Source: a virus
Virus record (IMG/VR): IMGVR_UViG_3300044645_002525
Span: 1-64,000 of that record
DNA: 64,000 nucleotides
Direction: 5' to 3' (one strand)
Below the pieces are notes generated by a model. The model was not told the origin of the DNA. It made no database searches and saw nothing but the letters and a program-made list of their open reading frames with translations. The position numbers and the translations under genes were made by a program. Position 1 is the first letter of the stretch. Each line of letters opens with the position of its first letter. Below are positions 1 through 64,000 of this stretch, piece by piece.

Positions 1-3000
1 TGGAAATAACTGGCGTAGTAGAACCACTAACAACAGTGAGAGGAGCGTTCACACTTACTGACAGAACAGTGCCACTTGCAGGCGTCGCCCACCTCACACC
101 AGTGCCAAGTGCCGAATCAGCCGTCAGCACTTGTCCATTGGTACCAACTGCCTGCTTCAGTAGCGTGGTGCCACTGCCAACAAGAAGATCGCCTTTGGTA
201 TAAGCATTGAAGCTGGTACCGCCATAACCAGTGGCAAGGATGCCACTCGCCACATTGTTTACATTCCTGCATTCAGTGCTAACTTCCTCAATTGCTGCTT
301 GCACATTTCCTGCAGCAATGCTTGCGGCAGGTGAGAACGACACTTGCGCGGCAGTTTGAGAAAGGTAGGTGGAACTAACGTCCACTTCCGTCCAGGCAGT
401 GCCGTTGCAAAGCAGAATATCCGGCGGCTGCAAAGTAGTAGCAGGGGCTGGTGAAGTGCCAGTGCCGCCACTGGAGACCACCACGTAATAACGATTAAAA
501 GTGGCCGATGGAGTGGGAAGCGGTTGTCCTACGCTTAAACCAACTGCTGCACCATCTGCACTGGTGCTAGCAATGGTATTGCCGCTTGCATTGTAAGTGC
601 CGCCAAAGATAATCTCGCCAACACTAATACCAACTGGGTTCCAAACGTTACCATCCCATAGATAGAGATCTTTCTCCAATGGATTGAAGAAGAATTGTCC
701 AATAAAATCAGCAACTGGCGGAGCTTCGCCAAACTGACTCACTGAATAATTAGCAAGTTTTGATGCAAGGATGGAATCGTCGGCAATTAAACCACTACCA
801 AACGTACCAGTGGTAATTTTGCTTGCAGGCAATTCTGGAATGTCGTCCGCAATTAAGCTCGTATTTCCTGCGCTAACGTGCCCTTCCGTGTCGACGGTCA
901 CCTTGTAATAAGTGCCAGATGCCACGCTATTCGCATGGTTAAAGATGCCGCTGGCAGTAACTAAACCAGTGCCAGCTTGCGCCACACCCAGGGCAGCAGT
1001 GGTTGCCTGAGGGAGATCACTGGCGGCGATGGCCCTGAAAGTAGGAGCAGCGTCAGCATTACCACTTGCCGGACCAGCAAAGAAGCGCGTTGCAACTTGC
1101 GTGTTTAAAGAAGGAACAATGGAAGCACTAAATTCATCTGGATATACAGTGGTGAAGCTATAAACAGTGTCTCCAGAAACGACAGCGGTGGCAAGGCCAG
1201 ATTGACGTTGCCAAGTGCTTCCGTTCCATGTATATTCATAACCAGTGCCAGTATTGAGCCATTGCTGACCAATAAAACTGCCACTACCCACTGGAGTGGA
1301 ACCAGCGACAATGGCAGCAGAATTGTCTGCCATTTTTACGCCAGTAACAGCGCCATTATCAATCTTGGCAGTGATGACAGCGGCATCATCAATCTTCGTT
1401 GAAGTGACTGCAGAATTAGCAATGGTTGCAGCAAATGCTCCAGTGCCAGTGCCCGTTACATCCCCAGAAAGAGTGATTGTTTGGTCACCAGTGTTGGTGC
1501 CAGTGGAAGTGCCCGAGAAAGTACCATCCTGAACGGCCAATGTGCCGAGTCCAAGTGTTTCTCTAATGTCTGCAACGCTGGCATCATCAAGGATGGAACG
1601 TGCTGCAGAGGTGCAAGGAATTTCTTCTACAGTGCCACCACTGGCAGAAGATCGACCAAGGATGACATCGCTAGTTGTCGTGGTTTGAATTTTGGCGTAA
1701 GAAACGGCTCCATCAGCAATCTTGGCAGTAGTAACGCCACTGTCAACAATCTTGGCTGTAGTGACAGAATCGCTAGCAAGCTTAGCTGCTGTAATATTTG
1801 CATCGACAATTTTGACAGTAGTTACGCCACTATCGGCAAGCTTCGCAGTGGTAATTGCACTGTCGGCAATATTGGCAGTGACAATGGAAGACGAATCATA
1901 GTCGCCACTTCCAACTGTATTTTTTACGGCTAGCGAACCAAGGCCAAGCGTTGTACGTTGTGCGCTTGCATCTGCATCATCAAGAATGGCACGACCAGCA
2001 GCAGTGATCGCACTAGTGGCGTAAGTGTCAGAAGCAGTGGTATAAATGAGCTGACCAGATGCAGTGGTAAGTCCTGCAATTGAAGCCAGGGCAGCATCAT
2101 AAGCCTGCACGTCAGTGCCAATGACCAAGCCAAGATTGGTGCGAGCGCCAGAAGCAGTAGAAGAGCCTGTACCGCCATCTGCAACCGCGAGATCAGTGAT
2201 GCCGCTGATGACACCCCCATTGATCGTTGCATAAGAAATGGTGCCACTACTGAGCACGGCTGTGCCGCCAGTGATTGCCACGCCAGAAGCTGCTTGGACT
2301 GCCATGGTGTCAAGGCCAAGCGTTGTGCGCTGAGCAGCAGCATCTGCATCATCAAGAAGCGCTCTACCGGCTTCGGTGAGCGTAATGCTTTCTACGTTGC
2401 CGCTACCAGCGGAAGCTCGACCAAGAAGCACGCCACTTGCCACTTGCTGGATCTTGGCAAACGTAACGGCATTGTCTTCAATGGCAGCAGTGGGAATAGA
2501 ACCACTTGCATAGCTTCCAGAAGGGATGGAACTGGCAGTGATAACCGCGCCAGAAAGCTCTCCAGAAGAAAGGCCAAGCTTGCTAATTGTGACAGCACCA
2601 GATGCAAGCTTTGTAGTGGTAATTCCGCTGTCAACAAGCTGTGCAGTATTGACGCTGCCGCTTGCCATCTTGGCAAGAGTTACCACAGAATCAAGAATAT
2701 TGATGGTTGCAACACTATCAGCAGCCAGCTTTGCTTGCGTGATACCACTATTGACAAGCTGCGTGGTTCCCACGGAACTAGCAGCCATCTTTGCCAGTGT
2801 TACGCCACTAGCAGCCAAATGCACGGTATCAATGGCGCCAGTACTTACATTTGTGCCCGTAATGCCACTAGTTTGAATTTTGGCGGAAGTAACAGCGCCA
2901 TCAAGGATTTTGGCCGTTTCCACTGCGTCGCTAGCAAGCTTGCCAGCCGTTACAGCCAAATCGTTAATCTTGCCAGTGGTAACGCTTAAGTCTTCAAGCA

Positions 3001-3418
3001 GAGAAGTGTTGATCGTGTTGCCAGTTGCAACCACGCCTAGCTCAAGCGTTGAGCGAGCAGCAGCGGCATTTGCGTCGTCAAGAAGCGTGCGAATATAAAC
3101 AGTGCAATCAATCTCTTCTACATTGCCAGTAGAAGCACTGCGCCCAAGGAGCTTGTTAGCACTTACTTGCTGAATCTTGTCGTAAGTGAGAGTATTGGTG
3201 GCAATGGAAGTGCCAGTGAGTTTTGCGGCACTCGCTTGATTAATTTTTGAAATGTCTAATGTCGATGCGTCAGCAATGTTAAAACCTGCTTGAATCAGGC
3301 TCTTCACTTGCACCTTCTTGGTCTGACTGGCACTAACGTCTGCAATAGGCAGCACGTCATTTGAAGCTACGCCTCCCTGAGAAAGTTCGACGAGTTCCGT
3401 AATTCTTTGATCGGCCAT
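1..3418 (-). CDS. Long repetitive tail fibre protein, cut at the window edge
   Basis: Reading starts at an ATG at 3418 and stays open to position 1, so 1139 codons are visible and the C-terminus lies outside the window. The N-terminus (MADQRITELVEL, then VLPIADVS near residue 25) is a start common on cyanophage fibre and appendage proteins. Most of the rest is low-complexity: degenerate repeats of the form VTTAKLASGAV alternate with blocks such as ALLDDADAAAQRTTLGL. Such regions usually form elongated trimeric shafts. It is the last gene of the leftward tail operon, after the tip and tube-like genes, which suits a host-contact fibre. No enzymatic domain is seen in the visible part. The fibre role is inferred from composition and position. 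Confidence 0.75.
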   Translation of the reverse strand, partial: MADQRITELVELSQGGVASNDVLPIADVSASQTKKVQVKSLIQAGFNIADASTLDISKINQASAAKLTGTSIATNTLTYDKIQQVSANKLLGRSASTGNVEEIDCTVYIRTLLDDANAAAARSTLELGVVATGNTINTSLLEDLSVTTGKINDLAVTAGKLASDAVETAKILDGAVTSAKIQTSGITGTNVSTGAIDTVHLAASGVTLAKMAASSVGTTQLVNSGITQAKLAADSVATINILDSVVTLAKMASGSVNTAQLVDSGITTTKLASGAVTISKLGLSSGELSGAVITASSIPSGSYASGSIPTAAIEDNAVTFAKIQQVASGVLLGRASAGSGNVESITLTEAGRALLDDADAAAQRTTLGLDTMAVQAASGVAITGGTAVLSSGTISYATINGGVISGITDLAVADGGTGSSTASGARTNLGLVIGTDVQAYDAALASIAGLTTASGQLIYTTASDTYATSAITAAGRAILDDADASAQRTTLGLGSLAVKNTVGSGDYDSSSIVTANIADSAITTAKLADSGVTTVKIVDANITAAKLASDSVTTAKIVDSGVTTAKIADGAVSYAKIQTTTTSDVILGRSSASGGTVEEIPCTSAARSILDDASVADIRETLGLGTLAVQDGTFSGTSTGTNTGDQTITLSGDVTGTGTGAFAATIANSAVTSTKIDDAAVITAKIDNGAVTGVKMADNSAAIVAGSTPVGSGSFIGQQWLNTGTGYEYTWNGSTWQRQSGLATAVVSGDTVYSFTTVYPDEFSASIVPSLNTQVATRFFAGPASGNADAAPTFRAIAASDLPQATTAALGVAQAGTGLVTASGIFNHANSVASGTYYKVTVDTEGHVSAGNTSLIADDIPELPASKITTGTFGSGLIADDSILASKLANYSVSQFGEAPPVADFIGQFFFNPLEKDLYLWDGNVWNPVGISVGEIIFGGTYNASGNTIASTSADGAAVGLSVGQPLPTPSATFNRYYVVVSSGGTGTSPAPATTLQPPDILLCNGTAWTEVDVSSTYLSQTAAQVSFSPAASIAAGNVQAAIEEVSTECRNVNNVASGILATGYGGTSFNAYTKGDLLVGSGTTLLKQAVGTNGQVLTADSALGTGVRWATPASGTVLSVSVNAPLTVVSGSTTPVIS

Positions 3419-3495
3419 CTCTCAAAAAGGCAGGGCTAAATACAGTCTAGTCTCTCTCGATAATAGCTATTATCGCCGTCCCTTCTCCATTGTGA

Positions 3496-4506
3496 TTAGT
3501 CAGTGATTTCCTTCAGCAGATAATCAAGGCCTTGCTCAAGATAAATGGCATCGTTGTCTTCCTTGAGAATATATTCAGGAGGAATGCCTACTCTGATTTT
3601 AAATTCTCCAGTGGTCACGAAATCAACAGAACAAGCAACTAGTGCATCAGACGTGACGGTCACCCCCGCTCTTGTTACAACTGCTTCAATGTCATAGTAA
3701 ACTTCCTCTCTAAACGTAGCCGATTGCTTAACAGAAGACAATGAAAGCAGAGCCTTAAAGCTACTTCCAACGTCAAGTCGATTAATCACTTGCAGCAAGA
3801 ATAATGGCACGTCTTGATCCGCCACTGTTTCATAACTAAACAAGCATTCAATGCTGCCATTGCCACTTAATAGACCAGCCGAATACTGCTGCTTGAACTT
3901 ATCAGAGAGACTCGTCGTCTCCATGGCGGCCCTGTCAGTATTGATTTCAAATGACGTGACGGAGCCAAGTGTGTTGTACCTAGTGTCCCTTACGCCCACT
4001 GTAATTTCAATCGGTTCTCCGTAAAAATTAGCCAAAGCATATTCATTGGCTCTTTCATTATTCACTGCATCGCCAAAGTCTTCAAACAGGCGAATGCCAC
4101 CCACTCTGTTTACATTTGCATAGGCTCTGATATTGTCCGCTGTAATATAGTCGCTTAGCCTAAATTCATCGTAACCTTCTGGAGGGAGATCATTGCTTGT
4201 GCTAATTTCATCGTCCAGCCATCCAGAAAGCGCAACCGTACTTCCTGAAGACCAGACCACCTCGCTATAGCCGTCAACATCTGGACCAGGAATGCTCCAA
4301 AATGCTGGAGGGATAAATAAAAGACCTCTAGGATCCTCCGTCGAGATTTCCAGGAGATCACCAGTGATTAAATTGTCATCGCTTCCTTCAAAGCTAAAGC
4401 GATTCAACGCAGTGTTTACATCACTAGGCGAGACAGTAGTTGTGAAAGTGTTTTCACCTCCTCGCTGAAGCTTGATAGCGCCTGTATGGCCAACAAAAAA
4501 CGTCAT
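3496..4506 (-). CDS. Tail tube-like protein with a large insertion (336 aa)
   Basis: The N-terminus (MTFFVGHTGAIKL) and C-terminal half (from VTSFEINTD, about residue 185, onward) both resemble the neighbouring 139-residue protein: matching features are M-x-F-x-x-G-x-TG at the start, then a V-x-S/N-F/W-x-I/L-N/D-T segment, a TTSL or TTAL turn and a GLLS/GLFS-x-x-GS strand. Between the two conserved parts are about 150-190 extra residues. This looks like the same beta-rich tube or tip fold with an inserted domain. It lies between the tube-like gene and the fibre gene, so a distal tail or baseplate role is likely. The exact function is not known. Confidence 0.6.
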   Translation of the reverse strand: MTFFVGHTGAIKLQRGGENTFTTTVSPSDVNTALNRFSFEGSDDNLITGDLLEISTEDPRGLLFIPPAFWSIPGPDVDGYSEVVWSSGSTVALSGWLDDEISTSNDLPPEGYDEFRLSDYITADNIRAYANVNRVGGIRLFEDFGDAVNNERANEYALANFYGEPIEITVGVRDTRYNTLGSVTSFEINTDRAAMETTSLSDKFKQQYSAGLLSGNGSIECLFSYETVADQDVPLFLLQVINRLDVGSSFKALLSLSSVKQSATFREEVYYDIEAVVTRAGVTVTSDALVACSVDFVTTGEFKIRVGIPPEYILKEDNDAIYLEQGLDYLLKEITD

Positions 4507-4567
4507 CTCGCTTCAGCGACTATTCTTCCATTGTACGAACAATGCAGATTATAAATTAAGCTTTCTA

Positions 4568-4987
4568 TCAAGTGGTACCAGAAAGAACCACTGCATCAAG
4601 GGGACCATCAATCGTGAAATTAAACGAAACAGTGGTCAGCTCGTCAGTGGAGGAAGTGATGCTTGCACTGTTAATGTAAGCATCAGCATTAAATGTCTGG
4701 CTTGTCCCCACTTCAAAAGTGAGGTTGACGCGGTCGCTTTCAGTGACGGCGCCAGTTTTAGTGATCTTCTCAAGAAGATTGGTCACGTCAGTTGCGTCGC
4801 CGTTGTAATAAGACAACGTAGCACTACCAGTGGCGCTAAACAGGCCAGGAGTGAAAGTGTTGGCAGTGTCTCCCAGTGCTGTAGTGTCCAGCATGTTGAC
4901 GGAAGTATCAAGCGTCCAATTACGAACCTTCGACACTTCGCTGCCGCCGAGACGCAGCTTGCCAGTGCGACCAGTATAGAAGGGCAT
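4568..4987 (-). CDS. Tail tube-like structural protein (139 aa)
   Basis: A 139-residue beta-rich protein with the layout of siphovirus tail tube proteins: MPFYTGRTGKLRLGG, then VRNWTLDTSVNMLDTTALGD, a GLFSATGSATLSYY strand and a C-terminal SFNFTIDGPLD segment. Phage tube proteins of the TP901/lambda gpV type have this size and glycine/threonine-rich strands. Its place after the tip gene, far from the chaperone and tape measure, is unusual for the main tube, which is more likely the 192-residue product at 18719-19297. It may cap the tail or form a distal ring. Assignment rests on sequence character and paralogy with the 336-residue neighbour. Confidence 0.55.
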   Translation of the reverse strand: MPFYTGRTGKLRLGGSEVSKVRNWTLDTSVNMLDTTALGDTANTFTPGLFSATGSATLSYYNGDATDVTNLLEKITKTGAVTESDRVNLTFEVGTSQTFNADAYINSASITSSTDELTTVSFNFTIDGPLDAVVLSGTT

Positions 4988-5031
4988 TGTCTTAAAGCTT
5001 TTTGTTTATGATAGCAAGATTCTAATTTGTA

Positions 5032-8000
5032 TCATCCATCAATGGTGAACAAGTCTTCACTTTGCCGTGCTATCAAGGAGCGAGTGACGCCGCCTTCTTC
5101 CACGCATGGATGTTCGTTGGCCCGAATGGTCACTTCTCCTTGCTCGTCCATTTCCACCTCTACCACCTTAAATACTCTCTTGCTTGTTAATTGAGTGCCG
5201 AGAACAAACAACCAGCCCTCGTAGGCCGCAAGGCTTGTCACCACGCTGTTAGACACACTTACAGAAGGAAAACTCTTCACTTCATCTGCCCCATCGTAGA
5301 TGAGCACGCTAAACGTACCGTTAATTGGCTCTTCTGACAATGGGAGATTCAGCGTTCCTCCTTGTTCTACCACCCCACTTTTAATATTGTCCCATCGGTT
5401 TTCATCAGACTGCACGTAGATGTACGAACCAGGCTTTACTGGCGCCTCAGTGGGGAATGTCTTGAATTCCACAGCCCTGCGAACATATCGCCTTTGCATG
5501 CACATCATCATCCCATAATGCAATGCTTGAGTGCGAGAAGTCACGAATTGAGACAAATCAAAGCTCACTCGCCTTGCATCGTTTTCGCTTGCATCAGCAA
5601 GCTTAATAGTCAAGCTTGTATTCTGCGGAAACACACCATCGCGCTCGGGAGCCCTGTAAATAATCGTTGCAATGACATCTTGAGTTGAGTCGCCATAATC
5701 AAGAAATTCTTCTTTGTAGCTATCTTCCAGAATGTTTCCCTGGTTGAACAATGCGCTGATAGTGATTTGCCTATAAATTCTGCCAGTGGCATCAACTGGC
5801 AACGCTGGAATCAATGTGTCCCGTCCGCCAATGCGGGCAAATTCCAGCATGCTATAAGGCGCAATCTCAGCCCAAAACTCACGCCATGCACGAGCATCCG
5901 CAATCACTCCATCCATAAAATATCCCATCGTCCTACACATTCTTTTGCTTATGCCAAGTTGATCAATGTCAATACCCGCTGGATCCGCAAATTGACCAAT
6001 GCCATTTTGCTTATCAAGTACGGTGTCAAGAAAAATATCGGGAGCATAATTGCTTTGCCCATCTGGATTGGCAGGATAGGAAGATTGCCCGTTAGCGTCT
6101 GGCCCAGCAATTCGCCTAAGCCTCTTGCCTTTCGTTACAAACACACTTAAAGACTTAAGGTTTCGGATCTCCTTGCCACTGAAAGAATTAAAACCAGCAA
6201 GCGACATGCCAGCATAAATACCTGGATAATTCGCTGCATAGTTTGGATCGTTTTGCTGCTCTGTTACTGCTGTAATTTCAAACTCTGGGCCAGCATCAAA
6301 AGAAAACTGAATGTTGCAATCAGAAGAGCAAGCGGCAATGCGATCTCTATCCCCGCTGGCCTTTAATACCATGGAGGGAGAATATAGAGCCCATTCATCG
6401 AGAGCGAAAGGACTCTTGTTTTTAGGCGGAAGATTATTCCTGCTTGGAGCCCTATCCGTCCCAAAGTACAACACCTTCGCCCCTGGCAAGCCAGGAATAT
6501 CAATGCTATTAGGGGCGCTTAAATTTTGCCCTGCATTTAAATAGGCAAATCTCAGTGCTCCATATTTAAGCGCTTCTGATGGCACGTCAAACACAGGCTC
6601 AAACCTGAAAGCCCAACGCTTTGTGTTATCCGGGGCATCAAAATAGACAGGGAAAAAGAATTCATTGTCGGCAGCCCTACGCAGGACAAACACGCGAGGC
6701 ACTAGTCTCCAGTCCGAATCAGGAGCGCTTGCTTCTTTCGCAAACATCAAGAAAAACGCGCTTCTAAATTTCAGGCCATTATCAGAATTGCGGTAGCCAT
6801 CTACGTTCACTTCTCCATATGTTTTTTGCCGCCCTTGTACGCGCATAAATGCCTTGCCTTTGATTGCAAAATTAACCACTTTGCAAGCAGAAATCGTCTC
6901 ATACGATGCCTGGGAAATTTTTACCAAGCACTTAGTAGCGAGATAGTCATTAAGGGACTCCGGGCTTGCTAGCTCAACTTCAATCGCAGCAATTTGGCGT
7001 TGAATGGAAGAAATTTCGTTAGCGAGACCCTGATTCCTCCTGTCCATTGCGGGATAGTCAATTTGAATGAGGCCGGCAATTCTGCTCTCAATCTGACGCA
7101 TCCTGTTTCTAACCCTTTTAAGAATGCGCCTTTCTTGCACTGCGTTTAGCGTGCCAGACCTCCTCCGTGCATCTATCAGGTCAGAGAAATCTGTATTGTT
7201 TACAACTTGATAACCTTCTATCTTTGAAAACTGCCGCTGTACATCGTTAACAACAGTCTCAATGTTTGATAAATAGTTGAATAATTTTTGATCCGCAAAG
7301 TTTCTATCCCGAATGTAAAATTCAAGCTTTTTCCTGAGGTTCCTAACGGTAACTTTTATATTTGCAATTTTTGCCCTTCTTCTTGCAATTTCCGCGCCAT
7401 CAGGATTATTCTTTTTGCGCTCCTCTACAATCTCCTCTCGCTCATTTTCCATATCATTTTCAAGCACATTTATATCATCTGCAAGCTTAATAATGTCCCC
7501 TGGAAATAAATTTCTATTTTCTAGTACATATTCGTCCATCTGGGATGGCGTTCTAACAATATAAGCAATGTCGTCAACCAAGTCTTCGATCTCATCAATT
7601 TTGCTGTTAAATGCTGCGTAAGCATTCTGTTGCGATGCCGTTAAATTGGTAATTGTAATTGGCATGTTAAACGCCAATTGATCCTCTTTCGCCTTGAGAT
7701 TGGCTTTTAACGCTGGCAATAATTTATTAAGTTCTTGCTCTTGATCTCTTACGCTCTCAGTGGCATAATCTTCCCACGGTCCATAACCACCATTGACTCC
7801 TCCAATGTCGTCAAAACATTCCAGCGTAACATTCAGCCTCTTGGAATCTAGGTCGTCATCTCCATCAATTCCAACCACTTTGAACTTCGCGCTGCCAAGC
7901 TTGTAAATGCTCGCTACGTCCATAGAAGAAGCGGCCACAAGACGATCCTCTTCCGCTTGTTTTTCCGCTAAATTTCCTTTGCCATCATTCTTTGCAATTT

Positions 8001-8883
8001 CTAAAACAATTCGATGGCCAATGGGGAATGGTAATCTTGACGTTCCGTAAATGTTAGGCCAATAGATGCCTCTTTGAGTGACAGTAATTCTATTGTCGCT
8101 ATCAACAGGGCTACCATCTGCCCGCCTTTCATACACATCCACATTAATGGGAATGGGACTCTCAATGCCAAAAGATGCAAATGATGACGGAGAAAATGAC
8201 TGACTAAATCCGTCAAAAGCATTTGGGGCGACAATATATGGCCTGTAAACTGTATCAACTGGCGATCGTCCAGATCTCGCTGGATCCTGCGAATCTCCCT
8301 TTAGAAGATTGTTAAATGTGATGGGACCACCAGAACGGAAGTAGAACCAATTACCAGTATTGACAAATTGTCGAGCAGGAGTTTGACCAAAAGCAATGCG
8401 TTCGGCAGCAATTTCTACAATATCAGCGGTGCCAACAGTGGCCAATATTTGCATATACTGCCTTGCTCCATAGCTATGCACAGCCGACCACAGTAATGAA
8501 GTGGCTGCCCTTACGCCACCGCTGGGGTTGGTGTCAACGTCTGTGTAGACAAGATTGACCGGGGCTCCATATTGGGCCAAGTCTTGAGCGCTATCAAAGC
8601 CAAAGCGAGGATTGAACCTTCGTTCTCGGCGACTGCCAGGAGCATCTGGACTATCAATTTGGGGCTTAGGCGCAAGCAACGCTGATGCGACCTGCGCTAA
8701 CGTGCCGACGATGGAAAGGATTAAAGCTACAGTTCCCACTTCCAAGCCATTGCGCACATCAAATATTGTCCCGTCTTTGATGTCCTTGTATTGCTCTTGG
8801 TAAGCAATAAAACGAAAATATTCTTCTTCTGTGATAGCAAGCGTATCAATTAGAGCGCGTTCGTAAGGAAGGAGGCGTCTCAT
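5032..8883 (-). CDS. Tail tip / host specificity protein, gpJ-like (1283 aa)
   Basis: A large tail-tip protein. The N-terminal region has a hydrophobic stretch (VALILSIVGTLAQVASALLA, about residues 50-70) followed by a proline-rich QIDSPDAPGSRRERRFNPRFG segment, typical of gpJ-like tip attachment proteins. The middle, about residues 380-640, is strongly charged and predicted coiled coil (runs such as EIARRRAKIANIKV). The C-terminal third contains beta-rich tip domains with receptor-proximal segments. It follows the NlpC/P60-like and gpL/gpM-like genes, the lambda order M-L-K-J. The start overlaps the upstream stop as ATGA. It probably forms the central tip hub that contacts the host. The coiled-coil insertion is not usual for the family. 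Confidence 0.7.
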   Translation of the reverse strand: MRRLLPYERALIDTLAITEEEYFRFIAYQEQYKDIKDGTIFDVRNGLEVGTVALILSIVGTLAQVASALLAPKPQIDSPDAPGSRRERRFNPRFGFDSAQDLAQYGAPVNLVYTDVDTNPSGGVRAATSLLWSAVHSYGARQYMQILATVGTADIVEIAAERIAFGQTPARQFVNTGNWFYFRSGGPITFNNLLKGDSQDPARSGRSPVDTVYRPYIVAPNAFDGFSQSFSPSSFASFGIESPIPINVDVYERRADGSPVDSDNRITVTQRGIYWPNIYGTSRLPFPIGHRIVLEIAKNDGKGNLAEKQAEEDRLVAASSMDVASIYKLGSAKFKVVGIDGDDDLDSKRLNVTLECFDDIGGVNGGYGPWEDYATESVRDQEQELNKLLPALKANLKAKEDQLAFNMPITITNLTASQQNAYAAFNSKIDEIEDLVDDIAYIVRTPSQMDEYVLENRNLFPGDIIKLADDINVLENDMENEREEIVEERKKNNPDGAEIARRRAKIANIKVTVRNLRKKLEFYIRDRNFADQKLFNYLSNIETVVNDVQRQFSKIEGYQVVNNTDFSDLIDARRRSGTLNAVQERRILKRVRNRMRQIESRIAGLIQIDYPAMDRRNQGLANEISSIQRQIAAIEVELASPESLNDYLATKCLVKISQASYETISACKVVNFAIKGKAFMRVQGRQKTYGEVNVDGYRNSDNGLKFRSAFFLMFAKEASAPDSDWRLVPRVFVLRRAADNEFFFPVYFDAPDNTKRWAFRFEPVFDVPSEALKYGALRFAYLNAGQNLSAPNSIDIPGLPGAKVLYFGTDRAPSRNNLPPKNKSPFALDEWALYSPSMVLKASGDRDRIAACSSDCNIQFSFDAGPEFEITAVTEQQNDPNYAANYPGIYAGMSLAGFNSFSGKEIRNLKSLSVFVTKGKRLRRIAGPDANGQSSYPANPDGQSNYAPDIFLDTVLDKQNGIGQFADPAGIDIDQLGISKRMCRTMGYFMDGVIADARAWREFWAEIAPYSMLEFARIGGRDTLIPALPVDATGRIYRQITISALFNQGNILEDSYKEEFLDYGDSTQDVIATIIYRAPERDGVFPQNTSLTIKLADASENDARRVSFDLSQFVTSRTQALHYGMMMCMQRRYVRRAVEFKTFPTEAPVKPGSYIYVQSDENRWDNIKSGVVEQGGTLNLPLSEEPINGTFSVLIYDGADEVKSFPSVSVSNSVVTSLAAYEGWLFVLGTQLTSKRVFKVVEVEMDEQGEVTIRANEHPCVEEGGVTRSLIARQSEDLFTIDG

Positions 8884-9275
8884 TGCTTAATATCAGGCAG
8901 CATTTTGAACAGCTTCAACGATGGAAAAGACGATGACCAATATGATCGTCCGTTTCTTGAAACTGTAACTATCCCTCCATCATAGGTCACCCCCACTGCT
9001 ATTTCACCGCCAGGCCGTGGAAGAATAATTGCCACGTTTCCATCTTCTCTTGCAGTGGTCCTTTGTCCATTTTCAAACAACCATCTAATCACTCTTTTCA
9101 TTGGCAAATTACCACTGTCATATTCGTCATAAGCCCATTTGAAATGGTCCTCGTAATCGTGCAGGCCAAGCCTCCTTCTCACTTCGCAAACAAGCATAAA
9201 GCAATCGCTTTTGCCTTCCCCGTCTGATGGACGGGCTCGTCGCTCATATGAAAGGCCGATTAAATCATTGATCAT
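8880..9275 (-). CDS. NlpC/P60-like tail assembly protein, gpK-like
   Basis: 131 residues. The segment SDCFMLVCEVRRRLGL (about residues 24-38) fits the catalytic-cysteine helix of NlpC/P60-type peptidases used as lambda gpK-like tail proteins, which cleave cell-wall peptides or help tip assembly. The usual histidine is not obvious. Position between the gpL-like and gpJ-like genes supports the role. Start and stop overlap the neighbours as ATGA on both sides, showing tight translational coupling. Confidence 0.5.
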   Translation of the reverse strand: MINDLIGLSYERRARPSDGEGKSDCFMLVCEVRRRLGLHDYEDHFKWAYDEYDSGNLPMKRVIRWLFENGQRTTAREDGNVAIILPRPGGEIAVGVTYDGGIVTVSRNGRSYWSSSFPSLKLFKMLPDIKQ

Positions 9276-9778
9276 TGCAAGCGCAAATCTGCGTTGAGCG
9301 GAAGAATGCCAACATTTTGCCGATTAAGCTGTTGCGCAGGGAAAGACGCCCCCACGCTATCCATGGCACTCCTAAATCGAAGCTCAATGGTGGTATCACT
9401 AAATGCGGCTCCAACGCCAATATAGTATTCAGTGTATTGGTTTACTACTGTATAGCTGGAATAGTTAGAGATATCATTAGATGCCATCCACACGGTTTTT
9501 AACTGCAGCTTGCTAAGGCGATTCCCTTCTCCATCTTCAACCATTGCAATGGCGAAAGCAGTATGGGGGAACAAAAGCTGAAGGGCAGGATTATCGCCTC
9601 CTAGCGCGGCAGTGGAGCCCCTCGCCTCAAATGGTGCATGGCGATACACTGGCGAAGCAGTGCCGGGAATTGACACTGCCGTAAAGTCTTTACCGAAGAA
9701 ATAGTTCTGATAGTAATGGCTACGTTGATTTGCCGTTTCAATGAAGGCGAAATGCGCCACGCGAATTGTAGGCATCAT
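9272..9778 (-). CDS. Minor tail protein (gpL position)
   Basis: About 168 residues starting MMPTIRVAHFAFIETANQ; the ATG at 9778 is preferred over an upstream in-frame TTG. It has no clear cysteine cluster, so an iron-sulfur gpL is not supported by sequence. It lies between a gpM-like and a gpK-like gene and overlaps the next gene by ATGA. It is probably a tail tip component. Function is inferred from order only. Confidence 0.5.
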   Translation of the reverse strand: MMPTIRVAHFAFIETANQRSHYYQNYFFGKDFTAVSIPGTASPVYRHAPFEARGSTAALGGDNPALQLLFPHTAFAIAMVEDGEGNRLSKLQLKTVWMASNDISNYSSYTVVNQYTEYYIGVGAAFSDTTIELRFRSAMDSVGASFPAQQLNRQNVGILPLNADLRLQ

Positions 9779-9780
9779 AA

Positions 9781-10176
9781 TCAAGCGCCAGAATAATCCA
9801 GCTCGCCAACTAGCCTCACTGTAACAGTGCTTCGTCCATTGAACACACTTTCCACTTGCGGAGGTTCAGCATATTCCCAGAGGATATTGGCGGGAGCCTG
9901 TACGACGCCTTGCAGCGTTGTGCTCATGCCAGAAAACACGGCGTCAGGAAGCGTAAAGCGAGCATAGTTCCCAAACTGTCCGTAGTAGTGATCCAAAATA
10001 GCCTTTGTATTCGCGTCGCTAATATTCTCAAATTGCAAATCAATAAGATGACCAAATGAGCGATTACCAAACACTCGCTTGACAGTAGCCCCCGAAAGTC
10101 CACGATAAGTTTTAGTGGGGAATTGCCCTGGCGAATAAGAACGCCCTGTGGGGCGAATAGAAGGAAAGACTGCCAT
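9781..10176 (-). CDS. Minor tail protein, gpM-like
   Basis: 131 residues, MAVFPSIRPTGRSYSPGQF at the start and a C-terminus ending VTVRLVGELDY. The N-terminal fold with a P-x-I-x-P turn followed by a region aligning a receptor-like beta sandwich resembles lambda gpM / distal tail proteins. It starts one base inside the stop of the tape measure (TAATG). The order tape measure, this protein, gpL position, gpK-like, gpJ-like is the classic siphovirus tip order. Confidence 0.55.
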   Translation of the reverse strand: MAVFPSIRPTGRSYSPGQFPTKTYRGLSGATVKRVFGNRSFGHLIDLQFENISDANTKAILDHYYGQFGNYARFTLPDAVFSGMSTTLQGVVQAPANILWEYAEPPQVESVFNGRSTVTVRLVGELDYSGA

Positions 10177-13100
10177 TAGCGCATGCCGATACGGGAACGA
10201 GTGGAGGGGCTTTGCTTAATCTTATCAAGAGTCATTGACATGCCTTGCTTAGCGCCACCTGCGATGGAAGCACGGCGAGTTTCTGCCATTGCCTGCTCTA
10301 ATTGTTCGCGGCTAACGTATTCTACGCCATTGATCTTAGTTGTTTCAAACTGCATGCTGAGAGAAGGCGCCTGAGGCATGCCTGGAGCGCCGCCTCCCAT
10401 AAGATCGCGAGCGGAGCGTCCGCCGAGCTGCACGGGGATGGAGCGACCATCAGGAAGGGGTACAACGGCTTCGTTGTATTTGCCTTCGCCTACAAGACCG
10501 AGAGTTGGACCGCTGACTGTGCCACCATTGGCAAAGGCACGGAATCCACCAAAAGCAATGCCACCATTTGCAAATGCCATGCCGGCCGGCATTTGAGAAA
10601 CTGGCATATCTACGCCTTGAACAATGCTGCTTGCTCCTGCCCCTCCGCCAAACAAGCCTCCAAAACTTCCAAGCAGACTACCGGCCATGGAAGCAATCAT
10701 GCCAATACCGCCAAGCACGTTAGACGTGCCCCCTTCTTTGATTTGATTGATGCCTGCCACGATGCCCATGACAGCGCCAGCGGCCATGCCGAGCCCGCCA
10801 ACTGCTTGTCCGAGGCTTTCGTGCCACTTCTTGCCAGCAGCTCCTTCTTTCCCTAACTCTGTACCAGCAGTGCCAAGAGCATTTGCACTTTCAAACACTG
10901 AAGTGTCCACCTTGCTTAGCTGCTCAGAATAGGCATTGGCGCTGTCTGTGATTGACGTAGACAGTGCCTCGCTATCAACTCCAATAGAAGATAAGAATCC
11001 GCTCTCTCCATTGAAGGGCAGTGTTTGAAGCATGCCGCTTGTTTGACCGTTGAAGGGGAGGGTTTTAAGCGCGGCAGTGCCAGTTAAGAATCCTCCAGTG
11101 GTCCCAGCCGCTGTTGTTTGACCGGGGACAGGAGCAGTAGATGGAGTGGCTCCAGATGCTGGTGCTTTTCCGGCAGTCACGGCAGTGTTGGCTTCAATGA
11201 GCTTTAGCTGAGTGAGTTGCTCCTCCATTTTTTTAATGCTTTCTTCTCTCTTTTCTTTCTCAGTGGGCACGCCAAACATCTTGCTAAGAGTGTTCTTCAT
11301 GGATTCTTCCACGGGCTTCATTGCCATGTCAAAGACCATCGTCAGGAATTGATCCGCCAATGCTTGCTGAGCTTTCTTCAGTGCTTCCACTGAATCTCCG
11401 CCCATGGCAATCTCTTTAAACATACTCTTGTACGTACCAGTGACGCCTTCTACGGCATCATTGATGCGCCCAGACACTTCTTCCATTGCCTTGAGTGCAT
11501 CGGCTTGCTTCATGGTCGCAATGGCGCTTTCAAGCGCGGCAATGTTTGATTGTCGCTGAGCATCCGTTAATTTCTTAAGCCCCTCTTCATTCGCTGCAAT
11601 TTGATCCTCGAGGATCTTCATGCGAGCTTTTTGCTCTGGCGCTAAATCTATGCCTTTAGCCGCCTCGACGTTATATTTGCCTAGCTCTACTTTTGCTTCG
11701 TTAATCGCGTTCTTCATCTTCGACGAAGCTGCAGCGGCCTCTTCTGTCTTCAATGCTCGCTGTTCTTCGTAGTCAATATACTCTTGTGGCATGCCTTGTA
11801 AAATCAAGCTATTCCGCATTTGCTGCAAGCGAAGATCAAGCTTCTGTTTTTCAACAGGAAAAATGTTGTCAATATTTGTTTTAATAGTCGCCGCTGTTTG
11901 TTCTTTTGCTAATTGAATGGCTCTTTCAATTTCCAAGCTTTGCAAGGCAATCTGATTCGTGGATTGAGCGAGCTGTTTTTGCAGATCAAAGCTTTCTTTC
12001 TGCACCTTTGTGTCCATGGAGAAAGAAGCAGATGATTGCTTCATTCCGCCATTGGGACGAACAAAGTATCCACCCTGCTTGAAGTAATCAAGGTCTGGAT
12101 AGTTACCAGCCTTCAATCCCCTGCTCCTGCTTTGGTGGAATACATTTTGCCCGCCAGTATAAACGCCAACGTGAGGAGTGTCCCCAGGTCTGCCAGTAGC
12201 AACAATATCGCCAGGCGCCAATTTGGACCAATCCCTCATTGTTGTACCGGCATTGCGCACCGTATCTGCCCATGCCGTCACGCCGGGCAGCGAAATCCCC
12301 AAACTCTTGTAAAAAGCTTTTACGGATTCCGAGCACATATTGGCGATGCCTGTAAACTTGCTCGCTGCGGCTGTCGCAGTGGATAGTTCTGCTGGAGTGA
12401 ATCCGGCCACAGAGGGAGCCCCTCCTCCTCCAGCAGCTTGCGCAGTGCGTTGTGCGGCAACTATGTTCAATTGCGCTTCTTGAGATTTTTGCAATGCCTT
12501 CCTAACAGCATCAACTGCATTCAGTTGAATTTTTTTAAGGTCTTGAGCGAATTTAACTTGGCGAGCCTGTATATCATTTAGGCCAGAAAGCTCGTATTCA
12601 TTGAGTGTATCAATAAGGCTTTTCTTGTGTTCAAAAGCCGCGTCACTTAACTGTATGTCGCGGTCAAACTCAATCTTTTGCATATCGTTAGCAAAACTTG
12701 CAAGCTCAATACGACGCTGCTGTTCCTGCTTGGCTAATTGCTCAGCATCTTGCTGGGCTTTCTTTAAGCCCTTTTCGTCTTGTGTTTCCACTTCGGTCGT
12801 CGCTGCTGGCGTTGGTTCATTAATTCCAATTCTTTTTCTTTGCCGGTCAGCCAATTCCACTCCAATTTTTTGGCGCTGTTCTAGATTTTTTAGCTCATTG
12901 CGCAATGGGCCAATTTGTTGTCGTAGTTGATTAATGTCAATGTCTGTCTTGCCTTGCAAGTCAAGGCCAGCTCCCTCAAGTTGCATCCTTTCCGCAAGGG
13001 TTGTTTGCGCGTAAATTTGAGAGCCGCCCCTTCCAACTTTTCTACCTCTTTGCTCAAGGCGATCCAGTAATTTAATTGAATCCTCGAGAGAATTGCGCTG

Positions 13101-16100
13101 CCTTTGCGTTTGATACAAATCAGTTTTTGCGATTTCTACATTGCCAGTCCTAATGGCATCTTGCATCTTGGCCATCGCAGTCTTTGTTCTTTCCGCAGCT
13201 TCGGCAGCTTTGTTGCCAACATTCAAAAATGCTGTAGCCACCGATCCAAGTAGTACAACGAGCAGGCCAATGCCAGTGGAAGCCAGTAATCCTTTCACTG
13301 CCACTCCAAATCCAATCGTCGCCACCTGCGCTCCAGTGGCTTTTACTCCCACAAGTCCAAGCACGCCAGCCAGGATAGTAGCTCGCGCGGCAGCAATAGT
13401 GCTAATAGTTGCACCCGCTTTAACTACCGCGTTCATGGTGGTCAAAGTGCCCATTGCCAGCATCGCTGCAGCGCGAGTGGCTGCGAAGGACAGGGCTAAC
13501 ACTCCAAGAGTGTTTACTACGCCAGTTAAATTAGTTCCAAGGGTCGTAAAAATTGGCCCTAAAATGCTTCCAATTCCACTGGTGAAGTCGCTGACAGCTC
13601 TTGCAGCTTTCGTGACTTCCGTGACAAATTTTTCAATATCCTTGGCCTGGTTGGCAATCGCTGGATCCCTTGCCGCAGCATTTAGTTCACTAAGCTTTGC
13701 TCCAAGCGCTGCAATGCTTTGAGCATTTGCGTTGCTTGCTTTCGCATCTTCTAATTGTTTTCTCACTCTATCTTGTTCGCCAAAAGCTACAGACGCCGCT
13801 TTACTGAGTTGGGATAAGGACGACGAAAGTGGCATCAAGATGGCTTGAGCAGCAGCATTGGCCAATGGCGCAAAACTCTCAAGCGTACGAGTAAAATCAC
13901 CCTGGACGGTATTTAGCAAGCCCTGTAACGACCGCCCAGCAGCTTGCGCTCCGCTACCAAAGCGATTCATCAATTCATCGCTTACTTTTGCAAATGTATC
14001 TCTAAACTTGCTGCCAACAAATTCTCCATCTTCCATTGCCTTACTGAATTCTTTTACTGACATTCCAGCCGCATCAGCAAAAAGCGCTAACGCGCCGGGT
14101 AGCACATCGCCCAACTGTCCCTTAAGCTCTTCACTCATAATCTGACCTTTGCTTGCCATTTGCCCGAAGGCGTAAATGACGCGATCGGCTTTGTCCGGCG
14201 TCAGTTGCAAAGCGGCAGTGGCAGCGCTAATGCCAGTAAAAAGTTTTTCAATGGAGCCAGAATCAAAGTCTGCAGGCGCCATAGAGGCATAAAGCCTGGT
14301 AAAACCAGTGCGTGTAGTTTCAAGATTCAAACCAAATGCCCGCTGTACATTGTCAACATATAAAAGCTCTTTCGCGAAAGTGCCAGTATCTTGCGTGGCG
14401 GTTTGAAGGGCGTTGTTATATTGTTGCTGACTTTTTGCCGCATTAAGAATTTGCCCTGGCAGGCTCTGAACAAAAGCGAGCCCCTTATAGGCGGTGCCAA
14501 ACAACAAGACTTGCTTAACAGCAAAACCAAACTCGCTCGCGATTTCTTTCAATCCGCCGACTAGAGGAATCTGAGATGCGCGAAACTGTTTCATTGATTG
14601 ACTTGCCACATCTAATCCAGTCTTGAATTTTTCCATTTGGCTGCCAGCGCCAATAAACGTAGCTTCGCCTTGTCGCCCGCCAAGCATGCTCTCTCCTGGA
14701 AAGCCGCCAGGAGGGACATAGCCACCGCCTTGTCTGCTGGTAGATGTTACTGCGTTGAAACGCATTTGATTACGAGGAGTTGTCCCCCCAGCAGGCGGAA
14801 GCATCAATGGTGTAGGCGGAATAACTTCACCGGTGCGAACTGCGTTAAAACGCATTTGACCCATAGGCGTAGTCCCGCCTGCAGAAGGCAGCATTAGAGG
14901 CGCTTGTCCTGTGGCGGCGCCAGGAAGCATTGGTCGTCCTTGCACGCCAAGATCCACCACGGAAAACGCGCTTCTCATCCTTTGCGAAATCTGCCCTTGA
15001 ATTTTTGCGATGTGCAAATCAACTGCAGACTCCACTTGTCTCAACGCAGCATCGAACAAGTCCATCACTTGTGTTTCAACGCCAAACAAATAGCGTTCTG
15101 CAGCTTTTGCAAAGCGTTCGCGCATAGCAGGAATAAATCCTGTCTCCATGGAAACAATGGCGCCAGGCCCCTCTTGTCCCCTCCCTCGAGTTTGAGAAAC
15201 CAATGATTGAATTAAAGCTTCAAGACCAGTGGTAAGTCCGCCTTGCGTTGTTACGCTTGGCAGTAACCCTGCAGGAGCCTGCGCAGCTCCAATCAGTCCA
15301 GCGGCAGCACGACCAGCAGGAAGAGTTCTGCCAGTAGAAGATGGTCCAATGGGAATGCCCTGGCTAGGCGGTACAGTCGCCGGAAAATTAATACCGGGTA
15401 GGGCTCTTGACTGTGCAACTTGTTTGTTGATTACATCCGCACTCATGCCTCCCATCATGAGCGCCATACGAGCGAGACGGTCTAACATCCGTCGCATTTG
15501 ATTGGTGGCAGACTTCTCTGCTAGTTGCATTGCTTTCAGCAGGCCAAGTTCAAAGCCTTTGCCCGCATCGTCGCCAATATCAAACATCTCTCTCGAAGGA
15601 GAGGCTATCTTCAGGGTCTTTTTCAAGCCGCCAAGTAGTGCGCCGCCGTATTCACCTGCAGCCTTGAACAAAGCGCCCTTTTTGTTTTCAAGCGCGGCAA
15701 TAAAGCCAGCGCTTGCGTCTTCTGCTGCCTTGCTTAAGGCTTGCACCATTTTTGCTTTGTTATTAATGATTCCTTCATCAAACGCCAGTAGCGCATCTTT
15801 GCCAGCGGCCCCATAAATATTTTGAAGGGTTGCCTTATCTAAGTCTTTTAGCTCCTGCAAGAAAGTACGAGAAGGTCCAGCAGTGGCGCCTTGCGCGGTA
15901 GTAGTAGCCGTGTCAAGCTCAGCTCTAATCTTTACAGTGATGTCCTTGAATTTTTCACCGACGGCAGTTTTAAATGCCGTCACATCTGCCTTTAAGATTG
16001 ACGGCGTTGTGCTAATTTTTGCTCGTAGTGGATCTTTTTGGTTTAAATTTTTCTGCAGAGCTTTTAGCGGATCCGCGATGCCGGGTAATGCAAGCTTTGT

Positions 16101-16565
16101 GGCGATGGGAACGCCGCCCGCTGCATAGCTCTTCTTCACCTGGTCGTCGACTTTCTTCGCTACGCCACGAATGAAGTCGTCAACATTTACGGGGTCGGCA
16201 AGTTGTGTTTTAACTTCAACGGAAGTAAGCTTGTCTTTGATACTCTTCCGAGTCTCGTCGATATTGCTTGTTACATTAACCGCCAAGTCAATCTTTTCAT
16301 TCCCTAAGGCAATGAGATTCTTCTTAAATGTGCTTACTTTATCAACGAGAGTATCAAGAGTATTGCTCTCAATTTTTACCTTAAAAGTTTTGCGACTAAG
16401 GTAAGTATCGAGAAGCCGATACTGATCTGCAATGCTCTTCTTGTTGAACTGAATATTAAGCTGTAGCGACTGCCCGCCAAGCTGAGCGCCAATCGTGCTT
16501 AATTGCTGTCTAAAGAACGCTAGGTCAAGACTTACCTTCAGCTTCAATTCGGCGTCTTGAGCCAT
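10176..16565 (-). CDS. Tape measure protein with embedded NlpC/P60-like domain (2129 aa)
   Basis: A very long protein that fixes tail length and is released with DNA at infection. Residues 1-700 are rich in coiled coil and lysine/alanine. About residues 700-950 match the tape measure core (MRFNAV blocks, then GTAYKGLAFVQSLPGQIL and a Q-M-A-S-K-G-Q-I-M-S-E-E-L-K-G-Q-L-G-D motif). Hydrophobic segments lie around residues 980-1130. Residues about 1405-1505 hold a cell-wall peptidase-like domain with an MCSESVKAFYKSLG cysteine region, APGDIVATG and HVGVYTGG. The C-terminus has the typical FANGG and GPTLGLVGEG...EAVVPL motifs. Upstream is the frameshifting chaperone, as expected. Length suggests a long flexible tail. 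Confidence 0.9.
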   Translation of the reverse strand: MAQDAELKLKVSLDLAFFRQQLSTIGAQLGGQSLQLNIQFNKKSIADQYRLLDTYLSRKTFKVKIESNTLDTLVDKVSTFKKNLIALGNEKIDLAVNVTSNIDETRKSIKDKLTSVEVKTQLADPVNVDDFIRGVAKKVDDQVKKSYAAGGVPIATKLALPGIADPLKALQKNLNQKDPLRAKISTTPSILKADVTAFKTAVGEKFKDITVKIRAELDTATTTAQGATAGPSRTFLQELKDLDKATLQNIYGAAGKDALLAFDEGIINNKAKMVQALSKAAEDASAGFIAALENKKGALFKAAGEYGGALLGGLKKTLKIASPSREMFDIGDDAGKGFELGLLKAMQLAEKSATNQMRRMLDRLARMALMMGGMSADVINKQVAQSRALPGINFPATVPPSQGIPIGPSSTGRTLPAGRAAAGLIGAAQAPAGLLPSVTTQGGLTTGLEALIQSLVSQTRGRGQEGPGAIVSMETGFIPAMRERFAKAAERYLFGVETQVMDLFDAALRQVESAVDLHIAKIQGQISQRMRSAFSVVDLGVQGRPMLPGAATGQAPLMLPSAGGTTPMGQMRFNAVRTGEVIPPTPLMLPPAGGTTPRNQMRFNAVTSTSRQGGGYVPPGGFPGESMLGGRQGEATFIGAGSQMEKFKTGLDVASQSMKQFRASQIPLVGGLKEIASEFGFAVKQVLLFGTAYKGLAFVQSLPGQILNAAKSQQQYNNALQTATQDTGTFAKELLYVDNVQRAFGLNLETTRTGFTRLYASMAPADFDSGSIEKLFTGISAATAALQLTPDKADRVIYAFGQMASKGQIMSEELKGQLGDVLPGALALFADAAGMSVKEFSKAMEDGEFVGSKFRDTFAKVSDELMNRFGSGAQAAGRSLQGLLNTVQGDFTRTLESFAPLANAAAQAILMPLSSSLSQLSKAASVAFGEQDRVRKQLEDAKASNANAQSIAALGAKLSELNAAARDPAIANQAKDIEKFVTEVTKAARAVSDFTSGIGSILGPIFTTLGTNLTGVVNTLGVLALSFAATRAAAMLAMGTLTTMNAVVKAGATISTIAAARATILAGVLGLVGVKATGAQVATIGFGVAVKGLLASTGIGLLVVLLGSVATAFLNVGNKAAEAAERTKTAMAKMQDAIRTGNVEIAKTDLYQTQRQRNSLEDSIKLLDRLEQRGRKVGRGGSQIYAQTTLAERMQLEGAGLDLQGKTDIDINQLRQQIGPLRNELKNLEQRQKIGVELADRQRKRIGINEPTPAATTEVETQDEKGLKKAQQDAEQLAKQEQQRRIELASFANDMQKIEFDRDIQLSDAAFEHKKSLIDTLNEYELSGLNDIQARQVKFAQDLKKIQLNAVDAVRKALQKSQEAQLNIVAAQRTAQAAGGGGAPSVAGFTPAELSTATAAASKFTGIANMCSESVKAFYKSLGISLPGVTAWADTVRNAGTTMRDWSKLAPGDIVATGRPGDTPHVGVYTGGQNVFHQSRSRGLKAGNYPDLDYFKQGGYFVRPNGGMKQSSASFSMDTKVQKESFDLQKQLAQSTNQIALQSLEIERAIQLAKEQTAATIKTNIDNIFPVEKQKLDLRLQQMRNSLILQGMPQEYIDYEEQRALKTEEAAAASSKMKNAINEAKVELGKYNVEAAKGIDLAPEQKARMKILEDQIAANEEGLKKLTDAQRQSNIAALESAIATMKQADALKAMEEVSGRINDAVEGVTGTYKSMFKEIAMGGDSVEALKKAQQALADQFLTMVFDMAMKPVEESMKNTLSKMFGVPTEKEKREESIKKMEEQLTQLKLIEANTAVTAGKAPASGATPSTAPVPGQTTAAGTTGGFLTGTAALKTLPFNGQTSGMLQTLPFNGESGFLSSIGVDSEALSTSITDSANAYSEQLSKVDTSVFESANALGTAGTELGKEGAAGKKWHESLGQAVGGLGMAAGAVMGIVAGINQIKEGGTSNVLGGIGMIASMAGSLLGSFGGLFGGGAGASSIVQGVDMPVSQMPAGMAFANGGIAFGGFRAFANGGTVSGPTLGLVGEGKYNEAVVPLPDGRSIPVQLGGRSARDLMGGGAPGMPQAPSLSMQFETTKINGVEYVSREQLEQAMAETRRASIAGGAKQGMSMTLDKIKQSPSTRSRIGMR

Positions 16566-16599
16566 TTGCCTATATGCCTACGTTCTCTTCATTCTATAA

Positions 16600-17066
16600 T
16601 CATTGTTCCTGATTGCGCCCAGCAAAAGCCTTTAGCTCATCAGCAAGTAACGCAATCACTCTTCCGTCCATCCTCCTCGTTTTCATCAAACGCTGAAGCA
16701 CAATCAAACTGGCGTCTGTCACGCCATCTTCCTTCTTGAGCTGCTTCGTGTCGAACGGCAAGAAATCTTCAGGCTTCACCTTACTCTTCTTGCCCGCCAT
16801 CATTCCTGCTGCCATAGTACCAAGCTTGGCTACGGCAACACTACTGACGTTGTATTTTGCAACGTCATGCCTATCTAAATATTTCAGGGCACGTTTAACG
16901 TCATCGAGCCTCTGGAGGCCAAAATTATTGGCACTCCATCGCTCGTCTTTAAAGTCAGAAGCTGAGAGCCTGAAATAGATTTCGTTCCAATCCGTCAGGC
17001 TCTTAAGCTGCTTTCTTGCTTGCGCTTCAAGCTTTTCTGCTACTGAGGACCATTCCTCTTCGTCGC
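16600..17066 (-). CDS. Frameshift extension of the tail assembly chaperone (gpT-like part)
   Basis: There is no independent start for most of this reading frame: it is open in the -1 frame directly across the end of the upstream chaperone gene and continues to 16600. Reading through gives KK then SDEEEWSSVAEKLEAQARK and ends AFAGRNQEQ, adding about 155 residues. An internal ATG at 16815 exists but would drop half of the domain. A -1 fused product made at low frequency upstream of the tape measure gene is the standard arrangement for siphovirus chaperones (lambda G/GT). The fused protein would be about 324 residues if started at 17573. Confidence 0.8.
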
Positions 17067-17573
17067 TTTTTTTGCTTCTACGGCCTCCTGTGTCTCAGCA
17101 TTCTGCTCTTCAGCAATAAATTCCACTACTTTCGCAATGGCTTTGCGCGGCAGGTTTTTGGTGTCTTCAATTTCCCAATCACCAAGATCCTGCCATTCGT
17201 TATCAATGAAACCCTGCCCGCGAGAACGAATAAAAGCAGTGACCATACGAGCATTGGTGGCCTCCACCGACGAGCCGCTCGTGATCATACTCAGAGTCTC
17301 TTCAGTGAACTCAGAAAGCAGTTCAGCTTCAGTGATGGAACCACCGCCTTGCAGGAGCGCGAAAGCCTCATCAAGAGGAATTTCCCGCGATGCAGCAATA
17401 CGCTTGGCAAGCTGAACGGCACGAATGGTAGCCTGGCTTTGCAGCTTGCTGATTTCCTCCTGTTCAATGGATTCGGCGACCAGCCAACTGCCATATTTCT
17501 TCAGGCGAATTTCAGGCAGCAGCTCAAAATAACCTTCAGTTTTGGTCTGAACCAGAAAGCTGTATTTGCTCAT
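17040..17573 (-). CDS. Tail assembly chaperone (gpG-like)
   Basis: A soluble acidic helical protein starting MSKYSFLVQTKTEGYFEL (ATG at 17573). It ends EAVEAKKATKRNGPQ in the zero frame, giving 177 residues. Codons for the last KK pair form a run of seven A on the coding strand, which is the shift site into the downstream frame. The product would bind the tape measure during tail assembly. It sits immediately before the tape measure gene, and its start overlaps the end of the 87-residue gene by 38 bases. Confidence 0.8.
   Translation of the reverse strand: MSKYSFLVQTKTEGYFELLPEIRLKKYGSWLVAESIEQEEISKLQSQATIRAVQLAKRIAASREIPLDEAFALLQGGGSITEAELLSEFTEETLSMITSGSSVEATNARMVTAFIRSRGQGFIDNEWQDLGDWEIEDTKNLPRKAIAKVVEFIAEEQNAETQEAVEAKKATKRNGPQ
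17067..17073 (-). promoter_or_regulatory. -1 ribosomal frameshift slippery site in the chaperone gene
   Basis: The minus strand reads GCA AAA AAA GCG in the zero frame, so the heptamer A AAA AAA is in register for a -1 slip. After the slip the next codon is AGC and the frame stays open for about 155 codons. Position and arrangement match the programmed shift found in tail assembly chaperone genes. Confidence 0.8.
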
Positions 17574-17799
17574 GATCAAGAATGTTAAGCAATGCGTTGA
17601 ACACCTTCACTCGCTCATGAGAAGAGCGAAATTCTGGTGGCACTTCAACCAACATTGAATGATTGTCGTTGCTAATTCTAATGGTGGTTTCTCGGCAAGA
17701 AACAAGGCAAAGGATACCAACTTCCAAGGCGGCGCCATCAACTAAGCAATTAATGGCATGAACAGTGTTGTCTGCGCTCCATAAATAGTCAATCTTCAT
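17536..17799 (-). CDS. Small protein of the tail completion region, unknown (87 aa)
   Basis: MKIDYLWSADNTVHAINCLV at the start, ending LSGSDQN. No family recognised. It is coupled by ATGA to the upstream 153-residue gene and overlaps the chaperone start by 38 bases, so it belongs to the tail operon. Confidence 0.5.
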   Translation of the reverse strand: MKIDYLWSADNTVHAINCLVDGAALEVGILCLVSCRETTIRISNDNHSMLVEVPPEFRSSHERVKVFNALLNILDHEQIQLSGSDQN

Positions 17800-18257
17800 T
17801 TGCCCATTGCCGTGCGAATGCGGGCCAGAAGTTGTCGTTTTACCATGCTTTGTTCAAATCGGCTTGGAATGGCAATGTCTTGAGTCCACGGTCTTGCGTA
17901 TGGCACGCTTGTTCCTCTTAGCGCATCATGAACATAACGAGCATAAGGCTGACCACTGCTATTCGTAGCATCCCAGTTCCAGCTTGCTTCAGCGTTAGAT
18001 GGTGACAGGGAGATGTCAAAGCTGTCCCTTCCGCTCTTGTAAAGCTCTCCTAAATCGTAAATGTCGCGCTGACCAGCAGGGATGAGCGTCCCGTTCTTTC
18101 TTTTGGTGTCCCTGCCATAGTCCCACTTCTCATCAAGAAACTCGTCTCGGAAATGATCATTCACATCAAAGCGAGTCCAAGTTTCAAAAGCCTTGGCAAG
18201 CTTATTGACAATATCTTCAGGATTGACGAGGTTGCCGCCAGTGATAATCGCTGCCAT
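17796..18257 (-). CDS. Neck or tail-completion protein (153 aa)
   Basis: 153 residues with a helical N-terminus (MAAIITGGNLVNPEDIVNKL) and the patch LYKSGRDSFDISLSPS. Size, position between tail terminator and chaperone, and the L-Y-x-S-G-x-x-x-x-x-I-x-x-x-x style resemble HK97 gp10-like or neck proteins. The ATG overlaps the upstream stop by one base (TAATG). Function is inferred from gene order. Confidence 0.5.
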   Translation of the reverse strand: MAAIITGGNLVNPEDIVNKLAKAFETWTRFDVNDHFRDEFLDEKWDYGRDTKRKNGTLIPAGQRDIYDLGELYKSGRDSFDISLSPSNAEASWNWDATNSSGQPYARYVHDALRGTSVPYARPWTQDIAIPSRFEQSMVKRQLLARIRTAMGK

Positions 18258-18667
18258 TAGATTGCTGGATACAACTGCTTGACGATGCGATCAGGAACAA
18301 TAAACTTGCATTGCTCATAAGCAATGTCATCGCCAGGAAAGTACGATGGCGTGGAGTCAGGAAACCGTCTAACCATTCTTTCCATCGCATCACTCAATGT
18401 GGTACTGTTAGGCGTGAACTGCGCAAGCCTCACTTCCCACAGTTGATTCACTTGCACCATGCCTACCATTGCGCGAGGGAGCCTATCTGGGAACTCTCGC
18501 ATGGTCACTTCTAATCCTTTCACCTTCCATTCCTTTGGCACGCTTTGCCTTCCCACTACATACACGGCAGGAATCGTTGAGTTATTAGGCAGCGTATAAG
18601 TGCCAATCAAGTTGGGCGACGCAGAAAGAAGCGTAGTAATCGTATCGCGAAGCTGAGAAATGTTCAT
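18257..18667 (-). CDS. Probable tail terminator protein (136 aa)
   Basis: Starts MNISQLRDTITTLLSA (ATG at 18667; a longer in-frame start at 18685 lies inside a terminator hairpin and is disfavoured). The fold pattern of an N-terminal helix pair then IPAVYVVG and VNQLWEVRLAQFTP is like small tail terminator proteins (gpU/gp17 type) that cap the tube. It lies just after the probable major tail protein and a transcription terminator. Assigned by context. Confidence 0.45.
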   Translation of the reverse strand: MNISQLRDTITTLLSASPNLIGTYTLPNNSTIPAVYVVGRQSVPKEWKVKGLEVTMREFPDRLPRAMVGMVQVNQLWEVRLAQFTPNSTTLSDAMERMVRRFPDSTPSYFPGDDIAYEQCKFIVPDRIVKQLYPAI

Positions 18668-18672
18668 TAAAA

Positions 18673-18697
18673 AGCCTGCCCCCATAGGAGACAGGCT
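18673..18697 (-). terminator. Hairpin after the probable major tail protein gene
   Basis: On the minus strand AGCCTG pairs with CAGGCT across a 13-nt loop, followed by a run of T. It separates the 192-residue gene from the tail terminator gene and may lower expression of the downstream tail genes. Confidence 0.6.
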
Positions 18698-18718
18698 AGC
18701 GAAGATTCAATGAAAGAA

Positions 18719-19297
18719 TCAGGAATTAGGAGCAGTCGGGATGATGCTGCCAGTTTCCGAAGCATTCTGGTGGATACCAATGCGACCACGGCTGGTCAGA
18801 TCGAAAGTCACTTCCACGAGGTTGTCAGCAGGATAGCTCTCGTTGTAGTTCATCACGCAAGCAACAAATGCCACGCGATCGTAATAGTAAGTGTTGCCCG
18901 AAGCGCCAAGCTGCTTGTTGATTTCCACATACACTTCGTGGTTCTTGTCGTAACGGCTAGCGCTTACCACTTGGAAAGCTTCATCAAAGCTGTTCGGCAG
19001 GAACACGGTACCATCAACATCCTTCTGGAAGTAGGAAGTGATAGAAGCAGTTGCTTGGCTGGTAGTAATCACGCTATCAGCGAAACCGCCGCCACCCAGC
19101 AGGTAGAATTCCTGGTTGCCATCGTTGAAGGCAACAGAAGCAGTGGTGGCTGCTTGCAGAGTGTAGAGAGTCGGAGCGCCGCTAACAGTGAAAGTAGCGC
19201 CGCTTTGAGTGATGATGGGACGAGAAGTGCCGCCAATGGAGCCAACGCGGACAATCACGTCCTGGCTCTTCACTAGCTCAGTGGGATGGTAGAGCAT
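18719..19297 (-). CDS. Probable major tail (tube) protein (192 aa)
   Basis: A 192-residue beta-rich protein rich in S, T, G and V, starting MLYHPTELVKSQDVIVRVG and ending IGIHQNASETGSIIP. It follows the connector genes and is itself followed by a strong hairpin terminator, a layout usual for a highly expressed tube gene. Similar-sized proteins here in other siphoviruses form the tail tube. No diagnostic motif is recognised, and two further tube-like proteins exist at 3496-4987, so the assignment is from context. Confidence 0.5.
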   Translation of the reverse strand: MLYHPTELVKSQDVIVRVGSIGGTSRPIITQSGATFTVSGAPTLYTLQAATTASVAFNDGNQEFYLLGGGGFADSVITTSQATASITSYFQKDVDGTVFLPNSFDEAFQVVSASRYDKNHEVYVEINKQLGASGNTYYYDRVAFVACVMNYNESYPADNLVEVTFDLTSRGRIGIHQNASETGSIIPTAPNS

Positions 19298-19324
19298 GAG
19301 AAATTCCTCAATGGAAGAAGAGAA

Positions 19325-19714
19325 TTAAGCGTTGTCCACGCTTCCTTTGCCAATCAGTCTAAAAATTCCCCTGACTGGCGTGCCTAAGAACTGCCAATAG
19401 TGAATAGCAATTTGTTCATTCGGCAACAGTTCAAACCTTCCCTCCCTTCCGTTGATTGTGGCTTGAGCAGAATCGCCCACAGTAACGCCAGACAAAGTAA
19501 GAGGGCTGGTCATTCTGCCTTCCATATAGACGGCAGTCATGTCAGCCCCAAGTAGTTGGTCGTAACGTGGATTGTTTTTCTGCTTCAACGTGGCGTAGAA
19601 AGTAACGCCCGTTGCCACTGGCACGTAATTACCAGTTTCATTGTCAAGCGCATAGCCCGAAGCCACACTAAACACCAAAGTGGCATTTGCAAGTGGCTCC
19701 AGGAAATTGCTCAC
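19325..19714 (-). CDS. Head closure / stopper protein (129 aa)
   Basis: Starts with GTG (reads MSNFLEPLANATLVF) and overlaps the upstream stop as GTGA. A small beta-rich protein with TGVTFYATLKQKNNPRYDQL, which resembles head-closure proteins that follow the DUF4054-type connector. It is likely part of the head-tail joint. No catalytic motif is seen. Confidence 0.45.
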   Translation of the reverse strand: MSNFLEPLANATLVFSVASGYALDNETGNYVPVATGVTFYATLKQKNNPRYDQLLGADMTAVYMEGRMTSPLTLSGVTVGDSAQATINGREGRFELLPNEQIAIHYWQFLGTPVRGIFRLIGKGSVDNA

Positions 19715-20022
19715 ACGACAAACCCAACAGAAGAAAGAGGAAGATTGTTGGTCATTCGTTTAAACTCCTGACCGTATTGAGTGGCATCAAGCCCCTCGCC
19801 ATATACTTTGCCGTCAGTGGCACCAATTTGAATGCCCATTTGAGCAAGTTGAATGGCAATGATATGAGCAGCAAGGAACTTTACAGCCCTATCAGTTTGA
19901 TCCCCGAACACATCGCTAGAAGCATCGTAAGCAGCTTCTGAAATGGCGCCATTGACGATGCCAGATGGATGTGGGCTGAATTCAGGAAAGCGCTCAAGAA
20001 AGCTTGCATAGGTGACTGCCAT
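19711..20022 (-). CDS. Head-tail connector, DUF4054-like (103 aa)
   Basis: MAVTYASFLERFPEFSPHP then a helical stretch with RAVKFLAAHIIAIQLAQMG: the start Y-x-x-F-x-x-R-F-P-E-F and the helix layout match DUF4054, a family of small connector proteins between portal and tail. It sits two genes downstream of the capsid gene. The start ATG lies two bases past the upstream stop. Confidence 0.65.
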   Translation of the reverse strand: MAVTYASFLERFPEFSPHPSGIVNGAISEAAYDASSDVFGDQTDRAVKFLAAHIIAIQLAQMGIQIGATDGKVYGEGLDATQYGQEFKRMTNNLPLSSVGFVV

Positions 20023-20024
20023 AA

Positions 20025-20411
20025 TCAGGCCTTCCCAATGCGAATAGCTTCAACGCGCTTTGCAATGGCATTCCTCACGCGGACGCGCCCTTCAATTTTC
20101 TTCCAATCGCCCAGACGATCTGGATCATGGATGAGTTCAATGGCACGAATGGCTTGCGTGAGGGGAAGTTCGCTAAGGCTTTGAACATTTTCAGGCAGGT
20201 CTTCTACCATCACTTGTTCTTTCATTTCTTCAATGGCGCCAATGGCAAGAAGCTTCTTGACCGTACCATTTTCCTTCGCTTCCTTCCATTTCTCATCAGG
20301 AATTTCCTGATTAAGACCAGGCGTCAGTTGAATGAGCCCGCTCTTGGTAATAATGCCAAACCCTGCATCACGAGGGGGATTTTCAAGTTCGGGACGATAA
20401 GCAATCAGCAT
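20025..20411 (-). CDS. Unknown protein after the capsid gene (128 aa)
   Basis: MLIAYRPELENPPRDAGFG, then an acidic, helical body with LTQAIRAIELIHDPDRLGDW. No family recognised. Its place between the major capsid and connector genes suggests a virion or assembly protein. Confidence 0.5.
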   Translation of the reverse strand: MLIAYRPELENPPRDAGFGIITKSGLIQLTPGLNQEIPDEKWKEAKENGTVKKLLAIGAIEEMKEQVMVEDLPENVQSLSELPLTQAIRAIELIHDPDRLGDWKKIEGRVRVRNAIAKRVEAIRIGKA

Positions 20412-20467
20412 TGTTCAAGAGAAACAATTGCTAATAGCTTAACGCCCCTCTTCTTGATTAACTATCC

Positions 20468-21376
20468 TCAGGCAGAGGCCTGCACGTAGATCATGCTCTT
20501 GGGATAGTACAGAGCAACGCCACCGACGCGGGCATGAGCAGGAACGATGAATTCCAGACCACGCTGCTGAGGCGGGAACAGCTCAAGAGGTTGAGGAATG
20601 TGCAGTTGCACTTTCTCAGGATCGCGCTTGTACACAACCATACGGTCAGTATTCAGCACGCTGTTGTCGGCTTCCAACTGGTTGATGGGCTCAACGTTAC
20701 GGATGTAGGGGTTGGTACGCAGGAAATATTCCAGCACAGTCACGTCCGAAGAATCGGAGTTGCGAGTGGTGCTGATTTTGTTGTAATCCGCGTAGGACAG
20801 CAGAATGGTATCGGGCTGTTCCTTCATCTTGGAGCCGTTGATAATGGCAGTCACGCCATAGTTCAGCAGCTCAAGCATTTCCTGGGCAGTGGTGCCAGTA
20901 GTGGTGAACCACTTATCGGCAGCAACCACGTCCACGGTGGAGTTGTTGAAGAAACCAGCGAGGCCCACAGAGCTTTCACCGAAGAAAGCAAGGCTTTCCA
21001 CTTTCTCTTCATAGGCACGACGCACAGCAGCAGCACGACGCTGCTCTAGGGCGATATTGGCCATTTGAGCAGCACGCAGTTCCTGCACGGTATAGCCAAA
21101 GCTGCCACCGAAGGAACGAATGTTGATGCTCTTCTCCACTTGGCTGATGTCAGCACGGGGCAGATCATCAGCAGCGTCCGCAATCAGACGGAACTCACCA
21201 GTGGAGTCCATGATGCGATAGGTGAAGGTCTGGGCGCCAGGACCAGCTTCAGCAGTGACGGGCAGAACAGTGGGATATTTAATATCCGCATACTGCACTT
21301 CAAAAACTTGGGGGCGAATGTACTCAAGCTGACGCTCAAGGAACAGCCCCGCATCATCCATACGGAATTCAGACAT
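20468..21376 (-). CDS. Major capsid protein, DUF2184-like (302 aa)
   Basis: The ATG at 21376 follows a clear GGAGG ribosome site, whereas the 17-codon extension upstream has none. The protein begins MSEFRMDDAGLFLERQLEYI, then has VLPVTAEAGPGAQTFTYR, SFGYTVQELRAAQMA and an EKVESLAFFGES segment. The C-terminus contains FIVPAHARVGGVALYYPKS. This combination is typical of DUF2184 HK97-fold capsid proteins. The neighbours are a decoration protein and a DUF2213 protease upstream. It forms the icosahedral shell. Confidence 0.8.
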   Translation of the reverse strand: MSEFRMDDAGLFLERQLEYIRPQVFEVQYADIKYPTVLPVTAEAGPGAQTFTYRIMDSTGEFRLIADAADDLPRADISQVEKSINIRSFGGSFGYTVQELRAAQMANIALEQRRAAAVRRAYEEKVESLAFFGESSVGLAGFFNNSTVDVVAADKWFTTTGTTAQEMLELLNYGVTAIINGSKMKEQPDTILLSYADYNKISTTRNSDSSDVTVLEYFLRTNPYIRNVEPINQLEADNSVLNTDRMVVYKRDPEKVQLHIPQPLELFPPQQRGLEFIVPAHARVGGVALYYPKSMIYVQASA

Positions 21377-21392
21377 TGTTAAGAGCCTCCTA

Positions 21393-21953
21393 TCAAGAAT
21401 CAGCAGAGAGGGTGAAGCTCGGACCATTCAGCTCCAGAACAGCGAGGCCGCTGCCAGTGGTGGAGGTGAGGAAACGAGCGTTAGCGAGGCGCACAGTTTT
21501 GCCCGATGCAAAAGCATGGGAGAACTGACCAGCCTTGCCAGTGCCACTAGCGGAATACAGCACACGCACGGGCGATGCGGGAGTAACAGCGCCGGTCACG
21601 TAGACGGCCACTGCACCTTCGTTAGCCACGTTCATGGCTTGCTTATCCTTCACACCAGGACGGCTGTTGCTGTCGAGGGCGGTTTCATCAACGTAGGTGA
21701 GGACGTTGACGCCCAGCACAGTGTCAGAAGCGCCAGAAATGGTAGTGGCGGAATTGGCGATGGTACCAGCAGTGTTGTACACAGCCAGATTGCCGAAGGG
21801 AACAACAGCGCCAGTCTCGTTGACGTAGGTGCCGATGGTGTTGTCGCGGATGTCAGACAGTTGACCTTCCAGCAGTGCAGCATGCGCGAGGCTGTAAGCC
21901 TGTTGCACGCCACCAGCGGAGGCGGTGCCCGAAGCAGAGAAAGTTACGGCCAT
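21393..21953 (-). CDS. Head decoration / structural cement protein (186 aa)
   Basis: An alanine, glycine, threonine-rich 186-residue protein (MAVTFSASGTASAGGVQQAY) with the phrases QLSDIRDNTIGTYVNETGA and PVRVLYSASGTGKAG. Proteins of this type (structural cement, DUF2190-like) sit between the protease and the capsid gene and stabilise the shell. It starts one base past the protease stop and is followed after 16 bases by the capsid start. Confidence 0.6.
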   Translation of the reverse strand: MAVTFSASGTASAGGVQQAYSLAHAALLEGQLSDIRDNTIGTYVNETGAVVPFGNLAVYNTAGTIANSATTISGASDTVLGVNVLTYVDETALDSNSRPGVKDKQAMNVANEGAVAVYVTGAVTPASPVRVLYSASGTGKAGQFSHAFASGKTVRLANARFLTSTTGSGLAVLELNGPSFTLSADS

Positions 21954-21955
21954 AA

Positions 21956-23149
21956 TTACTTAGCCTCCTTGGAGATGGAAAGGGGCTTCTTCCAAGCATT
22001 CTGCAGCATGTCCATGTAGGACGAAGGAGCAGAAACGGGAGAAGCAATGGAAGCTACGGCTTTGCGCAGCTCATCAGTGGTGGCAGAATCTTTGCGACCC
22101 TCAGCGAGAGTGTCAAACATTGCTTGCACGTAGTCGTCGCTCTTCTCAGAAAGATCAAGCTCGTCACCACGCACTGCCTTGATGGAATCAACCATCACTT
22201 CGCGGGCAGTTTTGCCAGCGAAAGCATAAGCTGCATCAAGAACAGGCTTAGCCTTCTCGATGAGAGCAACACGCTCTTCCACCATGGAATCAAGATTGAT
22301 TTCCTTGGCAGCAGCGAGTTCAGCGGAAAGCTCTTCCACTTGTTCAGCCAGAGCATCAGCGCGACCCTCAGCGGAATCACACTTGCCCTTCATTTCTTTT
22401 TCCATGGCGTCCATTTCGGACTTAAGCTTTTCAGCTTGTGCCATGGCATCTTCATATTGACGCTTCATATCGGCGTAGCTACCTTTCGCGTCTTCACGCT
22501 CGGCAGCGATAGCAGCAGCAAGAGCTGCATCAGCCTCATACGAAACGCCGTCAAACGCAATGTTGGCGGTCATTTTTACTCCTGTAGAGGATAGAAGGTC
22601 TTCGACAGCGGCATCCGCTGAATCAAGCATGAGACGCACTTGCGCCCCACCTCTAGCCCTGTTGACAATAGCAACGTGATTGCCACGAATGTTCCGCTGA
22701 ATGCCATCGTAATGTTGGCCATCAGAAGTAATTCCTGGTTCGGGGCTATAGTCCACCCTGTAGCCGCACGATACTTCACGCACGTCTCCGCGCATGATTG
22801 AGTCGATTGTCTCTTTGTCCGTGACAGTCAGAGTGCTTTCAACAAAGCCATCGGAGTAGGAGACGTCCGCGCTGGTAAAACCAACTGCGTAGTCTTTTGT
22901 GTTCAATGCGTCAAGAAGCACCGGAGGATGCTCTTTTGTGACACATTTTTCCCGAAAACTATCTAGCGCCTCAATGGCGGCTACTTCCTCTTCGGGCCTG
23001 TACTCCAAGCGGACGCCTCCGTTCGCATCCGTATAAGACTGAATACCAGTGCGTGCTATCCGCGCTTTGACACGCAAATAGCCCTCATCCGTGAACGTGT
23101 AGTTCTGGATGGTGGAAACGTCGTAGCGGAAGCCGTTTAAGGTGTCCAT
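21956..23149 (-). CDS. Prohead protease fused to scaffold, DUF2213 (397 aa)
   Basis: Residues 1-180 fit the DUF2213 head maturation protease (YLRVKARIARTGIQSY, VTKEHPP, DYAVGFTS, then VSCGYRVDY and NHVAIVNRARGG with the histidine and serine-rich loops expected of the fold). Residues about 195-300 are a charged coiled coil (EKLKSEMDAMEKEMKGK) of scaffold type. The C-terminus is helical. It probably cuts itself and the scaffold during capsid maturation. It lies directly upstream of decoration and capsid genes. Confidence 0.75.
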   Translation of the reverse strand: MDTLNGFRYDVSTIQNYTFTDEGYLRVKARIARTGIQSYTDANGGVRLEYRPEEEVAAIEALDSFREKCVTKEHPPVLLDALNTKDYAVGFTSADVSYSDGFVESTLTVTDKETIDSIMRGDVREVSCGYRVDYSPEPGITSDGQHYDGIQRNIRGNHVAIVNRARGGAQVRLMLDSADAAVEDLLSSTGVKMTANIAFDGVSYEADAALAAAIAAEREDAKGSYADMKRQYEDAMAQAEKLKSEMDAMEKEMKGKCDSAEGRADALAEQVEELSAELAAAKEINLDSMVEERVALIEKAKPVLDAAYAFAGKTAREVMVDSIKAVRGDELDLSEKSDDYVQAMFDTLAEGRKDSATTDELRKAVASIASPVSAPSSYMDMLQNAWKKPLSISKEAK

Positions 23150-23206
23150 ATATTAACTTTACCAACAAACATCGTTTATGATTTGTACAGTTATTCAGGA
23201 CTGACT

Positions 23207-23740
23207 ATGGAGAGGCGCTGGCATTACGTCTACTACTCGTACGAGGAGTGGGGCCGAGGCTATATTGGCAAGCGCTCATCCAAGGTTCCGCCAAGCCAAG
23301 ATCCATACATGGGCAGCTTTAAGGACAAGACTTTTAAGCCTACAAATAAAATTGTTCTCGGTGTTTTTGATACGGCAGAAGAGGCGTTAAGACACGAAGT
23401 AATACTTCATGATTTTTACGAAGTAGGCAAAAATCCGCATTTTGCAAATCAAGCCAAGCAGACTTCATCTCGCTTTTGCTGGCATGGTGATTTGACAAAA
23501 GTGCTTACGCCAGCCGAAGAGCAGCAGCGCCGTTCAAAAATCTCGAAGAGTCAAAGGGCTGGATCGAAAGGTTTCTTCTATAAGCTTGTGTCCCCCAGTG
23601 GCAGTATTCATGTGACAATCAATTTAAGGCAATTTTGCAGAGACCATAAATTAACGCATCAAAATATAGACAAAGTTGCAAAAGGTGAACGCCGCCACCA
23701 CAAGGGGTGGACGGCTAAACGGATGGAGCTAAAACGATGA
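23207..23740 (+). CDS. GIY-YIG-like homing endonuclease (177 aa)
   Basis: The ATG at 23207 has AGGA six bases upstream and is preferred to a TTG at 23183. The N-terminus RRWHYVYYSYEEWGRGYIGKRS fits a GIY-YIG nuclease in which YVYYSY stands for the first strand and GYIGKRS for the second. ALRHEVILHDFY supplies the glutamate helix. The C-terminal part FYKLVSPSGSIHVTINLRQFCRDH is a NUMOD-type DNA-binding repeat. Selfish endonucleases of this form (SegB-like) sit free-standing between phage genes. It is on the strand opposite to the head genes and coupled by ATGA to the XRE gene. Confidence 0.65.
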   Translation: MERRWHYVYYSYEEWGRGYIGKRSSKVPPSQDPYMGSFKDKTFKPTNKIVLGVFDTAEEALRHEVILHDFYEVGKNPHFANQAKQTSSRFCWHGDLTKVLTPAEEQQRRSKISKSQRAGSKGFFYKLVSPSGSIHVTINLRQFCRDHKLTHQNIDKVAKGERRHHKGWTAKRMELKR

Positions 23741-24021
23741 TGCTGCTCAAGAAAAGTGATGTGGATGTGCTTAAGATGCCTCATCAGCAAGCTCGTCTCC
23801 TGATTGCTTCTCGCATTAAAGAAGCCCGCCTTAATAGCGGGCTTTCTCAGAAAGACGTAGCTCAAGCTTTGCATACAAGTCAAAGCTCTTATTCACGAAT
23901 GGAACGCGCTGAACTGGCTCCGGATTGCGTGCAAATTCGCACTCTCAGTGGTCTCTATGGAATAAGCGTATTGTGGCTGATGGGCTATCCCTCGTTCATT
24001 CTCAACACGCGAAGGGATTAA
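23737..24021 (+). CDS. XRE-family helix-turn-helix regulator (94 aa)
   Basis: Residues about 20-75 form a classic Cro/C1 HTH: SRIKEARLNSGLSQKDVAQALHTSQSSYSRMERAE, followed by a conserved LSGLYGISVLWLMG. It would bind an operator as a dimer. Its start overlaps the stop of the GIY-YIG gene and its own stop overlaps the opposing 103-residue gene by four bases. Its target is unknown; it could control the nuclease, the inserted island or the phage's own genes. Confidence 0.8.
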   Translation: MMLLKKSDVDVLKMPHQQARLLIASRIKEARLNSGLSQKDVAQALHTSQSSYSRMERAELAPDCVQIRTLSGLYGISVLWLMGYPSFILNTRRD

Positions 24022-24329
24022 TCCTCGTCCTCGTCATCATCACGAAGGTCGCGAAGTTGATCTTCAATGCCCTCCATAATGTATGACTTCGCCATTGCCT
24101 CAATTTCAAACGTAAGAAACTTAGTCGGATCGAAATGAGGGTCGGGCTTTTCGTAGACGCTCATCACATAGATGTGAGTTTCATCGAGACGACCATTCTT
24201 GAAGCATTGCTTCTCCACTAGTTCCCATCGCGAAGTATTGCGGTGTTCGTTAGCAGAAAGAATGGCCAAAGCCTGCATCACGCCAATACCTTCATCTTCT
24301 TGTTCGATGACGCGTACGTATTCGCTCAT
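24018..24329 (-). CDS. Unknown acidic protein (103 aa)
   Basis: MSEYVRVIEQEDEGIGVMQA at the start and a strongly acidic tail (RDDDEDED). No family recognised. It is coupled by ATGA to the upstream frameshift-extension gene in the head operon. Confidence 0.55.
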   Translation of the reverse strand: MSEYVRVIEQEDEGIGVMQALAILSANEHRNTSRWELVEKQCFKNGRLDETHIYVMSVYEKPDPHFDPTKFLTFEIEAMAKSYIMEGIEDQLRDLRDDDEDED

Positions 24330-24679
24330 TGGCCTGTATTACGACTTTCTACCATCTTAATGATGCGTTTAGCCCATGCCCTCCCGGCATCTCCTCCCCA
24401 TAGCAGCCAAGCAATATATCCAGCATCGTTCTCTCCACCGCTTTTATTCTTCTCATGCCGAGAGAAGAATGCAGACATACGCTTGATTGTGGCATAGCTA
24501 ATCTTGCTGCCACCAGCCAAATCACCAGCCCTGGCAACGCCGCTACCAATACCTTGTTTGCCTGCCTCCTGCGTTGTTAAGCCGCCCTTGCCGTGCTTCT
24601 TGCGCAGTTCCAACCCTCGACGGGCAGCACTTCGCACGGCGGCGGGAGGGGAGAAACTCTCAGCATCTCCCCTCAGCGC
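24326..24679 (-). CDS. Frameshift-fused C-terminal domain of the DUF6496 protein (117 aa)
   Basis: This frame is open from 24679 down to 24326 but has no ATG or GTG before a GTG at 24637. The conserved part starts earlier (DAESFSPPAAVRSAARRGLEL), so that GTG would cut it. The rest, with KISYATIKRMSAFFSRHEKNK and AWLLWGGDAGRAWAKR, is a domain common on phage head-associated proteins. It begins exactly where a -1 shift would move ribosomes out of the DUF6496 gene, so the likely product is a 200-residue fusion. The GTG start at 24637 remains an alternative. Confidence 0.7.
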   Translation of the reverse strand, partial: ALRGDAESFSPPAAVRSAARRGLELRKKHGKGGLTTQEAGKQGIGSGVARAGDLAGGSKISYATIKRMSAFFSRHEKNKSGGENDAGYIAWLLWGGDAGRAWAKRIIKMVESRNTGQ

Positions 24680-24690
24680 TTTTTTCCGCA
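24646..24690 (-). promoter_or_regulatory. dnaX-like -1 frameshift cassette
   Basis: On the minus strand: a GGGAG element, then the heptamer A AAA AAG (24679-24685) in register, four bases, then a perfect 9-bp stem GAGGGGAGA / TCTCCCCTC (24674-24666 with 24654-24646, 11-nt loop). The zero-frame stop TGA lies two codons past the heptamer and just inside the stem. This is the arrangement known from E. coli dnaX and should yield a fused protein. Confidence 0.75.
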
Positions 24691-24927
24691 GCTCCCATCC
24701 ATTTCCTCTTCTTCTTCCTCTTCGCCAATCATCTCCTTAAAGAAGCCCATATAGTATTCGTCGCTCATGTCTTCTTTTGGCTTGCGCGTCATGCCAGCTT
24801 CAGACAAGGCAATTGCTAGTGCTTGCTTCGGACTCTTCACGGCTTCGCCACTGCTGCTCTTCAGCTTGCCGCTTTTGTATTCGCGCATCACCTTGGCAAT
24901 TTTTGCCTGCTTTTCCTTCTTGGTCAT
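24673..24927 (-). CDS. DUF6496-like protein, 5' part of a frameshifted gene (84 aa)
   Basis: MTKKEKQAKIAKVMREYKSG then KSPKQALAIALSEAGM is the usual DUF6496 pattern of phage-encoded small proteins (KVMxEFKxGxLKSSSG...). After an acidic stretch (EEEEEEEMDG) the gene ends SCGKKR in the zero frame. The last codons GGA AAA AAG CGC TGA contain the slip heptamer, so the gene appears to feed a -1 fusion with the downstream domain. It lies between the sugar cassette and the head operon. Confidence 0.75.
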   Translation of the reverse strand: MTKKEKQAKIAKVMREYKSGKLKSSSGEAVKSPKQALAIALSEAGMTRKPKEDMSDEYYMGFFKEMIGEEEEEEEMDGSCGKKR

Positions 24928-24954
24928 AGCGCTAAATGCTTTCCTTAAGCATAA

Positions 24955-25671
24955 TCAATGGATGAATCCTATCGGAGCAGTGGCAATGTTCATGCCAGGG
25001 AAAAGCTTGTCACGATACAAAACCATGCCAGTGATGAGACGCTCGGCAATAAAGGCCAACGCTCGCTTGTCATAGCCTCCAATACGAAGAAACTGCTCTT
25101 CGTGCTTATGCCAAATGGGAGCAAGCGCGACAAACAGAGCGCTCATGAATTGCTTGTATTGCACGTTGCCTCCTCGTGCCATATTGCAGCCAATAAAGCT
25201 ATTTTGCTTCCAAATGGCATCAATTTCTTCGCGAGAGAAAATCCAACTCCCGGAATCGGCAAGTTCTCTAGTGATGACAGGAGCGTCAAAAGCTGAATGT
25301 CCACCATAAAACTGCTGCTCCAGCGTGCAATTGAACAGTGCAGGCTCGGGAAAATACAACGTATTTTCGTCGTACCATTGATCATTTGGCTCTAGCCAAT
25401 TACGCCTGTATTGCGCATTGCCAATGTTTTTCTCATTCGCATTGAGAATCATCCAAGAAATACAAGACAGCTCTCCCCATCGGCTATTAAGCCGCGAAAG
25501 GGAAGCATTCTCATCATCAAACACATAGCCCTGTAAGCGGAGCGCTTCACGCTCCTCGCTCGACAAAGTATATGCTCCTCCCATAATGGGAACAATGGAA
25601 GAGCGGGCTTCATAGCGCACTTTCTCACCAGGAATGCACACGGCATAGATGGTGCAATCAGACGGCTGCAT
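24955..25671 (-). CDS. DUF4422-type glycosyltransferase (238 aa)
   Basis: Contains ELSCISWMILNANEKNIGNAQYRRNW, which corresponds to the W-x-x-N-x-x-K-x-x-x-x-G-x-x-x-Y-R-R motif of DUF4422 enzymes, and near the C-terminus GGYDKRALAFIAERLITGMVL, matching the family's R-x-F-x-F-I-A-E-R-L segment. These proteins are found in capsule and surface sugar clusters. It overlaps the next glycosyltransferase by 14 bases on the minus strand, so both are in one operon. Confidence 0.6.
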   Translation of the reverse strand: MQPSDCTIYAVCIPGEKVRYEARSSIVPIMGGAYTLSSEEREALRLQGYVFDDENASLSRLNSRWGELSCISWMILNANEKNIGNAQYRRNWLEPNDQWYDENTLYFPEPALFNCTLEQQFYGGHSAFDAPVITRELADSGSWIFSREEIDAIWKQNSFIGCNMARGGNVQYKQFMSALFVALAPIWHKHEEQFLRIGGYDKRALAFIAERLITGMVLYRDKLFPGMNIATAPIGFIH

Positions 25672-26374
25672 ACACTTTCCTCGCGGACCAAAGCTCGTTG
25701 TAATTGTTCACACCTTTAGCGCCAAGACCAGTCAAGTCCCCGCCTCCTGCAGGCTTGCTCCAAGCCATGATCGTACCATCAGGCAAGACAAACCCTCTGT
25801 TCTTTTGACCATACGTGGGAGTGAGTTCCAGATAGTCGCCATAGACAAAATTGGCTTGACTTCCGTTAATAGCAAGCGCCTTGCCCAACAATGTTGGACC
25901 AGTGGGGCACAGTGGCGTGATGCCATAGTATTGCTCTTTGCAATTTGCCACAATCATTTCAATGGCAGTCTGCAAAGCTTGGTTATCAGGCTTGGAATAG
26001 AGCACAGTCGTAGCACACGCCCAACTGGTATAACTAAAGCGTTGAATATCGCGAAAGGCCAAGAATTCAATGCGGTCGCCAAGATCCACTGCATTAAAAG
26101 CCCTCACGCCAACATCAAAATACCAGCCACCAAGTTTGTTTAACAAGCAAAACCGCCCAAGATCTGCTTTGTAAGAAAATGGCACCAAGCAATCATATGC
26201 CCACACCACTTCTTCACCATAGTTCTCTGCAATAAAAGCACGCAGTGAAGCATCGCTGTAAATGACATGCTCCGCACTAGGGAAGCACGCATCAATGGTG
26301 CCAGTGGCGTGCTTAAGAAATGGGCTCAGCTCTTCCGTTGGATCAGTGGAAAGAAAGATTTGTGAAATCTGCAT
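25658..26374 (-). CDS. GT32-like glycosyltransferase (238 aa)
   Basis: The pattern AYDCLVPFSYKADLGRFCLLNKLGGWYFDVGVRAF (about residues 57-95) is the core of GT32 (Gly_transf_sug) enzymes: KADLGRF-x-x-L-x-x-x-GG-x-Y-x-D. The metal-binding D-x-D is here D-V-G, lacking the second aspartate. The C-terminus has a conserved LTGLGAKGVNNYNELWSA. It probably transfers a sugar onto a glycan, if active. It is 5 bases from the GT4 gene. Confidence 0.6.
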   Translation of the reverse strand: MQISQIFLSTDPTEELSPFLKHATGTIDACFPSAEHVIYSDASLRAFIAENYGEEVVWAYDCLVPFSYKADLGRFCLLNKLGGWYFDVGVRAFNAVDLGDRIEFLAFRDIQRFSYTSWACATTVLYSKPDNQALQTAIEMIVANCKEQYYGITPLCPTGPTLLGKALAINGSQANFVYGDYLELTPTYGQKNRGFVLPDGTIMAWSKPAGGGDLTGLGAKGVNNYNELWSARKVYAAV

Positions 26375-26379
26375 GGCGA

Positions 26380-27603
26380 TCAGGCGATTTTTGCGGGAGT
26401 GCCAAAGCCTTTAAATTCAGGCTCCGCAGGCTTGACAGCTAGTGTTTCATTCACTGCATCCTTGAGCTGCTGCTGAATATAGGGCCAAGTAAAGGGCTCT
26501 TCGTGGAGACGGTTATAGCACCATTGACCATGCTGCTTCAAAATGTCGCGATTCTCATAGTAATAAGTGAGGATATCGGCGGCGCACTCAGGGTCTGGCA
26601 ATAATCGCTCAAGCCCATAGTTTCTGTCGGTTTCACTGGCATTGCATTCAATGCGAGGCATCTCATCAAAGATTTCAGCCAAGCTCGTATGATCAGGAAC
26701 CACTTGCGCCACACCAGTGGCACCATGCTCTGAGTTGACCAAGCCCCATCCTTCGCCAATGCAAGTGTTAATGCCAATATCAGCAGCGTTATACACTTGA
26801 TTGAGTTGTTCAATGGGGAGGCAATTGCCCACTGAATAGTGCGGGCTTGTCAAAATAAGCTTGCCAGTGGCATCAAACCCTTCGTCACGTGCCACTCGCT
26901 TGAAGAGATCAATGATTGGCCAGCCAAGATCTTTTGCTCCCATGTTCAACCAAAGGCGAGCATCATCTTTGTCCTTGGCAAACTTGATAAAGGCTTTAAT
27001 CGTCAGGTCAATGCGCTTTCTGGGTTGATTTCTGTTTCCGTTAAAGACAACAAACACATCGTCCGGTACTCCCAAGATCTTTCGACACTCCTTCTTGTCC
27101 ATCGGGAAGAATTTGGTGAAGTCAGTGCCGTGACCGATAATGCGAATGGGCTTTGTATAACCCATGATCTCTAGTTCTTTTTTAGCAAATTTGGTGTAAG
27201 TGGCCAAGCCGTCCCATTCCATCATTGGGGGAGTGAGATTTGGGAACAATCCATACGAATCAATAGGAGTGTACACAAACCATTTGAAGCCAAGCTTCTC
27301 CCTAAGTGGCTTGGCATTTTCCCATAGACTCAATGCAATCCAGATGTCGTTTGTAATCCATACCAGATCCGGCTTTATTGCTTGAATTACGCTCGCAATA
27401 CGATGAGACCCAAAAGGATCATTCCCATGCGCCATTGCTGGATACATTTTGCAATGCTGCTGCATAGGAGAAGGGTCTCCGTGCCAGTTGGTGCATAACG
27501 CATGTACTTCATATTCCTCCGCGAGCGCTGGAATTAGGTATTCGGCAACTCGCCCAAATCCCGTTTGTACTCCGACATCACCTGCGTAGAGAATCTTTTT
27601 CAT
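26380..27603 (-). CDS. GT4-family glycosyltransferase (407 aa)
   Basis: A full-length glycosyltransferase with a GT-B fold. The N-terminal glycine-rich loop is KKILYAGDVGVQTGFGRVAEYL (residues 2-22). The middle has GTDFTKFFP and NGNRNQPRKRIDLTIKAF, the donor-binding beginning of the second domain. Near the C-terminus is IGEGWGLVNSEHGATGVAQVVPDHT, with the E-x7-E like pattern of GT4. Start is ATG at 27603; an upstream GTG is in frame. It is likely to add a sugar to a glycan on the virion or host surface. Confidence 0.75.
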   Translation of the reverse strand: MKKILYAGDVGVQTGFGRVAEYLIPALAEEYEVHALCTNWHGDPSPMQQHCKMYPAMAHGNDPFGSHRIASVIQAIKPDLVWITNDIWIALSLWENAKPLREKLGFKWFVYTPIDSYGLFPNLTPPMMEWDGLATYTKFAKKELEIMGYTKPIRIIGHGTDFTKFFPMDKKECRKILGVPDDVFVVFNGNRNQPRKRIDLTIKAFIKFAKDKDDARLWLNMGAKDLGWPIIDLFKRVARDEGFDATGKLILTSPHYSVGNCLPIEQLNQVYNAADIGINTCIGEGWGLVNSEHGATGVAQVVPDHTSLAEIFDEMPRIECNASETDRNYGLERLLPDPECAADILTYYYENRDILKQHGQWCYNRLHEEPFTWPYIQQQLKDAVNETLAVKPAEPEFKGFGTPAKIA

Positions 27604-27627
27604 AGGAATCACAAGACTCCCGCAATC

Positions 27628-28140
27628 TTAGTCCGTTTTTTCTTTGTAGTAAAAAGCCAGGTCTTGATCGCATCTAACAGCCTTCAATAATGCGTCCATA
27701 GCGGCTTCTCTGCTTGGAAATCTACCAAGTCTTTTACTGCGAATATATGCCCTCCAAGGATTTTTGATTGACGAAGGATCGAAAGAGACTCCCCTTGCAC
27801 CACTCGTGTTGTCCGATCTCATCTTGACGTTTAACGTGTTCTGCTGCCTAGTGCATGCTCTTAAGTTGCAAGGGCGATTATCAGACGGGTTTCCATTTTT
27901 ATGGTCTATTTCAAGGTCGCCAGGATCCATCCCATTTGACAGAGCCCAAACGATTCGATGAATACCATAGCTATGCCCATCGATACTCACCACTCTGTAG
28001 CCCTTGTTCCATCGTCCTGCCACTTGACCTGGACGCACCCTGTTACTGGTGGGTCTTTTCCAGATCAAGATTCCATCTTTTCTCAACGCAAGAAGATGTC
28101 GAATCCGACAAAGCGGAGGAAGTGGTTTACAGTGCAGCAT
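27628..28140 (-). CDS. HNH homing endonuclease with AP2-like DNA-binding domain
   Basis: Residues about 50-105 contain the HNH signature: YGIHRIVWALSNG, then LEIDHKNGNPSDNRPCNLR and QQNTLN. This is followed by SGARGVSFDPSSIKNPWRAYI, an AP2-like beta-sheet DNA reader typical of phage HNH enzymes. An ATG at 28140 is preferred over an upstream TTG. It probably nicks DNA to spread itself; it lies in the sugar cassette and may have helped bring it in. Confidence 0.8.
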   Translation of the reverse strand: MLHCKPLPPLCRIRHLLALRKDGILIWKRPTSNRVRPGQVAGRWNKGYRVVSIDGHSYGIHRIVWALSNGMDPGDLEIDHKNGNPSDNRPCNLRACTRQQNTLNVKMRSDNTSGARGVSFDPSSIKNPWRAYIRSKRLGRFPSREAAMDALLKAVRCDQDLAFYYKEKTD

Positions 28141-28209
28141 CGGCTCATTCTGGGTGAGTTGATCGCGGACTAGGAGCGGCAAACTCGCTAGTCCACCTCA
28201 TTGTAACGC

Positions 28210-28923
28210 ATGACACGCAGCGCAATAATGGCACTTCCAGAAGGCTCAATTCGCTTTTGTATTAGTACGTGCAAGAAGTTTGCTCCACATACTATTCCCG
28301 TGATAATTCCCAGCTTGCTTGCTGCTGGACTAAAGCCAGAGGAGATTTTGATTGTCAATGGTGGGCAAACCGTCAGGGCTTTCACCAGCTACAAAGACGT
28401 GCCAATGCTGCTGACGCAGCAAAATTCCTTTGAATACACGCCGCTCATTGAGATTGTTGAGCATTCAATGGAGAGTCCCTATTGGTTTCTCCTGCACGAC
28501 ACTTGCATTGCAGGCCCCACGTTTAGACAGCTCGCTTACGAACCGCCAGTGGAGGTGCCAGAGAAAGTGGCAATGAAGCACACGCCTTCCATGAGCATCG
28601 GCCTTTACCGCTACGACTACCTTATGCGCCACAAGGAGCGTTTGATGGCCATCAAAAACTTGGATAGCTCGCCAGAAGCTCTGCAGCAATGGAAGCAATG
28701 GGGAGTGCCAAACGAGGACTACATGCTTTGGAAGCTCCAGGACGTGCCTTGCCACATCTATCATCCAGACAAGCATGGCCCGGACGAATGGAACTATCAA
28801 GGGCACGCAGATCCCTATGGCACTGGTATGCAGCGTCGTATCGAATACTTCCCTCAGCTAGAACTGGCCAAAGCCAAAAGCAATTGGCAAGGCGTACAGC
28901 CCCACCTTTGTATTGACATCTGA
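28210..28923 (+). CDS. Glycosyltransferase-like protein (237 aa)
   Basis: RFCISTCKKFAPHTIPVIIPSLLAAGL then EEILIVNGGQ and later ESPYWFLLHDTCIAGPTFRQLA have the layout of a GT-A fold: N-terminal Rossmann strands, an acidic centre (HDT in place of D-x-D) and an acceptor side. It overlaps the downstream FAD enzyme by one base (TGATG), so they work as a pair. The substrate is unknown and the family cannot be named with certainty. Confidence 0.5.
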   Translation: MTRSAIMALPEGSIRFCISTCKKFAPHTIPVIIPSLLAAGLKPEEILIVNGGQTVRAFTSYKDVPMLLTQQNSFEYTPLIEIVEHSMESPYWFLLHDTCIAGPTFRQLAYEPPVEVPEKVAMKHTPSMSIGLYRYDYLMRHKERLMAIKNLDSSPEALQQWKQWGVPNEDYMLWKLQDVPCHIYHPDKHGPDEWNYQGHADPYGTGMQRRIEYFPQLELAKAKSNWQGVQPHLCIDI

Positions 28924-29876
28924 TGAAGCGCATTGCAATTATTGGTGGCGGCTGGGTGGGATGCCATTTGGCAATGGCTTTTCGCGATGAGGCGGAGGTG
29001 ACGCTATACGAAAAGAACCATACGCTCATTTCAGAAGCGTCTTTCATCAACCAAAATCGGCTGCACTACGGCTACCACTACGCCAGGAATGCCGCCACTC
29101 GTCGATTGTGCGCTACCACTTTTGTGCGCTTCATGGAGGATTATGGCGATCTCGTTCATGATGTAGAGAATAATTACTACGCAGTGTCGGAAGATGAAAG
29201 TCTTCTTGATGCTGAAACCATTTCAATTATTTTCGGGAATGGTCCGCATACCCAGTTAGATCCACAGATCTTTAGTCACACATCGCTTTTATTGGACACC
29301 TCCGAGAAGCGTATTGATGCCATCGGAGCCAATCTGTATTTTCAATGGTGCCTAGAGTCGCTGGTCAAAAAGGAAAAGATTCAGCGATGCAATCTGCAAG
29401 CGCTAAAGCAGGATTACGACTTTGTTTTTGATTGCACCAACAACTCTCTCCTGGAGCCATTGTCTTCTCATTTCTTTGAAGCAGTGGCAATGTTCATCTA
29501 TCGCCCCAAAAAGCCTCTTCCTTTTGGCGCTCTCACTTACATTGACGGCGAACTATTTTCCATCTATCCATACAACGACAAATGCTTCTCGCTGAGTCAC
29601 GTGAAGCATGGAATTATGCCTAGCAATTCGCTTGATAATGCGGACGATGCAAGACGCAATATTGAGCAGCACGTAGAGCGCTACTGGACTGACTTTGCTG
29701 ATAGCTTTGACTATTTATTCCCAACGCTTTCTATCAAAGCAAAAACCAAAGACAGCAGCGCCAATCGCACTCCGCTAATGCGCCAAGAAGACAATTTGTT
29801 TTCCTTCTTCACTGGCAAAATCCAGGGCATCTATGCCATTGAGCAAATGGCAAGGCAAATTATCGCTCAGCCATAA
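28923..29876 (+). CDS. FAD-dependent oxidoreductase-like protein (317 aa)
   Basis: The N-terminus KRIAIIGGGWVGCHLAMAF is a classic dinucleotide-binding GxGxxG fold, and VTLYEKNHTLISEASFINQNRLHYGYHYA supplies the acidic end of the second strand. FDCTNNSLLEPL in the middle and NLFSFFTGKIQGIYAIEQM at the end fit DAO-type or NAD-rossmann oxidoreductases. It overlaps the upstream glycosyltransferase by one base and the end of the opposing TIM-barrel gene by ten. It may modify a sugar donor or amino sugar. The reaction is inferred only. Confidence 0.6.
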   Translation: MKRIAIIGGGWVGCHLAMAFRDEAEVTLYEKNHTLISEASFINQNRLHYGYHYARNAATRRLCATTFVRFMEDYGDLVHDVENNYYAVSEDESLLDAETISIIFGNGPHTQLDPQIFSHTSLLLDTSEKRIDAIGANLYFQWCLESLVKKEKIQRCNLQALKQDYDFVFDCTNNSLLEPLSSHFFEAVAMFIYRPKKPLPFGALTYIDGELFSIYPYNDKCFSLSHVKHGIMPSNSLDNADDARRNIEQHVERYWTDFADSFDYLFPTLSIKAKTKDSSANRTPLMRQEDNLFSFFTGKIQGIYAIEQMARQIIAQP

Positions 29877-30607
29877 AGCTGTCTAAACAAAGGATATTCA
29901 CGATGATGCTTAGAGGCATTGGTTAGTTCGCGAGTGATGCCATATTGATATGAACTTGCATTGAGAAGAAGCTTGATTTGTTTATGCTCATATTGATTAA
30001 GGATGGGACCATTGTCAGTGTCACTGATATGCACATGAGCAATGAAGCGGAAATAATGCTTGATAATTTTTGTGGGGCTATCTCCCTGAAGCCAAGCATT
30101 ATTGGTGTCGAGCATCGTCTTTACATTGCGCAGATTATAGAAATCAATGTGATTGACAATTTCTTCAACTGTATAAAAATACTTTCCACCGAATGCCTTG
30201 GCGATGGGTTCAATGCAAAGGATGGCGTCATTTGCTGCCAGAATTGAATCTATACGCTTGAGTGCTTCCATCAGGCTTGAGGGGCTTCCTCTGCGCAATG
30301 CAGGACTACCAAGAACAAAGCGCTTGATGCCCATCAGCGAACCAAGCTTCACCACTCGCAGCAAATGCTCTTGAGTGGCAGCAGTGTCTTCAAAGCTTTG
30401 CACTGCACTGTGGTAGAACAATGCCTGGGCCGAATATGCCCATAGTCCATAGTCTTCCCTGTAGCGCTTGGCAATATCGCCAAAGTCTTCGTTCCTGGCA
30501 AAGATGCGGGATGGCACTAATTCAATGAAATTGAAAGCGCCAGCATTGGCGCTCAAGATTTCATGCTCTTCCTCGTCCTTCCAGCCAATAGCACTAATTC
30601 CAAGCAC
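29867..30607 (-). CDS. Sugar phosphate isomerase / epimerase-like TIM-barrel protein (246 aa)
   Basis: Motifs of the xylose isomerase-like TIM barrel: NFIELVPSRIF, LGSLMGIKRFVLGSPALR, AILCIEPIAKAFGG (metal-binding glutamate), NVKTMLDTNNAWLQ and AHVHISDTDNGP (acidic and histidine metal ligands). This is a sugar phosphate isomerase/epimerase or AP endonuclease-2 fold. It overlaps the NAD-epimerase gene by 14 bases, which suggests that both act on the same nucleotide sugar. Confidence 0.65.
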   Translation of the reverse strand: MLGISAIGWKDEEEHEILSANAGAFNFIELVPSRIFARNEDFGDIAKRYREDYGLWAYSAQALFYHSAVQSFEDTAATQEHLLRVVKLGSLMGIKRFVLGSPALRRGSPSSLMEALKRIDSILAANDAILCIEPIAKAFGGKYFYTVEEIVNHIDFYNLRNVKTMLDTNNAWLQGDSPTKIIKHYFRFIAHVHISDTDNGPILNQYEHKQIKLLLNASSYQYGITRELTNASKHHREYPLFRQLYG

Positions 30608-31319
30608 TGATAAATTCCTCCATCTTCTTCAGAGTGGTTTCTTTGCTGGAAAAATATGGACCATAATTGTATTCAATGCGTGGCCCGCAATCAACGATTG
30701 TTTTTGCCCATGGGAACCACTTCTCAATAATTTCCAATGTCTCAATGGGTTCCGAAAACCATTGATGCGTTCCTCCTTTTTGACACGCCTCAGTGTGAAG
30801 CCATAAGTCCCTTAAGTCGTACCATTGATAACAAGAATTGGCATTGATCTTTTCGATGTTTTTGCCATTAAGAAGGTCAAATAAAACATTCTTTTTGATG
30901 CGCCGATGAAACAACGCGGGAAGACGAATGATGGTAATTATGGACTCGGGGAAAGTGGCCTTAATTAGCAGCTCAAAAATGTATCGCGTGGAACCATAGT
31001 TAATGCCATGGATTTCCGGAAAGTTTTCCACATACTTATAAGTTTGACTATAAACGTCGACAGTGGAATAGAGAACAATTTCCCTTGGTCTCCACAGCCT
31101 CATCTTTGTCAAAACGTGATACATATTATCGAAATCTGCCATCGGCGCTTGATTCGCCTTCCACTTCTCTGCTGGCAAGCAAGCCAAATAAAGCCTGTCG
31201 ATATCCTGCTTTAATGATGGCGCTAAATGAATATTTTCGGAATTAAAAAGGTAGCCAAAGTCGTGATGCTCGCGCAGCACTCTTCCGATTAATCCTGTGC
31301 TTCCAACCAATACATCCAT
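30594..31319 (-). CDS. NAD-dependent epimerase / dehydratase-like protein (241 aa)
   Basis: Starting at the ATG at 31319 the protein begins MDVLVGSTGLIGRVLREH, a short-chain Rossmann GxxGxxG loop. EIVLYSTVDVYSQTYKYVEN contains the serine/tyrosine region seen in extended SDRs, and GINYGSTRYIFELLIKATFP carries the YxxxK-like segment in altered form. It begins 2 bases past the stop of the minor head gene. It likely alters a nucleotide sugar in the surface-glycan pathway. Confidence 0.65.
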   Translation of the reverse strand: MDVLVGSTGLIGRVLREHHDFGYLFNSENIHLAPSLKQDIDRLYLACLPAEKWKANQAPMADFDNMYHVLTKMRLWRPREIVLYSTVDVYSQTYKYVENFPEIHGINYGSTRYIFELLIKATFPESIITIIRLPALFHRRIKKNVLFDLLNGKNIEKINANSCYQWYDLRDLWLHTEACQKGGTHQWFSEPIETLEIIEKWFPWAKTIVDCGPRIEYNYGPYFSSKETTLKKMEEFISAWN

Positions 31320-31321
31320 GC

Positions 31322-32005
31322 TCAAACCGCCACGACGGGCGCTTGTTGACGAAGGTATTGTACTCTGCACTTGCAATTGCTCATGCAAGCACAACGTTGC
31401 CCTGGCATGGGAAGGCTCCCAATGGAAACAGTGCCCCTCGATGCGTAACGCAAGCAATCGTCACAATGCTTCGCTTGAGGGTCAAGAATGCGTCGCATCA
31501 AGCTATAGCCTTGTTTTTCTTGGCGAATTGTAGCTCCTTCCCAATAAGTGCCCCTGAGAGCTGCAGCATAAAGGCCGACCCTACTAATAGCCATGGGAGT
31601 AGAAATGCTCCCAGCCAGAAGATCGCGAGCAAAACCCTCCAGATAACGGTATTCCGCACGAAGGCGTTGACCGATGCGGCCCCAATCCGAAGCCTGCATA
31701 TTGTCCCTGCCACCATTGCCAATAATTGCTGCTTGTACATGTGCAAGCTTAAGCGCTTCCCTCACGCTTTCCTGCCATTGAACCAGCGTAATATCGCCGT
31801 TGCTAAGCATGTTTGTAAGACGACGTAGCAAAGTGCCAAGCTTGTTAATTCGACCATCAACCAAAGCTTCAACGGCAGACTGACTAAGGAAGCGTCCGTT
31901 ACTTCCGCGATAACGGCCAGTAACGGGGTCGTAGCGCCATGATGATTCATCAAGACGCAGTTCAAGAGCGGCAGCGAACGTTGATAGATCATTCAGGCCT
32001 TGCAT
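31322..32005 (-). CDS. Minor head protein, SPP1 gp7-like (227 aa)
   Basis: A portal-associated head protein. The N-terminus MQGLNDLSTFAAALELRLDE leads into DPVTGRYRGSNGRFLSQ and a helical part with NMLSNGDITLVQWQESVREAL. The C-terminus contains DPQAKHCDDCLRYASRG, then GQRCACMSNCKCRVQY, a cysteine-rich zinc-binding-like end typical of this family. It lies downstream of the portal gene with a 17-base overlap and upstream of the sugar cassette. Confidence 0.65.
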   Translation of the reverse strand: MQGLNDLSTFAAALELRLDESSWRYDPVTGRYRGSNGRFLSQSAVEALVDGRINKLGTLLRRLTNMLSNGDITLVQWQESVREALKLAHVQAAIIGNGGRDNMQASDWGRIGQRLRAEYRYLEGFARDLLAGSISTPMAISRVGLYAAALRGTYWEGATIRQEKQGYSLMRRILDPQAKHCDDCLRYASRGTVSIGSLPMPGQRCACMSNCKCRVQYLRQQAPVVAV

Positions 32006-34073
32006 CTTCAGCCTCCAGAATATCCTTGAAACGCTCAGGAGCTTCCTCCTTCCATTGATTCAATGCAGCGTCAATGTCTTCTGGACTAATCAGCGATGCT
32101 TCGTCCACGTCAGAAAGGATGAGACCTTCCACTTTCATGGGCTCAAGCGCATCCACTTTGCTGCTCACATTCTTAGCAGGGCCTTTACGTTCTGGATCAG
32201 GATCGGCTTTGCGCTTGCGAGCCACAATTGTTTGACGCTCTTCTTTGCTCATGGCTTGCGCCTTGGCTTGCGGCAGGCATTTAGGCTTGCCTTCTTTTTC
32301 CTCGCGAGCACCACATGGACCAAGGATTTCGCCATTAGCGCCAATCCTCACCCATTTCTCCTTAAACCACTTATCAAGATCATCGGCATGAAGCTCCTGT
32401 TCGTCGCTCTTGAAAGCTCCGCTCAGTGAGCCATGCTTCTTCTTGTACATTTGCTTGTACTGTTGTACGACGTAACCACTGGCGTAAGCAGAAGGCCACA
32501 CTTTAAATTTAGATTTGGCGGCACTCACCGCCCGCGAATGCAGATCTTTGTCAGTGAAAGTTACGTCACCACGAACTTTCTCTAGATCACGAGGCAGAAA
32601 CAGACCAGCAACGTCTTGCACTTCACGGTTTCCGTCCATGGGAAGCGTGCCATTTTCTTCGTTCATTGGATCACGACCGCCAGGAGGCACCGCCATTTTC
32701 CCGTCACCCCCTTTCTGAGTGGAACCACCCCCAATTTGAGTGGGAAGTTCCCGCACTACGGACGGATCAAGCGTAAGCTCCATGCTCCACTCAGAACCGC
32801 CGTAGCGGGCATCTGCCACCTCCTTGGGACTCAGCACACCTAGCTGGATGTAACGGCCGTCTACAGCCGCCACGCGCGCCCGTACGTCAGCCATTTCGCG
32901 CTCATTAAGCTCGAACAATGGATTGAAGGAGATGCGCCATGATTCGGGCAGTTCTCCTTTCGTCGGACCTTCTTTACTGAGCATGATGTATTCAAGCAGC
33001 TTCTTCATCGGCCGCTTGAAATTGACGCTTTGATAATCAGCAAGCATCTTGGCAAAGTCACGCTCTTCGCTGCGACCAGTGGAACCAAGACCACTCGGGC
33101 TTTCGCCAAACAAAACAGTGTGAGGAATCTTGCTGGCGCCAATAATATCAACGCGCAGCTTTTCTAAGATTTCTCCAATGCCACCAAAGTTGCGACTAAT
33201 AAATTCAAGCTCTTCTTTCTCCGCATCAATCGCGTAGCCGCGATAGATGCTTTTGCTCATATCATTCACCTGCAGGCGATCACGAATGGAACTTTCCTTG
33301 CCAGCAGCAAGCATCGCTGCCAAGCCCCTCACTTTATGAACAAAAATATCAAACTCAGTGAGAAGCGTGGCCGCTGAATTCAATCCCGTCCAATAATGCC
33401 TGAAGCTGTCATAAACAGTCTGCAAGCTGCTCATGCCCCATCCATAGTTCCTTTGCCGAATGCGATAAGGAAGCCAATCCCCGTCAAAGCGAAGAATCCT
33501 ATCCTTGTGAATGTAGGACAATTGTGGCTGGTTAATTAAATCTCCAGAGATGATCTGATAATAAGTGGCTTTTGAATAGTCGTAGAGGTTTTCTTCGTTG
33601 ATAACGGGCGCAATTTGCCATCGGTCCAAGCATTCAATGTCTTCGATGCGACGGATATTCCGTTTATCGACAGGCATGTAAGCGGGACGCCCATCGTCAA
33701 TAAAAAGAAGTAGACAAGCACCCCCATAAAGGCGGGCGTTCTTTGCTGCGAGGTTGAGATGTTCGAGGATGTAGAGGTCTTCAATTACTTGCTCAATGCC
33801 TTGCACTTCTTCAGCCCTAACGCCATCGCCACCAAACAATACTTTGAAGCCTTTTCGAGTGGCCTGGTCAGCATAAATATCAACAATGCGACGAGGAAGC
33901 CATTCACCATAAAGATTTTCTAGTTCTTCTTGTGCCAGAAATACTGTGGCTGTAGTTTTAGTGTATTGGCTTTTGTCGCGACCAGTGCCCATGCCAATGA
34001 GCACGTTTGTGAGTCCATCAGCCCTCACTCCGCCACTGCCAACGTGGCCGAGATCAATTGCTTCGCCTTCCAT
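31989..34073 (-). CDS. Portal protein with C-terminal DUF5872-like domain (694 aa)
   Basis: The first 450 residues fit a DUF1073-type portal: LENLYGEWLPRRIVDIYADQATRKGF, ARLYGGACLLLFIDDG, NYGWGMSSLQTVYDSFRHY and the GESPSGLGSTGRSEERDFAKML region. Residues about 510-625 (KSKFKVWPSAYASGYVVQQYKQMY, then EKWVRIGANGEILGPCGAREE and RKRKADPDPERKGPAKN) form a DUF5872-like unit usually found as a separate small protein. The portal forms the ring for DNA entry and exit; the role of the extra domain is not known. The terminase lies divergently 0.6 kb away. Confidence 0.8.
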   Translation of the reverse strand: MEGEAIDLGHVGSGGVRADGLTNVLIGMGTGRDKSQYTKTTATVFLAQEELENLYGEWLPRRIVDIYADQATRKGFKVLFGGDGVRAEEVQGIEQVIEDLYILEHLNLAAKNARLYGGACLLLFIDDGRPAYMPVDKRNIRRIEDIECLDRWQIAPVINEENLYDYSKATYYQIISGDLINQPQLSYIHKDRILRFDGDWLPYRIRQRNYGWGMSSLQTVYDSFRHYWTGLNSAATLLTEFDIFVHKVRGLAAMLAAGKESSIRDRLQVNDMSKSIYRGYAIDAEKEELEFISRNFGGIGEILEKLRVDIIGASKIPHTVLFGESPSGLGSTGRSEERDFAKMLADYQSVNFKRPMKKLLEYIMLSKEGPTKGELPESWRISFNPLFELNEREMADVRARVAAVDGRYIQLGVLSPKEVADARYGGSEWSMELTLDPSVVRELPTQIGGGSTQKGGDGKMAVPPGGRDPMNEENGTLPMDGNREVQDVAGLFLPRDLEKVRGDVTFTDKDLHSRAVSAAKSKFKVWPSAYASGYVVQQYKQMYKKKHGSLSGAFKSDEQELHADDLDKWFKEKWVRIGANGEILGPCGAREEKEGKPKCLPQAKAQAMSKEERQTIVARKRKADPDPERKGPAKNVSSKVDALEPMKVEGLILSDVDEASLISPEDIDAALNQWKEEAPERFKDILEAEDARPE

Positions 34074-34148
34074 AAGCTTCCTTTATGGCCATGATGTGTT
34101 GCTTTTATTCTAGAAGCTGGCTACATTGGCACGTAGCTCATGCACACT

Positions 34149-34655
34149 ATGGCTAGCTTTGGTATTGTTTTCCATTTCAGCGAAGAAGACAAGGAGCTTG
34201 TACGGACGGAAGCCATGCGCAGGCAGCGTTTCAATGAGAGAAAAGGCCTGAAAGGGCGCAATGGAGGCCCGAAAGAGGGAGAGAAAGCTCTTTTCGCTCA
34301 CAAGCTTGGTGCCGCTGGTGAACTAGCAGTGGCAGATTATCTCCAGTTACGGGAGTTTCTCTATCAAGAAACAGAAGCAATTCGCGGATCCTTTGATCTG
34401 CCTCCCAATATTGACGTGAAAACACGCTCTCGTCATAACTATGATCTCATCTGCCAACTAGACGAGAAGCCCGGGAAAACTTTAGTGCTGGTTACAATTC
34501 AAAACAAAATCACTCTTCTCCATGGTTGGATAAAGAGTGAAGATGCAATGCAGGAACAATGGAAGAAAGATCCCGCTCATGGCAGACCAGCTTATTTTGT
34601 CCCTTCTTCTGAATTGCATCCTCTTGTAGACTTGCGCCATGCTGAAATGTTCTGA
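34149..34655 (+). CDS. Possible PD-(D/E)XK nuclease-like protein (168 aa)
   Basis: GAAGELAVADYLQLREFLYQ, then FDLPPNIDVKTRSRHNYDL and TLVLVTIQNKITLLHGWIKS, follow the layout of a PD-(D/E)XK nuclease: a glutamate helix (GE-x-A), an acidic I-D-V-K core and a following strand with glutamine/lysine. The ATG at 34149 gives MASFGIVFHFSEED; one nine bases earlier is in frame. It overlaps the large terminase by 17 bases, so a role in DNA packaging or degradation is plausible. Confidence 0.5.
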   Translation: MASFGIVFHFSEEDKELVRTEAMRRQRFNERKGLKGRNGGPKEGEKALFAHKLGAAGELAVADYLQLREFLYQETEAIRGSFDLPPNIDVKTRSRHNYDLICQLDEKPGKTLVLVTIQNKITLLHGWIKSEDAMQEQWKKDPAHGRPAYFVPSSELHPLVDLRHAEMF

Positions 34656-36006
34656 CTTCTCCAAGCACGCCCTAAAGCTGGATCTCTATCCTCGGCAGGC
34701 GAAGATTCTTGATAATTTCTTCCAGCCAGATAAGAGCCATGCAGTGTGGGCGCTTGGGCGAAGATCAGGCAAAACTGTCATGGCCGCAGTGGCGTGCGTC
34801 TATATGTGCTTCGTCTTGGAAGATGAATACCGCAGGCGCGTCAGGAAAGGCGAGAAATGGTACATCGTGACCGTCGCCAACTCTCAAGACCAGGCTCGTA
34901 TTGCTCTCAATAACATTCGTCAGCTCATTCTTGATAGTCCCTTCGCTCAGGAAATCGTCCGCGAAACTGCTGACATTATTGAGCTAAGCAACAATTGCGT
35001 ATTCAAAGCTATCCCCACATCAGGGCGTGCTGCCCGTGGTCTTGCTTGTGCAGGCGCAGTGTTTGACGAGCTTGCCTTCGCCACTGAAGGCGATGCAAAC
35101 AGTGGTGGACGTGGCATCTACGATGCTCTCTCGCCTGCTATTGCTCAGTTCGGAGGGAAAGGACGCATCCTTGAGCTTTCTTCGCCATGGTTGACAGACG
35201 GTATTTTCTACCAGCATTTCAAAGAAGCAAGCTCAGGAAGATTTCCTTTCATGCAAGCAGTGAATCTCCCAACGTGGGAGATGAACCCAAGCATTTCGCA
35301 AGAGTTTCTTGACACAGAGAGACAGCGTGATCCTGAGAAGTTTAAAGTTGAATATGGGGCGCAATTCGCGAGCAATCTTTCAGCCCTTGTTGCAAGCGAT
35401 GTTGTTGATGCCTGTATTGATGACCGTCGAGCGGCTTTACCGCCACGTCCCGAATTCCAAGGAGCTTATGTGCTTGCCCTTGACCCCGCCCGTGGTGGCG
35501 TTGGCCGTGACGACTACACTGCTTGTATTGTGCATTACGAGAATGGCACGCTAGTCGTTGATAAGTTTCATTCCTTCGTGGCTGACTTTGAAATTAATGG
35601 ACGAATGGAAGTGAATATTAATGCAGTGGAAGATTGGATTAAAGAGCAACATCGCCTGTATGTTTTCGACACTATTGTGATGGACCAGTTCAATAGCGCT
35701 GGCACCATTCAAAGCTTGGCAAGCGATTTGCCCATCACGGAACTAACTTGGACTGTTAGCTCCAAGATGAAAGCATTCAGTAAGATGCGAGAATTGTTCA
35801 ATGCAGGACAAATCAATTTATATCGTCATGAGAAAGCAATTATGCAGCTCAAAAACCTCACTGTTATCTACAAACCAAGTGGACAATGGAGTGTGACTGG
35901 CGGTAAGGCTTCTGGAATTGATGACTTAGCGTTTGCAATGGCAGGTGCCATTCTTGCTGCAAGCAAAGATGATGACATTGGTTGGATTGAAAGCCTTATC
36001 TCCTAG
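34639..36006 (+). CDS. terL: Terminase large subunit (455 aa)
   Basis: The DNA packaging motor. The ATPase motif A is GRRSGKTVMA (about residue 39); motif B is GAVFDELAFA (about residue 140), followed by a coupling element LSSPW. The nuclease domain has LALDPARGGVG (about residue 273), an IVMDQFNSAG strand and a C-terminal SGIDDLAFAMAG acidic segment. Size and order of motifs are typical of phage TerL. It overlaps the preceding nuclease-like gene by 17 bases and stands divergent from portal and head genes. Confidence 0.9.
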   Translation: MLKCSDFSKHALKLDLYPRQAKILDNFFQPDKSHAVWALGRRSGKTVMAAVACVYMCFVLEDEYRRRVRKGEKWYIVTVANSQDQARIALNNIRQLILDSPFAQEIVRETADIIELSNNCVFKAIPTSGRAARGLACAGAVFDELAFATEGDANSGGRGIYDALSPAIAQFGGKGRILELSSPWLTDGIFYQHFKEASSGRFPFMQAVNLPTWEMNPSISQEFLDTERQRDPEKFKVEYGAQFASNLSALVASDVVDACIDDRRAALPPRPEFQGAYVLALDPARGGVGRDDYTACIVHYENGTLVVDKFHSFVADFEINGRMEVNINAVEDWIKEQHRLYVFDTIVMDQFNSAGTIQSLASDLPITELTWTVSSKMKAFSKMRELFNAGQINLYRHEKAIMQLKNLTVIYKPSGQWSVTGGKASGIDDLAFAMAGAILAASKDDDIGWIESLIS

Positions 36007-36037
36007 TATGATTTTCAAGCAATAGTTCTGCTATGGA

Positions 36038-36304
36038 ATGAAGAGCAACGATTTAACTATGCAGGAGGCAAAGTTTCTCGTGTCCCTGCTTGAATGCGGC
36101 AGTTCAAACAGACAAACTGCTTTGCAGCTTCTTGCTGCTGAACATCTTTATGTGCCCACTCTCCTGCCAAAGCTTCAGGCGCACATCAAACGCATCAAGC
36201 AAATTGCCTTGCTTGAGCAGGCTGTTCACGATGGAGAAGACAGCTTTGACGACTACTGCCGCGCTCATCCTCAAGATCAATCCTGTAGAGAATATGACGT
36301 TTGA
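36038..36304 (+). CDS. Small protein after terL, unknown (88 aa)
   Basis: MKSNDLTMQEAKFLVSLLEC, then a helical body with LPKLQAHIKRIKQIALLEQA and the C-terminus HPQDQSCREYDV. It is likely helical and soluble. No family recognised. It lies 31 bases after terL on the same strand. Confidence 0.5.
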   Translation: MKSNDLTMQEAKFLVSLLECGSSNRQTALQLLAAEHLYVPTLLPKLQAHIKRIKQIALLEQAVHDGEDSFDDYCRAHPQDQSCREYDV

Positions 36305-36371
36305 ACCCACGAAACCATGCTATGCTTTTGAAGCTTTCGCGAAGCACGCTGGCCAGCGTTAGTTCAACAAG

Positions 36372-36433
36372 GAACAATGGTTTCAGGCGCCATTGTTCTG
36401 TACCAGGGGAAGAGGGGAGCAGGCCCACCTGCT
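36372..36433 (+). other. Two hairpins between the terL operon and the tRNA gene
   Basis: GAACAATGG pairs with CCATTGTTC (about 36372-36399) and GAGCAGG with CCTGCTC (about 36416-36433). Neither has a T-run. The 185-base gap holds no gene; the hairpins may be leader or processing structures for the tRNA transcript. Confidence 0.4.
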
Positions 36434-36489
36434 CTGAAATGCTGTACAAGGCGGATTGAAGCCCCGCTCAGCGCCCTCAACTTCACCCT

Positions 36490-36562
36490 GCCCGAATAGT
36501 CCAGCGGAAGAGACAAGCGACTTAAAATCGCTCCAGCGCAGGTTCGAATCCTGCTTCGGGCA
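36490..36562 (+). tRNA. tRNA with UAA anticodon (Leu-type), short variable loop
   Basis: A cloverleaf of 73 bases: acceptor GCCCGAA with TTCGGGC, D stem GTC with GAC, anticodon stem AGCGA/TCGCT around CTTAAAA (anticodon UAA), T arm GCAGG TTCGAAT CCTGC, discriminator A. The loop CTTAAAA is that of cyanobacterial tRNA-Leu(UAA). The variable loop is only CCAGC (5 bases), whereas tRNA-Leu normally has a long arm. The CCA is not encoded. Confidence 0.85.
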
Positions 36563-36647
36563 CTTTGCTACACTGATGGTACGTTCACCCCGCAAGGGGC
36601 GCATGACTAGCTGGTACGGAACGGGACCAGCATCATCGGGAACCATC

Positions 36648-36767
36648 ATGAACCCTCTCGCTTTGATTAAAGAGCAGCTTGAGAAAGCAGCTCGTCTGCG
36701 TGAAGCACAAATGGCTTCGCTCGTCTATCGCGGCGTTGCTTACGTGCCTAAGCCTCATTGGTTCTGA
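36648..36767 (+). CDS. DUF4278-like short peptide (39 aa)
   Basis: An ATG at 36648 gives MNPLALIKEQLEKAARLREAQ, then MASLVYRGVAYVPKPHW. LVYRGVAY is the hallmark of DUF4278, a cyanobacterial family. A strong terminator follows 19 bases later. It is transcribed with the tRNA. Function is unknown. Confidence 0.55.
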   Translation: MNPLALIKEQLEKAARLREAQMASLVYRGVAYVPKPHWF

Positions 36768-36769
36768 GC

Positions 36770-36979
36770 TTATTGCTGAAGACAAGAGCCCGCTACGGCG
36801 GGCTTTTCTTTTGGCCAATGGACAACGGCATTGGCAATGATGAAGCAATTGGTAATGAGATAGGAAGCAAAAATCAATGTGCGGATGAGCGCCACCTTGT
36901 CTGCCTCGTGATCATGCTTGCTCGCCTTTTCGCCCAGGGCCAAGCACCATAGTTTCCATGCCCCTTTCCTCCTGCTCAT
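36770..36979 (-). CDS. Small membrane protein (69 aa)
   Basis: MSRRKGAWKLWCLALGEK, then a hydrophobic segment LIFASYLITNCFIIANAVVHW (about residues 34-55) that could span the membrane once. It starts inside the end of the upstream gene (68-base overlap). The last part lies across a terminator hairpin, which makes translation to the end less certain. Confidence 0.45.
   Translation of the reverse strand: MSRRKGAWKLWCLALGEKASKHDHEADKVALIRTLIFASYLITNCFIIANAVVHWPKEKPAVAGSCLQQ
36787..36812 (+). terminator. Rho-independent terminator after the DUF4278-like gene
   Basis: AGCCCGC pairs with GCGGGCT around TACG, followed by TTTTCTTTT. It terminates the rightward tRNA and small-gene transcript; the same hairpin could act on the opposite strand. 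Confidence 0.8.
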
Positions 36980-37157
36980 AAATCCAAGCCTTCAGCTCTC
37001 TGACATACTGTCTAATGATGGCAGCTTTTTCAAGATGCCATTGGTCCATGGTGAGAAAATATTGGGCATTATGCCAATCAATGGCTCGTAACGATTGATA
37101 AATGATGGGATTGAGCGGCTCACGCAAGGGCGTGTTGAACGTTCTGCGCTCGGTCAT
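36912..37157 (-). CDS. Unknown helical protein (81 aa)
   Basis: Starting at the ATG at 37157 the protein is MTERRTFNTPLREPLNPIIY, ending VLGPGRKGEQA. It is probably helical and charged. It starts 38 bases inside the metallophosphoesterase gene. No family recognised. Confidence 0.5.
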   Translation of the reverse strand: MTERRTFNTPLREPLNPIIYQSLRAIDWHNAQYFLTMDQWHLEKAAIIRQYVRELKAWIYEQEERGMETMVLGPGRKGEQA

Positions 37158-37677
37158 CGGAGGAGAAGAATTGCATCGCCTCATCCCAATGGACGGGCGC
37201 AAAGTTGTGTTGTTCTACACAACAATTAAAATAGCGCCTATCTAAGCTTCCATCAGGCATTCTTACGTTATGAGAATGTAAATGTCCGTGAATATTTCCT
37301 TTAAATCGCTGTTCAAATAGTTCTGGATGGAGAGGAATATGGCTCAGCATAAATTCATGGTGATAAAAACATCCACGAATGTCGTCGAAATATTGCGCGT
37401 AGTCTTGCAGCTTGAAAATATCGTGATTGCCGCGCACTAGCACTTTCCTTCCATTGAGCCGCTCTAGCATCTTCAGTCCGCGACGGGCAATCGCCACGTC
37501 GCCCAATACGTAAATGCGATCCTTGGGCTTCACTCGCTTGTTCCATTGTTCCGCCATGAAAGCATCGCCCTCTTCCGAATTCTGAAATGGACGCACTTTC
37601 TCTCCGTCTGGACGTAGAAAACTATACATTTTCTCGTGACAGAAGTGGTTGTCCGATGTGAGCCAGCAGTTGATCAC
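37120..37677 (-). CDS. Calcineurin-like metallophosphoesterase (185 aa)
   Basis: A small two-metal phosphoesterase. The five signature motifs are present in order: TSDNHFCH (about residues 8-14), VLGDVAI (about 57-63), VRGNHDIF (about 80-87), MLSHIPLH (about 111) and IHGHLHSH (about 128). These supply metal ligands and the catalytic histidine. Phages carry such enzymes, probably to hydrolyse nucleotides, RNA ends or phosphoproteins. The exact substrate is unknown. Its end overlaps the downstream gene and its start the upstream gene by ATGA. Confidence 0.85.
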   Translation of the reverse strand: MINCWLTSDNHFCHEKMYSFLRPDGEKVRPFQNSEEGDAFMAEQWNKRVKPKDRIYVLGDVAIARRGLKMLERLNGRKVLVRGNHDIFKLQDYAQYFDDIRGCFYHHEFMLSHIPLHPELFEQRFKGNIHGHLHSHNVRMPDGSLDRRYFNCCVEQHNFAPVHWDEAMQFFSSDDRAQNVQHALA

Positions 37678-38051
37678 GTGTGCTCTCCAGTTCCGATAAA
37701 TTTCATGGCTTCATATTGAGGAGCATACGTTAGCAAGTACTCAAAATATTTTCCATCTAATGATTGAAGCTGCCAAGCCATTTCTCCAGCGTGCCACTGA
37801 ACAACGCGCCATTGCATTGTTTTGAGCTTCATTCTTCCCCTCTCTTTTACCTTTGTCTCAAATTCCCAAATGTCGCCAACTTTTAGACAGTCAGGGCGAT
37901 TACATATTTTTGCAGTCTTGTCCGTCTCTTGCTGTATCCAGCCCCATGCAGAAGCCTTGACGGCAACTTGATGAACAATATCTACAACGTCAGAGCCGCC
38001 ACAGCCGTCCATCCACCTCAACACCAATTCACGACTTGGAGCAGGAATCAT
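37674..38051 (-). CDS. Unknown protein (125 aa)
   Basis: MIPAPSRELVLRWMDGCGG, then CNRPDCLKVGDIWEFETKVKERG and YAPQYEAMKFIGTGEHT. It has a possible OB- or SH3-like strand core (W-E-F-E-T-K-V-K). No family recognised. It sits with the metallophosphoesterase and overlaps the upstream gene by one base. Confidence 0.5.
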   Translation of the reverse strand: MIPAPSRELVLRWMDGCGGSDVVDIVHQVAVKASAWGWIQQETDKTAKICNRPDCLKVGDIWEFETKVKERGRMKLKTMQWRVVQWHAGEMAWQLQSLDGKYFEYLLTYAPQYEAMKFIGTGEHT

Positions 38052-38254
38052 TAGTTGAATTCCTCCACCACTTTTGTTTTTACCACGCCTTTTCTATCCG
38101 CCTCTTGCAACTCAAGACCACGCTTAAAAGCTTCCGCAAACGTACCAAATAATCCAGCGTATTCCCACCAAAACCACACCCTTTTCTCTACAGCAAAAAT
38201 GGGCTCACTTGGATCTGCAAAAGAAGGCTTCTCAACAATGCGATAGCGAGCCAT
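38051..38254 (-). CDS. Small unknown protein (67 aa)
   Basis: The ATG at 38254 gives MARYRIVEKPSFADPSEPIF, then AVEKRVWFWWEYAG. Similar small phage proteins hold the phrase Y-R-I-x-x-x-x-x-x-D-x-x-E-P-x-F-x-V-E-x-R. It starts 4 bases after a tRNA-like structure. Confidence 0.55.
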   Translation of the reverse strand: MARYRIVEKPSFADPSEPIFAVEKRVWFWWEYAGLFGTFAEAFKRGLELQEADRKGVVKTKVVEEFN

Positions 38255-38258
38255 GAAA

Positions 38259-38327
38259 ACCACTTCTGGGAATCGAACCACAGGATTCTAGGCTATGTGC
38301 CTAGCGTGTACCACACACTTAAGCGGC
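38259..38327 (-). tRNA. tRNA-like structure, CAU in the anticodon position, atypical
   Basis: The minus strand gives a 7-bp acceptor (GCCGCTT with AAGTGGT, two G-U pairs), GTGT/ACAC for the D stem with only five loop bases, a stem CTAGG/CCTAG with loop CACATAG (anticodon position CAU), and TTCGATT as T loop. The T stem needs a bulged T to pair, T at position 8 is A, and the base before the anticodon is A instead of T. It could be a degenerate tRNA-Met. Confidence 0.35.
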
Positions 38328-38364
38328 AGCAGCCCCCTGTTTGAGCATCATCTCTAAAAACCAA

Positions 38365-38382
38365 TTTGTTGGCGCCAACAAA
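38365..38382. promoter_or_regulatory. Perfect 18-bp palindrome
   Basis: TTTGTTGGCGCCAACAAA has dyad symmetry with no mismatch and is flanked by CCA and TGG after one mismatched pair. It lies in the non-coding gap between two tRNA-like structures. It may be a dimeric regulator site, or an RNA processing hairpin. Confidence 0.45.
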
Positions 38383-38567
38383 ATGGTCTCCGTCTGAGAG
38401 CTAAGCTTGGGGGCGAATTACGCAAACCAGGAAAGGCACCCCGAACCAACGTCGGACCTCAGAACTGGCTGCTCTCCACTGACAGAGCAATGGAGGGGAG
38501 AGAACGGTACGCCCTTGGCACATGCCAAGCTTGCACCGTCTCGAAACTATAGCAGCAAAATCATGGA

Positions 38568-38658
38568 GGGGAGAAGATGGAATCGAACCACCATTGCCGA
38601 AGGACGGAATCGAACCGCCTCTGACGCCGTCGCGCCCACCAAGCCAAGGTGCTCTCCC
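38568..38658 (-). tRNA. tRNA-like structure of class II size with two T-arm-like units
   Basis: Acceptor GGGAGAG pairs with TTCTCCC (last pair G-U). The 3' T arm is GGTGG TTCGATT CCATC. A second T-arm-like unit (GGCGG TTCGATT CCGTC) lies inside. One reading gives stem ACGGC/GCGGT (one G-G mismatch) around GTCAGAG, so CAG for Leu, and a variable arm CCG/CGG. The D arm is poor. It may be a real class II tRNA or the remnant of a fused pair. Confidence 0.35.
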
Positions 38659-38663
38659 AGATG

Positions 38664-38713
38664 GCCTAAGCGTGAAGCGATTAACAAGAGCTAATCGCTT
38701 CAGAGGCTTAGGC
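38664..38713. repeat. Long interrupted hairpin
   Basis: An outer 8-bp stem (GCCTAAGC with GCTTAGGC) and an inner 10-bp stem (GAAGCGATTA with TAATCGCTTC) enclose an 8-base loop. No T-run follows on either side. It sits directly upstream of the larger tRNA-like structure and downstream of the RNR beta gene. Confidence 0.6.
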
Positions 38714-38781
38714 TCTATCTGCCCGATGCGGCGCCCGGAAATTTCCAGACCATGCAGAGCGGGAACTTGCTCAATATAGCA

Positions 38782-39513
38782 CTAAGCCTTGCCGTAGGCA
38801 GGCAAATTTAGCGCATTCGTCTCAAAAAAAGCTGGAACCGTACTGGCCCTAGTCTCATTTAGCTCAGGAGCCCTTCCATTGATAAACAACGCATCACTCT
38901 GGCGAAGCCAAAAATCTTTGTCCAGATATTTGTTGGACGACGTGCCAAGTCTGTCATAAATCCAAAGTGCAGTCATCTTGCGCAGTTTGTTCAAGCTTTC
39001 GCCATACTTCTCTCCAGCCTCTTCGCAGATTTTGGTGTGGCAAAAGGCGTGGCAAATCTCGTCGCGAGAAATGTCCGTTGCCACAGTGCGCAGCCCTTTG
39101 TCTCCATTGAAACGAAAGAACGGAAGAATAGTGAAGAACAGGCTCCGCTCAAGCACAGCCACTTTTGCCATGGGATGGGCAGGGTGATCAATCCATGCTT
39201 GGCGAATTTTGAAAGCTTCCTTCTCCGCCTTCTCATCCGTTCCATGGGCAGCAGCAACATAATTCAAAGCCTCATCATGACGCTCCTCATCCTTGATGTT
39301 GCTATAGATGCTTTCCACGAGACCAGGAGAATTAGGAAGCTCGCGCTCAAGCCCCTCCAGCAACATGTCCTTAACGGGGAGCTCAAGATGACGAATGGCC
39401 AATGCACGGAAAATGGTCTCTTCCGAGCCATTGACAAACTCCCCCTTGGTGACAGGCACTGCCTGCCAAGGACGCTTACGAGCAACTGCCGAGAAATAAT
39501 CTTGAACTGCCAT
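38782..39513 (-). CDS. nrdB: Ribonucleotide reductase class I beta (small) subunit (243 aa)
   Basis: A ferritin-like helical bundle. Expected metal ligands are E44, E76-x-x-H79 (in DEERHDEAL), E122 (in LERSLFF) and E152-x-x-H155 (in RDEICHAF). In class Ia the radical tyrosine lies four residues after the first histidine; here that position is L83, with a tyrosine two residues further on (Y85). The 243-residue length is shorter than the usual 320-380. It follows the alpha subunit gene on the same strand with a terminator hairpin between. It would generate the radical or oxidant for alpha. The radical type is unclear. Confidence 0.75.
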   Translation of the reverse strand: MAVQDYFSAVARKRPWQAVPVTKGEFVNGSEETIFRALAIRHLELPVKDMLLEGLERELPNSPGLVESIYSNIKDEERHDEALNYVAAAHGTDEKAEKEAFKIRQAWIDHPAHPMAKVAVLERSLFFTILPFFRFNGDKGLRTVATDISRDEICHAFCHTKICEEAGEKYGESLNKLRKMTALWIYDRLGTSSNKYLDKDFWLRQSDALFINGRAPELNETRASTVPAFFETNALNLPAYGKA

Positions 39514-39548
39514 TTTGATTACAAACGATGGTGAAAAGAGACAACAAA

Positions 39549-39566
39549 GGGCAGCAAAAGCTGCCC
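39549..39566 (-). terminator. Hairpin between the two RNR genes
   Basis: GGGCAGC pairs with GCTGCCC around TTTT, followed by TTTGTTG on the minus strand. It lies between the stop of the alpha gene and the start of beta, so beta may be made from read-through or from its own promoter. Confidence 0.7.
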
Positions 39567-39581
39567 GTTAATCAATCGGGA

Positions 39582-41012
39582 CTACTCAGCGCAAGAGCTA
39601 CAGAAGCCCCCATCCAATGAACAACTTTCGCTCTCCTCAAGGGAGAAGAAGCTGCTCAGGCTCTCCCCTAATTCTACTCCAACATCGTCTTTAGCTTGAG
39701 TGCCAGCTTGCACTTGAAGAGCGTAATAAACAGAAGTTTGAGGACTATCAAGCCATTCCTTGATAAAGGCTTCGTCGCAAGAAACCATGTCAGACCACCA
39801 GTTCATGGAATAACCATGGAACAAGCCGGTGCGATGGAGAAGAGTGCAAATGCCATCGGCTACTTTGCGAAAATCGACCCAGCCCACTTCTTCTGCAATT
39901 TCCACCGGCCCATATTCAAAACGCTCTACGCCCATTGTTTCGCTGTCGCGATCAACAAGACGATCAATGGGAGGGGCAATTTCCGGGGCAGTGGTAAAGC
40001 CGCGAGTGTCTAGGTAGCGATAGGAGCATGATGCAGTGGGGGCAATACAGAATGCCCGTTCCATGCCATGTTCGCGAGCAATATCAGCAGCAGCGTCAAT
40101 CCCCTGATACAGAGCGTAGACGGCTTTCCCGGCCACGGTATCTTTCCAATGGTGCGCCCAAGGATGGGGGTCGTTCATCAGGAACGCATCAAGGGCTTCG
40201 CCAAATTCTTTATAGCTAATTCCATGGATGGAAAGAAAATTAGCCAAGCCAAGAATGCCGAGGCCCACTTGTTTGTCAATGGAAGGGGGAAGATATTCAC
40301 CAGTGTCCCCCACTCCAGTGCCGGGATGCAGCTCACAAAGCTGCCTCATTCCCTCCGCAAAAGCTCCCGCAACGCTGTCCAACGTACATGCGCCCAAATT
40401 AACGTGCTGAAGAAGGCAAGTGCCACGATGCGGAAGATACACTTCAAGGCAAACGTTTGGCCGTAGCCGCTTTTCATTATTGTCGTAGCGGATTTTGTTG
40501 AGCCAGAGATCGCCAGAAGAGATGGCACGAAGACAGGCATTAATCAGTTCGGGAGACGACGCAGAAAGAAAATTATCATCAACGTTCAAACAGCGCTTAG
40601 CCCAGGGAAGTTCACTGCGGGAAGTGGAAACAAATTCAATGGCATCAGGATGCGTGTAGTCAAGATGTAGCGTGACGGCGCCATTGCGAAACTTTCCGCC
40701 GCGACGAAGAATTTCATTGAGCTTGCTGTAAATTTTTGCAAAGCTTACTGGACCGCTGGCAATGAGCCCTTTGCCATTGTCTTCGCCTTTGGGACGCAGT
40801 TCAGAAAGATGCACTGCAGCGCCAGCAGCATTACGAAGGGCATGGCTCACGAAGCGCCATGAAGCCTCAATGCCATCCGGCCCTTCCATTGAATCATCCA
40901 CTACAAACGTGGTACAGCTAACGGCAAGCCTGCTTTCAGGATCATCAAGCCAATCTTGCACACGTCCTGTTCGGGCAATCGGCTCACATTTTGCCTTTTC
41001 CTTCAGCTTCAT
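39582..41012 (-). CDS. nrdA: Ribonucleotide reductase class I alpha (catalytic) subunit (476 aa)
   Basis: Counting from the ATG at 41012 the catalytic motifs are: redox cysteine C33 (AVSCTTF), N186-x-C188-x-E190 (the thiyl radical site), second redox cysteine C199 (GTCLLQ), finger loop PTAS at 325-328, tyrosine pair Y429-Y430 (TSVYY), and C-terminal C471-x-x-C474 for re-reduction. The YY pair marks class I, not class II. The N-terminal ATP cone is lacking, which explains the short length. It converts ribonucleotides to deoxynucleotides together with beta. A palindrome with T-run lies 12 bases upstream of the start. In-frame starts also exist at 41033 and 41054 (TTG). Confidence 0.85.
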   Translation of the reverse strand: MKLKEKAKCEPIARTGRVQDWLDDPESRLAVSCTTFVVDDSMEGPDGIEASWRFVSHALRNAAGAAVHLSELRPKGEDNGKGLIASGPVSFAKIYSKLNEILRRGGKFRNGAVTLHLDYTHPDAIEFVSTSRSELPWAKRCLNVDDNFLSASSPELINACLRAISSGDLWLNKIRYDNNEKRLRPNVCLEVYLPHRGTCLLQHVNLGACTLDSVAGAFAEGMRQLCELHPGTGVGDTGEYLPPSIDKQVGLGILGLANFLSIHGISYKEFGEALDAFLMNDPHPWAHHWKDTVAGKAVYALYQGIDAAADIAREHGMERAFCIAPTASCSYRYLDTRGFTTAPEIAPPIDRLVDRDSETMGVERFEYGPVEIAEEVGWVDFRKVADGICTLLHRTGLFHGYSMNWWSDMVSCDEAFIKEWLDSPQTSVYYALQVQAGTQAKDDVGVELGESLSSFFSLEESESCSLDGGFCSSCAE

Positions 41013-41024
41013 AAGACGACAAAA

Positions 41025-41040
41025 GGGGACCATGGTCCCC
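41025..41040 (-). terminator. 16-bp palindrome with T-run before the RNR alpha gene
   Basis: GGGGACCATGGTCCCC is a perfect palindrome that folds as a 6-bp stem with a CATG loop, followed by TTTT on the minus strand. It can end transcripts from the upstream small gene or act as an attenuator for nrdA. It lies 12 bases upstream of the nrdA ATG. Confidence 0.6.
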
Positions 41041-41098
41041 CGAGAATCAACCAAGGCAGGCTAGCGCAGGAAGCCTTCGGGAAAGAGGAAGAAAGCCT

Positions 41099-41290
41099 TT
41101 AATCGCAAAGCCCCTCGGAGTCTTCCATGGAAAGCAAATCGTTCACGAACAAACGAGCCTCGTTCATGGTGCGGAAATAATGAGGCTTCCCATCAATAGC
41201 GGCAAACCATTGGAACTCCGGCTTACTAAAGCAAGGCCACAATTTATAAGGGCCAATATTAAATGGCTGACGATCAGGAAGGCCCCACAT
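41099..41290 (-). CDS. Small unknown protein (63 aa)
   Basis: MWGLPDRQPFNIGPYKLWP, then WFAAIDGKPHYFRTMNEARLFVNDLL. Rich in aromatic residues; might bind a small ligand or a partner. No family recognised. It precedes the RNR operon. Confidence 0.5.
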   Translation of the reverse strand: MWGLPDRQPFNIGPYKLWPCFSKPEFQWFAAIDGKPHYFRTMNEARLFVNDLLSMEDSEGLCD

Positions 41291-41366
41291 AGAAGCTTTG
41301 CAAAGATCATCTCACGCTAGTTCTTTTCCATGGAAAGAAAAGCAACATTTAATACAAGCTTTCTTT

Positions 41367-42062
41367 TTAATCAAGCCTTAAGCTTCGCGCACTCTTGCGT
41401 TTCTTCGTATTTTCTTTCTCTGCTGCAATCAGTTCACTTTCGCCTTTTGGAAGCAAAGCAAATGTTTTGCCAGGCTTTTTGGCAATCATTCCTTCCTCCT
41501 CCAGCGCAATCAGTTGGTTATAAACAGTTTTGGCTTGATAGGCGTCACGATTGGCTTCGTGGTGAATAATGGCATTGGAAGTGGCAAAATAATCACAAGC
41601 CTCAATGTCTCCAATGGCCCACAGCACAAACGTTCGAGCATTCTTGACATAGCGAGGCAGGCGTTTCTCTTGATGCAGCTTTTCAAGAGACTGAGCCAGC
41701 CCTGGCCGCATGGGCGTCCATTGAATGCGACCTTCATGCCTGTTGCCAAATTTAATCTTTGCCTCAAGCGTTTGACAAGGCGCTTCGTTCTCAAGATATT
41801 TTTTGATTGCCATGGAAAGATGAAACCATTCGCCAGCGTGACGAGAATTGTCAAAGCGCTCGTGCAAATCCTTCTCATCGTCCCGATTGGCCTCAAAAGC
41901 TTTCACGACGATCAGCGTGTCTGGCGATGACGTGAGGAACGATGCAAAGCGTTCTCCTGGCGAGGCGGAGAAGCCGATTTTCACGTGATAGGGCATGCTC
42001 GCCCATTGAACGAAATACACCCAGCCTTCTGTTTTGCGCTTCTTTTCCTTTGGCTGGACCAT
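41367..42062 (-). CDS. T5orf172 / GIY-YIG-superfamily protein (231 aa)
   Basis: WVYFVQWASMPYHVKIGFSASPGERFASFLTSSPDTLIVVKAFEAN is the T5orf172/MUG113 pattern: V-Y-F-V-Q..., V-K-I-G-x-S-x-x-P, R-F-x-x-F, and later EKDLHERFDNSRHAGEWFHLS with the HExF-type helix. These domains are related to GIY-YIG nucleases. The C-terminal part contains a winged-helix-like KTVYNQLIALEEEGMIAKKPG. The start could be 27 bases further up. Confidence 0.6.
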   Translation of the reverse strand: MVQPKEKKRKTEGWVYFVQWASMPYHVKIGFSASPGERFASFLTSSPDTLIVVKAFEANRDDEKDLHERFDNSRHAGEWFHLSMAIKKYLENEAPCQTLEAKIKFGNRHEGRIQWTPMRPGLAQSLEKLHQEKRLPRYVKNARTFVLWAIGDIEACDYFATSNAIIHHEANRDAYQAKTVYNQLIALEEEGMIAKKPGKTFALLPKGESELIAAEKENTKKRKSARSLRLD

Positions 42063-42126
42063 GGCTTTGCTGCTGAGAACCCTCATCATACCAAGATCGG
42101 GACAACAGGGACAAAACAGCTCCCAA

Positions 42127-42674
42127 CAGCGTGAGTTACGATAGACGTAAGCGAAGCTGCGGCCTCATGCGGGCTAGATGCAGCTTCCTGGCTAGACGAC
42201 GCTCCTTCAGTCAGTGCCTCAAGCGAGCGTAGCCCCCCAAAGGGGCGGAGCGTCTACTGACAAAAGGCCAAACTAGCCGCGAAAAGCTAAACAAGCTGAG
42301 CCCCCAAGGGCGAGGCATCTAGACAAGCGGCGAAAATAAAAGGCCCGTACTAAAAAGCTGTCCCAGACTTATGTGATGGGTCGCTGAAATTGTGGTCGCT
42401 GCTGGGGAAGGGCTAAAAAGACAGTGGCAATACACAAAAGCTAGAGCAGCGGCCTTAGGGCCGCCTTTCACAGAAGGAAAACGATGGAGAAGAGAGGGTG
42501 CGAATTGTCTTGTGCTGGCTTTTTGTTCGTCATTACGGCGCTTGGGCGCCTCCATTGGTCTAGCTAATCGTCTGAGATCTCTAGAAATGCCTCAAGCTGC
42601 GTCCTTCGGACTTGCTTTCGGCATAGTACTACTAGGTTTTCGCTCGTTAATATTTTGCTAGCAATAACCCCACT
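42127..42674. other. Non-coding gap with repeats and hairpins
   Basis: About 550 bases with no convincing gene on either strand. They hold two copies of a dispersed palindromic repeat (42222-42255 and 42295-42316), a stem GACGCTCC/GGAGCGTC spanning 42198-42254, and a terminator-like hairpin GCGGCC-TTAG-GGCCGC at 42449-42464. It lies between divergent genes and may hold a small RNA. Confidence 0.4.
42198..42316. repeat. Dispersed palindromic repeat, copies A and B
   Basis: Copy A at 42222-42255 reads on the minus strand ACGCTCCGCCCCTTT, then a G-run and CTACGCTCGC. Copy B at 42295-42316 is the shorter GCCTCGCCCTTGGGGGCTC in the same orientation. Both match units at 57784-57930. Similar GC-rich palindromes are scattered in many cyanobacterial genomes. 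Confidence 0.6.
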
Positions 42675-43214
42675 ATGCTTCCCTCAGAAAAACAGTGCTC
42701 TGCATGCAAGAAATTGCTGCCAGCGGAAATGTTTGCTAAGGATTGCTCCAAAACAACCGGTCTTCGGTCCGCATGTCGGTCTTGTGAATCCAGTCGATAT
42801 TATGTAAATAACACAAGAGAAAAACGGCAATCTTATAGAAGGGCTAATCCAGTAAAAACAATTACAGCTTGGTTGACAAAAGGAGCCATCGCTAGAGCAA
42901 AAGAAAAAAATATTCCTTGCGATATTGATCTTGATTACATCCGTTCAATGGTCGGCAAAAATGCTGAATTCGCATCCCATTGCCCAGCTTTTGGAACAAC
43001 TCTTGACTGGTCGTGCGGAAACAGCTCGAAAAAAGGACCTCGCCCCAACAGTCCTTCCATAGATCGCATTGCCCCAGAGCGTGGCTATGTCAAAGGCAAC
43101 ATTAAAATTATCAGCTTCAGGGCTAATCAAATTAAAAGCGACGCATCTCCTTCAGAGTTAAAACTTGTCGCTGCTTATTGCTCCAAAGCAATAGTCGATA
43201 GCTTGGAATTTTAG
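42675..43214 (+). CDS. HNH endonuclease, recombination endonuclease VII-like (179 aa)
   Basis: Two zinc-binding pairs are visible at the N-terminus: C-x-x-C at CSACKK and CRSCES. The C-terminal part SPSIDRIAPERGYVKGNIKIISFRANQIKSDAS is the H/N-x-H-type nuclease motif of recombination endonuclease VII-like selfish enzymes. It is alone on the plus strand, in a non-coding neighbourhood. It probably cuts DNA to spread itself. Confidence 0.7.
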   Translation: MLPSEKQCSACKKLLPAEMFAKDCSKTTGLRSACRSCESSRYYVNNTREKRQSYRRANPVKTITAWLTKGAIARAKEKNIPCDIDLDYIRSMVGKNAEFASHCPAFGTTLDWSCGNSSKKGPRPNSPSIDRIAPERGYVKGNIKIISFRANQIKSDASPSELKLVAAYCSKAIVDSLEF

Positions 43215-43589
43215 GAAGAAATTCCTGAACCATGCTCAGGCGCTAGGTATAAATACTTAGAGGCAAAAATCCGGATCATTTTTAGTCGCACTTTTGAGAG
43301 GATATACCGCGGCCCCCTATTTTACTTTTGCCGGGTTACCGCACCACAGCCCTTTGCGCTGTATCCGTTGATACCGTTTCACGCTACGTTACAAAAGCAA
43401 GTTTAATCCCGAGCTGTAATATCGGGATTTAATACTGACAGTTACAGTGTAATTGTGAGGGATACTCCCAACACTATGCAAGACAAAAGGCCCCACCTAG
43501 TGGCAGGGCCTTGCAATCCGACCAGCCTAAGGCCCTTTAAGGGCCTTGGTAGCTGGCCTGATTGTTGGGCCGCTGTGGGCCCTTGTGGT
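43215..43589. other. Non-coding gap with several hairpins
   Basis: AATCCCGA pairs with TCGGGATT (about 43410-43437), GGCCC with GGGCC (about 43494-43515), and AAGGCCCTTTAAGGGCCTT is a near-palindrome (about 43529-43547). The last may end the leftward transcript of the 69-residue gene. No gene is seen. Confidence 0.4.
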
Positions 43590-43799
43590 CTAGTTTGGCA
43601 GAGTAGGGAGGCTCACTAGCTCGCCGATATTGTGGCCTTTTTGTCTTGCTAACGCTGACATTTCAGAGTCGCTGAGATTTTCTAAAAGCTCCCAGTTGTC
43701 TGCAGTAAAAACCTCATCGCTTACCAAGTAGCAAGTGGATGCGCTGAGAACGGTACCGGTGCTGGCGTCAATCAGTAGGTAGTTTGAAAGGTCGGGCAT
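43590..43799 (-). CDS. Small unknown protein (69 aa)
   Basis: MPDLSNYLLIDASTGTVLSAST then ELLENLSDSEMSALARQKG. Probably a compact beta-alpha protein. No family recognised. It ends the leftward set that includes the DUF7178 gene. Confidence 0.5.
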   Translation of the reverse strand: MPDLSNYLLIDASTGTVLSASTCYLVSDEVFTADNWELLENLSDSEMSALARQKGHNIGELVSLPTLPN

Positions 43800-43861
43800 T
43801 TGCTTAAAAGCGAAAAGATTGCAAAAGGATGGGAAGAAAGCTTTTCACGGGTCTGTGGCCG

Positions 43862-44044
43862 CTAGAAATGCCCGTAGCGGGCTTCCAAGGCTTGCAAGGC
43901 GCTTCCATATGGGGAAGCTATGCCAGTAGCTGTGAGCCGTCCCATGGGCGCTTCCAGCGCTTCCATCGGGTGAGAATTCTGCCAAGCTTCCAGTGCTACC
44001 AGTACTGCCAAGGCTTGCTCGTTTGAGAGGGTAAGGCGGATCAC
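43862..44044 (-). CDS. Small unknown protein (60 aa)
   Basis: Starts with GTG (reads MIRLTLSNEQALAVLVALEA). The GTG overlaps the upstream TGA as GTGA, a coupling signal. The protein is helical and ends ALEARYGHF. The overlap supports a real gene. Confidence 0.5.
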   Translation of the reverse strand: MIRLTLSNEQALAVLVALEAWQNSHPMEALEAPMGRLTATGIASPYGSALQALEARYGHF

Positions 44045-44670
44045 TTGCCGGCCTCCATGGTGCCCACATCACGTCGTATCCGTTGCCAAACAGACCAAGT
44101 GATGGCCTGAATTTGCGCAGGACTGTAGGAAGTGCCCATAACGCCGTTGATCGTTTGGGCTGCTTGCCCATACGCCGCAGCTATAGTTTCGTAGAGTTTG
44201 GGAGATATTTTGGGCGTCTTTGTAGTAGGTACGTAACTGCCTAGCCAGATGGCGTAGGCATGTCCGTCAACACAGACGCCAGCATCGCCCAGAATGCAAT
44301 TGTAAAAGGCTCGCACCTTAAGCCCACCCAGAGCTTCCAAGGGATGCAGCCCACCTAGGATTGCAAGCGCTTTGTTTTTGTTGCCGTGAAAAGTACTCAC
44401 TTTAATCTGGCGAGCATCGGTGAGCGTACCGGCTGAGAAGGCGCGGCAAAGCCGTTCGGCGTCTGCCATATTGCGCGGCCACCGATTGTTAGGCGACAAA
44501 GCAGCCGTAACGCCAGCCACGGTCGAGACTGACAGGCCCGCTGATTGGGCCACGTCCGAACAAAAGGCCAAGGCATCCGCGTACCAACGAGCGCCTTTTA
44601 AGCGCTCCGCTGTTGTGGCAGCAAAGAACACGGCCAGGATGTTGCCGTGAGAGAGAGAGAGAGTTTGCAT
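44041..44670 (-). CDS. DUF7178-like phage protein (209 aa)
   Basis: The ATG at 44670 begins MQTLSLSHGNILAVFFAAT. Later motifs are AGVTAALSPNNRWPRN, ADAERLCRAF, KVSTFHGNKNKALAIL, AFYNCILGDAGVCVDGHAYAIW and QAITWSVWQRIR. This series is a widely conserved phage protein of unknown function. It is helical with an invariant CVDGHA-like stretch that may be a nuclease- or glycosylase-type active site. The gene precedes the 60-residue gene in the same operon. Confidence 0.65.
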   Translation of the reverse strand: MQTLSLSHGNILAVFFAATTAERLKGARWYADALAFCSDVAQSAGLSVSTVAGVTAALSPNNRWPRNMADAERLCRAFSAGTLTDARQIKVSTFHGNKNKALAILGGLHPLEALGGLKVRAFYNCILGDAGVCVDGHAYAIWLGSYVPTTKTPKISPKLYETIAAAYGQAAQTINGVMGTSYSPAQIQAITWSVWQRIRRDVGTMEAGK

Positions 44671-44705
44671 TGTGAGAGTTTGGAGAATTTGGAGAATTTG
44701 GAAGG
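44650..44705. repeat. GA microsatellite and short 9-base repeats before the DUF7178 gene
   Basis: A GA run (44650-44662), then TTTGGAGAA repeated about three times upstream of the DUF7178 ATG. These short repeats may vary in length and affect expression of the gene. Confidence 0.6.
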
Positions 44706-44707
44706 AA

Positions 44708-45367
<660 letters not shown>

Positions 45368-45379
45368 GGAATCAAGTCA

Positions 45380-45547
45380 TTAGGACTTGCCCATATAAAG
45401 GGAATTCCGCGGCAGGGTAAAGCCCTGATTAGGAGCGCCGATAGGAAGGCGCGATAAAGGCCACGCATAAGCGGATACGCTTATCAGTGCCTGGAATCGC
45501 TCGAAATGACAAGCTGCGCTGATCAATGCCGCTTTGCTGGCTCCCAT
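45380..45547 (-). CDS. Small unknown protein (55 aa), doubtful
   Basis: A frame starting MGASKAALISAACHFERF and ending NSLYMGKS stops 12 bases before the next gene start, which favours a real gene. Longer starts reach into the repeat arrays. Composition is plausible but no family is recognised. Confidence 0.35.
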   Translation of the reverse strand: MGASKAALISAACHFERFQALISVSAYAWPLSRLPIGAPNQGFTLPRNSLYMGKS

Positions 45548-45682
45548 AGGAAGAACGCGCGCGCACGTATCACGGCATCGGCCCATCAGGAGATGCTCGC
45601 AACAATCCGCAACAATCGACGCCCATACCATCGGACGGGCTCGATTCGTCAGTTGCATTACGTCTTGAAATACGTGCAAACA

Positions 45683-45826
45683 GCAGCGAACAGTAGGCAA
45701 CAGCTAGCGGCGAACAGTAGGCAGCAGATAGCAGCGAACAATAGACAACAGCTAGCAGCGAACAGTAGGCAGCAGATAATGCCGCGCAGTAGGAGACAAA
45801 CAGCGGCAAACAGTAGGAGAGGCTCA
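45683..45826. repeat. Tandem array 1 (24-bp unit, about 6 copies)
   Basis: Unit reads GCAGCGAACAGTAGGCAACAGCTA with changes between copies. Copies alternate in the last bases (CTA or ATA). On the plus strand it is open in one frame as AANSRQQL/AANSRQQI. No coding signals flank it. Confidence 0.8.
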
Positions 45827-45934
45827 GCGCTGCAATCCTGGCAAGCGGTGCTGTCAGCTACTGGCGCGCGCAGTAGGCATAAGCCACTGCTGCGCAATCC
45901 GCCGCCCATAGGCTCGCAAACTATCGGCAAGGGT

Positions 45935-46006
45935 GAGCATCACTCAGCGCGATTCAGTGAGCATCACTCAGCGCGATTCAGCGAGCATCACTCAAGGCCG
46001 CCACGG
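45935..46006. repeat. Tandem array 2 (24-bp unit, about 2.5 copies)
   Basis: Unit GAGCATCACTCAGCGCGATT plus CAGT or CAGC. The core GCATCACTCA is shared with array 4. The third copy is degraded after 12 bases. Confidence 0.75.
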
Positions 46007-46085
46007 GTAAGGGTGAAGAACTGGCGCGAGAGGGTAAGGGTGAAGAGCTGGCGCGAGAGGGTAAGGGTGAAGAACTGGCGGCCAC
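46005..46085. repeat. Tandem array 3 (27-bp unit, 3 copies)
   Basis: Unit starts GGGTAAGGGTGAAGAACTGG and ends CGCGAGA. Three copies, the last with a changed end. It follows array 2 directly. Confidence 0.8.
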
Positions 46086-46215
46086 GAGTAGGCATCACAA
46101 ACCAGCGCGCGCCAGTAGGTATCACAAACCCCGGCGCACCAGTAGGCATCACTCAAGGCCCGCACCAGTAGGCATCACTCAAGGCCCGCACGTGTAAGGG
46201 TCACCTAAGGCCGTC
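46084..46215. repeat. Tandem array 4 (26-27-bp unit, about 5 copies)
   Basis: Units begin CCAGTAGGCATCAC. Two are 27 bases, two are exactly 26, the first and last are diverged. AGTAGGCA is shared with array 1 and CATCACTCA with array 2. Confidence 0.75.
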
Positions 46216-46250
46216 ACAGTTAGAGTAGAGAATTCGGCCATGCGGCTTGA

Positions 46251-46306
46251 CGCATAGCCCCATAATGCCTCCAGGCGCATAGCCCCATAATGCCTCTAGA
46301 CGCATA
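46251..46306. repeat. Tandem array 5 (25-bp unit)
   Basis: CGCATAGCCCCATAATGCCT plus CCAGG or CTAGA, two full copies and a third cut after six bases. Confidence 0.75.
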
Positions 46307-46359
46307 CAACGGCAGCGTTATGATGTGATGATGAGATGAAGCAATGCAAAAGAAGCGTA

Positions 46360-46466
46360 ATACGGACCCAGCCTGCCCTGATACGGACCCAGCCTTTTCC
46401 AAAATACGGACCCAGCCTGCCCTGATACAGAGCCAGCCTTGCTTGACACAAGACTGGCCTTGCGTG
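46360..46466. repeat. Tandem array 6 (21-bp unit, about 5 copies)
   Basis: ATACGGACCCAGCCTGCCCTG, with 23-base and diverged copies. It runs to within about 5 bases of the end of the HNH gene. Confidence 0.75.
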
Positions 46467-46469
46467 TTT

Positions 46470-47216
46470 TCAAATTTGGTAGCACCAGGAATCATAAGGG
46501 AGGGGCTTTTTCCGAAAATGCCTCATTTCTATGACAACACCACTCGGGGCAACTTGTTCCACTTTGCTATAAGCAATAACTGTATTTTTACCAGCCATCA
46601 ATTTGTCATAAAATTTTTGCAAAGTGATAGAGTTCGATATTTTCATCATTGGCACAACTAAATCGAGGTCTTGATGCTTCCAGTTGCAATACATGCGCAA
46701 TTTTTCAATGCAATTCTTACTCACTCCATATTCTTGGGAAATCTTATAGGCAGATTCTCCGTCGACAAGCCGCAAGCGAATAGATCTCACTTGTTCAGAA
46801 TTGAGCTTAGAGCTGGCCGAGGTATCTCCTATTTGCGTGTTTAGCCCATTTTGCCAGGCATGACGAGTGTTGTCATCGCATGTAATCCATTCAAGATTAT
46901 TTTTGTGATTATTTAGTTTATTTCCGTCTTTGTGGTTGATGCAATACTGTCCGCGATTGGTCCCGATTTCGCCGGCAGGAGGATCAAGCCAAACGGCTGC
47001 AACGAGCTTATGAATATAACGAGGCATTCCAGTCTTCCTGCCTGGAATCATCATCAGGCTTTGAAGATATTTTTTCTGGCCATCGAGATGCTGCGTCAAA
47101 ATGCGATTCTTGAAACAGCTCCAAACCTGCCCCTGCTCATTAATGAAATACTTGCCTGCGTAGCCTGGGATCTCCTTGAACCCTTCGGGCACGCCGCTAT
47201 GATTGCTTGTAGCCAT
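46470..47216 (-). CDS. NUMOD4-HNH homing endonuclease with C-terminal HTH (248 aa)
   Basis: ATG at 47216 has AGAGGG upstream. Residues 10-35: FKEIPGYAGKYFINEQGQVWSC is a NUMOD4 motif. Residues about 100-135: QYCINHKDGNKLNNHKNNLEWIT is the HNH core. LNSEQVRSIRLRLVDGESAYKISQEYGVSKNCIEKL is a helix-turn-helix, and a 60-residue C-terminal extension (after WKHQDL) has no known domain. Such genes are selfish elements. The last coding bases adjoin the tandem repeats. Confidence 0.8.
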   Translation of the reverse strand: MATSNHSGVPEGFKEIPGYAGKYFINEQGQVWSCFKNRILTQHLDGQKKYLQSLMMIPGRKTGMPRYIHKLVAAVWLDPPAGEIGTNRGQYCINHKDGNKLNNHKNNLEWITCDDNTRHAWQNGLNTQIGDTSASSKLNSEQVRSIRLRLVDGESAYKISQEYGVSKNCIEKLRMYCNWKHQDLDLVVPMMKISNSITLQKFYDKLMAGKNTVIAYSKVEQVAPSGVVIEMRHFRKKPLPYDSWCYQI

Positions 47217-47327
47217 GGCCAAACCCTCTTTGGTAGTGGTTAGAGACGTTGCGGGACTGGCATCCCGCATCGTCTCGCCATGCTAACAAGAAAGCTTGTT
47301 ACACAAGCTTACGGTGTGCAACACCGT

Positions 47328-47747
47328 TTATTCTTCTTTCCAACAGTTCAAAACAGTTCTCCCCTGTTCATCAAAGCGAAAGATGGCCCATTGGTAGTAG
47401 AGCGTGCCAAGGCCAATGGCTTGTTGTTCGCTGATGCCAGTAACAGCCCAACTCAGCTCTTTCCAGCTCCCGTCAGGAGCCATCCCCACCACTTCCTCCA
47501 TTAGGAACATCTGTTGATGTTCCCTTCCTGAACTCTGTTCAGGCATTGAAGCCTTTGAAAGCTGCTGCAGGCGCTTTTGGAGGGAACGATGGAGGGCAAG
47601 ATTGGCAGCGTCGTCTAAAGGCTCTGAGAAGGGGCAGCAGGCGGTGATGACAAACGTGGGGAAGCATGATGGTTGCCAGGACTTGCCTTGAGCATTAACG
47701 ATGATGGTGGAAGCGAAAGCTTGAGCAAGCACGGGAGAAAGTGTCAA
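47328..47747 (-). CDS. Unknown protein with possible signal sequence (139 aa)
   Basis: An in-frame TTG at 47747 gives a short hydrophobic start (TLSPVLAQAFAS) followed by STIIVNAQGKSWQP. A terminator hairpin at 47754-47769 lies before it, so earlier starts are unlikely. The rest holds LGTLYYQWAIFRFDEQGRTV. Perhaps exported. The start is uncertain. Confidence 0.45.
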   Translation of the reverse strand: MTLSPVLAQAFASTIIVNAQGKSWQPSCFPTFVITACCPFSEPLDDAANLALHRSLQKRLQQLSKASMPEQSSGREHQQMFLMEEVVGMAPDGSWKELSWAVTGISEQQAIGLGTLYYQWAIFRFDEQGRTVLNCWKEE

Positions 47748-47753
47748 GAGAAA

Positions 47754-47769
47754 GGGGCCTGGAGGCCCC
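47754..47769 (-). terminator. Hairpin between leftward genes
   Basis: GGGGCC pairs with GGCCCC around TCCA, then TTTCTCTT on the minus strand. It ends the transcript of the 115-residue gene. Confidence 0.6.
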
Positions 47770-47798
47770 AATATAAAAAGCAAGAAGCGCTTATTAGT

Positions 47799-48143
47799 TC
47801 ATGAGAATTCTCCAATGATATAGTCATAAGTGCCTTCGCCATGACCAATGCAATGCCAATGATCAATATCGTGTCGACGAAAAGAGCCACTGCGTTTAGT
47901 GACAGTTTTAATAAAATCAACCAAGCTAATTTGCTCGTCATATTCATTTTTTATGCACCATTCTTCACAGAGCTTGTCTCCAATTAGTTGTTGAATGTCC
48001 TGCCAATTACAAACATTCTCTTCTGGCGTCACGTGCAAGCTAAAGCACCAGCCCCATGAGCTTTTGCCAAGGTGAATGGGAGGTTCTTCTTCTTTGCCGC
48101 AATGAAAGCATTTTGGAGCGTGAAGATAATAATTTGTTCCCAT
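47799..48143 (-). CDS. MGTNYY-type phage protein (114 aa)
   Basis: MGTNYYLHAPKCFHCGKEEEP is a widespread phage start, with C-x-x-C. Then LGKSSWGWCFSLHV and ISLVDFIKTVTKRSGS. The cysteine pair and later histidines (RRHDIDHWHCIGHG) suggest metal binding. Function unknown. Confidence 0.7.
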   Translation of the reverse strand: MGTNYYLHAPKCFHCGKEEEPPIHLGKSSWGWCFSLHVTPEENVCNWQDIQQLIGDKLCEEWCIKNEYDEQISLVDFIKTVTKRSGSFRRHDIDHWHCIGHGEGTYDYIIGEFS

Positions 48144-48145
48144 GG

Positions 48146-48334
48146 TCAATCTTCTCCAATAATGCGAAAATCAGGATCGTTGTCCTTTTTAATCCATCGA
48201 CATTGATTTAGTTCAGGAAACACGACGAAAAGCTTATCATGATGATCCTGCTCAACAATGCCCATGGTGAGCTTGGTGCCAATTCGGCTTTTGCCTTTCT
48301 TGCTGATGGCGAGAATGTTAATAGCGTTTTGCAT
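48146..48334 (-). CDS. Small unknown protein (62 aa)
   Basis: MQNAINILAISKKGKSRIGT, then LFVVFPELNQCRWIKKDND. Probably a small beta barrel. Coupled to the MGTNYY gene with 2 bases between. Confidence 0.5.
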   Translation of the reverse strand: MQNAINILAISKKGKSRIGTKLTMGIVEQDHHDKLFVVFPELNQCRWIKKDNDPDFRIIGED

Positions 48335-48381
48335 GGTTTCAAGGAGGGGAGGGCGGGGCGCTTTAGGCGCCCCTTGTCAGT

Positions 48382-48636
48382 TCAAATAGCCTCGGAAGCC
48401 CAACGCTTGACTGTGTGCATGATGTCGTCGCTGGTTTTATTGAAGAGGCGGCTGAGGGTTTCCATCTTGCGGCCCATCATCATCTGACCGTCTTCGTGCT
48501 TAGCAATACAGGCCACGCCTTGGACAAAAAAGCCAGAACCGGGCTTGCCTTCATTGATGAACTTAGCGATGAGAGAAATGAGCTGCTCTTCATCGTGCCT
48601 GATGACGAGGCCGCCAACGTTAACAAGGAATTCCAT
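48382..48636 (-). CDS. Unknown protein (84 aa)
   Basis: ATG at 48636: MEFLVNVGGLVIRHDEEQLISL, then GFFVQGVACIAKHEDGQMMM. It has a compact beta-alpha pattern. Preceded by a hairpin and a TGTATTGTTC box. No family recognised. Confidence 0.5.
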   Translation of the reverse strand: MEFLVNVGGLVIRHDEEQLISLIAKFINEGKPGSGFFVQGVACIAKHEDGQMMMGRKMETLSRLFNKTSDDIMHTVKRWASEAI

Positions 48637-48673
48637 GGTGGGAAAGCAAAGGGCTGTCGGGATCTCGCCCAAC

Positions 48674-48730
48674 AAGAGAACAATACAGCAAAAGAGCCCC
48701 GTTTCCGGGGCTTGTAACAATGCTTAACAA
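48674..48730 (-). promoter_or_regulatory. Intergenic module copy 1: hairpin plus CTGTATTGTTC box
   Basis: On the minus strand: GTTAAGCATTGTTACAAG, hairpin AGCCCCGGAAACGGGGCT (48695-48712), T-run, then CTGTATTGTTC (48678-48688) and the next start 42 bases further. The hairpin looks like a terminator, the box like a promoter or start-site element. Confidence 0.6.
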
Positions 48731-49030
48731 TTAAGCCAGTCGCTCCTGGAGCCTGTTCCACATCCATTGCTCCCGAGTGGAGGGGCGCAGCAACTCATAG
48801 CATTCTCCGTCAACGATGCTGTCGCCAGCGCTATCTACGTGCCCTTCAACATGGAGCTGCCAGATGCCTCTGCAGGCGCCATCAGGCCCGTAGACAGCCA
48901 CTACGTCCTCTCTATCCTCCATTGCTTGGCGAACGTGGAAAATGAGCTGTTGGAGCGTAGCCGCCTGATAGGAGCCTTTGGTGGGAGGGAAATAGTAGCC
49001 GTTGTCTTGGTACGTCTTGATGGTCACCAC
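48731..49030 (-). CDS. Unknown protein (99 aa)
   Basis: MVTIKTYQDNGYYFPPTKGS, then DREDVVAVYGPDGACRGIWQL. Predicted mixed alpha/beta. No family recognised. Confidence 0.5.
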   Translation of the reverse strand: MVTIKTYQDNGYYFPPTKGSYQAATLQQLIFHVRQAMEDREDVVAVYGPDGACRGIWQLHVEGHVDSAGDSIVDGECYELLRPSTREQWMWNRLQERLA

Positions 49031-49169
49031 TGTGGGGAAAGCGAAGGAACGGAAAGGAGCCAGCCAGGAAGAAGCTCTTGAGCAGAAAGGATGGCCGTAG
49101 CTTGATCCCTGGCCAGTAGTTGAAGCGTACGGCGTTGCCCTTGTTTATGAGCAACGATGGTGAAGGGAA

Positions 49170-49391
49170 TCATTCTGGCAGTTGCTCCTCTTCAAGCTCT
49201 TGTTCATGGACAAGTTGCCTGAGTTGGTCTATTGCCGCTTGAATGACATAGCCTCTGGTGATAGAGCTTTCATCTAGCAGTTCTTCTAGCGCTCTAATTT
49301 CATCACAGAGTTCTTCCGTGGAAGAGAATGTGCATGCAGCGTAAGGCACGCCATATTCATCTTCTGAGACGAAGCTAACGGGAAAAGTCAT
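49170..49391 (-). CDS. Small acidic protein (73 aa)
   Basis: MTFPVSFVSEDEYGVPYAACTF then a strongly acidic helical tail ending EEEQLPE. Coupled by ATGA to the upstream gene. No family recognised. Confidence 0.5.
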   Translation of the reverse strand: MTFPVSFVSEDEYGVPYAACTFSSTEELCDEIRALEELLDESSITRGYVIQAAIDQLRQLVHEQELEEEQLPE

Positions 49392-49624
49392 GATTCAGGA
49401 GAAATGATGGTCCAAGAAAGGTAGTCTTCAGAAGGGCGTTCTATGCGAATGAAGCCGCGCTCTTCTAATTTTGCCATTGCTTTCAAATGGTCAGCAAGTC
49501 TGCTGCCTTGCAATGGTGATTTTGGTACGCTGCATGGCACATTGCCATACTTTTTCTTGTGAGCTAAATAATGCAAATAGATGTTGCGTTGATTAATGGA
49601 AAGAGCAAATTGTGAGTTGTTCAC
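49388..49624 (-). CDS. Possible winged-helix protein (78 aa)
   Basis: MNNSQFALSINQRNIYLHYL, then LADHLKAMAKLEERGFIRIERP, which has the spacing of a winged helix-turn-helix. It may be a small regulator. Coupled by ATGA on both sides. Confidence 0.5.
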   Translation of the reverse strand: MNNSQFALSINQRNIYLHYLAHKKKYGNVPCSVPKSPLQGSRLADHLKAMAKLEERGFIRIERPSEDYLSWTIISPES

Positions 49625-49950
49625 AAATGCTCCTCGATTAAATCTGCTAGCTCTTCAAAGCTTGCTCCTTCATCATTCCAGCTACTAACGTAATGGCCAG
49701 CAAGGTAAGGATTGGGCGCATCTAGCCCTGCCCATTGCTGAACGGAAAGAGGAAGAATGCCTCCTTCAGTTTCAAAGCTGTAGCAACCACCAACGTCATG
49801 GTGCCATTTCTGGTTTGTCTCTTGAATGTAGAGATTGGTGAGCACTCCTAGGCAGCAGAATTTGCCATTGTTGCAGAGGCTTTCACGACCTTGTTGATAC
49901 TCTCCAGAGCGAAGAGCTTGAATCCAGGATTGCTTGATGGAGGCGTTCAT
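49621..49950 (-). CDS. Phage protein with CCLGVL motif (109 aa)
   Basis: MNASIKQSWIQALRSGEYQQ, then NGKFCCLGVLTNLY and LPLSVQQWAGLDAPNPY. These motifs are common to a family of phage proteins of unknown function. Coupled by ATGA to the downstream gene. Confidence 0.65.
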   Translation of the reverse strand: MNASIKQSWIQALRSGEYQQGRESLCNNGKFCCLGVLTNLYIQETNQKWHHDVGGCYSFETEGGILPLSVQQWAGLDAPNPYLAGHYVSSWNDEGASFEELADLIEEHL

Positions 49951-49952
49951 GA

Positions 49953-50192
49953 TCAGCCGTTAATGCAAGAGTTGAAGAATTGTTCTGCTTCCCACTTGTG
50001 ATCAAAGAGACCGTAGGAAGTGGTGTGAAGCTGGAATTCAGTTATGCGCTCCCATCCATAGGCTTCCCACTTTATGGAGCCATCAGCGCACAGATAAGAT
50101 TGCACGCCATAGCCACTGTGCTGGGCTTGACGGTCAGCTTCAAGCTTGGCCAAATACGGATCTTCTCTGTGGCCTTCGTAAGGACGGTGCAT
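49953..50192 (-). CDS. Unknown protein (79 aa)
   Basis: ATG at 50192: MHRPYEGHREDPYLAKLEAD, then YGVQSYLCADGSIKWEAYG. The upstream sequence contains a hairpin module, so the shorter start is chosen. No family recognised. Confidence 0.5.
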   Translation of the reverse strand: MHRPYEGHREDPYLAKLEADRQAQHSGYGVQSYLCADGSIKWEAYGWERITEFQLHTTSYGLFDHKWEAEQFFNSCING

Positions 50193-50206
50193 GGCTTGAT
50201 TGCGAA

Positions 50207-50262
50207 CAAAGGAACAATAGAAGAGAAGCGGGGCGTTTCCGCCCCTTTGTTGCAATGCTTAA
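50207..50262 (-). promoter_or_regulatory. Intergenic module copy 2: hairpin plus TTGTTCC box
   Basis: GTTAAGCATTGCAACAAA, hairpin GGGGCG-GAAA-CGCCCC (50230-50245), then CTATTGTTCC (50210-50220, one base different from the other copies). It lies 20 bases before the ATG at 50192. Confidence 0.5.
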
Positions 50263-50639
50263 CAGAAGGCCGTGCGACCGTTGGAATAGGCCCACCATTG
50301 CTTGGTGCCTTCGCTGGCTTCCTGCTCCCATGCTGCCCACTTCTCAGGCACAGGCTCGGAAACAATGCGAGTGCCAGCAGGCACCTTGATGGGGCCAGAG
50401 AGCGTGCCGATGGTCCATTGATCCATCACGGGACCATTGATATACCAGCTCTGGCAAACGTGGAGCAGGCCAATCAACTCAAGCTCGCGAGGATTGGCGG
50501 CACCGGCTCTTTGCTGAGTGGGGAAAGGCTCGTGCCAGTTGGGCACGGTGATAGTGATTTTGATTCGCTCAAGCCCTTCGAACTTAGTCCAGTAGCCAGG
50601 ACCGGTGAGCTGCTCAACGGAGTGGTTGATGATTGCCAT
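50259..50639 (-). CDS. Unknown protein (126 aa)
   Basis: ATG at 50639: MAIINHSVEQLTGPGYWTKF, then QSWYINGPVMDQWTIGTLSG and KVPAGTRIVSE. Probably beta-rich. No family recognised. The upstream sequence is a hairpin-plus-box module. Confidence 0.5.
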   Translation of the reverse strand: MAIINHSVEQLTGPGYWTKFEGLERIKITITVPNWHEPFPTQQRAGAANPRELELIGLLHVCQSWYINGPVMDQWTIGTLSGPIKVPAGTRIVSEPVPEKWAAWEQEASEGTKQWWAYSNGRTAFC

Positions 50640-50675
50640 GGTTGGTTCCTTAACGAGGGGGCGTCGCCGCCCATG

Positions 50676-50725
50676 CAGAGAACAATACAGCACCATGCCC
50701 CGCTCAACGAGGCTTGTTACAAACC
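50676..50725 (-). promoter_or_regulatory. Intergenic module copy 3: hairpin plus CTGTATTGTTC box
   Basis: TTTGTAACAAG, an imperfect hairpin (GCCTCG/CGGGGC, 50698-50713), then CTGTATTGTTCTC (50678-50690). The ATG at 50639 follows 39 bases later. Confidence 0.5.
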
Positions 50726-50929
50726 TTCATAAAGGCATTCCAAACGAAAAGGCCGGAGGCGGCCCATACGGAGCTTGTCTTCGCTGACGAATTGCTGACT
50801 ATTGGTTTTGGTGTTTTTGATTTTATGCAGGCCAGTTTCAGGGTATATCTTCACCACTGTGTATTCGCCTCTCCATTGTTTGAAGCCTGAATCGTAGAGA
50901 TCGACGAGGGTTCCAATGGGGAAAGGCAT
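50717..50929 (-). CDS. Small beta-rich protein (70 aa)
   Basis: MPFPIGTLVDLYDSGFKQWRGEYTVVKIYPETGLHKIKN. This looks like an SH3- or Tudor-like barrel. No specific family recognised. Confidence 0.5.
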   Translation of the reverse strand: MPFPIGTLVDLYDSGFKQWRGEYTVVKIYPETGLHKIKNTKTNSQQFVSEDKLRMGRLRPFRLECLYEGL

Positions 50930-50934
50930 GAAAA

Positions 50935-50952
50935 AGGGGCCTAATGGCCCCT
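50935..50952 (-). terminator. Hairpin between leftward genes
   Basis: AGGGGCC pairs with GGCCCCT around ATTA, then TTTTTC on the minus strand. Confidence 0.6.
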
Positions 50953-50962
50953 AGTCTAGAAA

Positions 50963-51223
50963 TCAGCGTTGCTGGTCACAAATGCCAGCGAGCATTTCGC
51001 CAACGTAAATACTGGCATCACGAAGCTTGTCTAGGGCTTCATCACGCTCAGCGCGAGCCTTGTAATAAGCGCCAGGGTCCTGCGGATAGTAATCGCGCCC
51101 ATTGAGAGTGGCTGCAGCAAGTGCTTCCATTGCCTTTTCGATGGCATCGTAAGCAGCGGCGTATTCATCTCGCAGTGTGGTGAAGCCGGTGCCGTTGAGG
51201 TGGATGGTGGGGATGGTTGCCAT
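50963..51223 (-). CDS. Small helical protein (86 aa)
   Basis: ATG at 51223 (MATIPTIHLNGTGFTTLRDEY); one at 51235 is also in frame. The body is a helical coil (DEYAAAYDAIEKAMEALAAA, ERDEALDKLRDASIYVGEML). Helical pair of unknown function. Confidence 0.55.
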   Translation of the reverse strand: MATIPTIHLNGTGFTTLRDEYAAAYDAIEKAMEALAAATLNGRDYYPQDPGAYYKARAERDEALDKLRDASIYVGEMLAGICDQQR

Positions 51224-51248
51224 TTGGAGAGGCATCGCTGCCGAACAC

Positions 51249-51310
51249 TTAGGAACAATACAGAAGAAAGGCCCCGGAAACGGGGCCTGTTACAAAGCTT
51301 TACAGAGCTA
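51249..51310 (-). promoter_or_regulatory. Intergenic module copy 4: hairpin plus CTGTATTGTTCC box
   Basis: TGTAAAGCTTTGTAACA, hairpin GGCCCCG-TTTC-CGGGGCC (51270-51287) with TTTCTTC, then CTGTATTGTTCC (51251-51263). The next start follows within 26 bases. Confidence 0.55.
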
Positions 51311-51679
51311 GTTGGTGACGTTGGCGCAGAGAGCAGCCACCATATTTGCTTCTCCTGGTTTTGCTCCTTTTGCCACTGGACTACGCCAGCCCTGCCATTG
51401 TTTGTCTTGGAGCACGTTCACCTTCAGAAGCGGGCAACTAACGGCAATTGACACTGGCGTGTGGGCGCTTTCATCTTTGCATTGGCGCGTGGTGGTCCTC
51501 ACGCCATCAGAAGAAAGCTTCCAAGAGCCCCAGGCGTAGTGGCAGTCGCCGAATTTGCGCTCAGTGGCGGTTTGCCCTTCTTTGATGATGCGCTCCAGGA
51601 GCGCTTCTTCCTTGGAGAGAGCTTGTTGCTGCACGGGAGGCAGTTCGGGCAGTGCAGTTGCGAGAAGGAGGGAAAGCAT
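51308..51679 (-). CDS. Protein with possible signal sequence (123 aa)
   Basis: MLSLLLATALPELPPVQQQA gives a short hydrophobic start. Then REFGDCHYAWGSWKLSSDGVRTTTRQC with two cysteines and CPLLKVNVL. Possibly exported. It is separate from the terminator region. No family recognised. Confidence 0.5.
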   Translation of the reverse strand: MLSLLLATALPELPPVQQQALSKEEALLERIIKEGQTATERKFGDCHYAWGSWKLSSDGVRTTTRQCKDESAHTPVSIAVSCPLLKVNVLQDKQWQGWRSPVAKGAKPGEANMVAALCANVTN

Positions 51680-51690
51680 GGTTTTGGAGA

Positions 51691-51882
51691 TCAGGAGGAA
51701 AGGGCGCGCTTAATAAAGCTTTCAACGTTTCTCAAAAAGCGCTTATCTAAAGTGCTTTTGCTTGTACAAAATATCTTGCCAGAAGGATGCTTGAAGACAT
51801 AGTGCTTTTTCTCACGCTGGAGAATAAAGCCATACTTTGCGGCCAAGGCCATTACTGCTCTTCTATTATCTTTTGTTGCCAT
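51691..51882 (-). CDS. HicA-like small protein (63 aa)
   Basis: ALAAKYGFILQREKKHYVFKHPSGKIFCTSKSTLDKR follows the HicA/YcfA dsRBD-like pattern: helix with GF, a strand, and a histidine (KKHYVFKHPSG) in the position of the nuclease histidine. The match is weak, but the size fits. Coupled to the upstream 68-residue gene by TAATG. Confidence 0.4.
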   Translation of the reverse strand: MATKDNRRAVMALAAKYGFILQREKKHYVFKHPSGKIFCTSKSTLDKRFLRNVESFIKRALSS

Positions 51883-52088
51883 TAGAGCAGTTTCCAGATG
51901 TCATCTTGCAAAGCATTTGCAAGCGTCAAGAGCAAGTCTTTCTTTTCTTTATGAGCGGGCTTATTAGCGCGGGAAAGAATAAAAGAGCGAGCAGAAGAGC
52001 GATCATCGGCGCTGTAATCTTGCCACTTGTGGCGAACGTTGTTGGAAACCATTTTTGCAATGGCTTGTTGAGTGCGAGAGAGGGGCAT
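51882..52088 (-). CDS. Small helical protein (68 aa)
   Basis: MPLSRTQQAIAKMVSNNVRHKW, then KEKKDLLLTLANALQDDIWKLL. It directly precedes the HicA-like gene and overlaps it by one base. It does not look like HicB. No family recognised. Confidence 0.45.
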   Translation of the reverse strand: MPLSRTQQAIAKMVSNNVRHKWQDYSADDRSSARSFILSRANKPAHKEKKDLLLTLANALQDDIWKLL

Positions 52089-52092
52089 TGTT

Positions 52093-52371
52093 TCAGAAGA
52101 CGAGGGTTTGTCCGTTAGCTTTAATGCTTGTCACGCGCTCACAATCAAACGAACGCCAAGCACCTTCCCCTTCTTTACGAGCAATGGAGAAATCACGACA
52201 ACGGACAATGTTGGGCTTCTTCACTGCCGTGCCTGTTCCTTTGATTTCCTTGGTATCCCAAGGATTAAAGCAAAGCTTGCGCACGGAACCATTAGCCTTG
52301 ATGAATTCCACTGAAACAATGCTGTGACCAGCATTGAAGATGAACTGTTTAATGCGGGAGGTTTTGTCCAT
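52093..52371 (-). CDS. SH3 beta-barrel-like phage protein (92 aa)
   Basis: VEFIKANGSVRKLCFNPWDTK and VRCRDFSIARKEGEGAWRSFDCERVTSIKAN have the pattern of the phage SH3 beta-barrel fold-containing family, in which a W-R-S-F strand closes the barrel. Such proteins may bind DNA or nucleic acids. Function unknown. Confidence 0.55.
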   Translation of the reverse strand: MDKTSRIKQFIFNAGHSIVSVEFIKANGSVRKLCFNPWDTKEIKGTGTAVKKPNIVRCRDFSIARKEGEGAWRSFDCERVTSIKANGQTLVF

Positions 52372-52460
52372 GAGGAACCTGTCGCCAGGGGGGTATGGAG
52401 GGAAGAAAGAAAGGCTCCCGCTTAGGAAGCCTCGTCCGTCATCCAGGGAGAGTGTAGAGG

Positions 52461-52649
52461 CTACTGAGCTGAGTTGTCAAGCTTGGCCACGGGAAAGCCA
52501 TTAGCAATGCGGCAGTAGCGCTCAGGATGGTGCTGGAGGCATTTGTCAAGCCCTGCCTTGTTAGGCATTGCTTCAGGGCCTGCGACAATGGCAAAAATGC
52601 CAAGTCCAAACACCAAGCTCACCACGAGAAATGAAGCTGCGTCTTTCAT
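52461..52649 (-). CDS. Small membrane or exported protein (62 aa)
   Basis: MKDAASFLVVSLVFGLGIFAIVAGPEAMP has one hydrophobic segment. The rest is LDKCLQHHPERYCRIANGFP with two cysteines. It starts with ATGA overlap to the RlpA-like gene. Confidence 0.5.
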   Translation of the reverse strand: MKDAASFLVVSLVFGLGIFAIVAGPEAMPNKAGLDKCLQHHPERYCRIANGFPVAKLDNSAQ

Positions 52650-52996
52650 AGTCTTGAGATGCAGATGGACGCTTCGCCTTGAGAAGGGGAAGCAATACGA
52701 GCGAAGCTGCCGTAGGACAAGTCCAAGATGCGGCCTCCGTAGTATGGACCGCGATCAACGACTGTCACTGTCACTGACTTTCCATTGTTACGGTTCTTCA
52801 CACGCAGTCGCGTGCCAAATGGAAGCCATGGATGGGCAGCAGTCATGGAATAGGCATTGAACGTGGAACCACTGGCCGTGCGTTGACCGTGATAGCCATC
52901 CGAGACGCCATAGTGCGAGGCGTAGCCACATTCGAGAGCTGCTTGCGCCGGGATGGGACAGAGCAGCAGAAGGGAAAGAAAAAGACGTTTCATCAA
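52646..52996 (-). CDS. RlpA-like double-psi beta-barrel protein with signal sequence (116 aa)
   Basis: MMKRLFLSLLLLCPIPAQAALECG is a typical signal sequence with a cut after AQA. The rest ASHYGVSDGYHGQRTASGSTFN, PFGTRLRVKNRNNGKSVTVTVVDRGPYYGGRILDLSYGSF is a full DPBB (RlpA/expansin) domain with the D-x-G-P motif. RlpA-type enzymes act on naked peptidoglycan glycans. It may help cell-wall attack at infection or lysis. It is coupled to a small membrane protein. Confidence 0.8.
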   Translation of the reverse strand: MMKRLFLSLLLLCPIPAQAALECGYASHYGVSDGYHGQRTASGSTFNAYSMTAAHPWLPFGTRLRVKNRNNGKSVTVTVVDRGPYYGGRILDLSYGSFARIASPSQGEASICISRL

Positions 52997-53217
52997 TTAG
53001 TACGAAAGAACTAGCGAGGGCCATGCCGTCTCCGACAAGGCAATGCCCATTGTGCCATGAAACGAGCAGCTAGTGCCGAGCTGTTGCAAGGTGTTATGAT
53101 TCTGAAGCACTCGGTCCTGGCGGCTTAATTGCTGCTCTTGTCTTCGGGCGAGCCGTGAGGGTGGACGCCTCTGGTGATGCGGGCGAAGATCGAATGATCT
53201 AGCCAAGGAGTTTTGCA
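52997..53217. other. Gap upstream of the RlpA-like gene
   Basis: No recognisable domain. The minus strand has a 73-residue open frame of odd composition (RQEQQLSRQDRVLQNHNT) that ends one base before the RlpA start; the plus strand has none. Not convincing as a gene. Confidence 0.3.
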
Positions 53218-53287
53218 TGGTCTCCTGCGAGGCGCATCATCTCCCTTGTATCTTCAGGGAAAGGGGCATCGGAGGGTGCGAAGAGAG

Positions 53288-53312
53288 GGGGCCTTATGGC
53301 CCCTTTTCTTTT
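53288..53312 (+). terminator. Terminator before a rightward small gene
   Basis: GGGGCC pairs with GGCCCC around TTAT, then TTTTCTTTT on the plus strand. A 34-codon frame with a strong AAGGAG site (start 53218) reads into it. Confidence 0.75.
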
Positions 53313-53341
53313 GCCTATGCTTAAAGGGCTAGGAGATTGTT

Positions 53342-53509
53342 ATGAAGCTTTCTGCGGAGCAAGAAAGAGAAAGACTTAAGCGATGGATGGCAAGTGGGGA
53401 AGTTTACGACCCTCGTAACGAAGATGATTTTGATACTTGGAACGTAGGAATGGAGCCTCTTCCTGGTGATCGCTCTTGGGCAAAGAAAAAGCCCCTTACG
53501 GGGCTTTAG
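53342..53509 (+). CDS. Small acidic protein on the plus strand (55 aa)
   Basis: ATG at 53342 with AGGAG upstream: MKLSAEQERERLKRWMASGE, then DDFDTWNVGMEPLPG and KKKPLTGL. It is one of very few rightward genes in this leftward block. Its last codons form a hairpin that terminates the opposite strand. No family recognised. Confidence 0.55.
   Translation: MKLSAEQERERLKRWMASGEVYDPRNEDDFDTWNVGMEPLPGDRSWAKKKPLTGL
53488..53507 (-). terminator. Terminator for the leftward transcript
   Basis: AAAGCCCC pairs with GGGGCTTT around GTAA, then TTTCTTTG on the minus strand. It is embedded in the end of the rightward gene. Confidence 0.7.
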
Positions 53510-53550
53510 CAGGAATCCTGATAAATGGCGTTTATCAGAAATCCTGATAA

Positions 53551-53733
53551 TTAAGCTTCAAGCTCATCAGCGATGGCAAGAACGTGCGGGATGTACACCC
53601 AGTGACCTTCGCTGTCATCTGGCACGCAATGTTTAGCAACAGCACGCAGGGCAGCAGCAAGACATCCTTTTCCCGTGTGGCTAGTGCGGAAAGCATCTAA
53701 TACGGCTTGAGTGGTGGGTGAGAATTCAGACAT
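53551..53733 (-). CDS. Small phage protein (60 aa)
   Basis: MSEFSPTTQAVLDAFRTS, then AAALRAVAKHCVP and VLAIADELEA. This pattern (helix, A-A-A-L-R-A, L-A-I-A-D-E-L-E) is a short conserved phage family. Function unknown. Confidence 0.65.
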   Translation of the reverse strand: MSEFSPTTQAVLDAFRTSHTGKGCLAAALRAVAKHCVPDDSEGHWVYIPHVLAIADELEA

Positions 53734-53747
53734 ACGAGTTGATCGGA

Positions 53748-53924
53748 CTAGGAGGCTTTGATCAGCTCAGCAAAGCGGCGCAGCTTATCCATCTGGCCTT
53801 GCTCGTAGCCACCCCACTCGTCGCTGACATCTCTGGTGGGATCCCACGGGGCTATCAAACTCCAGCAAGATGGAAAGCAAAGACCGGCTTCGCGTGCCGC
53901 TTGGATAATCTGTTGGTCGGTCAT
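53748..53924 (-). CDS. Small phage protein (58 aa)
   Basis: MTDQQIIQAAREAGLCFP, then RDVSDEWGGYEQGQMDKLRR and FAELIKAS. A helical protein of the AREAG-x-x-F / LRRFAELI type common in phages. Function unknown. A frame on the other strand is a shadow. Confidence 0.65.
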   Translation of the reverse strand: MTDQQIIQAAREAGLCFPSCWSLIAPWDPTRDVSDEWGGYEQGQMDKLRRFAELIKAS

Positions 53925-53936
53925 TAGTGATGTTGA

Positions 53937-54257
53937 CTAAGAGGGCAGGAATTCGAGAACGCGGAGCAGTGTCGCAGCATCTCCATCATTGATGCAATCA
54001 CCTTCGACAAGGCATTCGATGATCTCTTGCGCTTCATCCTTCAAGCTCGTCGGCTTGGGGCGACGGGCATTGATCAGTTCAAAATCAATACCAATGTGGG
54101 CGGTGCCTTTAAGCCACTCACAGCACGCCTCCAGCTCCTGATCAGCTCCAGCTTGGAACGCTTCATAGAGCACAACATCGACGTTTTGCTCTTCGTCAAT
54201 AATGAGGCTTTCCCACTTTCTGAGTAAATGATCGGGCGGGTAGATGTTGTTAGTCAT
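53937..54257 (-). CDS. Unknown protein (106 aa)
   Basis: ATG at 54257: MTNNIYPPDHLLRKWESLI, then EAFQAGADQELEACCEWLKG. The phrase DQELEACCEWL is typical of a set of small phage proteins. Function unknown. Confidence 0.6.
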   Translation of the reverse strand: MTNNIYPPDHLLRKWESLIIDEEQNVDVVLYEAFQAGADQELEACCEWLKGTAHIGIDFELINARRPKPTSLKDEAQEIIECLVEGDCINDGDAATLLRVLEFLPS

Positions 54258-54291
54258 CAGGAAGAGAAGTGTGTAGAAATTGGCAACTTGG

Positions 54292-54465
54292 CTAGATGGA
54301 AGTGACGAGACGATAGCGCCTGAGGATTTCCTCCTGTTCCTTTTCTCGCCAGTATTGAAGCCTGCGCTCAAGCTTTGCCGTGGCAAGCTGCATTACGCTT
54401 CGCTTGTCATGATCCCAATCAAGCAATGGATCAGAAGCTTTGGCCAAAGAGTTGTTCGTAGGCAT
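54292..54465 (-). CDS. Small basic protein (57 aa)
   Basis: ATG at 54465: MPTNNSLAKASDPLLDWDHD, then AKLERRLQYWREKEQEEIL. Charged helix. It overlaps the downstream gene of the same strand by 35 bases. No family recognised. Confidence 0.45.
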   Translation of the reverse strand: MPTNNSLAKASDPLLDWDHDKRSVMQLATAKLERRLQYWREKEQEEILRRYRLVTSI

Positions 54466-54607
54466 GAGAGAAAGCGCGAAATTTCCTAAGATGATGATCC
54501 CGATCTTGCGCCAACAATTCCGCGAGATCTTTAATGAGCTGATCGCCATTGTCATTATCAAAGTATTCAAAAATAGCGTCTGTAAGTGTGTCTTTGGGCG
54601 TGCTCAC
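54431..54607 (-). CDS. Small helical protein with GTG start (58 aa)
   Basis: GTG at 54607 overlaps the upstream stop as GTGA. MSTPKDTLTDAIFEYFDN, then LIKDLAELLAQDRDHHLRKF. Good coding character. No family recognised. Confidence 0.6.
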   Translation of the reverse strand: MSTPKDTLTDAIFEYFDNDNGDQLIKDLAELLAQDRDHHLRKFRAFSHAYEQLFGQSF

Positions 54608-54867
54608 AGCTTGCCTCCCTTAATGGCGTTGTTGTAGTTCATCAGATATTCTTCAAAATCAGCGCCAGTGGGAGCTTCTTTACAAAGCTCTTCATGATTC
54701 TCCTTGAGCATGTCAAGGCTCACCACGAAAGCACAGCGAATGCGATCAAGAGCCAATTGCTGCACAAGGTTAGGCTCCTCATCAATAGCCTTTTCAATGG
54801 TGCAAATGTATTCCTGCAGATCTGCCATGGCAAAGGAGCGCGTTACCACGGGCTTACCGAAGTGCAT
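54604..54867 (-). CDS. Unknown helical protein (87 aa)
   Basis: ATG at 54867 with GGAGAG upstream: MHFGKPVVTRSFAMADLQEYI, then RCAFVVSLDMLKENHEEL. Mostly helical. An in-frame start at 54828 also exists. Coupled to the next gene by GTGA. Confidence 0.5.
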   Translation of the reverse strand: MHFGKPVVTRSFAMADLQEYICTIEKAIDEEPNLVQQLALDRIRCAFVVSLDMLKENHEELCKEAPTGADFEEYLMNYNNAIKGGKL

Positions 54868-54991
54868 GGCAAGCTCTCCATCCTTAAAAGCAGACACGGG
54901 ATGATTGGGCAGAAGATGATTAAAGGCAACAGTCACGATGGAAAAGCGGAGGGCTAGCGACGTTCTCCGTCGCATGTGCATAGTGTGCCAG

Positions 54992-55016
54992 TAAAAAGGC
55001 CCCCATCAAGGGGGCC
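54992..55016 (-). terminator. Strong hairpin after the 140-residue gene
   Basis: GGCCCCC pairs with GGGGGCC around TTGAT, then TTTTTAC on the minus strand. It lies between the gene at 55039-55461 and the next. Confidence 0.75.
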
Positions 55017-55038
55017 GTCGTCGTCCTGTAACATTTGT

Positions 55039-55461
55039 TTACAAAGCTTGCTTTGCTGGTTTTCGCAAGGCCTGCGTGGCAATGCTGAGATTTTTGGTGA
55101 TGGGCAATGGCTTGTCTCGCCACTTAATAGCAATGGCATGGCAAGTGCCCACTGGCATTAGCTCAGCGTGCCTGTAAGCCCTGTCCAGGAGAATTTGATA
55201 CGCCTGGCGCTTTGGCTTGCTCATTGGCCCCTCAGGCTCTTCAATGTTAGTGCGAGCAAAATCAGCCAATTCAGTGATGTCGTCTAGCTCGTTGGTAGCA
55301 ATAACAAAATGCCTGCCACGTTGTTGCACTTTGCGCCATGCAGGATGAATGGGAGGATTTTCCATGGCAAGAGCCTGTGCTTCTTCCTGAAGCTGAGGCG
55401 GAATGCAAATGTGAACCATGCGAGGGAGAGAATGCTCTAGCAAAGAGAGCTGGTAGTCCAT
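55039..55461 (-). CDS. Unknown protein (140 aa)
   Basis: ATG at 55461: MDYQLSLLEHSLPRMVHICI, then NPPIHPAWRKVQQRGRHFVI and MSKPKRQAYQILLDRAYRHA. Basic C-terminal half. No family recognised. It starts 2 bases after the upstream stop. Confidence 0.5.
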   Translation of the reverse strand: MDYQLSLLEHSLPRMVHICIPPQLQEEAQALAMENPPIHPAWRKVQQRGRHFVIATNELDDITELADFARTNIEEPEGPMSKPKRQAYQILLDRAYRHAELMPVGTCHAIAIKWRDKPLPITKNLSIATQALRKPAKQAL

Positions 55462-55463
55462 GG

Positions 55464-55634
55464 TTAGGCGAAACGAAATTGTCCGAAGTGGAAGGAGTGG
55501 GAACCAATGGTGAGGGAGCATTCACCAAAGCCGTCATACATTGTGCCAAGAAGAAAGCTATTCCTCCATTGGAAACAGAATTTTCCTAGGCGAAGATGAC
55601 CAGTGGCATCAGTGCAATGGAAAGAAGCAGTCAC
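55464..55634 (-). CDS. Small protein with GTG start (56 aa)
   Basis: GTG at 55634 overlaps the upstream TGA as GTGA. It reads MTASFHCTDATGHLRLGKFC, then GTMYDGFGECSLTIGSHSF. Cysteine- and histidine-rich. No family recognised. A frame on the other strand is a shadow. Confidence 0.55.
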   Translation of the reverse strand: MTASFHCTDATGHLRLGKFCFQWRNSFLLGTMYDGFGECSLTIGSHSFHFGQFRFA

Positions 55635-55801
55635 AGCTTTGGATCTTCAGGAAGGGGAGGGATTTCCTCAATCATTGCAATTCTTACGTCAGGACGCATT
55701 GCAAGCATAAAATGTTCAGCTTGTTTTGCTGAAATCGCCCCGAGGGCGATTTTCTTTCCTTCATAAGTGGTGATTAAATAAGTGCGACAAGAAGCTGCCA
55801 T
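55631..55801 (-). CDS. Small protein (56 aa)
   Basis: ATG at 55801: MAASCRTYLITTYEGKKIAL, then KQAEHFMLAMRPDVRIAMIEE. It overlaps the upstream stop by one base and the downstream GTG by four. The tight packing supports all three as real genes. Confidence 0.6.
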   Translation of the reverse strand: MAASCRTYLITTYEGKKIALGAISAKQAEHFMLAMRPDVRIAMIEEIPPLPEDPKL

Positions 55802-56226
55802 CACCGAAGTTCCTCCTCAAGTTCTTCCAAAATGTGCTGACTGAGCGTTTGCTCAAGCATGGGCTTCCATCCGCCGTCGCCTCCAATGCTATTGATTTCA
55901 GCGAGGAGATGGAGAGCATCGGCAATGCGTGTGGCATCCATCAAACAGCTACAGGCCATGCTGGGCTCCTCGCTAATCAACTCTTCAAACATGCCAATGT
56001 GCAGTTCAAACCATTTTCCTAGTGCGAACAGGGCAATCTGACGGTAGGTTTCATCACCATACTTTTGAAGCATGGTTTCAATGGAAGCGGCAAGCTTTGG
56101 CGGAATGCCTACTGTGCCATGGTCCTGAAGCCCAGGAGAAATGGCCTTGCTGATGGCTTCTCGCTTGCCTTCCTTGGCTGCGATGGCTTGACGCAGGAAC
56201 TGATCGACGGAATCAAACTGGTTCAA
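55801..56226 (-). CDS. Unknown protein (141 aa)
   Basis: MNQFDSVDQFLRQAIAAKEGK, then ETYRQIALFALGKWFELHIG and ISEEPSMACSCLMDATRIADAL. Helical. No family recognised. The stop overlaps the downstream ATG by one base (TGATG). Confidence 0.5.
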   Translation of the reverse strand: MNQFDSVDQFLRQAIAAKEGKREAISKAISPGLQDHGTVGIPPKLAASIETMLQKYGDETYRQIALFALGKWFELHIGMFEELISEEPSMACSCLMDATRIADALHLLAEINSIGGDGGWKPMLEQTLSQHILEELEEELR

Positions 56227-56250
56227 TGCAAGGGAAGCATTTCGCTAATG

Positions 56251-56270
56251 ATGGCCCCTCATGGGGCCAT
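56251..56270 (-). terminator. Weak hairpin before the 141-residue gene
   Basis: ATGGCCCC pairs with GGGGCCAT around ATGA; no T-run. It lies 2 bases before the stop of the upstream gene, so it may end that transcript. Confidence 0.4.
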
Positions 56271-56272
56271 TG

Positions 56273-57028
56273 TCAATAATCGTCTGCATTAATTGTTTGT
56301 AAAGGCATGGTCTCAGGAAGTGGCTCGTTTTCCGGCTCAGCATCAAAGCTGATGGTCTCAGCAGACGCAAGAAGAGAATTGCCCCTGCGTTCTTCAGTAG
56401 CCTTGGCTTCCTTTTCCTTTTCAATGGTGGAGGAAAGGTCTTTTAGGAATGTCCTGTAGGACGTGTCTTGGTTCTCTACGGGCTTGATTTCGTTGAGGCC
56501 AAGGAGCTTTGCTTGCTCCACCAAGGAATTTTTGGCCACGTTGAGAAAGGACGCATCGCCAGCGCTTTCTTCTATCTTCACCATTTCCTTGCTGCCATCG
56601 TCACCGCCGTCCATGATGGTGACTGTCTTCTTGCGTTTACTGGTTTCAAAGCTTGCTAATGCAAGCTCCTTGAGATCCATCTGCTCCTTCAGGAGACGCG
56701 CCCTGTGCGTGTCTTGATTCTTGAGAATCTCTTGCGTGTATAGGTCTCTGTTGAAATGCCTGTCTCCATTGACTGTTTCTTTGCTTAGCTTTAGTACATT
56801 GGCAATCTGACGATTGCTCATCTTTGCTGCTAATAATTCTTGCACCATCCATCGCCTTACGCCAAGCATCTCTTTGGTATAAACACCCGCTCCATGTTTG
56901 CCGCCATGTGACTTATGTTCTCGGATGGCTTCATACTGAGAAATGGGCACGCCTGCTTTTGTCAAAGCTTTTCGTGCATAAGCCTCTTCTTCTTCAGGCG
57001 TGGCAAATTCAATTTCCGGACGAGGCAT
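56273..57028 (-). CDS. HTH protein, candidate terminase small subunit (251 aa)
   Basis: Residues about 60-95 (VRRWMVQELLAAKMSNRQIANVLKLSKETVNGDRHF) form a helix-turn-helix. The central part is a coiled helical region (HRARLLKEQMDLKELALASF) and the end is acidic (SFDAEPENEPLPE). Small terminases often have this N-terminal HTH, central oligomer helix and acidic tail. No other TerS is visible near terL. Alternatively a replication or transcription regulator. Confidence 0.4.
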   Translation of the reverse strand: MPRPEIEFATPEEEEAYARKALTKAGVPISQYEAIREHKSHGGKHGAGVYTKEMLGVRRWMVQELLAAKMSNRQIANVLKLSKETVNGDRHFNRDLYTQEILKNQDTHRARLLKEQMDLKELALASFETSKRKKTVTIMDGGDDGSKEMVKIEESAGDASFLNVAKNSLVEQAKLLGLNEIKPVENQDTSYRTFLKDLSSTIEKEKEAKATEERRGNSLLASAETISFDAEPENEPLPETMPLQTINADDY

Positions 57029-57034
57029 TGTTTA

Positions 57035-57226
57035 CTATTTTGCTCCTCGCATTGTATCGCCCTTTCCATGGAGGGTACGAACAAACAATTCAGTGAAACG
57101 TTCCATGCGTGAGGCCACTACAGTGGCCGGACCATCATCAATTGCTTTCTTCAATACGCAAAGCTCTTCCCATTCAGCAGTAGATAAATCTTCATCGTTA
57201 GCAGACAATGGCGAAATAATGTTCAT
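57035..57226 (-). CDS. Small unknown protein (63 aa)
   Basis: ATG at 57226: MNIISPLSANDEDLSTAEWEE, then ASRMERFTELFVRTLHGKG. Helical. No family recognised. Terminator upstream. Confidence 0.55.
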   Translation of the reverse strand: MNIISPLSANDEDLSTAEWEELCVLKKAIDDGPATVVASRMERFTELFVRTLHGKGDTMRGAK

Positions 57227-57237
57227 AGCTAAGCAAA

Positions 57238-57256
57238 GGGGCGCACCAAGCGCCCC
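57238..57256 (-). terminator. Hairpin before the 63-residue gene
   Basis: GGGGCGC pairs with GCGCCCC around TTGGT, then TTTGCTT on the minus strand. Confidence 0.55.
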
Positions 57257-57268
57257 GTTTCCCCACAA

Positions 57269-57484
57269 TCAATGATACTGCCAGAAGGCTTTTTCTAACA
57301 AATCATCAAGCTCATTAAGCTTTTTAGGGCAATATTTTCGGACGAATTCCTCCATCTCCTTATGAAGGCTATCAACGATTTCTGCATAGGCAGCATCTAG
57401 CCCGCGACTGTCCATTTCTTGCTCAGCTTCACGCTCGTAAGCAAGAGCCATGCAATCCTTGGGATTGGTGCAAAATTCACGCAT
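57269..57484 (-). CDS. Small helical protein (71 aa)
   Basis: ATG at 57484: MREFCTNPKDCMALAYEREAEQ, then LHKEMEEFVRKYCPKKL. Cysteines at both ends could bind metal. It overlaps the upstream gene by eight bases. Confidence 0.55.
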   Translation of the reverse strand: MREFCTNPKDCMALAYEREAEQEMDSRGLDAAYAEIVDSLHKEMEEFVRKYCPKKLNELDDLLEKAFWQYH

Positions 57485-57713
57485 CTGCTTGCTCCGCTGT
57501 GGCAAAACCACTGTCAATCAATTGCTGAATTTCATGCAGACTAGAACGCCAATGACGCTCTCCATTGTTATCACGGGCTCCATAGAGAGTTCGGGCCGCT
57601 GGTTGCGGCCCTTTGCTTGGCTTTGAAAAACCGTGATGCACGATAGGCAGAATTTCGGCCCCATTGTGCTCCAACAAAGGAAGCTTATCTACTGGACTAG
57701 GTGGAAGAAGCAT
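57477..57713 (-). CDS. Unknown small protein (78 aa)
   Basis: MLLPPSPVDKLPLLEHNGAE, then LYGARDNNGERHWRSSLHEI. No family recognised. It is the first gene of this leftward set, after a gap with repeats. Confidence 0.5.
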   Translation of the reverse strand: MLLPPSPVDKLPLLEHNGAEILPIVHHGFSKPSKGPQPAARTLYGARDNNGERHWRSSLHEIQQLIDSGFATAEQADA

Positions 57714-58065
57714 TGCGCTGGAAGATTCCTTTGCAATGTTAAGCGTGTTTTGTTCAGTTGAAGGTTTCCTTTGCCTTTTGTCTGAACGTTACGCCCTTGG
57801 GGGCTCCACTCTGGCTAGAGCGGCATTGCGGAGGTTTGAGGCATCGTTTGGCTTTGATCGTTGTTGATAGGTGATCTTGGCCTTATGAATGAACGCTCCG
57901 CCCTTGGGGGCTACGCTTGCTCTGGCTGGCCATGCCCGTGAGTTAAGGAGCCATCGCTGATGGGCTTAGCGACACGTGTCTAGTCCAGTGGTGAGGGTAA
58001 AGGGAGTTAGAGGCAAAATCAAGCAGGCTTGTGCAGCTTCTTTCCCTGGCACAAGGCAGACGAGA
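57714..58065. other. Gap holding repeat copies C and D
   Basis: No convincing gene on either strand. It lies between divergent leftward and rightward genes and may hold promoters for both. Confidence 0.4.
57784..57930. repeat. Dispersed palindromic repeat, copies C and D
   Basis: Copy C (57784-57819) GAACGTTACGCCCTTGGGGG then CTCCACTCTGGCTAG, and copy D (57891-57930) GAACGCTCCGCCCTTGGGGG then CTACGCTTGCTCTGGCTGG. They share the CGCCCTTGGGGG core with copies A and B at 42.2-42.3 kb, and CTCTGGCT with each other. Confidence 0.65.
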
Positions 58066-58284
58066 ATGGCGCTAACCGGCAGCATGATGGCACTGCCTCT
58101 CCTTTTCTCCATGGACAAGGAAGCCATCACTGAGTGGCTGATCAAGCACAAGTACAGCGATCGCCGCCTCATTCCACAGCTCCATTGCCCGCTCTGTCGC
58201 CCACTGAACTATGAACGACGAATTCAAGGACTACAAAATCGTCAAGCTGCCACGCAATGGTCCGAAGCCTGGTCAGAGCACTAA
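58066..58284 (+). CDS. Small protein with CPLC motif (72 aa), doubtful
   Basis: ATG at 58066: MALTGSMMALPLLFSMDKEAI, then SDRRLIPQLHCPLCRPLNYER. A start at 58111 is also possible. It overlaps the next gene by 74 bases, so one start is likely wrong. No family recognised. Confidence 0.35.
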   Translation: MALTGSMMALPLLFSMDKEAITEWLIKHKYSDRRLIPQLHCPLCRPLNYERRIQGLQNRQAATQWSEAWSEH

Positions 58285-58369
58285 CGCTTGGCTTTATGGC
58301 AAAGGCAAAGAAGAAGAAGAATTCCGGAAATTAATAGACGCTCAAAGCTTCAAAGGCAAGCACAAGTAG
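58211..58369 (+). CDS. Small basic protein (52 aa)
   Basis: MNDEFKDYKIVKLPRNGPKP, then KGKEEEEFRKLIDAQSFKG. Charged, probably disordered or helical. A bidirectional terminator follows 8 bases later. Confidence 0.5.
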   Translation: MNDEFKDYKIVKLPRNGPKPGQSTNAWLYGKGKEEEEFRKLIDAQSFKGKHK

Positions 58370-58376
58370 GTAAAAC

Positions 58377-58398
58377 AAAGGGGCCTAGTGGCCCCTTT
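58377..58398. terminator. Bidirectional terminator between convergent genes
   Basis: AAAGGGGCC pairs with GGCCCCTTT around TAGT, T-run on both strands. It separates the rightward 52-residue gene and the leftward primase-helicase. Confidence 0.75.
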
Positions 58399-58482
58399 CT
58401 TCTTGGTCTATACTGAAGAAAGCTGCCCGCTACGGTAGGCAGCGGGGAGGCTATGTTAGAGCCTCCCTCCTATTGTGAAGCG

Positions 58483-60537
58483 TCAGAAGAAGTCGTGATC
58501 CTCTTCCCTTTCGGGAAGATTTTCATTTGTCACCATGGAAACAGGCTCTTGTGGTGGAGCTTCTTCCCGAGCGGGAATTTCAAAATCTGCTTCTTTTTCA
58601 CTTTCAGTGAAATTTGGTTCTTCCTGAAAATCAAGCTCAGGCTCAACATAGTCCCACGAATGGTAAAGACGCTCGCGTTCTCCATTGGGACCAACAACAA
58701 AGCTACTGCTAATCAAACCCTGCCGCCTTGCCACTTCCAGCATTTTGCCAGTGGAGCTGGTTTCAAAGCTTCCAGACAATGCTGCCACTTGCTGTTTAGA
58801 GAAGCGTTCATTTTGACGCATCTCAACTACATTCACCACTTGATTCAGCTCTTCTAGGGATCCGCCTTGTGGTCCTGCATAATGCCAGCCATAAGTGAGG
58901 TTGTCTCGCTTGAGCACATGCTTACCAGTGAGGCCACTCCTACTCTTCATCCATTCGAGCGTAAATTCATTTGGATCGTAGCTTTCAGAACGAGTGAGCT
59001 TTACCACTTCACTAACGTTATCAACGAAGCTAGTGGAATCACGCAGTCCTCCATTTTTGTTGAGATGGTGGAGGATGAGAATGGAACAGCGATAAGTGTT
59101 GGCAAGATCACGCAGGCCATAAATCACATCGCCTGCATTGCTCTTTACCATATCCACGTCCATACCAGCAAGGCAGGCAGTGAGGCTATCAATCACGATA
59201 AACAGAGGACGTTCCTTTCTCACGTAGTCCTCAAGCTGTTTCATATGGGCGAAGCGCCAAGTCTCCCAGAATTCAATGGTGCCAGGCTCCAGTGGAGTGT
59301 CTTGATAGCCAATAACGGAAAGCTTTTCGCTTGTGTCGATGAGAGGTTCGTCGCTTTGGCAAACTAAAGTTTTGCCTTTCATGCAACGGCGCCCGCTCCA
59401 TTTTGTGCCAAGACCAATATGAAGAGCCCAGTTGTAAGCCACCGTCGATTTGCCAGTGCCGCCTCCAGCAGCAAGCAGCGTCACGCTTCCCAAGGGAATG
59501 ATGCCAGCAATCAGCCATTCACGGGCTTTATCGGCATTAGCAATGGAAAGAGCGTCAATACTTTCAAGCTCTTCCCTTCCATAGATGCGATCTTTAGCTT
59601 CTGCAATAATCTTGTCAACATTCTGCTGGCTCATCTTTACGCCACGCTGCTCTAGCCAATTGCTGGTTTCATAAGCAATGCGAGAGTCATTGGCATAGAG
59701 GCCAACAAAGTTTTCAATGGTGGAAATAATCTCCTCATATGCAGGCTTGCCATCTTGCCCTTGATGCCTGCTTTTTGAAACAATGGAGGAAAGAAGGTCG
59801 TCTTTAGTGGCACCTTCTTCAATGTAGTCGCCTAAGTCATAGCCATTGCCAGGGGGAAGATTGTCCCATTCCCATGAACGAGGATCTGCATAAAGCCAGC
59901 TTGCTCCAGGATTATCACTGGCAATTTCTGCCATGAATGCAACGCCTTGCTCGTCGCGATCAGGACAAAGTACAAGCTTTCTATTGCGGAATAAGCTTGT
60001 GTAGTCACCATTTGTACGGTATTGTTTGCTGCCTCCAAGGAAAGTAATACAAGGAAGATCAAGCGCCCAAACTGATTCGCAGGTGAGTTCTCCTTCAACA
60101 ATAAAAATGGGAAGACCAGTTTCTTCACTCTTCGCCACTGCTTCTTCGTAGCGATAGGGCAACACATTGGCCTTGATTTCCTTGAGCTTGGTTTTATGTC
60201 CGTTCTCGCTTTTGTCAATAGTAGGAAAGTCTTGCCAAATTTTTTTGGAGCCCGAAGTGTCGTCACGATGGACGATAACCACTTCCTTTCCATGGTTATT
60301 TTTGTAGACAAACGTATAGTTGCCCGCATCACGAGGCGGCTTCTCCCATCTGGTGAGAGGGGCTAGGGCATCACGAATTTCGGCCCGGTGCGCAGGGCTG
60401 GTGTCATGCCAGCAGTTGTATGCCTCTGTGTTTTTGTTGATTGTGAAATCGTTACCGCCGCATGCAGGACAGTGGTATTTCCCTGGCTCATTGCTTGGCT
60501 CCAGTTGCTCAAGGTGGTCAAGGATGGAAAAGGCCAT
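58483..60537 (-). CDS. Primase-helicase (684 aa)
   Basis: Three parts. An N-terminal zinc finger (CPACGG near residue 23-28 and CWHD near 42). A TOPRIM primase core with IVEGELTCESVWAL (about residue 148) and LCPDRDEQG (about residue 196). A RecA-type helicase with Walker A GGGTGKSTVAYNW (about residue 360), Walker B FIVIDSLTACL (about residue 452) and LILHHLNK (about residue 485). The C-terminus is acidic. This combination is typical of phage replication proteins (gp4-like, RepA-helicase type). It diverges from the early operon. It unwinds and primes DNA. Confidence 0.85.
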   Translation of the reverse strand: MAFSILDHLEQLEPSNEPGKYHCPACGGNDFTINKNTEAYNCWHDTSPAHRAEIRDALAPLTRWEKPPRDAGNYTFVYKNNHGKEVVIVHRDDTSGSKKIWQDFPTIDKSENGHKTKLKEIKANVLPYRYEEAVAKSEETGLPIFIVEGELTCESVWALDLPCITFLGGSKQYRTNGDYTSLFRNRKLVLCPDRDEQGVAFMAEIASDNPGASWLYADPRSWEWDNLPPGNGYDLGDYIEEGATKDDLLSSIVSKSRHQGQDGKPAYEEIISTIENFVGLYANDSRIAYETSNWLEQRGVKMSQQNVDKIIAEAKDRIYGREELESIDALSIANADKAREWLIAGIIPLGSVTLLAAGGGTGKSTVAYNWALHIGLGTKWSGRRCMKGKTLVCQSDEPLIDTSEKLSVIGYQDTPLEPGTIEFWETWRFAHMKQLEDYVRKERPLFIVIDSLTACLAGMDVDMVKSNAGDVIYGLRDLANTYRCSILILHHLNKNGGLRDSTSFVDNVSEVVKLTRSESYDPNEFTLEWMKSRSGLTGKHVLKRDNLTYGWHYAGPQGGSLEELNQVVNVVEMRQNERFSKQQVAALSGSFETSSTGKMLEVARRQGLISSSFVVGPNGERERLYHSWDYVEPELDFQEEPNFTESEKEADFEIPAREEAPPQEPVSMVTNENLPEREEDHDFF

Positions 60538-60628
60538 GGGGAGGAGTGAGATGAGGGTGTTCTAGCAGCAAAATCCCGCTCCCGCAGGGCATTAACAATT
60601 CTTAATGCTGCTTTTGGCTTTTTGAGCA

Positions 60629-60656
60629 TTGACGGGCTGGCTATGACGGCTATGCT
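60629..60656 (+). promoter_or_regulatory. Sigma70-type promoter for the early operon
   Basis: TTGACG (60629-60634), 16 bases, then TATGCT (60651-60656). A start 27 bases downstream at 60683 begins the first gene of the operon. The spacing and hexamers fit a host promoter. Confidence 0.55.
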
Positions 60657-60682
60657 GGCCATGTCCCTCGCAAGGCAAAACC

Positions 60683-60757
60683 ATGGAGCTTTGGCTGGCC
60701 GCCATTATCGGCTTCAGCATTGGCTATCTTCTCGGCCCTTTGTTTTATGACCGTTGA
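60683..60757 (+). CDS. Tiny membrane peptide (24 aa)
   Basis: MELWLAAIIGFSIGYLLGPL, then FYDR. One hydrophobic span with glycines. The stop overlaps the start of the next gene in another frame. It is the first gene after the promoter. Function unknown. Confidence 0.45.
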   Translation: MELWLAAIIGFSIGYLLGPLFYDR

Positions 60758-60989
60758 CCACGGCGAGCCCAAGAAAAGCCGCCACTTCACTCTCACTGAC
60801 ACCGCCTACGCTCATCTCAAGGATATTGCCCATGAAGCACGATTGAGCCTTAGTGAGACAGTGGAGCGTCTTATTCGCACCACTTCTCCATGGGAGGGGA
60901 ACACAGTTCTTTGTGACGGTGCTTTCTCTTTAGTTGAAGACCATTCCATCGTTTCCGAAATTGAGGACTATGAAGGTTTCAGAGCTTAA
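60747..60989 (+). CDS. Ribbon-helix-helix-like protein (80 aa)
   Basis: ATG at 60747: MTVDHGEPKKSRHFTLTDTAYAHLKDIAHEARLSLSETVERLIR. A short strand then two helices suit an RHH DNA-binding fold. The C-terminus is acidic. It may regulate the early operon. Confidence 0.6.
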   Translation: MTVDHGEPKKSRHFTLTDTAYAHLKDIAHEARLSLSETVERLIRTTSPWEGNTVLCDGAFSLVEDHSIVSEIEDYEGFRA

Positions 60990-61242
60990 GCTCGCTTGTG
61001 AAGACTTCCTTCTTGAGTATGCCGACACAGAAGTGAAGCTGCTTTGGGAAGAGGGCGTACTCACGGAAAACTACGATCCTGATTGCTTGGAAGAGCCTAC
61101 TGATGTGAGAGCCATCAATGACTGGCCGCTTCCTGGCGACAGCTTGATTGTTAAGAGCGAAATGCCTTCCAAGATGTTTGTCATTATGTACGGCGAATAT
61201 CAAGCGGCCTTCGGCTACAAAGCAGTGGCGCACTTGGGATGA
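60970..61242 (+). CDS. Unknown early protein (90 aa)
   Basis: ATG at 60970: MKVSELKLACEDFLLEYADT, then GDSLIVKSEMPSKMFVIMYGE. Mixed alpha/beta. It overlaps the upstream gene by 20 bases and the next by four. Confidence 0.55.
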   Translation: MKVSELKLACEDFLLEYADTEVKLLWEEGVLTENYDPDCLEEPTDVRAINDWPLPGDSLIVKSEMPSKMFVIMYGEYQAAFGYKAVAHLG

Positions 61243-61430
61243 TGGAAACGCCTAATCTCACCACGTCTGAGCTTTATGCTCGCATGAAGCAAATGGACCA
61301 TGATGTGCTTCATTGTCTTGATTGCTTTCTTTCCGATACTGGTGTGGCCGTGGTTGGCCTGAATCTTTCGTTTGACGAAGAAAGCGAAGAGTATCTTCTT
61401 GATTGGCATTTCGCTTTTCTTGAAGAATGA
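61239..61430 (+). CDS. Small acidic early protein (63 aa)
   Basis: MMETPNLTTSELYARMKQMD, then GVAVVGLNLSFDEESEEYLLD. Coupled by ATGA on both sides. No family recognised. Confidence 0.55.
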   Translation: MMETPNLTTSELYARMKQMDHDVLHCLDCFLSDTGVAVVGLNLSFDEESEEYLLDWHFAFLEE

Positions 61431-62365
61431 ACCACACCTTTCTCACTTATTCCCCCTCCGACTTTTCCAGCATGGAAGATCCCGCAAAACAAGCAATGAT
61501 CGAACGCTCTCTGGGCATGTTTACGCCGCTTGAAATCAGCGCCGAAGCTTTCCGCGCTGCTTACGACACTCCAGACATTGGCCCTCACATCGAGAAGGAC
61601 TACAAAGGTCTTTCCTATCTGTCTTGGCCGTTTGCCTTCCGCTACCTGAAGGAACATTTCCCGACGCTGTTCGTAGCGTTTGAAGAGAAGACCATTGGCT
61701 GGCCTGTATTTGGCGAGCCTGGTGCCTTCATCCTTCGTCCCTATCTGACAGATGGCGTAAGGCGCACTCCTGCGCTGGTGTTTCCCGTGATGGACAGGAA
61801 GCACAATTCCATTCAGCAGCTCGACGGTCGTGCAATCAGCGACAACATCCAACGTGCCAGTGTCAAAGCCATTGCTACGTTCACGGGCCTTGGTCTTCGG
61901 CTCTATGCCGGAGAGGACATCCCTAAGGAAGAAGCGCCAAAGCTGCAGCAGGACACGCTCAAGACGCCTGCACGCACGAAGACTGCCCCTAAGGAAAGCG
62001 CTGCTGCTGCTGGAAGCGAGGGGCCTGTTGCCACCGCCGATACAGGGTCCGCTGAACCTTTCGATGCAAAAGCAGTTCTTACAGCAGTGTGCAAAGCCAA
62101 TCCTTTGAACTATGCCGACGAAAAAGCTGCTATGGCTGCAGGCAAAGCTGCTCTTGAAAGCATTGGACTTGCTCGCGCCACGGAAGTCAAAACCTGGCAA
62201 GCCTTCGGAAACGTCGTCGCAGCAATGATGACGCTATGGGCAAAGGAGCAGGAGATCATCATCAGCAAAGCTGAGATGACAGAAGAAATCAACATTGTCC
62301 GTGGTCTTGCTACCACTGACGAAGTGATTGAAGGCATGAAAGCTTTCGTCGCAAAAAAGCAGTAG
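61427..62365 (+). CDS. DUF1071 single-strand annealing protein, Sak3-like (312 aa)
   Basis: The DUF1071 core includes DYKGLSYLSWPFAFRYLKEH (about residue 60), GWPVFGEPGAFILRPYL, FPVMDRKHNSIQ, RAISDNIQRASVKAIATFTGLGLRLYAGEDIP (about residues 133-165). These proteins anneal single strands in phage recombination. The C-terminal half after an alanine-rich linker is helical. It is followed a few genes later by a PD-(D/E)XK nuclease, a usual pairing. Its start overlaps the upstream stop by ATGA. Confidence 0.85.
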   Translation: MNHTFLTYSPSDFSSMEDPAKQAMIERSLGMFTPLEISAEAFRAAYDTPDIGPHIEKDYKGLSYLSWPFAFRYLKEHFPTLFVAFEEKTIGWPVFGEPGAFILRPYLTDGVRRTPALVFPVMDRKHNSIQQLDGRAISDNIQRASVKAIATFTGLGLRLYAGEDIPKEEAPKLQQDTLKTPARTKTAPKESAAAAGSEGPVATADTGSAEPFDAKAVLTAVCKANPLNYADEKAAMAAGKAALESIGLARATEVKTWQAFGNVVAAMMTLWAKEQEIIISKAEMTEEINIVRGLATTDEVIEGMKAFVAKKQ

Positions 62366-62374
62366 ATCTAGCAG

Positions 62375-62399
62375 CGGCCCGTCTGGCACGGGCCTTTGC
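62375..62399 (+). terminator. Hairpin after the DUF1071 gene
   Basis: GGCCCGT pairs with ACGGGCC around CTGGC, then TTTGC. It lies just past the stop and may partly end the early transcript. Confidence 0.5.
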
Positions 62400-62422
62400 T
62401 GGAACCATTTGCCTTGATGCTG

Positions 62423-62557
62423 ATGACCTTCCCGTTACTGAGCTTCCTCCCGCCTTATTTGGCGAATGATCCCCTTGGTCTGTTCCTTCTCGTTACCTTC
62501 CTATGCCTGATCATTGCTCTGTCGATTCTGGCTATCCTTTCGCTGATGGTCCCATGA
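62423..62557 (+). CDS. Tiny membrane protein (44 aa)
   Basis: MTFPLLSFLPPYLANDPLGL, then FLLVTFLCLIIALSILAILS. One or two hydrophobic spans. Its stop overlaps the next start as ATGA, which supports translation. It could be holin-like, but nothing proves it. Confidence 0.55.
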   Translation: MTFPLLSFLPPYLANDPLGLFLLVTFLCLIIALSILAILSLMVP

Positions 62558-62766
62558 GCCGTTTCACTTTTACTTACGAAGAAGGCGAAACGAAGGTTTC
62601 CTATTCGTTCCACAATATCTACTGCCCTGAGATTGTCGAGCATTTCAAGCAGTTTGTTTTGGCTTGTGGCTTCTTTGAAACTTCAATAATGGCTGCAATG
62701 GCAACCATGGTTGAAGAATACGAAACGATGGAAGAAAAGCGTGCGCAATCACCGTTCTCTGATTGA
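62554..62766 (+). CDS. Small early protein (70 aa)
   Basis: ATG at 62554: MSRFTFTYEEGETKVSYSFHN, then VEHFKQFVLACGFFETSIMAAM. An earlier start at 62503 exists, but the ATGA overlap with the membrane peptide favours 62554. It matches a common short phage family of unknown function. Confidence 0.6.
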   Translation: MSRFTFTYEEGETKVSYSFHNIYCPEIVEHFKQFVLACGFFETSIMAAMATMVEEYETMEEKRAQSPFSD

Positions 62767-63061
62767 TGCTTGCCATGAAGCATTCTGGAGCTTTCCTGAC
62801 GACACTCTTAGCAGTGATCGTCGCATTGCTGCTCTTCTTGAGACCATTGCTAATCATCCTTTGGCTGACAAGCAATTTCTTCGTCAAACTGCTCGAACTA
62901 TTCTCATGGCTGACATTGCGATGTGCATGGGGGGTGAATGCCCTGTCAAGGAAAATTGCTGGCGTTACATGGCGCCTGCTAGTCGTTGGCAAAGCTATTT
63001 CGCTACGCCTCCAGCGGATGAAGAAGGTTGCGACTATTTCTGGGACATGAACGAGGAATGA
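62741..63061 (+). CDS. Unknown early protein with GTG start (106 aa)
   Basis: GTG at 62741 has GGAAG seven bases upstream: reads MRNHRSLIDACHEAFWSFP, then RTILMADIAMCMGGECPVKENCW. Cysteines suggest metal binding. It overlaps the upstream gene by 26 bases and the next by ATGA. Confidence 0.5.
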   Translation: MRNHRSLIDACHEAFWSFPDDTLSSDRRIAALLETIANHPLADKQFLRQTARTILMADIAMCMGGECPVKENCWRYMAPASRWQSYFATPPADEEGCDYFWDMNEE

Positions 63062-63288
63062 AAACCAACAAAGAGACAGTCCTTGCTTCTGACGCGCTTT
63101 CTCCTGATGGGCGAATGATGGCCAAAATCTTAATGGAGAAAGATGGAGTGAGCATTGAACGCTTGTTCAATCTTTTGGCAGAATTTAAAAGCAATATTGA
63201 GCAACTTGAGCGCTATTCGCAGCAAATGGATTCTGCTATTGACCAAGCACAATACGACATTGATTGTCACATCAGGAATCATGATTAA
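63058..63288 (+). CDS. Small coiled-coil early protein (76 aa)
   Basis: ATG at 63058: MKTNKETVLASDALSPDGRM, then LLAEFKSNIEQLERYSQQMDSAIDQA, a coiled coil. Coupled by ATGA to the upstream gene. No family recognised. Confidence 0.5.
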   Translation: MKTNKETVLASDALSPDGRMMAKILMEKDGVSIERLFNLLAEFKSNIEQLERYSQQMDSAIDQAQYDIDCHIRNHD

Positions 63289-63326
63289 AAGTGGCCTGTT
63301 ACGATCTACGCCTTGCCTCCCTCCAA

Positions 63327-64000
63327 ATGCCAGCATTTCCCCGCTACGAGCCCAACCGACTCCAAATTCAGAAAAAGCGTTACTATTTGCTGAACGATTT
63401 TCCAAATGTTCCAGAAGGGTTTGTTTTGCCTTCTGTGACGACTATTGCGAGCGCGTGTTCTCCGCCTGGCAAGATTGCAGCGCTAATGAACTGGCGCAAG
63501 AAGGTGGGAAATGAAGAAGCTAATCGTCGCACTCGTAATGCTGTGGATCGAGGCAATTGGCTTCACGGTGTTCTAGAAGACTTCTGGAATGGTGAAGACA
63601 TTCAAGCGCATCTTGATTCTCATGAAAATTACGTGCCCTATTTTGAGAGCATTGTTGGTTTTCTTGAGCGTGTTGATAGTCCATTGCTAGTTGAAAGTGC
63701 CATTGCCTGGTACGATCCTGCACAAGAGATTGGTTATTCAGGCACCTTTGATATGCTTGCCAAAATGAACAGCGGTGCGTATGCACTGCTTGATTGGAAG
63801 ACAAGCTACAAAGAAAAGCCTGATACACAACTAGCCGACTATCGCATGCAGCTTGGTGCTTATGTGCAGGCTATTGAGCAGATGTATGACATCGAAGTGA
63901 ATGAAGCGCATTGCGCCATCGCCATTCATGATCCTGATACTGGCCATTCCCAAGAAGCGCAAATCGTGAGTCTCTCAGCAGGGGAGCTTGCGATGCAAGC
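63327..64000 (+). CDS. PD-(D/E)XK exonuclease-like protein, cut at the window end
   Basis: MPAFPRYEPNRLQIQKKRYY, then LPSVTTIASACSPPGKIAAL and RGNWLHGVLEDF. The active site is GTFDMLAKMNSGAYALLDWKTS (acidic D, then D-x-K), followed by QLADYRMQLGAYVQAIEQMY, the helical QxxxY-type of RecB/Cas4-like nucleases. It probably resects DNA ends for the DUF1071 annealing protein. A GTG at 63291 is a possible earlier start. The C-terminus is outside the window. Confidence 0.75.
   Translation, partial: MPAFPRYEPNRLQIQKKRYYLLNDFPNVPEGFVLPSVTTIASACSPPGKIAALMNWRKKVGNEEANRRTRNAVDRGNWLHGVLEDFWNGEDIQAHLDSHENYVPYFESIVGFLERVDSPLLVESAIAWYDPAQEIGYSGTFDMLAKMNSGAYALLDWKTSYKEKPDTQLADYRMQLGAYVQAIEQMYDIEVNEAHCAIAIHDPDTGHSQEAQIVSLSAGELAMQ

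Follow-up and report, generated by a model that had tools for sequence, protein, structure and literature searches.

A DUF6496 gene in a viral head gene cluster is probably decoded in two ways by programmed -1 ribosomal frameshifting

The DUF6496 gene described here lies on the minus strand of a 64,000-nt stretch of DNA from a cyanophage-like virus, the whole of which we call the window, and it is very probably decoded in two ways by programmed -1 ribosomal frameshifting (we put the probability at about 0.92). Most or many ribosomes would stop at the zero-frame TGA to give an 84-aa protein, and a fraction would slip back one base by tandem re-pairing on the heptamer A_AAA_AAG, helped by a stem 4 nt downstream and, in this phage, probably by a GGGAG upstream. 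The slipped ribosomes would continue in the -1 frame to give a 200-aa protein (83+117 residues), in which the DUF6496 part carries a helical domain of about 115 aa. The fused form may be a minor head-assembly or internal-capsid protein made in a fixed proportion to the short form. We infer slippage itself, and the role of each form, from sequence. The mechanism is a known one in a new gene family: in the literature searched, which was that outside the S-CBS4 genome paper, no description of a frameshift at this locus was found, and the first-pass annotation had named none for the gene pair. The features of the gene are as follows:

24326..24927, minus strand: whole frameshift gene, predicted to give 84 aa without a shift and 200 aa with a -1 shift
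24673..24927, minus strand: zero-frame ORF, 84 aa, with a DUF6496 domain and an acidic Glu-rich tail ending ...CGKKR (from translation and Pfam)
24692..24696, minus strand: Shine-Dalgarno (SD)-like GGGAG, with a gap of 6 nt to the heptamer
24679..24685, minus strand: slippery heptamer A_AAA_AAG (AAAAAAG), in register
24673..24675, minus strand: zero-frame stop TGA, reached after the heptamer and one codon (CGC)
24666..24674, minus strand: 5′ arm of the stem, GAGGGGAGA, conserved core 24666-24672
24646..24654, minus strand: 3′ arm of the stem, TCTCCCCTC, conserved core 24648-24654
24326..24679, minus strand: extension in the -1 frame (117 codons and a stop) for a helical domain of phage head proteins, part of phrog_2859

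The zero-frame ORF begins with the ATG at 24927 (minus strand). Heptamer, GGGAG, spacer, stem and stop were all found exactly where the first-pass annotation had placed them; the spacer between heptamer and stem is CGCT, 4 nt (24678-24675), and GAGGGGAGA pairs with TCTCCCCTC at 9/9 positions. The trans-frame peptide predicted across the junction reads ...CGKKALRGDAESF.... Folding of the 81-nt region gives -34.9 kcal/mol with a z-score of -2.65, which is modest taken alone, and the case is therefore built on conservation in more than 100 relatives. On scanning the whole window for the same architecture, 5 sites were found, among which the DUF6496 site has by far the strongest downstream structure. 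The case for frameshifting rests on a signal kept in several heptamer forms, covariation in the stem, selection on the -1 frame and natural fusions of the two parts, and these are taken up below.

A core set of 102 unique viral loci with both halves visible was collected from the protein query alone, and a larger set was obtained by widening these relatives by alignment and DNA pattern. The canonical X_XXA_AAG is present at the exact place in 92 of the 102 protein-query loci and the two parts form one continuous ORF in 10; a third kind, split but without the heptamer, was found in 0 of the 102. On dividing the 92 split loci by heptamer, 74 have A_AAA_AAG, 14 have G_GGA_AAG and 4 have C_CCA_AAG, and all three types stand in the zero-frame register (92/92). 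It may be noted that the first-pass annotation had named a heptamer broken by synonymous changes in a gene that stays split as the outcome that would speak against it, and this was seen in 0 of the 92 split protein-query loci. For all three heptamers, -1 frameshifting has been measured in E. coli (PMC4066793), and U_UUA_AAG variants were absent from one pattern scan of viral contigs. The zero-frame stop lies exactly 3 nt past the heptamer in 119 of 127 split loci. On the tree, the heptamer changes number 14 for AAAAAAG, 18 for GGGAAAG and 4 for CCCAAAG (4, 6 and 2, respectively, are forced by well-supported branches), and a switch always ends in another canonical tandem-slip heptamer. The nearest isolate to this virus, Synechococcus phage S-CBS4, shares heptamer, stop and stem in its gp018/gp019, which are annotated in GenBank as two hypothetical proteins. 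In databases the second half either stands as a hypothetical protein of its own or lacks a valid start, and the annotation of many aquatic viruses would accordingly be wrong at this place.

A search for homologues in which the two parts are one continuous protein had been proposed as a check, and such fusions do exist at 10 unique loci (L047, L065, L080, L094, L102, L104, L124, L128, L136 and L151), all single ORFs of 182-216 codons. The fused state accounts for 6 changes on the tree of the second domain, 3 of them forced by well-supported branches of a weakly resolved tree, which points to repeated switching between split and fused forms. In four other loci (L137, near position 2716, L194, L196 and L215) the N-terminal partner of the frameshift domain is another one or is very short; in L137, whose heptamer is C_CCA_AAG, the partner cannot be recognised as DUF6496 over the stretch covered. 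These four loci suggest that the slip cassette and the domain may move as a unit.

Conservation at the DNA level, also proposed as a check, holds in the relatives for the stem as it does for the heptamer. Of the 9 pairs, 8-9 are formed in 115 of 127 split loci as opposed to 3 of 10 fused loci, this control set being small, and the mean MFE of the 41 nt past the heptamer is -17.3 kcal/mol in split and -10.1 kcal/mol in fused loci. The covariation score is 0.169 vs 0.089 for shuffled data, with 0 of 500 shuffles as high (92 distinct sequences), and does not exceed 0.077 when the partners are slid as a control. Most of the covariation is supplied by the pair of columns 18-34 (AU 44, CG 33, UG 6, GU 2, GC 1), at which the third base of a Gly codon, a synonymous position, changes together with the first base of a Ser/Ala codon; in one sequence another pair is compensated as well (GC to AU). 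A 7-bp core of the stem was independently proposed by RNAalifold. Correction for the tree leaves 4 independent pairs on well-supported branches, and the differing ones are all as expected, too few for significance. The codons that make up the two arms (R-G-D and S/A-P-P) are themselves conserved, which means that conservation of the stem is partly at the protein level, and the dip at synonymous sites is mild (0.69 vs 0.85 elsewhere; the lowest of 98 windows). Overall, loci of the frameshift class preserve the stem and show covariation in it, whereas in fused loci it decays. The 4-nt spacer and the covariation agree with what is expected of a downstream structure in bacterial -1 frameshifting (a distance of 4-9 nt and compensatory change).

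We take the upstream GGGAG as a possible, non-essential stimulator; it is not universal in relatives. Across the family, anti-SD pairing peaks for the 8-mer ending 7-9 nt upstream of the heptamer, and at -7 the SD-like pairing has a mean of -4.8 kcal/mol, with 64% below -4 kcal/mol, in the purine-rich background of the Glu tail. Some relatives lack the element and have GATGGCTCCTGCGG or similar in its place.

The -1 frame is open for 117 codons, as the first-pass annotation had it, and in relatives the similarity continues through the junction. Its codons 4-15 have a pN/pS of 0.25 vs 1.8 and 3.3 in the other frames. The sole early start codon of this frame is the GTG at 24637 (103 aa), which is not preceded by an SD sequence, and from it a second, separate gene might be translated by reinitiation or coupling after the TGA. 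This is how GenBank annotates S-CBS4 gp018/gp019, the GTG is present both here and in gp019, and it is just 36 nt from the stop. Yet the codon is GTG in 27 of 105 relatives and GTA, GTT or GTC otherwise, no ATG, GTG or TTG occurs in the -1 frame before codon 24 in 72 of 105 sequences, and a start preceded by an SD is present in 6 of 105, all of which bears out the claim that the frame has no good start of its own. Moreover, the codons before the GTG, the 4-15 given above, are under protein-level selection and belong to the fold: the AlphaFold model of the -1 domain (mean pLDDT 89) is confident from about residue 11 (pLDDT 97 for residues 11-20), and the fold therefore starts before the GTG. 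The -1 frame is thus under purifying selection upstream of any usable start. We rejected an own start at GTG 24637 on two grounds: relatives do not keep this codon as a start, and the domain reaches further upstream. Two separate genes would also leave the invariant heptamer unexplained and sit badly with the ten relatives that are one ORF, and we regard this arrangement as very unlikely.

Slippage could instead be transcriptional, with RNA polymerase gaining or losing an A in the A-run so that some mRNAs encode the fusion in frame. There are six A's at this site and runs of 8 A's in L037, L105 and L159, but bacterial transcriptional slippage has been described for runs of 9 A's or T's (PMC5009743), next to which six A's are short. 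Relatives with G_GGA_AAG or C_CCA_AAG have no long homopolymer and nevertheless keep frame, stop and stem, on which ground transcriptional slippage was rejected as the general mechanism; the spacing of the stem and the position of the stop (+3) also suit slippage by the ribosome. At this locus, too, we hold it to be highly improbable. The existence of single-ORF fusions allows one more reading, whereby the split is damage to a fusion, by frameshift mutation or assembly error, and yields no product. The same split is however shared by an isolate and over 120 unique contigs, both frames are conserved or under purifying selection, and the stop of the -1 frame overlaps the next ATG, which makes decay or mis-sequencing scarcely credible. 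Programmed ribosomal frameshifting remains the reading that we adopt in what follows.

As for the identity of the two parts, the first matches DUF6496 (PF20106) with 36.7 bits against a curated cut-off of 24 (E=5e-9), and the -1 domain matches phrog_2859 (E 1e-16). A model of a whole natural fusion (L047) has a pTM of 0.51, which is moderate (8-sequence alignment), and it was read for secondary structure alone. Neither half has a match in NCBIfam, the -1 domain has none in Pfam, and sequence and fold searches of the PDB with this domain gave nothing significant. A fold search against viral models (BFVD) gave 57 matches with E<=0.001, and many of these carry the name prohead protease, XkdF or portal. 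In Limnohabitans phage DC31 the -1 domain forms the N-terminal part of an XkdF-family serine protease; it is likewise N-terminal in protease-capsid polyproteins of two phages, S-CBS1 of Synechococcus and CRP-821 of Roseobacter, lies inside the annotated prohead protease of HGTV-1 and is free-standing in Pseudomonas phage PaBG. DUF6496, of which no mention was found in the literature search, stands alone directly before the portal gene in Vibrio phage vB_VpM-pA2SJ1. Because the -1 domain occurs on proteases, portals and polyproteins, and because the frameshift gene sits between the portal and head protease genes, a role of this gene in head assembly is likely by inference. The description of the extension as head-associated, earlier suggested from the sequence, is now backed by domain architecture as well as by position, and this is a first functional clue, namely head assembly, for both DUF6496 and the phrog_2859 domain.

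The first-pass annotation had likened the site to E. coli dnaX (tau/gamma). This holds for the signal, as A_AAA_AAG, a downstream stem-loop and an early stop are shared and an SD-like GGGAG stands upstream in this phage, and fails for the logic of the products: in E. coli dnaX the frameshift yields the shorter product (PMC5009743), whereas here it would yield the longer one. For Chlorobium dnaX, a longer product from frameshifting has been suggested (PMC5009743). The genes themselves are unrelated, and the SD spacing of 6 nt found here is not conserved, the element itself varying in relatives. Closer in outcome are T7/T3 gene 10, Lactobacillus phage A2 and Listeria A118/A500, in which some copies of a head protein gain a C-terminal domain by a -1 frameshift near the end of the gene (PMC5009743). 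The place of the shift and the partial extension are shared, but there the gene is that of the major capsid protein and the domain is Ig-like, unlike the small DUF6496 gene between portal and protease and its helical domain. The tail-assembly chaperones G/GT resemble the predicted case in that ribosomes slip in tandem shortly before the first ORF ends and so make a longer minor product, although the position and the proteins are others and the DUF6496 gene does not lie just upstream of the tape measure gene. Elsewhere the phrog_2859 domain shares one reading frame with a protease or portal; here a frameshift would attach it to DUF6496. The present case would bring a further gene family into the small group of phage head genes for which frameshifting is known, with comparative evidence that is unusually strong (three interchangeable heptamers, natural fusions as internal controls and a covarying coding stem). 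Tentatively, and at clearly less than even odds, we suggest a widespread cyanophage-type head module in which frameshifting sets the dose of a procapsid companion domain on a DUF6496 carrier, with repeated switching between frameshifted and hard-fused states. If true, a domain that is fused directly to prohead proteases, portals or polyproteins in other bacterial and archaeal viruses would be attached here at a ratio set by the ribosome.

The neighbouring genes of the head cluster are:

24018..24329, minus strand: following gene, 103 aa, unknown; ATG and the TGA that ends the -1 frame overlap as ATGA, here as in S-CBS4
21956..23149, minus strand: head maturation protease (DUF2213)
20468..21427, minus strand: major head protein
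31989..34073, minus strand: portal protein with a C-terminal DUF5872 region (1.5e-12)

The DUF5872 region on the portal is a further example of a small, uncharacterised domain attached to a head protein. Between portal and protease, a block of sugar-type genes is inserted in the head cluster (24955-31457, both strands: a glycosyltransferase, DUF4422, an FAD oxidoreductase, a xylose isomerase-like TIM-barrel and others), and S-CBS4 has glycosyltransferases at the same place. Two homing-endonuclease-like genes also lie in the cluster, at 23183-23740 (plus strand) and 27628-28182 (minus strand), named as such from a weak NUMOD-like match below the cut-off and a match to HNH_3. An HTH_3 repressor-like gene (23737-24021, plus strand) runs on the opposite strand in the head operon, where S-CBS4 has an annotated transcriptional repressor. 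Further along, A_AAA_AAA occurs in register at 17073-17067 (minus strand) near the end of a 179-aa ORF (17579-17040), with AGGAGG upstream; the -1 frame there is open for more than 150 codons (to 16606), just upstream of a 2129-aa tape measure-like gene. This site is a typical candidate for the tail-assembly chaperone G/GT frameshift, and with it the phage probably uses two frameshifts.
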